NCBI GenBank assembly: GCA_009380095.1 | Contig: WHSL01000028.1 | Coordinates: 1-40,043, forward strand | Reading direction: 5' to 3' | Source of the DNA: Streptosporangiales bacterium | Lineage (GTDB): Bacteria > Actinomycetota > Actinomycetes > Streptosporangiales > Streptosporangiaceae | Length of the DNA: 40,043 nucleotides | Shown here: piece by piece, positions 1 to 40,043 of the stretch | Layout of the letters: each line of letters begins with the position of its first letter | How positions within the stretch are numbered: the stretch's first letter is position 1 | Translations under genes and position numbers: made by a program | The notes under the pieces: model-generated | The model's input: only the letters and a program-made list of their open reading frames with translations | What the model was told of the DNA's origin: nothing | Database searches by the model: none

Positions 1-567
1 AAGTCCCGCAAGCGCCCGGAGGAGGTGATCGCGGCGTTCAAGCGGCACCCGGCGATCGCCCCGCTGGTGGCGGGCGGGGAGCTGAAGGAGTACTCGGCGC
101 ACCTCATCCCGGAGGGCGGGTACGACGCCATGCCCGAGCTGGCCGGGGACGGCATGCTCGTCGCCGGCGACGCGGCCGCGATGTGCCTGGCGGCCGGGAT
201 CTGGCTGGAGGGCGTCAACTTCGCGCTGGCCGGCGGGGCCGCGGCCGGCGAGGCCGCGGACGAGGCCGTACGGGCCGGGGACGTGAGCCGCGCCGGGCTG
301 TCCGGCTACCGCCGCAGGATCGAGCGCAACTTCGTGCTGCGCGACCACAAGAAGCTGCGCAAGGCGCCCGAGCTGATCCTCGGCGAGCGGGTGCAGCAGC
401 GCTACCCCGCCATGGTCTGCGACCTGGTCGAGAAAATGTTCACCGTGGACAACCCCGAGCCCAAGCCCGGTCTGCGCCGACTGCTGCGGCGCTCGGCCGG
501 GCGGCACGGGGTCCGCCTGCGCGACCTGGCCCGGGACGGCTGGAAGGGACTCAGGAGCTTCGGATGA
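1..567 (+). CDS. fixC: FixC-like electron-transfer flavoprotein:quinone oxidoreductase, C-terminal part
   Basis: The frame is open from the first base, so the 5' end lies outside the window; 188 residues are visible. FixC/ETF-QO proteins are FAD flavoproteins that pass electrons from an electron-transfer flavoprotein to membrane quinone. The segment GDGMLVAGDAA, followed by a Gly/Ala-rich helix ending in EGVNFALAGG, is the C-terminal FAD-contact region of the family. The stop overlaps the start of the FixX gene by ATGA, so the two are translationally coupled. The neighbours FixX and ETF beta support the assignment. The natural electron donor is not shown by the sequence. Confidence 0.85.
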   Translation, partial: KSRKRPEEVIAAFKRHPAIAPLVAGGELKEYSAHLIPEGGYDAMPELAGDGMLVAGDAAAMCLAAGIWLEGVNFALAGGAAAGEAADEAVRAGDVSRAGLSGYRRRIERNFVLRDHKKLRKAPELILGERVQQRYPAMVCDLVEKMFTVDNPEPKPGLRRLLRRSAGRHGVRLRDLARDGWKGLRSFG

Positions 568-863
568 GTGACGTTCCGCTGGCGGAGATCAGCTTCGAGG
601 ACCGGATGGCCACGGTCGACTTCGACGTGGCCGAGAAGCCGCACATCGTGGTCGACTCCGACGTCTGCCGCAGCTGTACGACGCGGGACTGCGTCACGGC
701 GTGCCCGGCCGACCTGTTCGTGCCGACCTCCGACGGCGGCATCCTGTTCAACTACGAGCAGTGCTTCGAGTGCGGCACCTGCTACATGGTCTGCGACAAC
801 GAGGGCGCCATCTCCTGGAGCTACCCCGAGGGCGGGCACGGCGTCGTGCTGAGGTACTCGTGA
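564..863 (+). CDS. fixX: FixX-like ferredoxin
   Basis: This 99-residue protein is the ferredoxin partner of FixC and would relay electrons to the flavoprotein/quinone site. It contains two cysteine groups: CRSC...C...CP near residues 34-46 and CFECGTCYMVC near residues 67-77. The second has the CxxCxxCxxxC pattern of a 4Fe-4S cluster, as in FixX. The C-terminus (WSYPEGGHGVVLRY) is also typical. The ATG lies inside the fixC stop and the gene ends in a GTGA overlap with the ETF beta gene, giving a three-gene operon. All eight Cys of both groups are present, so a second cluster is possible; FixX is usually taken to hold one. Confidence 0.9.
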   Translation: MSDVPLAEISFEDRMATVDFDVAEKPHIVVDSDVCRSCTTRDCVTACPADLFVPTSDGGILFNYEQCFECGTCYMVCDNEGAISWSYPEGGHGVVLRYS

Positions 864-1867
864 GCGCCCCGGCACGCGCGGAGATCAGGATCGGGGTCGC
901 GCTCAAGCCGGTCCCCCGGCACGTCGACGTGGACCCGCTCACCGGCGCGGTCTCCACCCCCCACGCGCCCGCGCGGGCCGGCGCCGCCGACCTCGCCGCG
1001 CTGGAGATCGCCCTCCGCCTCCGCGAGGCCTGGACCGCCGCCGATCCCGGCCCCGATGACCCGCCGGCCACCGAGACCCGGAGCCCCACCGAGACCCGGA
1101 GCTCCGCCGAGCCCGGGGCCGGCGGAGTGGCCGACGCCGCGGCCGGTGCCGGGCGGGGGCGCCCCATCACCGTGCTCGCCGTCTGCGCGGCCCCCGCCGA
1201 GCAGGCCGGGGCGGCCGATGCCGTGCTGCGCGACGCGCTGGCCATGGGCACCACCAGGGCCATCCGCGCCGAGGTCGCGCCGGGCACGCCCGGCACCGCC
1301 GCCTCCGTGCGCCGCAGCGCCGAGGCGCTGGCCGCCGCACTGACCACCTGCGACATCGTGCTCTGCGGCGACTACAGCGACGACGGCGGCACCGGAGCCG
1401 TCCCCGCGCTGCTCGCCGCGGCCGGCGACCGCGCCCAGGCACTCGGCCTCGTCAAGGTCGAGCCCGACACCGACCCCGGGGTCGTACGAGCCGAGCGCCG
1501 CCTGGACCGCGGCCGCAGGGAACGCCTGCGCGTCCGCTCCCCCATGGTGCTGTCCGTCGAGGGCACCGCCGCCCGCCCTCGCCGGGCCGCGCTCCCCGCC
1601 CTGCTGCACGCCCGCGAGGCCACCATCGAGGTCGTCCCGGCGGCCCCGGCCGCGGCCGCGGCCGAACCCGAGACACCCCCGCGCACCGCACCGTTCCGCC
1701 CGCGGGCCCGGGCCCTGCCCCCACCCGCCGGAACCACCCCCCGGGAGCGGGTGCTGGACCTGCTCGGCGCAGGGGCGGAACGTGAGCCGCCACGCCGCGT
1801 CGACGCCGACCCGCCGGACGCGGCACGGGAGATCGTCGATCAGCTCCGTCGCTGGGGCTACCTGTGA
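860..1867 (+). CDS. Electron transfer flavoprotein beta-subunit family protein (long, divergent)
   Basis: The protein has 335 residues against about 255-265 for common EtfB. The N-terminus (EIRIGVALKPVPRHVDVDP) and the central DIVLCGDYSDDGGTGAVPALLA segment match the ETF beta/FixA nucleotide-binding fold. A low-complexity insertion at about residues 57-95 contains a repeated TETRS unit, and there is a Pro/Ala-rich C-terminal extension ending in LRRWGYL. From memory this tail resembles the ETF beta form annotated near mycofactocin clusters; that link is tentative. The GTG start overlaps the fixX stop. No EtfA partner follows: a convergent gene begins 97 bp downstream. Confidence 0.72.
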   Translation: MSAPARAEIRIGVALKPVPRHVDVDPLTGAVSTPHAPARAGAADLAALEIALRLREAWTAADPGPDDPPATETRSPTETRSSAEPGAGGVADAAAGAGRGRPITVLAVCAAPAEQAGAADAVLRDALAMGTTRAIRAEVAPGTPGTAASVRRSAEALAAALTTCDIVLCGDYSDDGGTGAVPALLAAAGDRAQALGLVKVEPDTDPGVVRAERRLDRGRRERLRVRSPMVLSVEGTAARPRRAALPALLHAREATIEVVPAAPAAAAAEPETPPRTAPFRPRARALPPPAGTTPRERVLDLLGAGAEREPPRRVDADPPDAAREIVDQLRRWGYL

Positions 1868-1964
1868 CCCCGCGGACCACCGCCGACGCCAGGGCCCGGC
1901 ACCGCACCGCGGTCCCCGGGATGAGATTGGAGCCGAGACATGGTGTCCGCGGCGGCGGCCGTGC

Positions 1965-3107
1965 TCACCGTGGAGTGAGGCCGACCTTGACCACGCCGGG
2001 GTCCTTGTCGCGGAAGTGCTCGTACCACTCCGGGGCCTCGTCCAGCGGCGGGGCGTGCGTGACCAGGCCGGTGACGTCCAGCGGCGGGGAGGCGCGGAGC
2101 GCGTCCAGGATGTCCGCGGTCCAGCGCCGTACGTTGGCCTGCCCCCAGCGCAGCGTGACCTGCCGGTCGAACAGGTCGCCGACGGGGAAGCGGCCCATCC
2201 AGCCCGCGTACACGCCGATCACCGAGACGGTGCCGCCCCGGCGGACCGAGCCCAGCGCCTGCTCCAGCGCGGCGATCCGGTCCGGGCGGAGCCGGGTGGC
2301 CTGCAGGGCGCGGTCGGCCGTGGAGCCCTCGGCGTCCATGCCGACCGCGTCGATCACCCCGTCGGCGCCGCGCCCCTGGGTGGCGTCCCTGATCACCTCG
2401 ACCGGGTCGGCCGCCGTCACGTCCACGCTGACGGCACCGTGTTCGTCGGCGGCCCGGCGCCGGTCGGGGTACGGGTCCAGGCCGATCACGCGGTCGATGC
2501 CGCGGTGCCGGGCGACGCGTACGCACATCTGCCCGACCGGTCCCAGCCCGTACACGGCGAGCGTGCCCCCGATGGGCACGTCGGCATAGTCGACGGCCTG
2601 CCAGGCCGTCGGAAGCACATCGGCGAGCAGCATGGCGGCCTCGTCGGAGATCGCGTCGTCCAGCACGATCGGGCCGAAGTGGGCCTGGGGCACCCGCAGG
2701 TACTCGGCCTGCGCGCCGGGCACGCCGCCGTACATGTGGGTGTAGCCGAACAGGGACGCGCCCTTGCGCTCGCCCATCGCGCGGGTGGTCTCGCACTGGG
2801 AGAACAGCCCGCGCCGGCACATGAAGCAGTGACCGCAGGAGATGTTGAACGGCACCGAGACGCGGTCGCCGCGCTCGAGGTTCGGTACCTCGGACCCGGT
2901 CTCCACCACGATGCCGGCCGCCTCGTGTCCGAGGATGTCCCCGTCGCGCATCGCCATCGTGGAGCCGTGGTCGTAGAGGTGCAGGTCGGAGCCGCAGATG
3001 CCGCTCCGGGTGACCTGGATGACGGCGTCCGTCGGCTCCTCGATGCGGGGGTCGGCGACGGTCTCCACGCCGACGTCCCGCGTACCGTGCCACACGACCG
3101 CACGCAT
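1965..3107 (-). CDS. Zinc-dependent alcohol dehydrogenase (formaldehyde-dehydrogenase-like MDR)
   Basis: This 380-residue medium-chain dehydrogenase would oxidise an alcohol or aldehyde adduct with NAD(P)+. Catalytic-zinc residues are visible as Cys38 (GICGSD) and His61-Glu62 (GHEAAG). The structural zinc lobe has four cysteines in CGHCFMCRRGLFSQC. The nucleotide-binding turn is YGLGPVGQM near residue 180. The ATG is chosen because the family begins at MRAVVWHG and a gaggagagggg ribosome site lies just upstream; the frame stays open further upstream but matches nothing. It converges with the ETF operon and is transcribed away from the carbamoyltransferase. The insert before the C-terminus (about 250-275) is typical of glutathione-independent FdhA relatives. 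The substrate cannot be told. Confidence 0.88.
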   Translation of the reverse strand: MRAVVWHGTRDVGVETVADPRIEEPTDAVIQVTRSGICGSDLHLYDHGSTMAMRDGDILGHEAAGIVVETGSEVPNLERGDRVSVPFNISCGHCFMCRRGLFSQCETTRAMGERKGASLFGYTHMYGGVPGAQAEYLRVPQAHFGPIVLDDAISDEAAMLLADVLPTAWQAVDYADVPIGGTLAVYGLGPVGQMCVRVARHRGIDRVIGLDPYPDRRRAADEHGAVSVDVTAADPVEVIRDATQGRGADGVIDAVGMDAEGSTADRALQATRLRPDRIAALEQALGSVRRGGTVSVIGVYAGWMGRFPVGDLFDRQVTLRWGQANVRRWTADILDALRASPPLDVTGLVTHAPPLDEAPEWYEHFRDKDPGVVKVGLTPR

Positions 3108-3171
3108 GCGTCCCCCTCTCCTCGGCCACCCACCGGGACAGGCCTCCCGCCTACCCCGCGAGCACCCGTGA

Positions 3172-3207
3172 AACCGGGAGAACCGTTTCAATCCGCTTCT
3201 CCCGGTT
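3172..3207. promoter_or_regulatory. Inverted repeat in the divergent promoter region
   Basis: Two perfect 11-base arms, aaccgggagaa (3172-3182) and ttctcccggtt (3197-3207), are separated by 14 bases. They lie in the 111-bp gap between the divergent alcohol dehydrogenase and carbamoyltransferase genes, 12 bases before the latter's first ATG. The position fits an operator controlling one or both genes; as RNA it could instead be a hairpin in the carbamoyltransferase leader. No family-specific operator consensus was recognised. Confidence 0.5.
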
Positions 3208-3218
3208 AGCCGAAGTGC

Positions 3219-4871
3219 ATGGGTATGCGGGTGCTCGGCATCAACGCGATCTTCCATGACCCGGCCGCCGCGATCGTCGCGGACGGCCGGGTCGTCGCCG
3301 CGGCGGAGGAGGAGCGGTTCAGCCGGCGTAAGCACGGCAAGCGCCCGGTCCCGTTCTCCGCCTGGGAGATGCCGGCCGCCGCGGCGCGCTGGTGCCTGCA
3401 CCGGGCCGGGCTGGAACCCACGCAGGTCGACGCCGTCGCGTACTCCTACGACCCACGGCTGGCCGAGCTCCGCCTCGCGGACCCCGAGGACGGCTGGGAG
3501 GAGCTGCGCACCACGTACGCGCGCCGCGCCCAGCGCTTCCTGGCCGCCGTGCTCCCCGGCATCGAGGCCGCACGCTTCGAGTACGTCCCGCACCACGTGG
3601 CGCACGCCGCCTCCGCCGGGCTCGCCGCGCCGTACGGCGTGGACGGGGACGCGGACGTCCTGGTCCTGGACGGCCGCGGCGAGGCGCACTCGCACCTCTC
3701 CGGCACCTACCGCGACGGACGGCTCACCCCGCACGCCGCCCAGGAGCTGCCGCACTCGCTCGGGCTGCTGTACGAGGAGCTGACCGAACATCTCGGCTTC
3801 CTGCGCTCCAGCGACGAGTACAAGGTGATGGCGCTGGCCGCGCACGGCACACCGCGCTTCCTCGACGTGCTGCGCGAGCGGGTGCGCACCACCGGGGACG
3901 GCGGCTTCCGCACCGAGCCGATCGACTGGGCCTCGCTCACCAAGCCCCGCGACCCCGCCGACGACCCCACACCGGACCACGCCGACCTGGCGGCCGGAGT
4001 GCAGACCCGGCTGGAGGAGGTGCTGCTCGAGCTGGCCGCGGACCTGCACGCGCGTACCGGCTCACGGCGGCTCACCATGGCCGGCGGCGTCGCGCTCAAC
4101 TGCGTGGCCAACTCCCGGCTCGCCGCCGAGGGGCCGTACGAGGACATCTGGGTGCAGCCCGCGGCCGGCGACGCCGGCACCGCGCTCGGGGCCGCCCTGC
4201 ACGTGGCGGCGGAGGCGGGCGAGCCGGCCGCGCCGATGCCGGGAGCCGGCCTGGGGCGGGAATGGTCGCCGGCGGAGCTGGCGGCGTGGCTGGATCGCGC
4301 CGGCGTTCCGTACGAGAAGCCCGCCGACCTGCCCGCAACGGTGGCGGAGGCGCTGGCCGAGGACGGCATCGTGGCCTGGTTCCAGGGCCGCAGCGAGTTC
4401 GGGCCGCGGGCGCTCGGCCACCGGTCGCTGCTCGCGCACCCCGGTCATCCGCACAACCTCGACCGGCTGAACGACGTCAAGGGGCGGGAGCGGTTCCGGC
4501 CGATCGCGCCGATGGTGCTGCGGGAGCAGGCGGACGACCTGTTCGACGGCCCGCTGCCCAGCCCGTACATGCTCTTCGTGCACCGGGTCCGGGAGGCCTG
4601 GCGGGAACGGATCCCGGCCGTGGTGCACACCGACGGCACGGCGCGGATCCAGACGGTGGACCGCGACGAGCAGCCGCTGCTGGGCGGGCTCCTGGAGGAG
4701 TTCCGGCGGCGCACCGGGCTGCCGGTGGTGATCAACACCAGTCTCAACACGGCCGGCCGGCCGATGGCCGACGATCCGCGCGACGCCCTGGAGATCCTCG
4801 GCTCCGCGCCGGTGGACCTGCTGGCGATGGGGCCGTATGTGGTCCGGAAGGCGCGGGTGTTCCGCTCGTGA
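3219..4871 (+). CDS. NodU/CmcH-family carbamoyltransferase
   Basis: These enzymes make carbamoyl-adenylate from carbamoyl phosphate and ATP and transfer the carbamoyl group to a hydroxyl, usually on a sugar or natural-product scaffold. The 550-residue length is usual. The N-terminal Kae1-like domain begins GINAIFHDPAAAIV and carries the metal-site motif PHHVAHAAS near residue 125 and GGVALNCVANSR near residue 290. The C-terminal domain has WFQGRSEFGPRALGHRS. Two ATGs are possible (3219 and 3225); homologues usually begin MRVLGIN, which favours the second, while spacing from gaag favours the first. It is coupled by GTGA to a glycosyltransferase, so the acceptor is probably a glycan or glycoside. 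Confidence 0.9.
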   Translation: MGMRVLGINAIFHDPAAAIVADGRVVAAAEEERFSRRKHGKRPVPFSAWEMPAAAARWCLHRAGLEPTQVDAVAYSYDPRLAELRLADPEDGWEELRTTYARRAQRFLAAVLPGIEAARFEYVPHHVAHAASAGLAAPYGVDGDADVLVLDGRGEAHSHLSGTYRDGRLTPHAAQELPHSLGLLYEELTEHLGFLRSSDEYKVMALAAHGTPRFLDVLRERVRTTGDGGFRTEPIDWASLTKPRDPADDPTPDHADLAAGVQTRLEEVLLELAADLHARTGSRRLTMAGGVALNCVANSRLAAEGPYEDIWVQPAAGDAGTALGAALHVAAEAGEPAAPMPGAGLGREWSPAELAAWLDRAGVPYEKPADLPATVAEALAEDGIVAWFQGRSEFGPRALGHRSLLAHPGHPHNLDRLNDVKGRERFRPIAPMVLREQADDLFDGPLPSPYMLFVHRVREAWRERIPAVVHTDGTARIQTVDRDEQPLLGGLLEEFRRRTGLPVVINTSLNTAGRPMADDPRDALEILGSAPVDLLAMGPYVVRKARVFRS

Positions 4872-6067
4872 CCGGGCCCGCGCCACGCTACGCCGTGGTC
4901 GTTCCGACGACGGGGCGGCCCGGGCTGCGACGCCTGATCGAGGCGCTCGCGGCCGGGGCCGGGCCGCCTCCGGAGGAGATCGTCGTGGTCGACGACCGGC
5001 CCGCGGCCGATGGACGGCCGCCGCTCGGCCTCCCGGACGCGCGGGTCGCGCGGATCGGGAGCGGTGTCCGGGTGCTGCGCTCCGGCGGGCGAGGGCCGGC
5101 CGCGGCGCGCAACACGGGGTGGCGGGCCGCGACGGCTCCGTGGATCGCGTTCCTGGACGACGACGTGGTGCCCGCGCCGGACTGGGCCGCCCGGCTCGCC
5201 GCCGACCTGGCGCGACTGCCGGACGACGTGGCCGGGTCCCAGGGGAACGTACGGGTCCCGCTGCCGGAGCACCGGCGGCCGACCGACGCGGAACGCGGCA
5301 CGGCCGGGCTCGCCGTCGCGCCGTGGATCACCGCGGACATGGCCTTCCGGCGGACCGCGCTCGCCGGGATCGGGGGGTTCGACGAGCGCTTCCGCCGGGC
5401 CTACCGGGAGGACACGGACCTGGCACTGCGCCTGCTCGACTCCGGGTACCGGCTGGTCCGGGGGTCGCGGGGGGTGACCCATCCGCCGCACGCCGCGGGC
5501 TTCTGGGCGTCCGTACGGGCGCAGCGCGGCAACGCCGACGACGTACTGATGCGGCGCCTGCACGGGGCGGACTGGCGCGAGCGCACCGGCTCCGCCCGGG
5601 GATGCTTTCCCCGGCACGTCGCCGCGACCGCCTGCGGGGTCGCCGCACTCGCCTGGCCGATCGCGCGCGCGGCCGCCCGCCGGGGGGCGCGGCGGCCGGG
5701 CCCGCGGGGGACGCGGCCGGGCCGGTCGTGGGCACGCCCGGGCCGGTCGGCGGTGCCGCCGCGCCGGTGGGGCGGCGCTCCGGGGTGGGTCGCCGCGGCC
5801 GCCTGGGCGGGGCTGACCGCCGAGTTCGCGCTCGCCCGTATCCGGCCAGGTCCGCGCACCCGCGACGAGGTGCTGCGGATGCTGGTCACCAGCCTGATCA
5901 TTCCGCCCGCCGCGGTCGCGTACCGGCTGCGCGGGCTGCTGCTCGCTCGGGGAGCCCGTCCGCCGGAACGGCGTGCGGTCCCCGAGCCGTTCGGGGGTGA
6001 GGAGACCATGAGGAACGCGGTGTCCGGTACGAACGTGGTATCCGGTACAAGGGGGGCGGCCGGATGA
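4868..6067 (+). CDS. Family 2 glycosyltransferase with C-terminal membrane segments
   Basis: This 399-residue protein has a GT-A glycosyltransferase domain: YAVVVPTTGRP at the N-terminus, the AARNTGWRAA helix and the metal-binding FLDDDVVPAPDW near residue 100, then an acceptor-side motif with GGFDERFRRAYREDTDLALRL written here in part (REDTDLALRLL). After about residue 245 there are two or three hydrophobic stretches separated by an Arg/Gly/Pro-rich run (about 265-300), suggesting membrane attachment. The GTG start overlaps the carbamoyltransferase stop and its own stop overlaps the next ATG. The last residues contain a duplicated VSGT. The donor and acceptor sugars are unknown; the SDR that follows suggests a pentose or uronic acid donor. 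Confidence 0.82.
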   Translation: MTGPAPRYAVVVPTTGRPGLRRLIEALAAGAGPPPEEIVVVDDRPAADGRPPLGLPDARVARIGSGVRVLRSGGRGPAAARNTGWRAATAPWIAFLDDDVVPAPDWAARLAADLARLPDDVAGSQGNVRVPLPEHRRPTDAERGTAGLAVAPWITADMAFRRTALAGIGGFDERFRRAYREDTDLALRLLDSGYRLVRGSRGVTHPPHAAGFWASVRAQRGNADDVLMRRLHGADWRERTGSARGCFPRHVAATACGVAALAWPIARAAARRGARRPGPRGTRPGRSWARPGRSAVPPRRWGGAPGWVAAAAWAGLTAEFALARIRPGPRTRDEVLRMLVTSLIIPPAAVAYRLRGLLLARGARPPERRAVPEPFGGEETMRNAVSGTNVVSGTRGAAG

Positions 6068-7023
6068 ACACGCCCGCCGCAATCGTCACCGGAGGGGCCG
6101 GCTTCCTCGGCTCGCACCTGTGCGAGGCGCTGCTGGCCCGGGAGACCCCGGTCGTCTGCGTGGACAACCTGGTGACCGGGGACGACGCCAACATCGCGCA
6201 CTTACTCGAGCGCCCCGGGTTCCGATTCCTGAGGCGCGACGTCACCTCACCGCCGCTGGACCCGCGCGGCCCGGTCGGCCTGGTCTTCCACCTGGCCTCG
6301 GCCGCGTCCCCGGTGGACTACCGGCGACTGCCGATCGAGACGCTGCGGGCCGGGAGCGAGGGCACCCTGCACGCGCTGCGGCTCGCCGAGCGGAAGGGGG
6401 CACGGTTCGTGCTCGCCTCCACCTCGGAGGTGTACGGCGACCCGGCGCGACATCCGCAGCCGGAGTCGTACTGGGGGAACGTGAACCCGATCGGGCCGCG
6501 CAGCGTGTACGACGAGGCCAAGCGCTACGCCGAGGCGCTCACCGAGGCGTTCCGCCGGGACCGCGGGGCGCGCACGGCGATAGTACGGATCTTCAACACG
6601 TACGGCCCGCGCATGCGGGCCCGGGACGGCCGGGCGGTGCCCACGTTCATCCGGCAGGCCCTGGCCGGGACGCCACTCACGGTCACCGGCGACGGCACAC
6701 AGACGCGGTCGATCTGCCACGTCGACGACACCGTACGCGGCATCCTCGCGCTGGCGGACTCGGCGCACCCGGGGCCGATGAACATCGGCGGGCCCGAGGA
6801 GACCACGATGCTGGAGCTGGCCGAGCTGATCATCCAGCTCACCGGGTCCCGCTCGCGCATCCGCTTCCTCGAGCGCCCCGAGGACGACCCGGCCGTACGC
6901 CGTCCGGACACGGCGCTGGCGCGATCACTGCTCGGCTGGGAGCCGCGGGTCGGTCTCGAGGACGGCCTGCGCGCCACGATCGCCTGGTTCGCGGGCCGGG
7001 ACCGGCTCGCCCGTTCCGCCTGA
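6064..7023 (+). CDS. NAD-dependent sugar epimerase/dehydratase (UDP-xylose-synthase-like SDR)
   Basis: The 319-residue extended short-chain dehydrogenase has the NAD-binding motif GGAGFLGSHL at residues 10-19, the active-site region STSEVYGDP near residue 120 and YDEAKR near residue 150, where Tyr and Lys are catalytic. RIFNTYGPRM and the GDGTQTRSICHVDD segment are close to those of UDP-glucuronate decarboxylase and related UDP-sugar enzymes. It probably makes the activated sugar used by the neighbouring glycosyltransferase. The ATG overlaps that gene's stop. Exact chemistry (decarboxylase, epimerase or dehydratase) is inferred only. Confidence 0.83.
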   Translation: MNTPAAIVTGGAGFLGSHLCEALLARETPVVCVDNLVTGDDANIAHLLERPGFRFLRRDVTSPPLDPRGPVGLVFHLASAASPVDYRRLPIETLRAGSEGTLHALRLAERKGARFVLASTSEVYGDPARHPQPESYWGNVNPIGPRSVYDEAKRYAEALTEAFRRDRGARTAIVRIFNTYGPRMRARDGRAVPTFIRQALAGTPLTVTGDGTQTRSICHVDDTVRGILALADSAHPGPMNIGGPEETTMLELAELIIQLTGSRSRIRFLERPEDDPAVRRPDTALARSLLGWEPRVGLEDGLRATIAWFAGRDRLARSA

Positions 7024-7039
7024 CGGGCCGTTTGGCCCG
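7024..7039 (+). other. Small hairpin between the two SDR genes
   Basis: Immediately after the TGA, cgggcc and ggcccg form a six-base stem around a gttt loop. There is no T-tract, and a good ribosome site (gcgggagg) follows for the next gene, so it may attenuate or punctuate transcription within the operon instead of ending it. Confidence 0.3.
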
Positions 7040-7064
7040 CCCGGGCGGGGGAAGCGCGGGAGGC

Positions 7065-8114
7065 ATGCGAGTCGTCATCGTTGGGGCCACGGGGAACGTC
7101 GGCACCAGCCTCATCCGGAACCTGCTCGACGACGATCGGGTCACCTCGATCCTGGGGATGGCCCGCCGCCGCCCGGCGTGGCGGCCGGACCGTACGGAGT
7201 GGGTCACCGCCGACATCACCACCGACGACATCACGCCTCATCTGCACAGCGCGGACGCGGTCGTGCACCTGGGCTGGCTGTTCCAGCCCACGCACGACCC
7301 GGTGGCGACCTGGCGGACCAACGTGATGGGCGGGATACGGGTGTTCCGCTGCGCGGCCGACGCCGAGGTGCCCGTACTCGTCTACGCCTCCTCGGTCGGC
7401 GCCTACTCCCCCGGCCCGCGCGGCCGGCGGGTCGCCGAGGACTGGCCGGCGCACGGCTGGCCGGCCGCGGCCTACACCCGGGAGAAGGCCTACCTGGAGC
7501 GGTACCTGGACGGCTTCGAGGCGGAGCATCCGGGGATGCGGGTGGTACGGCTGCGCCCCGCGTTCAGCTTCAAGCGCGAGGCCGCGAGCGAGCAGCGCCG
7601 GCTGTTCGCCGGTCCGCTGCTGCCGAACCGGCTCGTGGACTCCGCGCTGATCCCGGTGCTGCCCGGGCCGGCGGACCTGACCTTCCAGGCCGTGCACACC
7701 GACGACGTGGCGGAGGCGTACCGGCAGGCGCTCCTCCGCGACGTGCGCGGCGCGTTCAACATCGCCGCCGAGCCGCCGCTGGACCTCGCGCAGCTGGCCG
7801 GGCTGCTCGGGGCACGGCCGGTGCGTACGCCGTCGGGGCCGCTGCGCGGACTGCTCGCGGCCGCCTGGCGGATGCACCTGGTGCCCGCCGCGCCGGAGCT
7901 GTTCGACGCGGTGCTGCGGCTGCCGCTGATGGACACGGGCCGGGCGCGGCAGGAGCTGGGCTGGTCGCCGCGGCACGACGCGCTGGACGCGGTGCGCGAG
8001 TTCCTCGACGGGCTGCGCGACGGGGCCGGCATGGACACTCCGCCGCTGTCGGCCGCGACCGGGGGCCGCGGGCGGGTGCGGGAGTTCGCCACCGGCGTGG
8101 GCCGGCGGCCCTGA
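7065..8114 (+). CDS. NAD-dependent epimerase/dehydratase family protein (atypical SDR)
   Basis: The 349-residue protein starts MRVVIVGATGNVGTSL, a GxxGxxG nucleotide-binding motif. It continues with the DAVVHLGWLFQPTHDP and YASSVGAY segments of extended SDRs. The usual YxxxK is represented by YTREKAY near residue 140. The C-terminal part (SFKREAASEQRRLF, then QAVHTDDVAEAYRQAL) is of the type found in actinobacterial NAD-dependent epimerase family proteins of unknown substrate. It follows the UXS-like gene after 41 bp on the same strand and may share its transcript. Function beyond NAD(P)-linked chemistry is not known. Confidence 0.78.
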   Translation: MRVVIVGATGNVGTSLIRNLLDDDRVTSILGMARRRPAWRPDRTEWVTADITTDDITPHLHSADAVVHLGWLFQPTHDPVATWRTNVMGGIRVFRCAADAEVPVLVYASSVGAYSPGPRGRRVAEDWPAHGWPAAAYTREKAYLERYLDGFEAEHPGMRVVRLRPAFSFKREAASEQRRLFAGPLLPNRLVDSALIPVLPGPADLTFQAVHTDDVAEAYRQALLRDVRGAFNIAAEPPLDLAQLAGLLGARPVRTPSGPLRGLLAAAWRMHLVPAAPELFDAVLRLPLMDTGRARQELGWSPRHDALDAVREFLDGLRDGAGMDTPPLSAATGGRGRVREFATGVGRRP

Positions 8115-8118
8115 GGCG

Positions 8119-8173
8119 CGGCGCCCCGTTCTCCGCGAATCGGGCAGGGCCACTGCATAACGGCGCCCCGTTC
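8119..8173. promoter_or_regulatory. Pair of direct repeats upstream of the molybdenum hydroxylase operon
   Basis: The 13-base sequence cggcgccccgttc occurs at 8119-8131 and again exactly at 8161-8173. The start-to-start distance is 42 bp, four helical turns, which puts the copies on the same DNA face. The second copy ends 17 bases before the ATG of the 2Fe-2S subunit. The arrangement fits a dimeric activator or repressor site. No other copy was noticed in the window. Confidence 0.5.
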
Positions 8174-8190
8174 GGGGAAGGGGCGCGACC

Positions 8191-8757
8191 ATGGACGTGC
8201 CCTCGAAAGGGACGGCCGGCGGGGCCCAGCGCACGGCCGCCCGGCCACCCGCGCGTACCGACGTCACCGTGTCGGTGAACGGCGCGGTGGAGCGCATCAA
8301 GGTGGACAACCGCGCGTCGCTGCTCGACGTGCTGCGTGAACGACTCGGCCTGACCGGCGCGAAGAAGGGCTGCGACCACGGACAGTGCGGCGCCTGCACG
8401 GTGCTGCTGGACGGGCGCCGGGTCAACGCCTGCCTGATCCTCGCGGTGACCGTGGACCAGGCGGAGGTCGTGACCGTGGAGGGGCTCACCGACGGGACGC
8501 GGCTGCACCCCCTCCAAGCCGCATTCATCGAGCGCGACGCCTTCCAGTGCGGCTACTGCACGCCCGGGCAGCTCTGCTCGGCGGTGGGCATGCTCGCCGA
8601 GGCGGCCAAGGGACGCGCCAGCGCGGTCACCGCCGACCTGGCCGACGACGCGCCGGTGCTGGACGAGGCGGAGATCCGGGAGCGGATGAGCGGGAACCTG
8701 TGCCGCTGCGGCGCGTACCCGAACATCGTCGCGGCGATCGGGGAGGTCGCCGGATGA
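8191..8757 (+). CDS. Molybdenum aldehyde oxidase, 2Fe-2S subunit (PaoA/YagT type)
   Basis: This 188-residue protein is the iron-sulfur subunit of a three-part xanthine-oxidase-family enzyme and passes electrons from the molybdenum site to FAD. The plant-type 2Fe-2S motif is CDHGQCGACTVLLDG with a later Cys in NACLI. The second, alpha-helical 2Fe-2S domain has FQCGYCTPGQ and GNLCRCGAYPNI. The roughly 25-residue N-terminal extension is Arg/Ala/Pro-rich, but no twin-arginine signal as in PaoA is visible, so the enzyme is probably cytoplasmic. It overlaps the FAD subunit by ATGA. Confidence 0.92.
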   Translation: MDVPSKGTAGGAQRTAARPPARTDVTVSVNGAVERIKVDNRASLLDVLRERLGLTGAKKGCDHGQCGACTVLLDGRRVNACLILAVTVDQAEVVTVEGLTDGTRLHPLQAAFIERDAFQCGYCTPGQLCSAVGMLAEAAKGRASAVTADLADDAPVLDEAEIRERMSGNLCRCGAYPNIVAAIGEVAG

Positions 8758-9770
8758 GGCCGTTCACGTTCGTCCGCGCCATCGACGCCGACCAGGCCGT
8801 GGCGGGCTACGCCCGCGAGCCCGAGTGGGCCATGTACCTCGGCGGCGGGACCAACCTCGTCGACCTGATGCGGCTCGGGGTGGCCGAGCCCGGGCTGCTC
8901 ATCGACGTGACGCGGCTGCCGTACGACCGTGTGGAGGAGGCGCCCGGCGGCGGGCTGAGGATCGGGGCGGCGGTGCGCAACAGCGACCTCGCCGCGGACC
9001 CAGCCGTCCGGCGGGACTACCCGGTGCTCGCCGCCGCGCTGCTCGCCGGCGCCTCCGGGCAGCTGCGCAACCAGGCCACCGTCGGCGGCAACCTGCTGCA
9101 GCGCACCCGGTGCGGCTACTTCCAGGACGTCACCAAGCCGTGCAACAAGCGGCGCTCCGGCTCCGGGTGCCCCGCCGTCGAGGGCGACCACCGCAACCTG
9201 GCGATCCTGGGGCACTCCGAGCACTGCGTGGCGACCCACCCGTCGGACATGGCGGTGGCGCTGACCGCGCTGGGCGCGACCGTGCACGTGCGGGGCCGGG
9301 CCGGCGAGCGGATCGTACCGATGCCGGGCCTGCACCGGCTGCCCGGCGACGAGCCGGACCGGGACACCGTGCTGGACCCGGGCGATCTGATCACGGCCGT
9401 GGAGCTGCCGCCGCTGGAGCTCGCCGCGCGCTCCCGGTACCGCAAGGTACGGGAGCGTGCGTCGTTCGCGTTCGCGCTGGTCTCGGTGGCCGCCGCGCTC
9501 GACGCCGAGGACGGCGCGGTCCGCGACTGCCGGATCGCGCTGGGCGGCGTGGCGCACGTGCCGTGGCGGGCGGAGGCGGCCGAGGAGGAGCTGCGCGGCG
9601 GCCCGGCCACCGACGACGCGTTCCGCGCCGCCGCCGACGCGGAGCTCGCCGCGGCGCGGCCGCTGCGGGACAACGGTTACAAGGTGCCGCTGGCACGCGA
9701 GCTGATCGTACGCACCCTCGCCGAGCTCCGGGACGGCACGGGCGCGGACGCCTCGGGGGGCACGCCATGA
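8754..9770 (+). CDS. Molybdenum aldehyde oxidase, FAD subunit with extra 4Fe-4S site (PaoB/YagS type)
   Basis: The 338-residue FAD subunit has the family's FAD motifs YLGGGTNLVDLM near residue 25 and TVGGNLLQRTRC near residue 110. The segment from RCGYF through PCNKRRSGSGC to EHCVATHPSDM contains four well-spaced cysteines. This insertion is the hallmark of PaoB-type subunits and binds an additional 4Fe-4S cluster, setting the enzyme apart from ordinary xanthine dehydrogenases. Start and stop both lie in ATGA overlaps with the flanking subunits, so the three are made together. Confidence 0.92.
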   Translation: MRPFTFVRAIDADQAVAGYAREPEWAMYLGGGTNLVDLMRLGVAEPGLLIDVTRLPYDRVEEAPGGGLRIGAAVRNSDLAADPAVRRDYPVLAAALLAGASGQLRNQATVGGNLLQRTRCGYFQDVTKPCNKRRSGSGCPAVEGDHRNLAILGHSEHCVATHPSDMAVALTALGATVHVRGRAGERIVPMPGLHRLPGDEPDRDTVLDPGDLITAVELPPLELAARSRYRKVRERASFAFALVSVAAALDAEDGAVRDCRIALGGVAHVPWRAEAAEEELRGGPATDDAFRAAADAELAAARPLRDNGYKVPLARELIVRTLAELRDGTGADASGGTP

Positions 9771-11884
9771 CCACGGACATCGAGCGGGTCACCGGGACCG
9801 CGCTGGACCGGGTGGAGGGCCGGGACAAGGTCACCGGCCTGGCCCGCTACGCCTACGAGTACCCGGCCGACGACATCGCGTACGTGGTGCCGGTGCCGGC
9901 CGCGATCGCCCGAGGCACCATCACCGGCATCGACCCTGGCGACGCGCTGGCCGTACCCGGGGTGCTCACCGTGCTGTCCTTCCGGAACGCGCCGCCGCTG
10001 GCCGGGAACGACCCCGAGCTGCGGATCTTCTCCAGCGACCGGGTCTCCTACCGCGGCCAGATGGTGGCGGCGGTGGTCGCCGACACGCTGGAGGCGGCGG
10101 CCGAGGCGGCGCGGCTGGTCCACGTCGGCTACGACGCCGAGCCGCACGACGTGCTGCTGCGGCCGGACCATCCCGAGGCGTACGTGCCCGAGAAGGTGAA
10201 CCCGTCCTTCCCCGCCGTCAGCGAACAGGGCGACGTGGAGGCCGCGCTGGGCGACGCCGCGGTCACCGTCGACACGACGTACACCACGCCCGCGTACCAC
10301 AACAACGCCATGGAGCCGCACGCCACGCTCGCCGTCTGGTCCGGCGACCGGCTCACCGCCTACGACTCCAACCAGGGCTCCTCGACGGCCAGGGACATGC
10401 TGGCCGCGGCGTTCGGCCTGGAGCCCGGGCAGGTCCGGGTGGTCTCGCCGCACGTGGGCGGCGGCTTCGGGTCCAAGGGCACGCCGCGGCCGCAGATCGT
10501 GCTCGCCGCGCTGGCCGCGCGCGCCGTGGGACGGCCCGCCAAGGTGGCGCTGACCCGGCAGCACATGTTCGCCGTGACCGGGTACCGTACGCCGTCGATC
10601 CAGCGGGTCCGGCTCGGCGCGGACGCCTCCGGGCGGATGACCGCGCTCGCCCACGAGGTCGAGGAGCAGACCTCCACGCTGAAGGAGTTCGCCGAGCAGA
10701 CCGCGGTGCCGTCGCGGATGATGTATGCCGCGCCGAACCGGCTGACCACGCACCGGGTGGTGGCGCTCGACGTGGCGACGCCGTCGTGGATGCGGGCCCC
10801 CGGCGAGTGCCCCGGCATGTACGCGCTGGAGTCCGCCATGGACGAGCTGGCCGTCGCCTGCGGGCTGGACCCGATCGAGCTGCGCGTCCGTAACGAACCG
10901 GAGGAGGACCCGGAGAGCGGGCTGCCGTGGAGCTCCCGCAACGTCGTGGCCTGCCTTCGCGAGGGGGCCGCGTGGTTCGGCTGGGCCGGCCGCGACCCGG
11001 CGCCCGGCGTACGGCGGGACGGGCGGTGGCTGGTCGGCACCGGGGTGGCCGCGTCCACGTACCCAGCGCGGCGGCGGCCCTCGGAGGCGACCGCCCGCGC
11101 CACCGCGGACGGGCGGTTCACCGTACGGATCGCCGCCGCGGACATCGGCACCGGGTCCCGTACGGCGCTCACCCAGATCGCCGCGGACGCGCTCGGCGTC
11201 CCGCCGGAGCGGGTGGACGTACGGATCGGGGACAGCGCGCTGCCCACCGCCTCGCTGGCGGGCGGGTCGATGGGGACGGCGTCCTGGGGCTCGGCGGTGG
11301 CCATGGCCTGCGTACGGCTGCGGGAGCGGCTGGACGGCGCGGGCGGCGAGGTCCCCGAGGACGGGATCGAGGCCCGGTACGACACGGCCGACGACATCAA
11401 GGCCGACGCGGCGTACGCGCGGCACGCCTTCGGCGCGCAGTTCGCCGAGGTCCGGGTGGATCCGGGGACCGGCGAGATCCGGGTGCCGCGGCTGCTCGGC
11501 GTGTTCGCGGCCGGCCGCATCATCAACGCCAAGACCGCGCGGTCGCAGTTCATCGGCGGCATGACGATGGGGCTGGCGATGGCGCTGCTGGAGGAGAGCG
11601 TGCCGGACGCGGAGTTCGGCGGCTTCCTCAACCACGACCTCGCGCAGTACCACGTGCCCGCCAACGCCGACGTCGCGAACATCGACGCGCGGTGGATCGA
11701 GGAGGACGATCCGCACCTCAACCCGATGGGCAGCAAGGGCATCGGCGAGATCGGCATCGTGGGCACGGCCGCCGCCATCGGCAACGCCGTCCACCACGCC
11801 ACCGGCGTCCGCTTCCGCGACCTCCCGATCCGCCCCGACCGCGTACTGGACCGCGCCCCACAAATTGGGGGAAGGAATTTGTAG
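9767..11884 (+). CDS. Molybdenum aldehyde oxidase, molybdopterin-binding subunit (PaoC/YagR type)
   Basis: This 705-residue catalytic subunit binds the molybdopterin cofactor and hydroxylates aldehydes or N-heterocycles with water. Visible motifs are the N-terminal ARYAYEY domain, YHNNAMEPHAT, the cofactor loop VGGGFGSKG, SWMRAPGECPGMYALESAMDE and the active-site glutamate in GSKGIGEIGIVG. The PaoB-like FAD subunit favours an aromatic-aldehyde oxidase over a purine enzyme. The last codons, after LDRAPQ, lie in an unusually AT-rich stretch that is one arm of the downstream inverted repeat, so the tail may not be native. No XdhC/PaoD insertion chaperone is present nearby. Confidence 0.9.
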   Translation: MTTDIERVTGTALDRVEGRDKVTGLARYAYEYPADDIAYVVPVPAAIARGTITGIDPGDALAVPGVLTVLSFRNAPPLAGNDPELRIFSSDRVSYRGQMVAAVVADTLEAAAEAARLVHVGYDAEPHDVLLRPDHPEAYVPEKVNPSFPAVSEQGDVEAALGDAAVTVDTTYTTPAYHNNAMEPHATLAVWSGDRLTAYDSNQGSSTARDMLAAAFGLEPGQVRVVSPHVGGGFGSKGTPRPQIVLAALAARAVGRPAKVALTRQHMFAVTGYRTPSIQRVRLGADASGRMTALAHEVEEQTSTLKEFAEQTAVPSRMMYAAPNRLTTHRVVALDVATPSWMRAPGECPGMYALESAMDELAVACGLDPIELRVRNEPEEDPESGLPWSSRNVVACLREGAAWFGWAGRDPAPGVRRDGRWLVGTGVAASTYPARRRPSEATARATADGRFTVRIAAADIGTGSRTALTQIAADALGVPPERVDVRIGDSALPTASLAGGSMGTASWGSAVAMACVRLRERLDGAGGEVPEDGIEARYDTADDIKADAAYARHAFGAQFAEVRVDPGTGEIRVPRLLGVFAAGRIINAKTARSQFIGGMTMGLAMALLEESVPDAEFGGFLNHDLAQYHVPANADVANIDARWIEEDDPHLNPMGSKGIGEIGIVGTAAAIGNAVHHATGVRFRDLPIRPDRVLDRAPQIGGRNL

Positions 11885-11927
11885 AAGAACCCGCAGGTCG
11901 CCCCCGCAAAATCCTTTACCCAACTTG
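11861..11927. terminator. Imperfect inverted repeat, probable bidirectional terminator
   Basis: The 21 bases at 11861-11881 and those at 11907-11927 are inverted repeats matching at 17 of 21 positions. The left arm begins caaattggggg and the right arm ends cccaacttg. The repeat lies between convergent genes, with the left arm inside the last codons of the molybdenum subunit. The AT-rich composition contrasts with the surrounding DNA. It fits a terminator serving both strands, or a small mobile repeat that was co-opted. Confidence 0.55.
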
Positions 11928-11937
11928 TTGATCTTGG
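11921..11937 (+). repeat. Dispersed intergenic motif CAA(C/T)TTGTTGATCTTGG, copy 1
   Basis: The 17-base sequence caacttgttgatcttgg recurs with one change (caatttgttgatcttgg) at 21797-21813. The inverted core ccaagatcaa is at 12668-12677. All three sites lie at the 3' end of minus-strand genes, between the stop codon and the next gene. The distribution suggests a shared terminator element or a small repeat family. Confidence 0.5.
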
Positions 11938-12519
11938 TTAAGGCGTGAAGATGTCCCAGTGGCTTGGCTCTGAGGCGTAGATGGCGCCGGTGGGCGCGTG
12001 GTGCAGGGTGGCGCCGTCGCCGCGTACGCCGTCCGGCGGGTACGTGCCGGTGATGTAGCGGTCGACGCAGGCGCTGTGGGCGATGTCGATCTTGTAGCCG
12101 TTGGCGTGGCTGTAGTCGCTCTGGGCGTGTCCGGCCTCGGTGCCCCCGGTCACGTCGATCGCGCAGCCGCTACGCCGCTTGAGATCGATGACCAGGGCCA
12201 GCGTCGCCGGCCGCATCATCTCCAGGGACGTGCACGACGCGGACTCCCGGTCGGCGCAGCCGCCGGAGGAGCGCACCCGTACGCCCTCCGCCTCCAGCAG
12301 GCCCACGGCCTGCGCGTGGCGCAGCCGGTCCGGCAGCCGTACGCGCAGGCTGTACGGAACGTTGCGGGCGTGCCCGCGTAGCCCGCGGGGCTCGTTGGCC
12401 TCGCTCCCGGCGGGCTTCGCCGCCCGCGGCAGGACTCCGATGGGCCCGCCGGGTGCCGGGGCGAGCCCGGCGAGCGAGATGTGCAGGACCAGTGGCATGA
12501 CAGCGACGTCTAAACCCAT
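11938..12519 (-). CDS. Probable M15-like zinc peptidase-fold protein
   Basis: The protein has 193 residues from this ATG; Met8 is an alternative start. The segment SHANGYKIDI (His138, Asp145) followed near the C-terminus by SHWDI (His187) reproduces the His/Asp/His zinc-ligand layout of M15 D-Ala-D-Ala peptidases (SxHxxGxAxD ... HW). Four cysteines (88, 96, 119, 151) could form disulfides, suggesting export. GGTEAGHAQSDYSH is typical of a family of secreted actinobacterial proteins of unknown role. No convincing signal peptide is seen at the annotated start, so the start or export route is uncertain. Peptidase activity is inferred from the ligand pattern only. Confidence 0.62.
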   Translation of the reverse strand: MGLDVAVMPLVLHISLAGLAPAPGGPIGVLPRAAKPAGSEANEPRGLRGHARNVPYSLRVRLPDRLRHAQAVGLLEAEGVRVRSSGGCADRESASCTSLEMMRPATLALVIDLKRRSGCAIDVTGGTEAGHAQSDYSHANGYKIDIAHSACVDRYITGTYPPDGVRGDGATLHHAPTGAIYASEPSHWDIFTP

Positions 12520-12542
12520 GATCTTTCTGCTCTCGTCGGTGC

Positions 12543-12558
12543 GGCCTCGGATGAGGCC
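12543..12558 (-). other. Hairpin in the leader of the M15-like gene
   Basis: The stem ggcctc/gaggcc around ggat lies 24-39 bases upstream of the start codon, in a 154-bp gap between the urease alpha stop and the M15-like start. The rest of the gap shows no gene and no clear promoter. Confidence 0.25.
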
Positions 12559-12673
12559 CCGTACGCCACACGAGTCCTTGCCACGTTCCCGCGCGTGTCA
12601 TCCCGCGCGTTGGCCAAGCCCTGACCGGTCTTGGCCGACTATGACCCGCCGCTTGACGCAACCTTGACCAAGA

Positions 12674-14362
12674 TCAAGCCAGGTGGTGAAGGCGGGTGAG
12701 CGGGAGCTCGGTCGCGTGGTGCAACGGGATCTCCTTCCCGTCCACGCGGACCGGCACCGGCTCCGGCGCGACCTGCACGCTCGGTGTGGCGGTGTTGTGC
12801 AGCATGTCGGCGCTGCCGAGCCCGCGGCTGCCGGAGATCGGCGCGTACCGGCGTCCGGGCGGGAGCGCGGCCCGCGCGGCGCTGTCGGCCAGGCAGGACG
12901 CGCTCACGAACACGTGCGCGAGGCGGGCCGGCGCGTCGCCGAGCCCGCCGTAGAACGGCAACATCCGGCGCGGCTGGGTGAGCCGCGTCGAGCCGGACCC
13001 GGAGCCGGCCGCGCCCCAGGCCACGAAGCCCGACTTCACCACCAGCTCCGGCTGCGCGCCGAACCAGGCGGGCTGCCACAGCACGAGGTCGGCGAGCAGG
13101 CCGGGCCGTACGGACCCCACGTGCGCGGCGATGCCGTGCGCCACGGCCGGGTTGTGCGTGAGCTTGGCCAGGTAACGCAGTACGCGGGCGTTGTTGGCCG
13201 TCTCCGGCCCGGTCTCTCCAGCCAGCGTGGCCTGCACGTGCGCGAGCTGCCAGGTACGGCGCCCGACCTCGCCGATCCGCCCCATGCCGAGCGCGTCGGA
13301 GTTGATGATGGCGATCGCGCCGTCGTCGTGCAGCCGGTTCTCGGCGGCGATGGCGTGCTCGCGGATCCTGCTCGCGGCGATGGCGTGGTCGCTGGGCAGC
13401 GCGGCGTGGGCGCGGTGCACGGTCATCGTCATCGGCAGCAGCTCGGCCACCGTGGCGGGGGTGAGCGGCAGGGTCGGCGTGGTCGAGGAGGTGAGCACGT
13501 TCTCCTCGCCGACGATGGTCAGCAGGTCGGGGTGCCCGCCGCCGCCCTCCACGTGGTAGGCGTGCACGGTCCGCCCGTCCACCGCGGCGAGCGTGTCGCT
13601 CAGGTAGCCGGACTCGTTCAGCGTGTCGGTGTGCAGCGCGACCGGCAGGTCCACGGCGTCCGCGAGGCTCAGGCAGGTGTCCACCACGGGCGGCGTGGCG
13701 CCCCAGTCCTCGTGGATCTTGAAGCCGCCGCACCCGGCGAGCACCGCCCGCTCCAGCAGCGCCGGCTCGGTGGACGAGCCGCGGGCCAGGAACGCCGCGT
13801 TCACCGGCACCTGGGCCCAGCCGTCGATCAGCGCGTGCAGGTTGGCGCGCGGATTGGCGCCGACGTCCCAGACGCCGCCCATGCCCATGCCCACCAGGGT
13901 GGTGACGCCCGCCGCCAGCGCCGCGGGCACCAGCTCGGCGTTGGACAGGTGCACGTGCGAGTCGACGATCCCGGGCGTGGCGATCATGCCCTCACCGGTG
14001 ATCATCGCGGTGTGGGCGTCCACCTCGAGGGTGACGCCGTCCTGGACGCCCGGGTTGCCGGCGCGGCCGACGCCGACGATGCGGCCCTCCTTGATGCCGA
14101 TGTTCGTCTTGCGCACGCCGAGCAGTGGGTCGATCAGTACGACCCCCAGCACGACCATGTCGAGCGCGGAGTCGCGGCCCGCCGCGCCGGAGACCAGGGC
14201 GCCATGCCGTGCCGTCTTGCCGCAGCCGCCGAGCATCTCCTCGCCGGGCTCGGTGTCGTCGTGCTCGACCTCCACCCACAGGGCGGTGTCGGCGAGCCTG
14301 ATCCGGTCCCCGGTGGTCGGGCCGTACAGCCGCGCGTACTCGCGGCGCGTGAGCCGGCTCAT
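12674..14362 (-). CDS. ureC: Urease subunit alpha, divergent
   Basis: Urease alpha hydrolyses urea at a di-nickel centre. The 562 residues are near the usual length. Nickel ligands are recognisable: His136 and His138 (SHVHL), Lys215 and His217 (FKIHEDWGATP, the lysine that is carbamylated), His244 (ALHTDTLNESG), His270 (YHVEG) and Asp356 (NSDALGMGRIGE). On the mobile flap the usual Cys-His pair reads Val315-His316 (MTVHRAH), so the flap cysteine is absent while the acid His is kept. Sequence after the first HxH also departs from classical ureases. The gene follows a UreA-UreB fusion through a bridging ORF. No nickel-insertion genes (ureD, E, F, G) are in the window. Confidence 0.88.
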   Translation of the reverse strand: MSRLTRREYARLYGPTTGDRIRLADTALWVEVEHDDTEPGEEMLGGCGKTARHGALVSGAAGRDSALDMVVLGVVLIDPLLGVRKTNIGIKEGRIVGVGRAGNPGVQDGVTLEVDAHTAMITGEGMIATPGIVDSHVHLSNAELVPAALAAGVTTLVGMGMGGVWDVGANPRANLHALIDGWAQVPVNAAFLARGSSTEPALLERAVLAGCGGFKIHEDWGATPPVVDTCLSLADAVDLPVALHTDTLNESGYLSDTLAAVDGRTVHAYHVEGGGGHPDLLTIVGEENVLTSSTTPTLPLTPATVAELLPMTMTVHRAHAALPSDHAIAASRIREHAIAAENRLHDDGAIAIINSDALGMGRIGEVGRRTWQLAHVQATLAGETGPETANNARVLRYLAKLTHNPAVAHGIAAHVGSVRPGLLADLVLWQPAWFGAQPELVVKSGFVAWGAAGSGSGSTRLTQPRRMLPFYGGLGDAPARLAHVFVSASCLADSAARAALPPGRRYAPISGSRGLGSADMLHNTATPSVQVAPEPVPVRVDGKEIPLHHATELPLTRLHHLA

Positions 14363-14427
14363 GCGGTGCCTCCCCGCCGGCCGCGGCTCCGCCGCGTGGG
14401 AGTGCCGGCATGCCGCGCCGCGCTCAT
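14359..14427 (-). CDS. 22-residue Arg-rich bridging ORF between the urease genes
   Basis: The ORF begins in an ATGA overlap with the stop of the urease gamma/beta gene (14424-14427) and ends in an ATGA overlap with the urease alpha start (14359-14362). It fills the 61-bp gap exactly. The peptide begins MSAARHAGTP and ends RGRRGGTA, with seven arginines. It could carry ribosomes from one gene to the next by termination-reinitiation, or be the residue of a deleted gene. Whether the peptide has a role of its own cannot be seen. Confidence 0.45.
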   Translation of the reverse strand: MSAARHAGTPTRRSRGRRGGTA

Positions 14428-15008
14428 GACGCTGCCTCGCCGCCGAGCCGGACGACGCCGACCTCGCGCCGCTCGCCGGGGGCCACGCGGACGGCGGTGC
14501 CGGCGGGCACGTCGAGCCGGTACCGGCCGGGCGCGTCGAGGCCGACCTGGAGGGCGGGGTTCAGCGTGTCCAGCGGCATGTGGGAGGACACCCACACCGG
14601 CCGGTCGCCCGTGTTGTGCAGAACCGCCGTGGCCCGGTCGCGGCCCGGCGCCAGCTCCACCTCGCCCTCGGCGGCGGCCACCGCGCCGGGTCCGTGCGGA
14701 TCGGCGGGCCCGAACGGCGCGTCCACGTGCACGAGCACGGTCCCGTACGGGAACAGCGCCTCCACCTGCAGCGACGGCACCGCCCCCGGGATCCCCTCGA
14801 CGAGCCGGTCGGGCGGCACCACCTCCCGCGCCCGCCGCACGACCTCCGCGTACGGCACCCCGTCCCACGCCCACTCGCAGATCTCGTCGCAGACCAGCGC
14901 CACCGCCTCGGCCGCCCCCAGCCGCGCCCCCCGCTCCAGCCGCCGCCGCGCCAGGGACGCCCCGGCGTGCAGCAACAGCCGCTCCGACTCCCGTGGCGTC
15001 ACGTGCAT
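14424..15008 (-). CDS. ureAB: Urease gamma-beta fusion subunit, divergent
   Basis: The 194-residue protein joins the two small urease subunits. Residues 1-100 are gamma-like: MHVTPRESERLLLHAGASLA, GAAEAVALVCDEI, and PSLQVEALFPYGTVLVHVD. Residues 105-194 are beta-like: GDRPVWVSSHMPLDTLNPAL and AGTAVRVAPGERREV. The usual beta segment SHYHF is changed to SHMPL. The ATG has aggaga nine bases upstream, and that ribosome site overlaps the stop of an upstream gene remnant. Fusion plus a divergent UreC is a known alternative urease type in actinomycetes; from memory Streptomyces has such a pair beside its classical urease. Confidence 0.85.
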   Translation of the reverse strand: MHVTPRESERLLLHAGASLARRRLERGARLGAAEAVALVCDEICEWAWDGVPYAEVVRRAREVVPPDRLVEGIPGAVPSLQVEALFPYGTVLVHVDAPFGPADPHGPGAVAAAEGEVELAPGRDRATAVLHNTGDRPVWVSSHMPLDTLNPALQVGLDAPGRYRLDVPAGTAVRVAPGERREVGVVRLGGEAAS

Positions 15009-15019
15009 ATGCAGGTCTC

Positions 15020-15175
15020 CTAGCGGCCGAGGACCTGCTTGAGCAGGTCGGGGCGGTCGGTCATGATGCCGTCGCCGCCGAGGGCGACGAGCTCGCGCAG
15101 CCGTTCAGGTCCGTGAAGTCTCCAGCACGTCCGCACCGAGCGCCACCGCCGTCGCCGGAACGGCCGCCTCCGCTC
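15020..15175 (-). pseudogene. Remnant of a glycerophosphodiester phosphodiesterase gene
   Basis: Two short GDPD pieces remain in different frames. The downstream piece (PERLRELVALGGDGIMTDRP, then DLLKQVLGR and a stop at 15020-15022) is the C-terminal end of the TIM barrel, where GVDGIMTDRP is conserved. Just upstream, PATAVALGADVLETS matches the N-terminal strand that normally carries the metal-binding LETD. About 200 residues between them are missing. The remnant lies between the class II aldolase and urease genes, and its stop codon sits in the urease ribosome site. Confidence 0.65.
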
Positions 15176-15189
15176 GTCCACGGCCGTCA

Positions 15190-15900
15190 TTATGCAGACC
15201 GGAAGGCACCGCCGACATCGAGGCGGCGGACCAGGTAGTCCCAGACGGCCTCCTGGGCCCGCTCGTTGTAGATGTGCTCCCGCTTGGCCAGGGACTCCTC
15301 GGGGGACGACCAGGTGGGCCGGCCGTCGGCGGCAGTCGTGAGCAGTTGCTGGGCGCAGGCCCGCTCCAGCACCACCGCCGCCACGGTGGCCTCCCGCAGC
15401 GTCCGCCCCACGGTGACGATGCCGTGGTTGACGAGGAACAACGCCCGCGCCTCACCGAGCCTCGTGGCCACCGCGCGCCCCAGCTCCGAGGTGAGGATGA
15501 GGTCCGCCGTCTGGGTGAACCGCGGCACCGTCGGCGGCACGAAGAGGTTGGCCGCGTGGCTCACCGGCAGCAGCGGCTCCCCGGCTGCGGCCAGCGCCAC
15601 CGCGTGCGGCGGATGCGTGTGCACCACGCCGCCCACGTCGGGCCGCGCCGCCATGACCTCGGTGTGGATCGGGTACTCGCTGTGCCGCGCCCCGCCCCCC
15701 TCCAGGACGGCGCCGCCGGGGTCGACGAGATGCACCCGCGCGGGCGTCACCTCCTCCAGACCCCACTCGGCGGCCTTGATCCATACGCCCCTCCCCCGCG
15801 GGTCCCGCGCGGACGCGTGCCCCCAGATGAGGTCGCCGTGGCCCTCCGCGGCGAGGATCCGGGACGAGGTCGCGACGAGGTCGCGGAGCGCGTCACCCAT
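15190..15900 (-). CDS. Class II aldolase/adducin family protein, last of the aromatic operon
   Basis: The 236-residue protein belongs to the zinc enzymes related to fuculose-phosphate aldolase; several members are decarboxylases. The zinc-binding HTHPPH is near residues 93-98 and the third ligand is in VNHGIVTVG near residue 157. EYPIHTEVMAARPDVGGVVH is typical. In Gram-positive phthalate pathways a member of this family (PhtC) decarboxylates 3,4-dihydroxyphthalate; the adjacent dioxygenase and IclR genes make such a role plausible, though the family also includes sugar-phosphate enzymes. It lies 18 bases after the IclR stop. A second family member is encoded at 16731-17459. Confidence 0.85.
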   Translation of the reverse strand: MGDALRDLVATSSRILAAEGHGDLIWGHASARDPRGRGVWIKAAEWGLEEVTPARVHLVDPGGAVLEGGGARHSEYPIHTEVMAARPDVGGVVHTHPPHAVALAAAGEPLLPVSHAANLFVPPTVPRFTQTADLILTSELGRAVATRLGEARALFLVNHGIVTVGRTLREATVAAVVLERACAQQLLTTAADGRPTWSSPEESLAKREHIYNERAQEAVWDYLVRRLDVGGAFRSA

Positions 15901-15918
15901 GGAAAATCATGCCTCCGC

Positions 15919-16713
15919 TCAGAGCAGCAGCGGGTTGATCTCCTCCGCCGCCTTCTCCAGTTCGGTCAGGATGTGCCGCCGCGTCGCCGCCGACATCCGG
16001 CTGACCGGCGCGGACGCGGTGATCGCCAGCGGCGTGGAGCGCCCCGGCTGCAGTGCGACGCTGATCGAGGCGACGCCCTCCTCGCTCTCCTCGTCGCTGG
16101 TGGCGTGGCCGCGGCGCCGTACCTCGGCCAGCTCCTTGAGCAGGTCGGTACGGGTGGCGATGGAGTTCGGCGTGAGCCGCGGCAGCCGCTCGCTGGAGTA
16201 GAGCCGGTGCAGCCGCTCGTCCGGCAGCGTGGCCAGCATGGCCTTGCCGCTGGACGTGCAGTGCGCCGGTACGGAGAGCCCGAGCCGCCCGCCGACCCGC
16301 AGCGCCCGATCGCTCTCGATGGAGTCGATGAAGTGCACGTCCCCGCCCTCGAGGCGGCCGAGGTGCACGGTCTCCCCCAGCTCGTCCTTGAGCCGCTCCA
16401 GCACGGGCCGGGCCAGGGTCCGTACGTCCAGCCGGCGCAGCACGCCGAGCGCGAGCCCGTCCAGCGTCGGGCCCGGCAGGTAGCCGCGGGTCTCGCCGTC
16501 CTGCCGGACGAACCCGCGGTACTGCAGCATGGCGAGCAGCCGGTGCGCGGTGGAGGAGGCCACGCCCAAGTGGCGGCTGACGTCGGTGAGCCGCAGGTTC
16601 GGCCGCTCCCCCAGCAGGAGCAGCACCCGGAGCGCGTTGTCGACCGATTCGATCGGATACTGCGGCGCGGCACCGTACTCCGGAGGGGACGGGTAGCCCT
16701 CGGTTCGCTCCAT
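15919..16713 (-). CDS. IclR-family transcriptional regulator
   Basis: The 264-residue regulator has an N-terminal winged helix (about 22-85: ESVDNALRVLLLL, LRLTDVSRHLGVASSTAHRLL, MLQYRGFVRQ). The effector domain follows (about 100-264: GETVHLGRLEGGDVHFID, SVPAHCTSSGKAMLA, GVASISVAL). Members often respond to aromatic acids, and phthalate clusters of Gram-positive bacteria carry an IclR regulator. It is cotranscribed with the operon it may control and sits between two aldolase genes, which is unusual. The palindromes upstream of the carrier gene (21734-21759) are candidate sites. The ATG is the only start placing the helix-turn-helix at the usual distance. Confidence 0.92.
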   Translation of the reverse strand: MERTEGYPSPPEYGAAPQYPIESVDNALRVLLLLGERPNLRLTDVSRHLGVASSTAHRLLAMLQYRGFVRQDGETRGYLPGPTLDGLALGVLRRLDVRTLARPVLERLKDELGETVHLGRLEGGDVHFIDSIESDRALRVGGRLGLSVPAHCTSSGKAMLATLPDERLHRLYSSERLPRLTPNSIATRTDLLKELAEVRRRGHATSDEESEEGVASISVALQPGRSTPLAITASAPVSRMSAATRRHILTELEKAAEEINPLLL

Positions 16714-16730
16714 GTTCGAAGTCTGGCACG

Positions 16731-17459
16731 TCAGGAGAGCCGGGCCAGCTCGTGCCGCCAGGCCGTGCCGCGGTTGAACCCGGCACCGAGGTCGGGCAGC
16801 TCGGCCAGGTCCTCGGCGGGCAGGTCGCGCAGCTCCCCGCCGGCGCTCACCACCGTCAGCGAGAGCCGCGCGATCCGGTCCACCGACACCGCACGCAGCA
16901 CCGCCTCCGGTACGTCCTCGCCGGTGGCGGTCAGGCCGTGCCCGCGCAGCAGCACGACCGGGCGGTCGCCGAGCGCCTGCACCATCTCCGCGGCGAGCCG
17001 CCGGTTCCGGATCAGTACGCCGCGCGGGTGGACCGGCACCCCGCCGGCCGCGAGCCGGGCGCCCGGGATGTCGTACGCGCCCACGATCGGGCGGATCCGC
17101 AGCCCCGCGAGGTCGGCGGCGACCACCTCCGGCGGATGCGCGTGCACCACCGCGCCCACGTCGGGGCGGGACCGCAGCACCTCGGTGTGCAGCGGCAGCT
17201 CGTTGGGCGGGCTCCACCCGTCCAGCTCACCGGGGGCGCCGGTCTCGCCGTCCAGCGTGACGAGCCGGACGTCGCCGGCCGTGGTCCAGGCGAGGCCGCG
17301 TTCCCGCGGTCCGCGGCACCGGACGAGCAGCCGGTCCGCGTCGATCCGCAGGCTGACATGGCCGAGGTGCCCGTCGGCCAGGCCGCGCGAGGCGAGCACC
17401 CGGCAGGCGTCCGCGATCTCCGCGCGCAGCGGCGCCAGTTCCGTACTGGGGTCGGTCAC
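16731..17459 (-). CDS. Class II aldolase/adducin family protein, possible aromatic decarboxylase
   Basis: The 242-residue protein has the family's zinc site: HAHPPE near residues 105-110 (the third position is Glu instead of His) and RGHGLTATG near residue 172. The N-terminus LASRGLADGHLGHVSLRID is the standard first half. It overlaps the dihydrodiol dehydrogenase stop by ATGA, the tightest coupling of the two aldolase-like genes, so it is the better PhtC-like candidate. HAHPPE and HTHPPH differ between the two paralogues, suggesting different substrates. Activity is inferred from context. Confidence 0.85.
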   Translation of the reverse strand: MTDPSTELAPLRAEIADACRVLASRGLADGHLGHVSLRIDADRLLVRCRGPRERGLAWTTAGDVRLVTLDGETGAPGELDGWSPPNELPLHTEVLRSRPDVGAVVHAHPPEVVAADLAGLRIRPIVGAYDIPGARLAAGGVPVHPRGVLIRNRRLAAEMVQALGDRPVVLLRGHGLTATGEDVPEAVLRAVSVDRIARLSLTVVSAGGELRDLPAEDLAELPDLGAGFNRGTAWRHELARLS

Positions 17460-18244
17460 CCTGTCCTCACTCCCGTTCCGCCATCGGTGTGCACGACGTC
17501 TCCGGTGATGCCGCGGGCGCGGTCCGAGGCCAGGAACACGTAGCTGCCCGCGTGGTCGGCGCCGGACAGCGCCACCCGCAGCGGCGTCCGGTCCGCGAGC
17601 CCCGCGGCACGGTCCGGGCCGTCGTCGAGCCGCCGGCCGCGCTGCCCGAGCGCGCCGAGCCCGCGCAGATCGGTGCCGAGCGTGCCGCCCGGCGCCACCC
17701 CGTTGACCCGGATCTCCGGCGCCAGCTCGTGCGCCAGCGCGGCGACCAGCCCGCGGACCGCGTGCTTCGACGCCACGTAGAGCACGCCGCCGCGGCCGGG
17801 CCGGTACGCCGAGGTGGACTCGGTGAGGATGACGCAGCCGCGGGCCTCGCGGAGCGCAGGCAGCGCGGCCTTCACCCCGTGCAGGTGACTGCGCACGTTG
17901 ACCCGGAACATCTCGTCGAACGCGGCGTCCAGGTCGCCGGCCGCCAGCTCCCCCAGGCCGCGGTAGAAGTCGAACACCCCGACGCAGCAGACGAGCACGT
18001 CGAGGCCCCCGTACGCGCCGAGCGCCGCCTCCACCGCCTCCTCGTTGGCGGCACGCGTGGACGCGTCGCCGGTCACGACGGGAACGCCGGGCAGCTCCTC
18101 GGCGAGCCGCGCGGACTTGGCCGGGTCCAGCTCAAGCGCGGCCACCCGCGCGCCCTCGGCGCGGAAGGCGTCCAGCACGGCCCGGCCGATCCCCGAGCCG
18201 GCCCCCACGACGAGCGCGCGGCGACCCTCCAGCCAGCCGGTCAC
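17456..18244 (-). CDS. SDR, probable cis-dihydrodiol dehydrogenase
   Basis: The 262-residue classical short-chain dehydrogenase has GAGSGIGRAV at the N-terminus, NVRSHLHG, the catalytic region ILTESTSAYRPGRGGVLYVASKHA (Ser, Tyr, Lys spread across it) and GDVVHTDGG at the end. The layout is like BphB/HcaB dehydrogenases, which rearomatise the cis-diol made by a ring-hydroxylating dioxygenase. The GTG start at 18244 gives MTGWLEGRRALVVGAG and overlaps the preceding stop by GTGA. The gene lies three genes after the dioxygenase alpha subunit. Confidence 0.87.
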   Translation of the reverse strand: MTGWLEGRRALVVGAGSGIGRAVLDAFRAEGARVAALELDPAKSARLAEELPGVPVVTGDASTRAANEEAVEAALGAYGGLDVLVCCVGVFDFYRGLGELAAGDLDAAFDEMFRVNVRSHLHGVKAALPALREARGCVILTESTSAYRPGRGGVLYVASKHAVRGLVAALAHELAPEIRVNGVAPGGTLGTDLRGLGALGQRGRRLDDGPDRAAGLADRTPLRVALSGADHAGSYVFLASDRARGITGDVVHTDGGTGVRTG

Positions 18245-18468
18245 GCGGGATCCTCCTCGATCAGCGGCTGCCCCGGCTTGCCGATCATCGCGCTGAACGT
18301 CGCGGTGTTCTGCCAGGTCAGAGCCTCGACCTCGAAGGGGCACAGGGCCACCCGGTGGCCGGACTTGGGCGACTCGACGAGCAGTCTCGCCCCGTTGCGG
18401 GTCCGGATCAGGCTCACCCGGATCTCGGCGAACTCATTGCCCAGCTCGATGACGGGTTCCTCGCTCAT
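18241..18468 (-). CDS. 75-residue conserved operon protein of unknown function
   Basis: It overlaps the dioxygenase beta stop (ATGA) and the SDR start (GTGA), so it is clearly a gene of the operon. The sequence is beta-rich: FAEIRVSLIRTRNGARLLVE then SGHRVALCPFEVEALTW. It has one cysteine and no metal or nucleotide motif, so it is not the missing Rieske ferredoxin. Short proteins like this are sometimes annotated as dihydrodiol dehydrogenase in actinomycetes, apparently from context. A structural or assembly role for the dioxygenase is possible; nothing in the sequence proves it. Confidence 0.72.
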   Translation of the reverse strand: MSEEPVIELGNEFAEIRVSLIRTRNGARLLVESPKSGHRVALCPFEVEALTWQNTATFSAMIGKPGQPLIEEDPA

Positions 18469-19037
18469 AGGAAGATCGCCAGGTTCTGGGTGCGCAGCAC
18501 CGCGTCGTCCACCAGGATCCGGCGGCGGGCCAGCAGCCAGCGGCCGTCCTGGCGGCGGAGCAGGTCCTCGCGGCCCGCCGAGATCAACGCCGGCTCCCGT
18601 ACGTCCCCGCGGCTGCGGTAGAGCAGCACCGCGGAGTCGGCGACGAGATGATCCGGGTCGGGCGTGGCGAACGTGCGCACGTTGGTGATGTGGTGCCGCA
18701 GCCGGGACGGCGGGTCCTCGGTCCACGCGTGCTCGGTCTGGAAGCGCGCCACGCGCCGGCTCAGCGAGTACCTGTTCTCGTCGAAGTGGGCCATCCCCGG
18801 GGATACGTCGTAGCCCGCGGCCCGCGCGGTGGTGACCCGTACCGGCATCAGGTAGTGCACGTCGTCCGTGACCAGGGCGAGCCAGGCGTCGTAGTCCTGG
18901 GCGTCGAGCAGGTACGCCTCGTCGACCAGCCAGCGGTGCGCGGTGAGGTGCCGTTCGTCGCCGTACGGGAGGCTGTCGCCGGTGCGCTCGATCGTGGAGG
19001 CGTGCCCACCGAGCCGGGACTCCGTTGCGCGGGTCAT
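18465..19037 (-). CDS. Ring-hydroxylating dioxygenase beta subunit
   Basis: The 190-residue protein is the small subunit of a Rieske non-heme iron dioxygenase, with the NTF2-like fold. LVDEAYLLDAQDYDAWLALVTDDVHYLMPV is the family N-terminus (shown in pieces: LLDAQDYDAWL, TDDVHYLMPV), followed by RYSLSRRVARF, RLRHHITNVR and a C-terminal LARRRILVDDAVLRTQNLAIFL-like end. It stabilises the alpha3beta3 hexamer and helps shape the pocket. The ATG overlaps the alpha subunit stop. The closest remembered annotation is 3-phenylpropionate/cinnamate dioxygenase beta, which does not fix the substrate. Confidence 0.9.
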   Translation of the reverse strand: MTRATESRLGGHASTIERTGDSLPYGDERHLTAHRWLVDEAYLLDAQDYDAWLALVTDDVHYLMPVRVTTARAAGYDVSPGMAHFDENRYSLSRRVARFQTEHAWTEDPPSRLRHHITNVRTFATPDPDHLVADSAVLLYRSRGDVREPALISAGREDLLRRQDGRWLLARRRILVDDAVLRTQNLAIFL

Positions 19038-20368
19038 GCGCTCACCTCCCGCTCCAGGTGGTCCAGCCAGCGGTTCAGCAGGTGGCGCTGGTTGTACTCG
19101 CCGTACCCGACGCGGGCCTCGCCAGGGCCGGCGAACTCCTCCGGCGGCAGCGCCGGCACCAGCGGCGTGTCGTCGGGTCGCAGGCCCATCCGGCTGTTGA
19201 GTTGGAGCCGGCGGGCCATCGAGCCGCCGGCGGTGTGCGTCAGCGACACCCAGTTCTCCACGTCGTCCTGCTCGAACATGCCGGTGCTGCCGAAGCACAT
19301 GAGATAGGCCTTGTACGACAGCGCCTTGAAGTCCTCCGGCGCGCCCGCGTCCACCGCGAACCAGGACAGCACCTCGGTCTCGTCCGGCCCGATCGGCTGC
19401 CACGTACGGATCGAGATGAACGGCAGCACGTCGTCCGACTCCTCCACCCGCGGCCAGTTGTGCACCAGGCTCAGGTTGGGGAACAGCGAGGCCGCGGAGA
19501 CCATGAAGCCGTCCCGCCCGACGACGTCGAGCTGCCCGCGCGACCAGGTCTTCTTCATGGTCTCGATCATCGGATCCGGATAGCCGACGTGGGAGAGCCG
19601 TTCCTCCAGCGAGCCGGGCGGCAGCTTGTACGTGGTGCCGCCCCCGTTGCCCGCCCAGTACGTGGCGCCGTCCTTGCGCTTCTCCGCCTTGGGCTCGCGG
19701 AACAGCCCGATCTCCACCACGCTCGTGTGGGTGTGCGGGGTGTGGTACATGTCCCCGGCGAAGTTCTCCGCGCCGATCTTCCAATTGGCCTTGATCCGCC
19801 AGCGCTGCGGGCCCGACAGCTCGATGCCCGTCGGCGACTGGCGGGTGTAGTAGTCGAGGTAGAAGGCGAAGTCGCCGAGGTACGCGCGGAGCGGCGGGGC
19901 GTCCTCGTCGAGGCTGATGAAGATCAGCCCGTTGTAGGTGTCCAGCGCGGGCGCGGGCAGCAGCGTCCGGCCCTGGCGCGGGAAGCCCTCCTCGCCGCCG
20001 TACGCGTCCCGGTGGAACGGCAGCCCGGCGAGCCGCCCGTCGTTCCGGTACGACCAGCCGTGGTACGGGCAGCGGAAGTGCGACGCGTTGCCCATCTCCG
20101 CCCGGCAGACCTGCATGCCGCGGTGCAGGCACATGTTGAACATGGCGCGGACCTCGCCGTCCTCGCCGCGGGCTACGATGAACGAGTCGGCGAGCACCTG
20201 CCGTACGACGTAGTCGCCCGGGTCCGGGATCTCCGAGACGTGGCCGACGAAGACCCAGGCGCGGCTGAACAGCCGTTCCCGTTCGAGGGCGAACACCTCC
20301 GCGTCGTTGTAGATGTGCGCCGGGATCATCCCCCGCCGCACGGCCGCCGCGTCGAAGGGCAACTGCAT
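19034..20368 (-). CDS. Aromatic ring-hydroxylating Rieske dioxygenase alpha subunit
   Basis: The 444-residue catalytic subunit adds both atoms of O2 to an aromatic ring. The Rieske 2Fe-2S ligands are Cys80, His82, Cys100 and His103 (CLHRG ... CPYHGW). The mononuclear iron site is in NFAGDMYHTPHTH: bridging Asp206, His209, His214. A later Asp in DDVENW completes the facial triad. Length and motifs are those of intact enzymes. It lies 11 bases after the carrier stop and is coupled to the beta subunit. No ferredoxin or ferredoxin reductase is in the operon, so electrons must come from elsewhere. Confidence 0.93.
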   Translation of the reverse strand: MQLPFDAAAVRRGMIPAHIYNDAEVFALERERLFSRAWVFVGHVSEIPDPGDYVVRQVLADSFIVARGEDGEVRAMFNMCLHRGMQVCRAEMGNASHFRCPYHGWSYRNDGRLAGLPFHRDAYGGEEGFPRQGRTLLPAPALDTYNGLIFISLDEDAPPLRAYLGDFAFYLDYYTRQSPTGIELSGPQRWRIKANWKIGAENFAGDMYHTPHTHTSVVEIGLFREPKAEKRKDGATYWAGNGGGTTYKLPPGSLEERLSHVGYPDPMIETMKKTWSRGQLDVVGRDGFMVSAASLFPNLSLVHNWPRVEESDDVLPFISIRTWQPIGPDETEVLSWFAVDAGAPEDFKALSYKAYLMCFGSTGMFEQDDVENWVSLTHTAGGSMARRLQLNSRMGLRPDDTPLVPALPPEEFAGPGEARVGYGEYNQRHLLNRWLDHLEREVSA

Positions 20369-20379
20369 CGATCGTCCTC

Positions 20380-21678
20380 TCAGACACTCGCCGGCACGAT
20401 GAAGACGAGCCAGCTCACGATGGGCGCGGTGACCGCCATGGCCATCGACCACGCGAACATCACCCGGAACTGCGACCTGCGGTGCTCCTCGGGGGCGCTG
20501 GCCAGGGTGAGCGCGCCGACCGAGGAGAACGGGGAGGCGTCCACCACGGTGGCCGAGATCGCCAGGGCCACGACCATCCCGGTCACTCCGACGTCGCCCT
20601 GGGCGAGGAAGGGCACCGAGAGCGGGAGCAGCACCCCGAGCAGCCCGGCGCTGGAGGCGAACGCGGAGCTGACCGCGGCGACCAGGCAGATCAGGAACGC
20701 GGCCAGCAGCGGGACGCCGAGGCCGGCGATGCCCCCGCCGACGACGTCGATGGTCCCGTACCGCTGCAGCGCGCCGACGAAGGTGACGACGCCGCAGATC
20801 AGCAGCACCACGGGCCAGACGATGAGCTTCTCCCCGCCGGTGAACCGGCCGGAGAAGACCGCGTGCAGCAGCGCCGCGCCGACCAGTGCGAGCAGGCCGA
20901 TCTCCAGGCCGAAGCCGATCGCGCTGACCGCCACGGCGAGGATGACCAGCAGCGTCGCGACCTGGTCGGTGCGGAGCGGGGTCCGCTCCGGGACGCCGGT
21001 GCTCGTCGCCAGCGCGGCCCCGGGGCCGCCCGCCGGGGGTGCCGCGACCGCGACGTAGCCCTCGCGCGCCTGGCGGATCAGCTTGCGCCCGCCGAAGAGT
21101 AGGAAGATCACTACGGCCAGGGCGAGGTTGTACGCGGCGTTGCCGAGGAACAGGGCGGCGACGTTGAACTCCACCCCGGCCTTCTCCGCGCCCTGCTGGA
21201 GGATGATGGTCAGGCCGCCGAACGGGGAGAAGTTCCCGAAGCAGGAGCCGTGCATGACCATCAGCGCGGTCATCCTGCGGTCGATGCCGTACCGGTCCCC
21301 CAGGCGCAGGCAGAGCGGGGCGAGCATGGCGACGCCGGCCGGGCCGAGCGCGCCGGCCAGCGTGGGCACGGCGGAGAACACGAAGATCACCCACGGGACC
21401 AGCAGCGGACGGTCGCCGAGCAGGCCGACCGCCCGGTCGATCACCCACTCGATGGTGCCGTTCACCGCCGCCAGGCCGAAGAGGTACGTGACGCCGACGA
21501 GCAGCAGGAACAGGTCGGGCGGGAAGCCGGACAGGGCCTGGTCGAAGTCCTCACCGACGACGAGGCCGCCGATCAGCACGGTTGCGATGAGGGCGAGGGC
21601 ACCGATGTTGACGGGGCGTACGGTCCCGATGACGAAGATGGCTATCAGCGCCAGCACGCCGATGACGTGGACGGACAT
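20380..21678 (-). CDS. MatC-family dicarboxylate/anion carrier
   Basis: The 432-residue integral membrane protein has about twelve hydrophobic helices. The N-terminus (LIAIFVIGTVRPVNIGALAL, IGGLVVGEDFD) is the MatC_N-type segment of dicarboxylate carriers, and later parts (HGSCFGNFSPFGGLTI, DASPFSSVGALTL) are the two re-entrant-loop motifs of the SLC13/CitMHS superfamily. As first gene of the operon it would import the aromatic or dicarboxylic acid degraded by the following enzymes, in keeping with a phthalate-like substrate. The leader contains overlapping palindromes and a candidate promoter. Confidence 0.85.
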   Translation of the reverse strand: MSVHVIGVLALIAIFVIGTVRPVNIGALALIATVLIGGLVVGEDFDQALSGFPPDLFLLLVGVTYLFGLAAVNGTIEWVIDRAVGLLGDRPLLVPWVIFVFSAVPTLAGALGPAGVAMLAPLCLRLGDRYGIDRRMTALMVMHGSCFGNFSPFGGLTIILQQGAEKAGVEFNVAALFLGNAAYNLALAVVIFLLFGGRKLIRQAREGYVAVAAPPAGGPGAALATSTGVPERTPLRTDQVATLLVILAVAVSAIGFGLEIGLLALVGAALLHAVFSGRFTGGEKLIVWPVVLLICGVVTFVGALQRYGTIDVVGGGIAGLGVPLLAAFLICLVAAVSSAFASSAGLLGVLLPLSVPFLAQGDVGVTGMVVALAISATVVDASPFSSVGALTLASAPEEHRRSQFRVMFAWSMAMAVTAPIVSWLVFIVPASV

Positions 21679-21733
21679 GCGCTCTCCCTGGGCGAGGCGA
21701 CAGAGCTGTCCGGGAGCCCCCCCACTCCCACGA

Positions 21734-21759
21734 TCTTCTGCAATGAAGAAACACTTTCT
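21734..21759. promoter_or_regulatory. Overlapping palindromes upstream of the carrier gene, candidate IclR operator
   Basis: Two perfect inverted repeats share three bases: tcttc-tgcaat-gaaga (21734-21749) and agaaa-cac-tttct (21747-21759). The second has the GAAA-N3-TTTC form seen in several IclR-family operators. The site lies 56-81 bases upstream of the carrier ATG and overlaps the -10 region of the candidate promoter, a repressor-like position. Confidence 0.5.
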
Positions 21760-21781
21760 GCCGCCCGGCCACCCCCGTCAA
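21753..21781 (-). promoter_or_regulatory. Candidate promoter of the aromatic-acid operon
   Basis: On the minus strand TTGACG (21781-21776) is followed after 17 bases by GAAAGT (21758-21753). The -35 is near consensus; the -10 is weak, as expected of a regulated promoter. The predicted start would leave a leader of about 65-70 bases. Confidence 0.4.
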
Positions 21782-21786
21782 CCCCC

Positions 21787-21816
21787 ACCCCAAGATCAAT
21801 TTGTTGATCTTGGGGT
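21787..21816 (-). terminator. Perfect hairpin terminator after the DUF72 gene
   Basis: Thirteen-base arms, accccaagatcaa and ttgatcttggggt, enclose a four-base loop. The hairpin starts at the first base of the DUF72 stop codon. There is no T-tract, as is common for high-GC actinomycete terminators. It insulates DUF72 from the aromatic operon downstream. Its right half carries copy 2 of the dispersed motif (21797-21813). Confidence 0.75.
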
Positions 21817-22667
21817 CAGAAGAGGGTGGGTGGGCCCGTGGGGAGGGGGTTGGGGAGGGGGTGGAGGGCGGGTACGAGGGCCCGTACGGCGTCGTGGAAG
21901 CGGCGGGCCAGTACGGGGGCGTCCGCGTTGTCCGGGGTGTGGATGAACACGGTGGGCGAGTGGCCCTCGCGCAGCCAGTCCGCGACCGTACGGACCCACG
22001 GGCGCCAGCCCTCGGCGGTCCGCTCCGGGTCGTCCCGGCCCAGGTAGCGGACGATGGGCCGGTCGGTGAGCGCGCGGGCGCGACGGGCCACGCGGGGCTT
22101 CTTGGTCCACGCCTCGCGTTCGGCGTCGGTGGACGGCGGGGTGGAGAAGAACGTCGTCGTGTCGAACGGGATCCACTCCGCGCCGGCCCCGGCGAGCACC
22201 CGCTCCAGCCCCGCCTCCGCGCGCGGGTCCGTGAAGAAGGCGGGGTGCCGTACCTCGACCGCGCAGCGGTGGCCGCGCGGCAGCCGGTGCAGGAAGGCGG
22301 CGAGCGCGCCCAGGTCACCGGGGGCGAACGCGCCGGGGAGCTGCACCCAGAGGGCGTGCGTACGGGACCCGAGCGGCTCGATCGCGTCGAGGAACGCACG
22401 CAGCTCCGCCTCGCCACCGCCGAGCCGCCGCACGTGCGTGATCTCCCGGGGCAGCTTCGGCAGGAACCGGAAGTCCGGCTCGGTCTGTGCGGCCCACGTC
22501 GCGACGGTGGCGCGGTCCGGCGTGGCGTAGAACGTGGTGTTGCCCTCGACCGCGTCGCACCAGCTCGCGTACGCGGCCAGCCGCTCCTCCGGGGGCAGCG
22601 GATGCGGCATCAGCCGCCCCTGCCACGCCCGCAGCGTCCACATCGCACACCCGACCGCCAGCCGCAC
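21816..22667 (-). CDS. DUF72 family protein
   Basis: The 283-residue protein starts at a GTG giving MRLAVGCAMW, the usual DUF72 beginning. EGNTTFYATPDRATVATWA and FRFLPKLPREITH are the conserved first half of this TIM-barrel family. FHRLPRGHRCAVEVRHPAFF (in pieces: RCAVEVRHPAFF) and the later IVRYLGRDD and VFIHTPDNADAPVLA follow. DUF72 proteins are widespread and of unproven function. The gene appears to be a single transcription unit ending in a strong hairpin. Confidence 0.9.
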   Translation of the reverse strand: MRLAVGCAMWTLRAWQGRLMPHPLPPEERLAAYASWCDAVEGNTTFYATPDRATVATWAAQTEPDFRFLPKLPREITHVRRLGGGEAELRAFLDAIEPLGSRTHALWVQLPGAFAPGDLGALAAFLHRLPRGHRCAVEVRHPAFFTDPRAEAGLERVLAGAGAEWIPFDTTTFFSTPPSTDAEREAWTKKPRVARRARALTDRPIVRYLGRDDPERTAEGWRPWVRTVADWLREGHSPTVFIHTPDNADAPVLARRFHDAVRALVPALHPLPNPLPTGPPTLF

Positions 22668-22691
22668 CCCCGGGACCCTATCGGGAGCGGG

Positions 22692-23010
22692 CTACCGCTG
22701 CTCGAACGGATTCGGGATGACGCCGCGGACGGCCACCTCCTCGAGCGTCCGCCGCATGGTCTCGCCCTCGTTGAGGTGCGGGAACGGCTCCTCCGGCACC
22801 GGCACCTCGAGGAACCGGCAGAGCGGCTCCCAGCCCTCGCGGACGTCGAAGACGAGCAGCCGCTCGGCGGGCAGCGCCGCCCGCACCGTCTCCTCGTGGC
22901 GCCGGAAGATTTCGACCATGACGTCCTCGGGCGGCAGGTCGAGGGGGAACGTGCTGCCGGCGCCGAAGGTGCCCGTCGCGATGAGCTCCAGCACCGGGCG
23001 GAAGCGCATC
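22692..23010 (-). pseudogene. 3' fragment of a sulfotransferase-family gene
   Basis: About 105 residues remain. PAERLLVFDVREGWEPLC and FLEVPVPEEPFPHLNE are the C-terminal hallmark of a sulfotransferase family common in actinobacteria, usually 210-230 residues long. The N-terminal half with the PAPS-binding P-loop is absent. The homology stops near 23010, exactly where a fragment of an MFS gene starts on the opposite strand. It is therefore a 5'-truncated remnant. Confidence 0.7.
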
Positions 23011-23814
23011 ATCGTCCCGACGCTGTCGGACGGCTCCGCCGAGTGGACGCTCAGCGCCGCCGAGATCGGCGGGATCGGCTCGTTCGCGCTGATCGGCATG
23101 CTGATCGGCGCGATGATCATCGGCAGGTGACCGACCTCGCCGGGCGCCCCGGAGGAGGCGCCGGGACAGGCCAAGGAGGGGCCGGTGGGCGCGATCAGGT
23201 CGCTGTTCGCGCGCCGCTTCCTCACCGGCACGCTGCTCTTCTGGCTCGGCACGGCCGCCGGCCTGCTGCTGGTGTACGGGCTCAACACCTGGCTCGCGCA
23301 GATCATGCGCCAGGCCGGCTACCCGCTGGGGTCGGCGCTCGCGTTCCTGCTGGTGCTGAACCTCGGCGCCATCATCGGCACGCCGCTGCTCGGCATGGTG
23401 GCGGACCGGCTCGGCTCCAAGCCCGTGACGGCCGGCATGTTCGCCGTCGCGGCCGTCGCCATCTTCCTGATGAGCCTCCGCCTGCCGAGCGTCCTGCTGT
23501 TCGCGCTCGTCGCGATCGCCGGCGCGTGCACGATCGGGACCACGGTGCTGGTCAACGCGTACACCGCCAACTTCTACCCGGCGCGGATGCGGGCGACGGG
23601 GCTGGGCTGGGCGCTGGGCGTCGGCCGGCTCGGCGCCATCTGCGGGCCGATCTACGGCGGGTTCATCCTCGCCTCCGGCTGGGGCATCGAGGCCGACTTC
23701 TACGGGTTCGCCATCCCCGCCGTGGCCGGCGCCCTCGCCATGCTCCTGGTCCCGGCCCTTCAGGACGGCCGCCAGGCGGCCGGGAGCCCGTTGGCGGCGC
23801 CCGCCGCCGAATAG
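23009..23814 (+). pseudogene. Decayed aromatic-acid:H+ symporter (MFS, AAHS-like)
   Basis: The first piece (VPTLSDGSAEWTLSAAEIG, GSFALIGMLIGAMIIGR) is helix 1-2 material of AAHS-type transporters and lacks the true N-terminus. It ends at an in-frame TGA (23128-23130). The frame resumes in the central loop, then helices 7-12 follow from 23185 (FWLGTAAGLLLVYGLNTWLA, NLGAIIGTPLLGMVADRLG). Helices 3-6 are missing, about 130 residues. Because the frame is preserved across the stop, a C-terminal half-transporter could still be made, but transport is unlikely. Confidence 0.72.
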
Positions 23815-23950
23815 CCGGTCTCGGCAGGGAGGCCCCCGCCGGTTATTCTCTGCACCGGGTGCATCGGGGCGAAGACGGAGCGCAGCCTTCGGGAGCCCGC
23901 CACCGGCGACTCGGGACCCCTCCCGGAACGGCCCTGTTAGGAATCAGGTC
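23815..23950 (+). other. 136-bp leader region before the lipoprotein operon
   Basis: No gene is seen. A TATTCT-like -10 near 23848 would put transcription start at about 23857 and give a leader of roughly 95 bases with several G/C-rich complementary blocks and a cctg/cagg pair just before the ATG. It does not match the conserved cores of cobalamin, c-di-AMP, FMN or glycine riboswitches that I can recall. Confidence 0.3.
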
Positions 23951-24460
23951 ATGCGCCAAGTCTCCAGAGGCAAGCTCGCGATACCGCTGGTCGCGGTCGC
24001 CCTGCTGCCCGCCTGCTCGTTGATCGGCGCCGGTTCCGGCGCCTCGCCCTCCCCCACCGCGAAGCCCGCGAAGAAGGCGGCCGCGCCGAAGCCCACGCCC
24101 ACGCCCACCGCGCTCATCGCGAAGGACGGCACGGACCTGAAGGCCTGCAAGAAGGCCGACTGCCAGGTCATCATCCGCGGCGACGTCGACGTCCCGGTGC
24201 AGCAGCGGTACGGCATCTACCAGCTCCACCTCACCCACTCCCCGCCCAACCAGCTGACCTTCACAGTGCTCCGCACCCAGCTCGGCCCGGTCAACGGCTA
24301 CCTCGCGGGCACCGGCTACGTCAGCCTCGCCAACGGGGTCACGTTCACGGTGGAGAAGATGAGCCCCAAGGGCGCCGTGGTCCGCTTCGAGCGCAAGGCC
24401 CTCGACGACGACAACGACAAGGCCAGCGGCAGCGACGGCCTCGCGCTGTACGGATCCTGA
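23951..24460 (+). CDS. Putative lipoprotein, unknown function
   Basis: The 169-residue protein has a basic N-terminus, a hydrophobic stretch and a lipobox ending LLPAC with Cys22, so it is predicted to be exported and lipid-anchored. A Ser/Pro/Lys/Thr-rich spacer (about 30-55) leads to a globular domain of about 110 residues with two close cysteines (DLKACKKADCQVIIRGD). It is followed after 13 bp by a second lipoprotein and then an FHA protein, which together look like one operon. No family was recognised. Confidence 0.75.
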   Translation: MRQVSRGKLAIPLVAVALLPACSLIGAGSGASPSPTAKPAKKAAAPKPTPTPTALIAKDGTDLKACKKADCQVIIRGDVDVPVQQRYGIYQLHLTHSPPNQLTFTVLRTQLGPVNGYLAGTGYVSLANGVTFTVEKMSPKGAVVRFERKALDDDNDKASGSDGLALYGS

Positions 24461-24473
24461 GCGGGGAGCACAG

Positions 24474-24983
24474 ATGACCACGATCGGCCGTACGGGCCGT
24501 CCGTACCGCGCCCCGGTGGCGCTGGCCGGCGCCGCGCTCGCCGTGCTCGCCCTCGGTGGCTGCGCCACCGCGAAGGAGGAGCTGGTCGAGGCGGCGGACG
24601 AGAAGTGCCGCACGATCAGCGAGCGGTTCGGCGGGGACCTCGGCTTCGGCGAGTCCATCGGCGGCGAGGACGACCTGAAGAAGTTCGGCGAGCGGCGGAA
24701 GCTGATCAAGGACCTGCGGGACACGGTGCGGTCCATGCCGAAGCCGGAGACCGGCCAGGCCGAGCTGAACGCGTGGCTCGGCAAACTCGACGAGTTCGAC
24801 AAGGCGATGTTGAAGACGAGCAACATGTCCCGGTACGCGCAGCCCGGCATGGACCTGCTGATCGCGATGCAGGTGGGTGTGCTCGACGAGACGACCCAGG
24901 CGGTCGGTCCGGCGGCGAAGCGGTTCGGCCTGCGCGACTGCGCGCAGATCGAATCCTGGCGGACCTTCCCGAAGAAGAAGTGA
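24474..24983 (+). CDS. Putative lipoprotein, unknown function
   Basis: The 169-residue protein carries a signal with lipobox LGGC at Cys30. The mature part is helical and charged (KEELVEAADEKCRTISERF, ERRKLIKDLRDTVRSM) with a second and third Cys near residues 43 and 159. It is preceded by a gagcgggg-type ribosome site and lies between another lipoprotein and an FHA-domain gene. The function is unknown; coordinated roles at the cell surface are a guess from operon structure. Confidence 0.75.
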   Translation: MTTIGRTGRPYRAPVALAGAALAVLALGGCATAKEELVEAADEKCRTISERFGGDLGFGESIGGEDDLKKFGERRKLIKDLRDTVRSMPKPETGQAELNAWLGKLDEFDKAMLKTSNMSRYAQPGMDLLIAMQVGVLDETTQAVGPAAKRFGLRDCAQIESWRTFPKKK

Positions 24984-24994
24984 TCGGACCACCC

Positions 24995-25783
24995 ATGACC
25001 GGATCACCGAGATCGCAGAGCAAGGTCGGGCTGCTGCCCGGCGACTTCGGCAGCCTCGCGCACGGGCGGCTTCCCCCCGCGGAGCCCGGGACGCTGTTCG
25101 TGATGGGCGTGGGCGGCGGCATGCGGGTCGCGCCGGACGCCGGCTTCGAGCTCGTGTTCGGCCGCTGCGAGCCGGACGTGCACGTCTGCGTCGGCGTACA
25201 CGACCCGCACGTGAGCCGCCGGCACGGCACCATCACCCGCGAGGGCGACCGCTGGGTGCTCGGCAACGCGGGCAAGCTCCCCATCCGGTTCCCCGGCGGC
25301 CGGCTCGTGCTCGGCGGGCACCGGGCCGAGCTCCCCGCCGGGTACACGCCGCTGTTCGTCGTGGCCCCCGGCGAGGAGCACCTGCTCGAGGTGCGGATCG
25401 CCACGCGCCGGATGACGCCGCGCGCGCAGATCCGGCACGAGGTGGAGACCAGCAGCTCCACCGGCTGGGAGCTGACCCCGGACGAGCATCTGGTGCTGGT
25501 CTGCCTCAGCCAGCGCTACCTCCGGCAGGAGCCGCAGCCACAGCCGCTGACCTGGGCTCAGGCGGCGGCCGAGCTGTCCCGCCTGCGGCCCAAGGAGCGG
25601 TGGACCGCCAAGAAGGCGGCGCACATCGTCACCGACGTACGGAAGCGGCTGAGCACCCGGGTGCCCGGGCTGCGCGAGGAGGAGATCGCGCCGCCGATCG
25701 GCAACACGCTCAACCACAACCTCATCACCGAGCTGCTCGTCACCGCCACGATCGTCCAGGCCGACCTGCGCCTGCTCGACTGA
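24995..25783 (+). CDS. FHA-domain protein with C-terminal helical domain
   Basis: The 262-residue cytoplasmic protein has a forkhead-associated domain at about residues 30-135, with GRCEPDVHVC, the phosphothreonine-binding SRRH, and LGNAGKLPI. FHA domains bind phosphothreonine on partner proteins, typically Ser/Thr kinase substrates. The C-terminal 110 residues (LTPDEHLVLVCLSQRYL, WTAKKAAHIVTDVRKRL, IGNTLNHNLITELL) form a winged-helix-like domain of a kind seen in actinobacterial FHA proteins. It follows two lipoprotein genes by 11 bp, suggesting that kinase signalling is tied to an envelope function. No kinase is encoded nearby. Confidence 0.82.
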   Translation: MTGSPRSQSKVGLLPGDFGSLAHGRLPPAEPGTLFVMGVGGGMRVAPDAGFELVFGRCEPDVHVCVGVHDPHVSRRHGTITREGDRWVLGNAGKLPIRFPGGRLVLGGHRAELPAGYTPLFVVAPGEEHLLEVRIATRRMTPRAQIRHEVETSSSTGWELTPDEHLVLVCLSQRYLRQEPQPQPLTWAQAAAELSRLRPKERWTAKKAAHIVTDVRKRLSTRVPGLREEEIAPPIGNTLNHNLITELLVTATIVQADLRLLD

Positions 25784-25796
25784 CGGGGCGTACGGC

Positions 25797-26300
25797 TCAC
25801 TCCCCGAAGCCGAGGCCGAAGACCTCCAGGACGGTGTAGACGCCGAGCAGCGAGATGCCGGCGCTGCTCAGCGTGAGCGCGACGGTCACCCAGGCGCTGC
25901 CCTTGAACCGCGGGGCGACCTGGTGGTCCGCAGCCGCCACACGGCGACGAGCACGGCGAGCAGGAAGACCCCGGTGGCGATCGCGCCGATCTGGAACATC
26001 ACCAGCGGCGACCGGACGAAGAGGAACATCACCGCCCACAGGCTCGGCAGGATGAACGTGAGGATCCGCAAGCACCGCTTCCGCGCCACCGGGTCGGACC
26101 AGTCGACGCCGCCGAGCAGGCCGAGCGTGTTGGTCCACAGCCGCGGCACCGCCGCGCTGGAGGTGATGTGCGTGGAGAACAGCACGGCGATCGCGCCGAA
26201 CAGGAACAGGTACTGCACCCACGGGCCGAGCGTGTCGGTGTAGATGCGGGACAGCGTGAGGATGACGCTCTCCGCCTCGTCCGCCGGCACGATCCCTGCC
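25797..26300 (-). pseudogene. 3' fragment of an Nramp-family metal transporter, frameshifted
   Basis: Helices from the C-terminal half of an Nramp (SLC11-like) transporter are readable: TDTLGPWVQYLFLFGAIAVLF, STHITSSAAVPRLWTN and FILPSLWAVMFLFVRSPLVM. Near 25920 the reading moves to another frame (HQVAPRFKGSAWVTVALTL to the stop at 25797). The N-terminal helices with the metal-binding DPG are missing, and upstream the sequence passes directly into an alpha/beta hydrolase remnant. Truncation plus frameshift mark it as inactive. Confidence 0.68.
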
Positions 26301-26745
26301 CGGCGTGGTCCTTGCCGGGGTAGACGATGAGGCGGGCGTCCGGGATGCCGTCGGTCGTCGCGCGGGCCAGGTCCGAGGGGTAGACGGCGTCCCGGTCGCC
26401 GTGGATCAGCAGGGTGGGGGCGGTGATGTCGCGCAGCCGCCCGAGCAGGTCGAAGCCGTCCTCGGCAGCGAGCATGGTGGCGGCGTCCGTACGGTCCCGG
26501 CGCCCGTCGGCCAGCCACAGCACGCCCCGGAGCAGGGTCCGGGCGAGCGCCGGCGTAGTGCGCGGCGAGCTCCCCCATCGTGGTGCCGGGCGGCAGGCCG
26601 GGCCGCCGGTTCAGCACGTGCACGGTGAACCGCTCGGTGAACGGCCGCAGCATCCGGAGCAGATAGAGCCGCGTCAGCCCCTTCGGGTTCGCCGCCTGGG
26701 GCGTGAAGAACAGCACCACCAGCGGCGGCCCCGACCCCACTGACA
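26297..26745 (-). pseudogene. Alpha/beta hydrolase remnant with core deletion
   Basis: The N-terminal piece (FTPQAANPKGLTRLYLLRML, VNRRPG-like NRRPGLPPGTTMGEL) and a C-terminal piece in another frame (LRDITAPTLLIHGDRDAVYP, LIVYPGKDHAGQG) are joined near 26550. The intervening core, including the GxSxG nucleophile elbow, is gone. The C-terminal end runs without a stop into Nramp sequence near 26300. The remnant starts close to the divergent FhuF-like gene. Confidence 0.68.
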
Positions 26746-26774
26746 GACCCGCGCCGCTCGGGCAGGGTGACCGG

Positions 26775-27482
26775 ATGACGCCAGCACAGCCACCTGCGCC
26801 GCCCGCGTCGCCGAACACCGTGGCGGACGCGCTGGTCGATGTCGGGCGGATCGGGTCGTATTTCTCGGTCGGCGTGGGTGCGGGGGACGGTTCCTGGCAG
26901 GCCGTGGCCGAGGGATATGCCGAGGGCCTCGCTCCGCTGGTCGAGCATCACGCCGACTACCTGGGTGTTTCCGAACGGCGGGTGGCGGCGTCGATCGCTC
27001 AGCTGGGGCATGCCGCGCGCTTGTGGTCGCCGGTGCTGGCCTGCGCGCTGCTGCACGGCGTCGTACCCGACCTGCGCGGGCTGCGGCGGCGGCCGCGCGG
27101 CACCGAGTTGCTACTGCCCTCCACCACAGGATTCCTGGCCCCGCGCGGCGACGCGTGCGCGCGGCTCGTGTACGACGTGGTCGTCAAGGACCACCTCCAA
27201 CCGCTCGCCGCCGGCCTAAGGGTGAAGCTCGCCCCCGGCCTGCTGAACGGCAACGCCTCCTCGGCCCTGGCCGGCTCCGCACAGCTGCTCCTGCGCGAAC
27301 GGCCGGACGTACGCGAGCCGCTCACCCGGCTGACGGCCGATCTCCTGAAGATCGGGGATCTCCGCGACACCGGCCACCTCACCGGCCCGGACCTCACCTT
27401 CCGCCGCCGCAGCTGCTGCCTCTACTACCGCGTCCCCGGCGGCGGCCTCTGCGGCGACTGCCCCCTCCCCCACCACCCGTGA
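26775..27482 (+). CDS. FhuF-like (2Fe-2S) protein
   Basis: The 235-residue protein ends with CCLYYRVPGGGLCGDC, the CC-x10-C-x2-C motif that binds the 2Fe-2S cluster in FhuF-type ferric-siderophore reductases. The preceding region (LGHAARLWSPVLACALLHGVVPDL, in part GHAARLWSPV) is typical of actinobacterial members of the family. It would release iron from siderophores by reduction in the cytoplasm; no siderophore gene is adjacent. The ATG at 26775 is chosen over upstream in-frame starts because those overlap the divergent remnant. The gene seems intact although both flanks are decayed. Confidence 0.83.
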   Translation: MTPAQPPAPPASPNTVADALVDVGRIGSYFSVGVGAGDGSWQAVAEGYAEGLAPLVEHHADYLGVSERRVAASIAQLGHAARLWSPVLACALLHGVVPDLRGLRRRPRGTELLLPSTTGFLAPRGDACARLVYDVVVKDHLQPLAAGLRVKLAPGLLNGNASSALAGSAQLLLRERPDVREPLTRLTADLLKIGDLRDTGHLTGPDLTFRRRSCCLYYRVPGGGLCGDCPLPHHP

Positions 27483-27554
27483 TCCCAGCCCGGCCGCACA
27501 TCGGGAGGTGATCGTTCTCATTTCACGGGAATCAGCTTGGGGACATGCGAAACC

Positions 27555-28313
27555 ATGACCTACGACACCGACCCGTACCGGTTCTCGCGGATCGGCGACG
27601 CGGAGCTGCTCGACGTGGCCAAGGCGGTCGGCGAGGCCGGCTCCACGCTCTGCGTACACGCGGAGAACAACGAGATCATCAAGACCCTGCTCGCCGATGA
27701 GGCCAACCGGGGCTCGACAGACCCGCGCGTGCACGGCCGTACGCGCCCGCCCGTCTCAGAGACGCTCGGCGTGCTCACCGCGATGGAGATCGCCGCGCAC
27801 CAGGGCAACGCACTGCACCTGTGCCACCTCTCGCTGGGGCGCTCCACCGAGCTGGTCCGGTGGTATCAGCGGCAGGGCGTGGACATCACGTTCGAGACCT
27901 GCCCGCACTACCTGCTCTTCACCGAGGACGACATGGTCCGGCAGGGCGGCGTGCTGAAGATCAACCCACCGCTGCGCGGCGCGGCCGAGCGCGAGGCCAT
28001 GTGGGACGCGGTGGCCTCCGGCCTGGCCACGGTGATCTCCTCCGACCACGCCCCGTGGTCCATCGAGATGAAGACCCACGAGCGGATCCTGGACAACCAC
28101 TCGGGCGTGCCGGGCACCGAGACGCTCGTTGCGGTCACGCTCGGCGAGGCGCTAAGGCGGTACGGCCCGGGCCGCGCGTTCGCCGCCGCCGTCGACGCGC
28201 TAACCTCGGCACCCGCCGACCGGTACGGCATCGGCCACCGCAAGGGCCGCCTCCAGCCCGGGTACGACGCCGACATCACGGCTCTCACCCCCACCGGCGA
28301 CACCGGTACGTGA
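27555..28313 (+). pseudogene. Allantoinase-like gene missing its N-terminal third
   Basis: Residues correspond to the C-terminal two thirds of allantoinase (AllB, dihydroorotase family). Visible are TDPYRFSRIGDAELLD, the metal-ligand histidines in VHAENNEI and LHLCHLSLG, and the aspartate in SSDHAPWS. The N-terminal beta-sandwich, the HxH pair and the carbamylated lysine are absent, so it cannot hold the normal di-metal centre. The break lies just before 27555. The 3' end is intact enough to keep a GTGA overlap with the next gene. Confidence 0.75.
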
Positions 28314-28960
28314 CCTCGCTGAAGAAGGCCGGCTACCTCGCCGAGGTGGACCACCGGCTGCTGCCGAGCGGGCGGCTCGCGGACCGCTCGGCCGACCGCC
28401 CCGAGCACCTGCTCGACCTCGCCGGCCCGACGCTGAACCGGCTGCGGCGGGAGAGCGGGCTGAGCGTGGCGCTCACCGTACGGGTGCATACGGCCGCGTT
28501 GTGCCTGGACACAAGGCGCAGCGGCAGCGGGTACGTGGCGTTCCACCCCGGCGAGATCCTTCCCCTGCACGCGGGCGCCAGCGCGACCCCGCTGCTGGCG
28601 CCGGCGCCGGAGCCCGTACGGCGGCAGGTGCTGAACGGCCGCCCACAGCGCTTCACCGCCGCCACTCCCGCCGCCGACACGCTGGCTACGGAGCTCGAGA
28701 CGATCCGCCGGCAGGGTCACCACGTCACCCGCGGCTGGGTCACCCCCGGCATGGCGGCCGTGGGCGTCCCGGTGACCGCCGGCGGGCGCTGCGTGTGCGC
28801 CCTGTCCCTGGTCGGGACCGACGGCGAACTCGCCGACCCCGCCGAGCCGATCCTGCTGCTGCGCGCGGCGGCCGACGAGCTCGGCAAGCGCCTCGAACAC
28901 GGCCTGGACCCCGCGTGGACCACATCGGACTCCGACTCCCAGGAGGACCCCCATGCCTGA
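28310..28960 (+). pseudogene. IclR-type regulator lacking its DNA-binding domain
   Basis: The 216 residues begin at the end of the winged helix (VTSLKKAGYL) and continue through the effector domain (LRRESGLSVALTVRVHTAAL, then GVPVTAGGRCVCALSLVG). The first two helices of the helix-turn-helix are missing, so specific DNA binding is unlikely. It was probably the regulator of the purine-degradation genes that flank it. The GTG start overlaps the allantoinase remnant stop and the stop overlaps the next ATG. Confidence 0.68.
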
Positions 28961-29671
28961 CCTCGACGCGCTGGTCCCGGACTCCGCCCGGCTGGCGGGC
29001 CGGATCGCGGAGCTGGCGGAGTTCCGCGACTCCACCCGCCCGGGCTGGAGCCGGGAGGTGTTCTCCGAGCCGTACCGCGCCTCCCGCGACTGGGTGTTCC
29101 GCCAGATGGCCGATGCCGGGCTGGAGCCGCGGACCGACGGCGCGGGAAACATCGTGGGACGGCTGCCGGGCCGCCACCCGGACGAACCCGCGCCTCGGCG
29201 AGGCCATGACCCGCTTCGGCCTGGACCCGGAGCGGGCGCTGCGGCAGGCGTGGCGCCCCGGCGGCGTGCACGCGTACGTTGAGCTCCACGTCGAGCAGGG
29301 GCCGCTGCTGGAACGGTCGGAGAAGAGCATCGGCGTGGTCACCGCCATCGCGGGCATCGACCGGATGCTGGTGAACTTCGCGGGCCGTACGGGCCACGCG
29401 GGCACCACCCCGATGCCCGAGCGGCACGACGCGCTGGTGTCCGCGGCGGCGGCCGTGCTGGCCGTGGAACGCGTGGGGTGCGGGGCTCCCGTACACGGCG
29501 TGGCGACCTCGGGGCACATCGAGTCCTCGCCCGGCTCGATGGGGGTGATCACCAACCAGGCGCGGCTCTGGGCGGAGATCCGCAGCGTCGACAAGGACTG
29601 GCTGCACGGGGCGCGCGGGCGGATCGTGGACGAGATCCTCGCCGAGACCCGGCAGCGCGGCATCGTCCACG
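28953..29671 (+). pseudogene. Allantoate amidohydrolase/M20 hydrolase remnant with internal deletion
   Basis: The first 78 residues (ELAEFRDSTRPGWSREVFS, FRQMADAGLEPRTDGAGNI) match the start of AllC-type amidases. Near 29185 the frame changes and about 100 residues with the main metal ligands (the HxDT region) are missing. The dimerisation-domain part then follows in another frame: GGVHAYVELHVEQGPLLE, AGRTGHAGTTPM. Homology stops near 29670, before the last His ligand. The gene is clearly inactive. Confidence 0.75.
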
Positions 29672-29932
29672 CTGCCGCGCGTCTTCCCGGTCGCGGTCCG
29701 CGCCACCGGTCTGGCGCTCAGCCACAACGTGGCCGCCGTCTTCTTCGCCGGCTTCACCCCGGCGCTGATGACCTGGGCCACGGCCAAGGTCACCGTGTAC
29801 GCGCCCGCCCTCTGGGTGGCCGTCGGCGCCGTCGCCTGCCTGGCCGCCACTCCCGCTCTGTTCCGGCAGATCGCCCGTCAGGACGCCGCCGAGCGCGCCC
29901 CCGGGCTCGACGGCGCCGAGGCCCCCGTGTAG
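29672..29932 (+). pseudogene. 3' fragment of an MFS transporter
   Basis: About 86 residues remain, beginning FPVAVRATGLALSHNVAAVF and continuing through AGFTPALMTWATAK and a final helix. FPxxVRxTGLxxxxN is the helix 10-11 signature of metabolite:H+ symporters of the MFS. All upstream helices are missing and the fragment is joined directly to the amidohydrolase remnant. It may have been the allantoin or related uptake system. Confidence 0.65.
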
Positions 29933-30001
29933 CGCCGGGCGGACGGTCCCAATTACGATCTGAGGCCTGGCCGGTACGTCTTCGACCCGCTGGAAGGGGC
30001 C

Positions 30002-31234
30002 ATGGCCGCACCCCGGAAACGCGTCCCGCACCTGATCGTGGGCGGCGGGATCGGCGGGATCGCCACGGCGCTGGCGCTGGCGAACGCCGGCCTGGACAGC
30101 CACGTGATCGAGCGGGCGGAGGAGTTCGGCGAGATCGGCGCCGGCATCCAGCTGGCCCCCAACGCGCTGCGCGTGCTCGACGGGCTCGGCGTGCTCGACG
30201 CCGTGCTGGCGGACGCCGTACGGCCGCCGAAGGCCGTGATGATGGACGCGGTCGGCGGCGAGCCCATCACCACCCTCGACTTCGGCCCGGAGTTCCGCGA
30301 GACCTTCGGGTACCCGTACGTCGTCACCCACCGCAGCGACCTCCTGGACGCCCTGCTCACCGGCTGCCGGAACCACGACCGGGTCACGCTGGAGACGTCA
30401 CGCCACGTCACGAGCGTGCGCGGGGACGGCGAGACGGCCGTCGCCACCTGCGCGGACGGCACCACGTACGAGACCGGCGCGCTGATCGGCGCCGACGGCA
30501 TCTGGTCCGTGGTGCGCGGGCACACGGTGGGCGACGGCGAGCCCGACTATGTCGGGCACGTCGCCTACCGCGGCACGATCGACATCGAGGCCGTCTCCGC
30601 GCACGCCGGCACGGGCAACGTGACCTGGTGGGTCGGCCCCGGGATCCACCTCATCCAGTACCCGCTGCGCGGCGGCGCGCTGTTCAACCAGGTCGCCGTG
30701 TTCGAGGCGGAGCGGAACGGCGACCCGGACGGGTGGGGCCCGCCGGAGGAGCTGGAGCGGTGTTTCGGGGACAAGACGGCGCACGTCCGCGACGGCCTGC
30801 GGCTGATCGGCCGGGACCGCCGCTGGATCCTCCGCGACCGGCCACCGGTGGAGCGCTGGACCCGGGGCCGCGCCACCCTCCTCGGCGACGCGGCGCATCC
30901 GATGGTCCAGTACCTCGCGCAGGGCGCGTGCATGGCGCTGGAGGACGCGGCCGTACTCGCGGAGTGCCTGGCCGGCCACCCGGCCGACGTGGACGCGGCC
31001 TTCGCCGCGTACGAGCGCGAGCGGCTGCCCCGTACGGCGACCGCCCAGCGCTGGGCCCGGCGGATGGGCGAGATCGTGCACGCCGACGGCATCACCGCCC
31101 TGCTCCGGGACGCGCTGCTCGCCCGGCGCGAGGACACCGACTACGGCTACGTCACCTGGCTCTACGGATACCGGCGGGAACACCCCGACAACGCGACGAG
31201 CTGGATGGACGCGGGCGGCCCGGTGCATGCTTGA
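30002..31234 (+). CDS. FAD-dependent aromatic hydroxylase, 3-hydroxybenzoate 6-hydroxylase-like
   Basis: The 410-residue flavoprotein monooxygenase would hydroxylate a phenolic acid with NAD(P)H and O2. It shows GGGIGG near residue 15, the substrate/NADPH motif GADGIWS near 165 and the FAD motif LLGDAAHP near 297. Several stretches (YVVTHRSDLLDALL, HLIQYPLRGGALFNQVAVFE, TWLYGY at the end) closely resemble the 3-hydroxybenzoate 6-hydroxylase of Rhodococcus as I remember it; salicylate hydroxylase or a urate hydroxylase (HpxO) are alternatives. The gene is complete although the genes on both sides are broken. Gentisate-pathway genes are not in the window. Confidence 0.85.
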   Translation: MAAPRKRVPHLIVGGGIGGIATALALANAGLDSHVIERAEEFGEIGAGIQLAPNALRVLDGLGVLDAVLADAVRPPKAVMMDAVGGEPITTLDFGPEFRETFGYPYVVTHRSDLLDALLTGCRNHDRVTLETSRHVTSVRGDGETAVATCADGTTYETGALIGADGIWSVVRGHTVGDGEPDYVGHVAYRGTIDIEAVSAHAGTGNVTWWVGPGIHLIQYPLRGGALFNQVAVFEAERNGDPDGWGPPEELERCFGDKTAHVRDGLRLIGRDRRWILRDRPPVERWTRGRATLLGDAAHPMVQYLAQGACMALEDAAVLAECLAGHPADVDAAFAAYERERLPRTATAQRWARRMGEIVHADGITALLRDALLARREDTDYGYVTWLYGYRREHPDNATSWMDAGGPVHA

Positions 31235-31237
31235 GGC

Positions 31238-31751
31238 ATGTCCCCGCGGCAACGGACCGAGTACCGGACGACGGACGTGCCTCCGCCCGTCCGGCTCGAG
31301 TACTGGCGGCGCGTGGTCAGCGACGCGCAGGACCCTCCTCGGCGCGGGCGGCTCCGTGGTCATCGACGACGACCGGCCCGCCCGCTGCGTGCTGCCGTCG
31401 CAGGCGGCGGTGTCGTTCGTCTCGGTACGCATCCCGCGCCGGCTCGTCCCGCTGCCGCAGGGCGAGGTCGCCAGGCTGACCGCCTCCCCGCTCGCCCTCG
31501 GCGAACCGATCTCCGCCCTGTGCGGGACGATCGCCCGCGCCTCGACGGAGCGGACCACGGTCGGCGGCTGGATCCGGCACCGGCGGCTGGAGCGCTGCCG
31601 CAAGGAGATGCTGGACCCGGCGCACCGCCAGTGCCCCATCGCCGCGATCGCGGTGCGCTGGGGGTTCGCGAGCGCGGCGCACTTCAGCCGGGCCTTCCGG
31701 GACGCGTACGGGGTGGCGCCGCGCGACTATCGGCTCGGGGCCCGCGCCTGA
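31238..31751 (+). pseudogene. AraC-family regulator with internal deletions
   Basis: The gene starts MSPRQRTEYRTTDVPPPVRL with the usual N-terminus of AraC_binding_2-type regulators, then breaks after about 30 codons. A different frame resumes with VVIDDDRPARCVLPSQAAVSF and RIPRRLVPLP. The first helix-turn-helix is largely missing, while the second is present (CPIAAIAVRWGFASAAHFSRAF). With a frameshift and two deletions the protein cannot be functional. It lies four bases after the hydroxylase stop and may have controlled it. Confidence 0.72.
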
Positions 31752-31856
31752 CCCGTGCGCGCTCGGTCAACTCCCGTGCGCTGCCGGGCATGCGCCCGTC
31801 CGGCCTGGTCGCCAGGGTTTCACGTACGTGTTCCCTGATGCGGAAGGACCGGAACG

Positions 31857-32576
31857 ATGACGGAAGCCGTCATTCCCGCCCCGGTGCGGCTGTTCGACCT
31901 GATCGTCGGCGCCTGGGTGTCGCAGGCCATCACCACCGCCGCCGAGCTCGACGGCCGCCGCTTCGCGCTGACCGAGCTCGGCGAGCTGCTACGGGAGGAC
32001 CATCCCGGCTCGTTGCGCGGCTGGGCGCTGCTGCACGGGCGGGCGTTCCACCGCGAGGTGTGGGCCGGGCTCACCGACAGCGTGCGGCTGGGCGGCTCGA
32101 CGTACGACGCCGTCACCGGGCGGACGCTGTTCGACCACTTCGCCGAGCATCCCGAGGACGCGGCGGTGCTGAACGACGCGATGACCTCGATGTCCCGCAC
32201 CATCGTGCTGCCGCTGGCCGAGGCGTACGACTACGGCCCGTTCGACACGATCCCGGCCGACGGCGACGCGTACGTGCTGTGCAACGTCGTGCACGACTGG
32301 GGCGACGACGAGGCCGTACGGATCCTGGCCAACTGCAAGGTCGCGATGAACGACCGCCGGCGGGTGCTGCTGGGCGAGTTCGTGCTGTCCGAGGGGCCGG
32401 GCGGCAACGACCCCATGCAGATCTGGGCGGATCTGGCGATGCTGGTCATGACGTCCGGCGGGAAGCAGCGTACGCGGGCCGAGCTGGCCGAGCTGGTCCA
32501 CCGCGCGGGCATGCGGCTGAGCCGGATCATCCCGGCCGCCAACGGCTTCAGCGTCGTCGAAGGGGTTCCCGCGTGA
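31857..32576 (+). pseudogene. O-methyltransferase with two in-frame deletions
   Basis: The open frame of 239 residues resembles SAM-dependent O-methyltransferases of about 335-340 residues. Beginning and end are intact (SQAITTAAELDG ... RFALTELGELLR, then LCNVVHDWGDDEAVRIL and AANGFSVVEG). About 55 residues of the dimerisation helices are absent after AAELDG. About 50 residues with the glycine-rich SAM motif are absent after YDYGPFDT. Both deletions keep the frame. Without the SAM loop, methyl transfer is not expected. Confidence 0.7.
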
Positions 32577-32622
32577 GGTGTGCGCGGGCGTTAATCGTTG
32601 GAAGGCCGCTGGGCGCGATGTG

Positions 32623-33228
32623 ATGATTGCGGTCATGGCGAAGACCCGGCGAGCCGACATGTTCACCGCGGACGGCAGGCCGTCCGACGACGACCCGCGT
32701 GAGCACGGCCCGACCTTGGGCGACGAGCACACCACGCTGGTGGAGGCCCTGCGCAGTGCTCGCCTCACCTTGGAGATGAAATGCGCGGGTCTCGATGCCG
32801 AGGCCATGGCGCGGCGCTCCGTCGAGCCGTCCACGATGTCGCTGCTCGGGCTCGTACGGCACTTGGCCGAGATCGAGCGGGCGACGTTCCGGGAGACGAT
32901 GGCGGGGCAGGACGCGCCCCGGCTGTTCCGCTCCGAGACCGACCCCGACGGTGATTTCGACGGTGATTTCGACGGTGCCGTCGCCGACCCCCGCGTGGTC
33001 GCGGAGGCGTGGGAGGCATGGCGTGCGGAGGTGGACTTCGCCACCCGGTTCGTGGCCGAGGCGCCCAGCCTCGACATCACCGGCGACGATCCCTTGAACC
33101 GGCACGGCACCGGTGGCGGGCAGATGTCGCTGCGCGAGGCGCTGGTCGGGATGATCTGGGAGTACGGCCGCCACATGGGCCACGTCGACCTGCTGCGCGA
33201 ACGAATCGACGGACGCATCGGCCAGTGA
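32623..33228 (+). CDS. DinB/DUF664 family protein
   Basis: The 201-residue protein belongs to the four-helix DinB superfamily, often metal-dependent and in actinobacteria linked to mycothiol. Conserved pieces are LRSARLTLEMKCAGLD, SLLGLVRHLAEIERATFR with a likely His ligand, and the C-terminal WEYGRHMGHVDLLRERIDG with further histidines. A tandem 12-base repeat at about 32948-32971 encodes GDFDGDFDG in a loop. ATG 32623 is used; ATG 32635 is equally possible since neither has a strong ribosome site. The gene is separate from the cobalamin operon that follows. Confidence 0.82.
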   Translation: MIAVMAKTRRADMFTADGRPSDDDPREHGPTLGDEHTTLVEALRSARLTLEMKCAGLDAEAMARRSVEPSTMSLLGLVRHLAEIERATFRETMAGQDAPRLFRSETDPDGDFDGDFDGAVADPRVVAEAWEAWRAEVDFATRFVAEAPSLDITGDDPLNRHGTGGGQMSLREALVGMIWEYGRHMGHVDLLRERIDGRIGQ

Positions 33229-33270
33229 GGGCGAAGCCGGCGGGGTGCCTGTTGACGCGAACCGGAGGGG

Positions 33271-33422
33271 TGATAGGTTCCGGGGGATTTCACTCCCTCG
33301 CAGGGGAAATCCGGTGAGAAGCCGGTGCGGACGCGCCACTGTATCCGGGGCATCGACCCCGGGAGCCAGGTCGCCTGAGGGGGCGTGACCTCACTGACCG
33401 GGACGCGTCATCCCTGAGGAGG
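33271..33422 (+). promoter_or_regulatory. Cobalamin riboswitch with RBS-sequestering expression platform
   Basis: Conserved elements appear in order: aggt (33275-33278), ggggaaatccggtgagaagc starting at 33303, gccactgt (33335-33342) and ggagccagg (33362-33370) followed by gcct. Aggt can pair with gcct as P1. Downstream, cctca (33389-33393) can pair either with tgagg at 33376-33380 or with tgagg at 33415-33419, next to the gaggagg ribosome site of cbtB; an inner ggga/tccc pair supports the second hairpin. B12 binding would be expected to reduce cbtBA expression. Confidence 0.9.
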
Positions 33423-33428
33423 CTTCTG

Positions 33429-33617
33429 ATGAGTGGACTGTCCACTCCGACCACCATCCCCCTTCCCCGCATCCGGCCGTGGCTGCTGCTCGTGCCGTTC
33501 CTGCTGCTGATCGCGTACCTCACGCTGATGGACGAGGGCGCGGTCTCGCAGGCCGGCTCCTACCTCCACGAGCTGATGCACGACGGGCGGCACCTGCTCG
33601 GCGTGCCCTGCCACTGA
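33429..33617 (+). CDS. cbtB: Cobalt transporter subunit CbtB
   Basis: The 62-residue protein has one membrane helix (WLLLVPFLLLIAYLTLMD) and the C-terminal histidine motif HELMHDGRHLLGVPCH that defines CbtB, a metal-binding partner of CbtA. It is the first gene after the riboswitch, with gaggagg seven bases before its ATG. CbtBA is a B12-regulated cobalt uptake system predicted from genome context. The stop lies nine bases before the cbtA GTG. Confidence 0.93.
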   Translation: MSGLSTPTTIPLPRIRPWLLLVPFLLLIAYLTLMDEGAVSQAGSYLHELMHDGRHLLGVPCH

Positions 33618-33625
33618 GCGCCGGC

Positions 33626-34399
33626 GTGGTACGCACGCTGCTGGTCAGGGGGCTGCTGGTGGGTCTCCTGGCCGGGCTGGCCGCGGGCGGGTTCGCCTTC
33701 TTCTTCGGGGAACCCCACGTCGAGGCCGCGATCGCGCTGGAGGAGGCCGCGGCCGCCGACGAGGCCGCACACGCACACGGCACCCACGACGCCGCGGGCG
33801 CGCACGGGCACGGCGAGGAGGCCCTGGTCAGCCGGGGCGGGCAGAAGGCGGGGCTGTTCCTCGCCACCGGCCTCTTCGGGCTCTCCACCGGCGGCATCTT
33901 CGCGCTGGTGTACGCGGCGCTGCGCGGCCGGGTCGGCCCGCGCGGCGACGGCGCGCTCGCCCTGGCCGCGGCGGGCGCGGCCGTCGTGGCGATCGTGCTG
34001 GTCCCGTTCGTGAAGTACCCGGCGAACCCGCCGGCGGTGGGCGACCCGGAAACGATCAGCGTCCGTACGGTCCTGTATCTGCTGATGGTCGTGGTGGGGC
34101 TGGCCGCCGCCGGGGTCGCGGTGGCGACCGCGCGGACGGTCACCGCCGGTCCGTGGGAGCGCTGGATCGCGGCGGGTGTGGCGTTCCTGGTCCCGGTGGT
34201 GGCCGCGTGGCTGCTGCTCCCGGCGGTCAACGAGGTGCCGAAGGACTTCCCGGCCACGCTGCTGTGGGAGTTCCGGGTGAGCTCGCTCGGTACCCAGGTC
34301 GTCTTCTGGACGGTCTTCGGGGTGCTGTTCGGCCTGCTCAGCGACCGTGCCGCCGGCCGGCGCGCCGCCGCCGCGCCGACGGGCACGATGCTCGGCTGA
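33626..34399 (+). CDS. cbtA: Cobalt transporter subunit CbtA
   Basis: The 257-residue membrane protein has about five hydrophobic helices. It begins MVRTLLVRGLLVGLLAG and has FFFGEPHVEAAIALEE, as in CbtA. The first loop is histidine-rich (HAHGTHDAAGAHGHGEE), a likely metal funnel. FVKYPANPPAVGDPETI and NEVPKDFPATLLWEFR are family motifs. The GTG start is chosen because earlier in-frame codons overlap cbtB and do not match. It would form the channel for Co2+ uptake with CbtB. Confidence 0.92.
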   Translation: MVRTLLVRGLLVGLLAGLAAGGFAFFFGEPHVEAAIALEEAAAADEAAHAHGTHDAAGAHGHGEEALVSRGGQKAGLFLATGLFGLSTGGIFALVYAALRGRVGPRGDGALALAAAGAAVVAIVLVPFVKYPANPPAVGDPETISVRTVLYLLMVVVGLAAAGVAVATARTVTAGPWERWIAAGVAFLVPVVAAWLLLPAVNEVPKDFPATLLWEFRVSSLGTQVVFWTVFGVLFGLLSDRAAGRRAAAAPTGTMLG

Positions 34400-34476
34400 G
34401 CTGCGCGTCCGGCCCCCGCCCTCGACCGTTTCCGGCGACCGCCGGCGGTCGCCCCTGCCAACCGGAAGGCCACGCA

Positions 34477-36573
34477 TTGACCGCCACCTATCCGTTCAGC
34501 GCTGTGGTCGGCCTCGCCGACCTGAAGCTGGCGCTGGTGCTCAACGCGGTCTCGCCGCGCTCCGGCGGCGTGCTGGTCCGCGGCGAGAAGGGCACGGCCA
34601 AGTCCACCATCGTCCGTGCCCTCGCCGCGCAGCTGCCGCCGGTGGACGTGCTGCCCGGCTGCCGCTTCGCCTGCGACCCAGCCGCGCCCGACCCGGAGTG
34701 CCCGGACGGGCCGCACCGAGATGGCGACCACGGCGTACGGCGCCCGGCCGCGCTGGTCGAGCTGCCCGTCGGCGCCTCGGAGGACCGGCTCGCCGGTTCG
34801 CTGGACGTGGAGCGGGCGCTCACCGAGGGGGTGAAGGCGTTCGAGCCGGGGCTGCTGGCCGCCGCGCACCGCGGGGTGCTGTACGTGGACGAGGTCAACC
34901 TGCTCCACGACCACCTGGTGGACCTGCTGCTCGACGCCGCCGCGATGGGCACCTGCTATGTGGAGCGGGAGTCGGTCTCGGTCCGGCACGCGGCCCGGTT
35001 CCTGCTGGTCGGCACCATGAACCCGGAGGAGGGCGAGCTGCGCCCGCAGCTGCTCGACCGGTTCGGGCTGACCGTGGAGGTGGCGGCGTCCCGCGACCCG
35101 GAGGAGCGGGCCGAGGTGGTGCGCCGGCGGCTGGCCTTCGAGGCCGATCCCGAAGCGTTCGCCGCCCGCTGGGCCGCCGAGGAGGCCGGCCTGGCGTCGC
35201 GGATCCGTACGGCCCGTGACGCGCTGTCCCGCGTCCGGCTGCCGGACGCGCGGCTGCGGCAGATCGCCGCGGTCTGCGCGGCGTTCGAGGTGGACGGGAT
35301 GCGGGCCGACCTGGTAACGGCCAACACCGCCATCGCGCACGCGGCCTGGCAGGGCCGGGACGCGGTGACCACGGATGACGTACGGGCCGCCGCGCGGCTG
35401 GCGCTGCCGCACCGGCGGCGCCGCGACCCCTTCGACGCCCCCGGCCTGGACGAGGACCTTCTCGACGAGTTGCTCCGCAAGACCGCCGAGGACGACGGCG
35501 ACGACGACCCGCCGGGCGGCTGCGGCAACGCCGATTCCGGACCGGGCGGCGGCCCCGGTGACCCCGATTCCGAACCCGGCGGCGGGCCCGAGGGTACGGA
35601 CGGCCGCGCCCCCGCAGGAACGGACGGCCGCTCCCTCGCAGGAGAGGGCGCGGGCGAAGCGGACTCCGCGGACGGCCCGGGCGGGGTCCACGCGCCCGGA
35701 GAGAGGGCGGGCGGGCCGGACGCCGACGTCGGCGGTCCCGGGGAGGGAGCGGGAACGGCCGGCCGGGTGCGGGTGGCCGTGGCAGGAGCACCGCATCGAG
35801 TGCCGTTGCTGCAGGTGCCGGGGCTCGGTGACGGCGAGGGGGCACCGGGACGGCGGTCTCGGTCGCGGACCCGGCGGGGCCGCGCCACCGGCTCCCGACG
35901 CCCGCGCGGCTCCGCCCGCGACCTGCATGTGACCGCCACCCTGCTGGCCGCGGCACCGCGCCAGCGCGACCGGGGCCGTACCGGGCCCGGCCTGCTGCTG
36001 CGCCGCGACGACCTGCGCGAGGTGGTCCGCGAGGGCCGCGAGGGCAACCTCGTGCTGTTCGTCGTGGACGCGAGTGGCTCGATGGCGGCGCGCCGCCGGA
36101 TGGCCACCGTGAAGACGGCCGTACTGAGCCTGCTGCTGGACGCCTACCAGCGGCGCGACAAGGTCGGGCTGATCACCTTCCGCGGTACCGGTGCGGAGCT
36201 GGCCCTCCCCCCGACCTCCTCGGTGGAGACGGGCGCGGCCCGGCTCCGCGCGCTGCCCACCGGAGGCCGTACACCGCTGGCGGCGGGGCTGGTCAAGGCG
36301 GCCGAGGTGCTGCACACCGAGCGGTTCCGGGATCCCGGGCGGCGCCCGCTGCTCGTCGTGGTGACGGACGGCCGCGCCACCGCGGGCGGCGACGTGAACC
36401 GGGCGGCGTCCCTGCTCGCGGGCACGGCCGCCGTGGTCGTGGACTGCGAGGCCGGCCCGGTCCGGCTCGGCCTGGCCGGCGTGCTCGCGGCCCGGCTCGG
36501 CGCGCGCCTCGCGCCGCTGGCGGAGCTCACCGAACTCGACACGGTCGTCCGCGACCACAGGAAGGCGGGCTGA
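34477..36573 (+). CDS. ChlI-ChlD fusion, putative cobaltochelatase AAA+/VWA subunit
   Basis: The 698-residue protein joins an AAA+ ATPase domain (Walker A GEKGTAKS at residues 36-43, Walker B LYVDEVNLLHDH near 130, GTMNPEEGELRPQLLDRFGL near 185) to a von Willebrand A domain (MIDAS motif DASGSM near residue 530). A long Gly/Pro/Asp-rich linker lies at about 345-440. The fusion resembles BchI/BchD and CobS/CobT-like motors that drive metal insertion by the large chelatase subunit, here CobN encoded nearby. A TTG start with ggaagg upstream gives LTATYPFSAVVGL, the normal N-terminus. The gene is followed one base later by cobO. Confidence 0.88.
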   Translation: MTATYPFSAVVGLADLKLALVLNAVSPRSGGVLVRGEKGTAKSTIVRALAAQLPPVDVLPGCRFACDPAAPDPECPDGPHRDGDHGVRRPAALVELPVGASEDRLAGSLDVERALTEGVKAFEPGLLAAAHRGVLYVDEVNLLHDHLVDLLLDAAAMGTCYVERESVSVRHAARFLLVGTMNPEEGELRPQLLDRFGLTVEVAASRDPEERAEVVRRRLAFEADPEAFAARWAAEEAGLASRIRTARDALSRVRLPDARLRQIAAVCAAFEVDGMRADLVTANTAIAHAAWQGRDAVTTDDVRAAARLALPHRRRRDPFDAPGLDEDLLDELLRKTAEDDGDDDPPGGCGNADSGPGGGPGDPDSEPGGGPEGTDGRAPAGTDGRSLAGEGAGEADSADGPGGVHAPGERAGGPDADVGGPGEGAGTAGRVRVAVAGAPHRVPLLQVPGLGDGEGAPGRRSRSRTRRGRATGSRRPRGSARDLHVTATLLAAAPRQRDRGRTGPGLLLRRDDLREVVREGREGNLVLFVVDASGSMAARRRMATVKTAVLSLLLDAYQRRDKVGLITFRGTGAELALPPTSSVETGAARLRALPTGGRTPLAAGLVKAAEVLHTERFRDPGRRPLLVVVTDGRATAGGDVNRAASLLAGTAAVVVDCEAGPVRLGLAGVLAARLGARLAPLAELTELDTVVRDHRKAG

Positions 36574-36574
36574 G

Positions 36575-37177
36575 ATGCCGCAGGGAAAGCCGTCCATGGT
36601 GCCCGACGACGGGCTCACCACCCGCCAGCGCCGGAACCGCGCGCTGCTGATGGTGCACACCGGGCCGGGCAAGGGGAAGTCCACCGCGGCGTTCGGGATG
36701 GCGCTGCGCGCGTGGAACCAGGGCTGGCCGGTCGGCGTGTTCCAGTTCGTGAAGTCGGCGAAGTGGCGGGTCGGTGAGGAGCAGGCGCTGCGGGTGCTCG
36801 GCGCGAGCGGTGAGGGCGGCTCGGTGGCGTGGCACAAGATGGGCGAGGGCTGGTCGTGGATCCAGCGCCCCGGTACGGAGACCGACCACGCGGCGGACGC
36901 GCGCGAGGGCTGGGAGCAGATCAAGCGGGATCTGGCCGCGGAGACGTACCGGTTCTATGTGCTGGACGAGTTCACGTACCCGCTGAAGTGGGGCTGGCTC
37001 GACCTCGACGACGTCGTCGCGGCGCTCACCGAGCGGCCCGGCAACCAGCACGTCGTGATCACCGGCCGGGACGCTCCGCCGGCGCTGGTCGAGGCGGCCG
37101 ATCTGGTCACGGAGATGGGCAAGGTCCGGCATCCGATGGACGCGGGGCAGAAGGGCCAGAAGGGCATCGAGTGGTAG
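36575..37177 (+). CDS. cobO: Corrinoid adenosyltransferase CobO
   Basis: The 200-residue enzyme transfers the adenosyl group of ATP to cob(I)yrinate. The P-loop GPGKGKST is at residues 30-37. FQFVKSAKWRVGEEQALR, the TYRFYVLDEFTYPLKWGW region and VITGRDAPPALVEAADLVTE are characteristic of the CobA/CobO family. It lies one base after the chelatase fusion, and its final codons overlap the GTG start of cobB, so the genes are translated together. Confidence 0.95.
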   Translation: MPQGKPSMVPDDGLTTRQRRNRALLMVHTGPGKGKSTAAFGMALRAWNQGWPVGVFQFVKSAKWRVGEEQALRVLGASGEGGSVAWHKMGEGWSWIQRPGTETDHAADAREGWEQIKRDLAAETYRFYVLDEFTYPLKWGWLDLDDVVAALTERPGNQHVVITGRDAPPALVEAADLVTEMGKVRHPMDAGQKGQKGIEW

Positions 37178-38577
37178 TTCCCCGGCTCGTCGTCGCCGCG
37201 CCGTCCTCCGGGAGCGGCAAGACGACCGTGGCCACCGGGCTGATGGCGGCGCTGCGCGCCCGCGGGCTGAGGGTCTCGCCGCACAAGGTCGGCCCCGACT
37301 ACATCGACCCGGGGTATCACGCGCTGGCCTGCGGGCGGCCGGGGCGCAACCTGGACCCCTGGCTCACCGGCGAGGAGACGGTGGCGCCGCTGTTCCTGCA
37401 TGGCGCCACCGGCTGCGACATCGCGGTCGTCGAGGGCGTGATGGGCCTGTTCGACGGCCGGGGCGACACCGGCTTCGCGTCCACCGCGCACGTCGCCCGG
37501 CTGCTGGACGCCCCCGTGGTGCTGGTGGTGGACGCCGCCCGGCAGAGCCGGTCGGTGGCGGCCGTGGTGCACGGCTTCGCCACCTTCGACCCGGCGGTAC
37601 GGCTGGGCGGGGTGGTACTCAACCGGGTCGGTTCAGACCGGCACGAGGAGGTGTGCCGCGCGGCGCTGGCCGAGTGCGGGGTACCGGTGCTCGGCGCAAT
37701 CCGGCGCGACGACGCGGTGGCCACACCCTCACGCCACCTGGGCCTGATCCCCGCCGCCGAGCGCGCCACCGACGCCGCGGCGGCGGTCACCCGGCTGGGC
37801 GACCTCGTCACCCGCTCATGCGACCTGGACGCCCTGGTACGCCTGGCCGCCACCGCCCCGCCACTACACACGGAACCCTGGGATCCCGCCCGCGCCCTCC
37901 CCGAGCCCGCCTCGAGCCGCCCCAGCCTCGCTGACGCGGGCCGGCCGCACGGTGCGGAGGCCCGCGAGGGCGAGGTCGTGGCCAGGCCGGTCGTCGCCGT
38001 CGCGGGTGGGGCGGCGTTCACCTTCGGTTATGCCGAGCATGTGGAGCTGTTGCGGGCGGCCGGGGCCGAGGTCGCGGTGTTCGACCCGCTGCGGGACGAG
38101 GCGTTGCCCGAGGGGACGGGTGCGATCGTCATCGGCGGTGGCTTCCCCGAGATGTATGCGGCCGAGCTCGCGGGGAACGCGCCGCTGTTGAGGCAGGTCG
38201 CGGCCTTCGACGGCCCGATCGTGGCGGAATGCGCCGGTCTGCTCTACCTGTGCGAGGACCTGGACGGCAGCCGGATGGCCGGCCGCATCCCCGCCCGGGC
38301 CCGGATGACCGAGAACCTCACGCTCGGCTACCGGGAGGCCGTGGCCGTACGCCCGTCGCTGCTCACCGAGGAGGGACAGCGGTTCCGCGGCCACGAGTTC
38401 CACCGGACCGCCGTGGACTCCGGCGAGCCGCCACTGTTCCGCTGGGCGGAGGGGGGCGCCGACGGGTTCGGCGGCCCCCTGCTCACCGCGTCGTACCTAC
38501 ACCTGCACTGGGCGGGTCGGCCGGAGCTGGCTCAACGGCTGGTGTCGTCCTCCAGGTCGCCCTCGGCCTTGAGGTAG
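37171..38577 (+). CDS. cobB: Cobyrinate a,c-diamide synthase CobB
   Basis: The 468-residue enzyme amidates the a and c side chains of cobyrinate with glutamine and ATP. The N-terminal dethiobiotin-synthetase-like domain has the P-loop APSSGSGKTT and HKVGPDYIDPGYH; VVEGVMGLFDG is near residue 85. The C-terminal glutamine amidotransferase domain has the nucleophile in ECAGLLYL near residue 350 and HEFHRT near 410. The two are joined by a variable linker. The GTG start lies within the cobO stop region. The 3' end overlaps the convergent cobN by 46 bases. Confidence 0.93.
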   Translation: MVVPRLVVAAPSSGSGKTTVATGLMAALRARGLRVSPHKVGPDYIDPGYHALACGRPGRNLDPWLTGEETVAPLFLHGATGCDIAVVEGVMGLFDGRGDTGFASTAHVARLLDAPVVLVVDAARQSRSVAAVVHGFATFDPAVRLGGVVLNRVGSDRHEEVCRAALAECGVPVLGAIRRDDAVATPSRHLGLIPAAERATDAAAAVTRLGDLVTRSCDLDALVRLAATAPPLHTEPWDPARALPEPASSRPSLADAGRPHGAEAREGEVVARPVVAVAGGAAFTFGYAEHVELLRAAGAEVAVFDPLRDEALPEGTGAIVIGGGFPEMYAAELAGNAPLLRQVAAFDGPIVAECAGLLYLCEDLDGSRMAGRIPARARMTENLTLGYREAVAVRPSLLTEEGQRFRGHEFHRTAVDSGEPPLFRWAEGGADGFGGPLLTASYLHLHWAGRPELAQRLVSSSRSPSALR

Positions 38578-40043
38578 ACCTCTTGCAGGCCGCGCAGCAC
38601 CGCCTCGTCCGGGTGCTCCCACATGCCCCGCTCCGCCGCCTCCAGCAGGCGCTCCGCGATGCCGTGCAGCGCCCACGGGTTGGACTCGCGGAGAAACGCC
38701 TGGTTCTCCGCATCCAGCACGTACGTCTCGGTGAGCTTGTCGTACATCCAGTCCGCCAGCACACCCGTCGTCGCGTCGTAGCCGAACAGGTAGTCGACGG
38801 TGGCGGCGAGCTCGAAGGCCCCCTTGTATCCGTGCCGGCGCATCGCGGCCAGCCACTTCGGGTTGACCACCCGGGCCCGGAAGATCCGCGAGGTCTCCTC
38901 CGAGAGCGTCCGGGTCCGTACGGCGTCCGGCCGCGTGCTGTCCCCGACGTACGCCGCCGGGGCCCGGCCGGTGAGCGCGCGGACGGTGGCGATCATCCCG
39001 CCGTGGTACTGGAAGTAGTCGTCGGAGTCGGCGATGTCGTGCTCGCGGGTGTCGACGTTCTTGGCCGCCACCGCGATGCGGCGGTACGCGCTCTCCATGT
39101 CGGGCCGGGCGGGCACGCCGTCCAGGTCGCGGCCGTAGGCGAAGCCGCCCCACACGGCGTACACCTCGGCCAGGTCGGCGTCGTCGCGCCAGTTCCGGCT
39201 GTCGATCAGAGGCAGCAGGCCGGCCCCGTACGCGCCGGGCGCGGAGCCGAAGACGCGCATCGTGGCGCGGCGCTCGTCCCCGTGCCGCTCCTTGTCGGCT
39301 GTGACGTGCGCACGGATGTGGTTGTCCTCGGCGTCCTCGTCGAGGCCGGCGACGAGCCGGACCGCGTCGTCCAGCATGGCCACCACGTGCGGGAAGGCGT
39401 CGCGGAAGAAGCCGCTGATGCGTACGGTCACGTCGATCCGCGGCCGGCCCAGCTCGGCGAGTGGTACGGGTTCCAGGCGGGTGACCCGGCGGGACGCCTC
39501 GTCCCACTCGGGGCGTACGCCGAGCAGCGCCAGCACCTCGGCCACGTCGTCCCCGGCGGTGCGCATGGCACTGGTGCCCCACACGGACAGGCCGACCGAG
39601 CGCGGCCAGGTGCCGTGCTCGTCGCGGTAGCGCTCCAGCAGCGAGTCGGCCATGGCCTGGCCGGTCTCCCAGGCGAGCCGGCTGGGGACGGCGCGCGGGT
39701 CCACCGAGTAGAAGTTGCGGCCGGTCGGCAGCACGTTGATGAGTCCGCGGAGCGGGGACCCGCTGGGGCCGGGCGGTACGAAGCCGCCGCCCAGCGCATG
39801 CAGCACGTGATCGAGCTCGTCGGTGGTCCGGCCCAGCCGCGGCACCACCTCGGTGGCGGCGAACTCCAGCACCCGAGTCACCACCTCCCGCTCCCCCGCC
39901 CCGGGGGCGTCGGCCGGGGGGCCGGCTGGGGCACCGGCCGGGGAGTCGGCCGGGGAGCGGCCTGGGGAGTCGGCTGGGGAGCGGGGATGCCTGCCAGGGG
40001 CCGATTCACTCCCCGGCGGGCTCCCCGCAGCCCGATCGCCGAG
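38532..40043 (-). CDS. cobN: Cobaltochelatase large subunit CobN, C-terminal part
   Basis: The frame is open to the window edge, so the 5' end is missing; 503 residues are visible of a protein usually around 1200. CobN is the cobalt-inserting subunit of the aerobic chelatase. Recognised segments include PSGSPLRGLINVLPTGRNFY, VDPRAVPSRLAWETGQ, VWGTSAMRTAGDDVAE and the C-terminal NPWALHGIAERLLEAAERG. Near the window edge a Pro/Ser/Ala-rich linker encoded by six 12-base repeats (39911-39982) interrupts the family alignment. It converges with cobB and is not in the riboswitch operon. Confidence 0.93.
   Translation of the reverse strand, partial: LGDRAAGSPPGSESAPGRHPRSPADSPGRSPADSPAGAPAGPPADAPGAGEREVVTRVLEFAATEVVPRLGRTTDELDHVLHALGGGFVPPGPSGSPLRGLINVLPTGRNFYSVDPRAVPSRLAWETGQAMADSLLERYRDEHGTWPRSVGLSVWGTSAMRTAGDDVAEVLALLGVRPEWDEASRRVTRLEPVPLAELGRPRIDVTVRISGFFRDAFPHVVAMLDDAVRLVAGLDEDAEDNHIRAHVTADKERHGDERRATMRVFGSAPGAYGAGLLPLIDSRNWRDDADLAEVYAVWGGFAYGRDLDGVPARPDMESAYRRIAVAAKNVDTREHDIADSDDYFQYHGGMIATVRALTGRAPAAYVGDSTRPDAVRTRTLSEETSRIFRARVVNPKWLAAMRRHGYKGAFELAATVDYLFGYDATTGVLADWMYDKLTETYVLDAENQAFLRESNPWALHGIAERLLEAAERGMWEHPDEAVLRGLQEVYLKAEGDLEDDTSR
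39911..39982. repeat. Six tandem 12-base repeats inside cobN
   Basis: Units are close variants of cggccggggagt and tile 39911-39982 without gaps. Being a multiple of three they keep the cobN frame and encode a low-complexity Ser-Pro-Ala linker. The tract lies in a part of CobN that varies between actinobacteria, so it probably forms a flexible loop. Confidence 0.75.

Follow-up and report, generated by a model that had tools for sequence, protein, structure and literature searches.

A conserved urease-fold family of actinobacteria with an altered urea-contact pocket and a gene cassette of its own

The ureC-like and ureAB-like genes of the window (the whole stretch of DNA analysed, 40,043 nucleotides from a Streptosporangiales bacterium) belong to a conserved urease-fold family that, judging from sequence and genomic context, is real and functionally distinct. 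The family, its conserved residues, the cassette of genes around it and the lack of detectable accessory genes in some of its host genomes were all computed directly. Such enzymes represent a second, altered kind of urease that is widespread in soil actinobacteria, mostly encoded beside other enzymes of nitrogen compounds, and that probably has a job other than the breakdown of urea. Our preferred explanation is that the group to which the window pair belongs (clade A, see below) needs no UreD, UreF or UreG for its maturation and acts on substituted ureas, urea itself probably not being the main substrate; we would give it slightly less than an even chance.

Domains, phylogeny and active site of the gene pair

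Table 1. Location of the gene pair and its distinctive segments (positions in the window)
Feature	Coordinates	Strand	Basis or comment
ureC-like gene (562 aa; catalytic subunit, divergent urease-fold hydrolase)	12674..14362	(-)	Pfam/NCBIfam; trees: clade A; AlphaFold2
ureAB-like gene (194 aa; gamma and beta subunits fused)	14424..15008	(-)	Pfam; UreAB at 79/80 relatives' loci
Flap Val315-His316 codons (usually Cys-His in classical ureases)	13415..13420	(-)	Alignment of 98 rows
Rewritten substrate loop, residues 158-172 (GMGMGGVWDVGANPR)	13847..13891	(-)	Replaces classical-type loop
GGGG273-276; Ala of GAGGGH gone, Ala of HAP gone too	13535..13546	(-)	98-row alignment
Gly359, at the SPU Ala366 position	13286..13288	(-)	Gly in 43/45 divergent rows
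SHMPL, beta part (classical mostly SHYHF or SHFHF)	14571..14585	(-)	Fourth-residue counts across clades

The product of the ureC-like gene matches the Pfam domains Urease_alpha (131 bits, above the cut-off) and Amidohydro_1 (150 bits). It scores 673.6 bits with the whole-length NCBIfam profile PRK13207, 'urease subunit alpha' (cut-off 354), and accordingly falls within that subfamily, but reaches only 564.6 bits with the urease equivalog TIGR01792 (cut-off 680) and is left outside it. In the second gene, Urease_gamma (residues 1-98) and Urease_beta (residues 107-191) lie in a single open reading frame, so the two small subunits are fused, as originally predicted. The AlphaFold2 model of the window UreC, built with 57 sequences (pLDDT 85.6, pTM 0.91), has VIA Z scores of 46.3-49.5 to the solved ureases listed and of 25 to the next amidohydrolases; by fold, the predicted structure is that of a urease alpha subunit.

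A six-sequence profile scan of genome contigs returned 261 pattern matches, 151 of them relatives, of which the best 80 were kept; because the scan patterns spanned the loop and the Lys motif and left out the flap, this sample is partly preselected for the loop and not for the flap. These best 80 of 151 relatives show 63-85% identity and originate chiefly from Pseudonocardia, Actinomycetospora, Saccharopolyspora, Streptomyces, Nonomuraea, Microbispora and Geodermatophilus. Counts of loci are not all independent, given that two of them (L098 and L099) encode identical UreC and many come from related species. A set of ten residues that includes the flap Val is present in all 80, none of which has an internal stop, and the dN/dS (NG86) against eight Pseudonocardia relatives is 0.20-0.31; on this sequence evidence the residue set is more than chance. 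Among 396 genomes drawn across the phylum (E 1e-100), the sole match above 52% identity is the window itself, and the distribution of clade A is therefore patchy. The original prediction had raised the case of a lineage that shares exactly these residues and shows ordinary urease activity: the uniformity is there (80/80), and no activity measurement for the clade-A lineage was found in the literature consulted.

In a tree of 98 rows, one branch (SH-aLRT 99) separates 45 divergent from 53 classical sequences, the former comprising clades A (26), B (12) and C (7). The same branch is recovered (100/99) in a 56-row tree from which the columns of the loop, GAGGGH, the flap and Asp363-Ala366 were removed; both trees are unrooted. 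In both, the window UreC is placed in clade A, a supported clade separate from clade B, and it shares 46-50% identity with the clade-B rows compared. On two Streptomycetaceae plasmids, a clade-B pair is located beside NRPS-type genes.

The window UreC keeps H136, H138, K215, H217, H244, H270, D356, the flap residue H316, R332 and D219. The original prediction that all nickel-binding positions are preserved holds, and extends beyond the window: the bimetal ligands and the position of the carbamylated Lys are identical in 98/98 rows, the triad of flap His, Arg and Asp is invariant (98/98), and the flap His alone is likewise found in 98/98. The alignment also bears out the predicted replacement of the flap Cys-His by Val315-His316. 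Val occupies the flap position in 44/45 divergent rows and Cys in 48/53 classical ones. The predicted SHMPL in place of SHYHF is present as well, in the beta part of the window UreAB; its fourth residue is Pro in 80/84 clade-A and 7/7 clade-C hits and His in 12/12 clade-B and 49/50 classical hits.

In the urease of Sporosarcina pasteurii (SPU numbering), Ala170, Gly280 and Ala366 contact urea through their carbonyls (that of Ala366 belonging to the backbone), and the flap is held by His323, Asp224 and Arg339, according to the available text of PMC7433671. The segments near all three urea contacts are altered in the window, where the loop is rewritten, Ala279 is deleted and Gly stands at position 366. 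The GAGGGHAP segment is shorter by two residues, with both gaps in 26/26 clade-A rows and in 0/72 others; accordingly, Ala279 is missing from 26/26 clade-A rows and present in the other 72. At the Ala366 position, Gly is found in 43/45 divergent and Ala in 48/53 classical rows. Within clade B, one row still has the flap Cys and two still have Ala at this position. On the classical side, single changes occur, namely flap Val in 2/53 rows, Gly at Ala366 in 5/53 and a short loop (62-63 residues) in 6/53. Apart from the clade-A deletions, the changes of the pocket are therefore also encountered singly in classical-side rows, and it is their combination that marks the divergent group. Loss of the flap Cys, a residue usual but dispensable in ureases, was considered as the key feature and rejected, the Cys being absent from 5/53 classical-side rows too (L066, L078, L044, L060 and L174); judging from the alignment, it is the lesser change, with the substrate loop, the GAGGGHAP segment and the Ala366 position altered as well.

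Gene cassette and accessory genes

Most clade-A loci encode a cassette that consists of a PucR-type regulator, ureAB, ureC, an Amidohydro_3 hydrolase and a metabolite/H+ symporter, and that is complete in 51/80 loci (the best 80 of 151). UreAB is found at 79 of the 80 and is missing only from L110, which is cut at a contig end; the MHS-type symporter is found at 68, the PucR-type HTH_30 protein at 63 and the Amidohydro_3 protein, whose only solved relatives are uncharacterised proteins, at 62. The arrangement is fairly rigid: the Amidohydro_3 gene lies on the ureC strand, at most 130 bases downstream, in 56/62 cases, the regulator is divergent and at most 900 bases upstream in 57/63, and the symporter is downstream within 2.1 kb in 62/68. 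Regulator, hydrolase and symporter are all missing at 7/80 loci (L102, L119, L131, L136, L146, L148 and L161), some of them on short contigs. A thiamine-pyrophosphate enzyme is encoded at 21/80 clade-A loci. At 17 classical-urease loci, most with flanks of only 3-5 kb, there were no matches to the hydrolase, regulator, symporter or deiminase queries.

A gene resembling arginine deiminase or DDAH is found at seven clade-A loci, five from Nonomuraea (among the 80) and two others (G038 and G039), and at none of the seven was an Amidohydro_3 gene found. In one case (L162), it sits between the symporter gene, which ends about 20 bases ahead of it, and ureAB, which follows after about 10 bases. Among solved structures, DDAH (3rhy, E 2e-19) is the closest to its product; judged by eye, Cys, His and Glu, which we take to be the catalytic residues, look kept in the alignment. 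Two further loci (L127 and L163) have only weak deiminase matches (62-77 bits), some 8 kb off and beside a normal cassette. Because the swap is confined to one subclade, the replacement of Amidohydro_3 by the deiminase-like gene was probably one event. Neither Amidohydro_3 nor a deiminase is found at 13/80 loci, four of which end less than 2.6 kb downstream.

In clade B, an AguA-like (agmatine-deiminase-like) gene lies near ureC at 8/12 loci. The best solved relative of its product is an agmatine deiminase (249 bits), and the product scores 301 bits, under the equivalog cut-off of 382. AguB, a member of the nitrilase family and not a urease-fold enzyme, is above the cut-off in 0/14 genomes. 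Two clade-B genomes (G005 and G027) have no AguB relative at E 1e-30, and relatives below the cut-off occur in the other 12, controls included; G038 and each of the ten f20 genomes examined, presumably Streptomyces, encode AguB-like proteins of this kind (best 255-263 bits), and two of the ten served as controls without a known clade-B copy.

The original prediction that accessory genes are missing holds for the locus, no UreF, UreG or UreD match being found on the window's contig (C105), and does not extend to the genome (6.09 Mb in 413 contigs), where the search for a second urease cluster yielded a classical urease accompanied by ureG, ureF and ureD; all UreF, UreG and UreD matches of this genome lie there, on a single contig (C43). 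Across 59 genomes, UreF was found in 41 and remained undetected in 18. Clade A is present in 16 of these 18 (UreF was found in the remaining 39 of the 55 clade-A genomes tested), and clade C in G024 and G028. These 18 genomes yielded no UreG above the cut-off and no UreD, with 4/4 positive controls recovered in each search. Weak UreG matches (23-35 bits) in eight of them are perhaps HypB-type, and the other ten gave none; full urease-alpha domain matches do not exceed 143 bits in the 18, whereas the classical copies in the control genomes score 167-178. Most of the accessory-negative genomes are drafts (G028 is 84% complete), but one clade-A genome negative for UreF, UreG and UreD (G476, locus L121) is recorded as a complete chromosome, and assembly gaps are unlikely to explain why the three genes are missing together from all these genomes. 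Because all three are undetected in 16/55 clade-A genomes, it appears likely, and is well backed by these searches, that clade-A enzymes mature without UreD, UreF and UreG.

Proposed substrate and alternative explanations

Either kind of deiminase would be expected to turn a guanidino compound into a ureido compound, R-NH-CO-NH2, and it is because the association with deiminases occurs in two clades that we propose the hydrolysis of substituted ureas. The substrate class, the metal and the roles of the partner genes are what we infer here. The site of two metals and a carbamylated Lys, together with the flap His, Arg and Asp, would hydrolyse the terminal carbamoyl group of R-NH-CO-NH2, the products being the amine, CO2 and ammonia; room for R could be provided by the changed loop, Gly at SPU Ala366, the loss of Ala279 and the hydrophobic flap residue. 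In the usual cassette, R-NH-CO-NH2 would come from the neighbouring guanidino deiminase, arginine-deiminase/DDAH-like in some clade-A loci and agmatine-deiminase-like in clade B, or alternatively from the Amidohydro_3 hydrolase, through deamination or ring opening, with the MHS-type symporter importing the precursor and the PucR-type protein regulating the system. That the urease-fold enzymes of clades A and B hydrolyse substituted ureas appears, from the gene neighbours, close to probable but somewhat short of it; the AguB search is only mildly supportive. More tentative still is the full proposal of a two-step guanidino/ureido catabolic pathway, in which a UreDFG-independent urease-fold family, so far annotated as urease, would stand in for AguB-type amidases and hydrolyse the ureido products of guanidino deiminases or of Amidohydro_3 hydrolases. 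The original, more general idea of a hydrolase that still carries metal and may act on a different substrate is in line with the invariant ligands, the purifying selection, the changed pocket and the catabolic cassette of the relatives.

The same enzymes might instead be ordinary, perhaps weak, urea ureases that assemble poorly or alone, in the manner of Bacillus subtilis UreABC, in which, as far as the available text of PMC8600894 goes, ureABC without accessory genes confers very low activity. The retention of all ligands and catalytic residues and the PRK13207 score would fit such an enzyme, but the pair misses the TIGR01792 cut-off, its urea-contacting segments are altered, in relatives it shares a cassette with an MHS-type symporter and either a second hydrolase or a deiminase, and it is retained where accessory genes are undetected. 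Taken together, these observations make an ordinary urease rather unlikely.

Less likely is a urease that uses iron, manganese or zinc in place of nickel and acts on urea or a related substrate, as in Helicobacter mustelae UreA2B2; such an enzyme can overlap with the substituted-urea explanation. It would account for the failure to detect UreD, UreF and UreG in 16 clade-A genomes, and UreB2 of H. mustelae is the best single-sequence match in the PDB. This match is, however, a tie: the family profile scores the jack bean and H. pylori ureases higher, and by structure 3qga stands among ties, at rank 21 in Foldseek and rank 31 in VIA; furthermore, the metal is not readable from sequence. A special kinship with the iron urease was considered and comes out, by both sequence and structure, as a tie of UreB2 with other ureases.

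Similarly unlikely is a reading that concerns only the window copy and is independent of the function of the family in other genomes: the pair may have been left behind when its cassette was lost, and may be decaying. No PucR-type, Amidohydro_3 or cassette-symporter relatives were found in the window; contig C87 carries a broken Amidohydro_3 gene, its middle missing and its pieces 43-61% identical, and there is a possible fragment of another gene directly upstream (match below the cut-off). Both reading frames are nevertheless open, the dN/dS against the eight relatives is low, even if this signal may stem mostly from the time before the move, and the seven relatives' loci mentioned above likewise have no regulator, hydrolase or symporter. 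With the cassette missing, the present role of the pair in the window is therefore uncertain.

Among the window neighbours scanned, there are a PhtC equivalog (391 bits, cut-off 200), Rieske dioxygenase alpha and beta subunits, a cis-dihydrodiol dehydrogenase, a MatC-type carrier and molybdenum hydroxylase subunits. The flanking allantoate-pathway remnants of the original prediction were not recovered: none of the window ORFs scanned is an allantoate or ureide gene, and phthalate-type and molybdenum hydroxylase genes are found instead. For the dioxygenase alpha subunit, 3/7 Pseudonocardia genomes have matches of 77-85% identity and 1/19 same-family genomes has one, of 41%; the pair groups with Pseudonocardia in both trees. 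CobN, near the end of the window, has counterparts of 72-91% identity (best 91%) in 14/19 same-family genomes, compared with 74-81% in the seven Pseudonocardia genomes. Since the dioxygenase and the pair are nearest to Pseudonocardia and CobN is nearest to its own family, a Pseudonocardia-like donor is the probable source of both the pair and the phthalate genes. Contamination of the assembly was rejected, as CobN is closest to its own family (up to 91%) and the contig looks genuine.

Significance and comparison with known systems

Urease is a textbook case of one enzyme with one substrate, one metal and dedicated nickel chaperones. A widespread relative without detectable chaperones offers a test of whether substrate, metal and chaperones are intrinsic to the fold, which could extend to substituted ureas. 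If this is true, 'urease' calls based on ureC over-predict the use of urea in actinobacteria. The ure(AB)C pairs of Streptomyces coelicolor and S. avermitilis, with no accessory genes at the locus, appeared in print in 2008 among 'urease clusters' (available text of PMC2492869), and SCO5525-5526 and SAV2715 were named urea-utilising genes in 2012, SCO5527 being listed among homologues of the arginine-decarboxylase pathway (PMC3293853, in part); in the accessible portion of PMC4991794, SCO5526 carries another gene name, nrd, which we take as a slip. The accessory-less pair as such is thus already known. The cassette, the genome-wide absence of accessory genes and a substrate other than urea were not found in the open-access literature, which is not proof, most subscription papers lying outside it. 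Because SCO5527 next door fits the AguA-like layout, SCO5525-5526 would by analogy belong to clade B, and the proposal gives this pair a specific testable role.

The classical UreABC of S. pasteurii, Klebsiella aerogenes and H. pylori shares with the window pair the fold (39-43% identity, VIA Z 46.3-49.5), the metal ligands and the flap His, Arg and Asp; the window pair and clade A depart from it in the flap Val, the altered urea-contact segments, the operon and their occurrence also in genomes where UreD, UreF and UreG are undetected. H. mustelae UreA2B2 (3qga) resembles the window pair in its urease fold and two-gene layout but keeps the flap Cys in the alignment and, being tied with other ureases, shows no special closeness to it in sequence or structure. 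SCO5525-5526 and SAV2715 are, according to the portions of the sources available, like the window in having fused AB, C and a locus without accessory genes, whereas clade A is set apart from SCO5525-5526 by its own deletions and its own cassette. B. subtilis UreABC is likened to the window locus by description, as structural genes without accessory genes (PMC8600894, in part). Finally, in the AguA and AguB pathway, as given in the accessible text of PMC9397018, a deiminase makes a ureido compound, the carbamoyl group of which is then hydrolysed; in the analogy proposed here, this second step would fall to a urease-fold enzyme.

Neighbouring genes and putative remnants in the window

The phthalate-type catabolic genes encode a PhtC-like decarboxylase, an IclR-type regulator, a cis-dihydrodiol dehydrogenase, the alpha and beta subunits of a ring-hydroxylating dioxygenase and a MatC-type carrier, and apparently were acquired from a Pseudonocardia-like donor. 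The stretch immediately upstream of ureAB matches Pfam GDPD_2 below the cut-off (E 0.019) and, judging from this sequence match, might be a C-terminal remnant of a glycerophosphodiester phosphodiesterase. The short amidohydrolase ORF, matched by Amidohydro_1 over its later part only, is possibly truncated.

Features of the window and of contig C87 of the same genome (G000)
Feature	Location	Strand	Remark
GDPD_2 match	window 15023-15130	-	
Phthalate-type catabolic genes	window 15893-21678	-	
Amidohydrolase ORF	window 27537-28313	+	
Broken Amidohydro_3 gene (L183)	G000:C87:4964-5836		middle part absent

Split or broken genes on other contigs

The classical ureC of this genome (L047), close to the end of contig C43, is split over two overlapping frames (ORFs of 498 and 175 aa), the result of a frameshift or an assembly error. 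The pieces of the broken Amidohydro_3 gene show 43-61% identity to the cassette hydrolase.

Variant loci among relatives

Clade-B ureAB-ureC pairs reside on plasmids of Streptomyces anulatus and Embleya (L171 and L172) next to genes for adenylation and condensation domains and phosphotransferases, and possibly function within a specialised-metabolite cluster. Two Pseudonocardia clade-A loci (L102 and L136) lack all three usual partners (regulator, hydrolase and symporter) and have a GntP-family permease close by. The flap Val is also found in classical-side actinobacterial UreC (L066 and L078), there combined with a substrate loop of the ordinary type.
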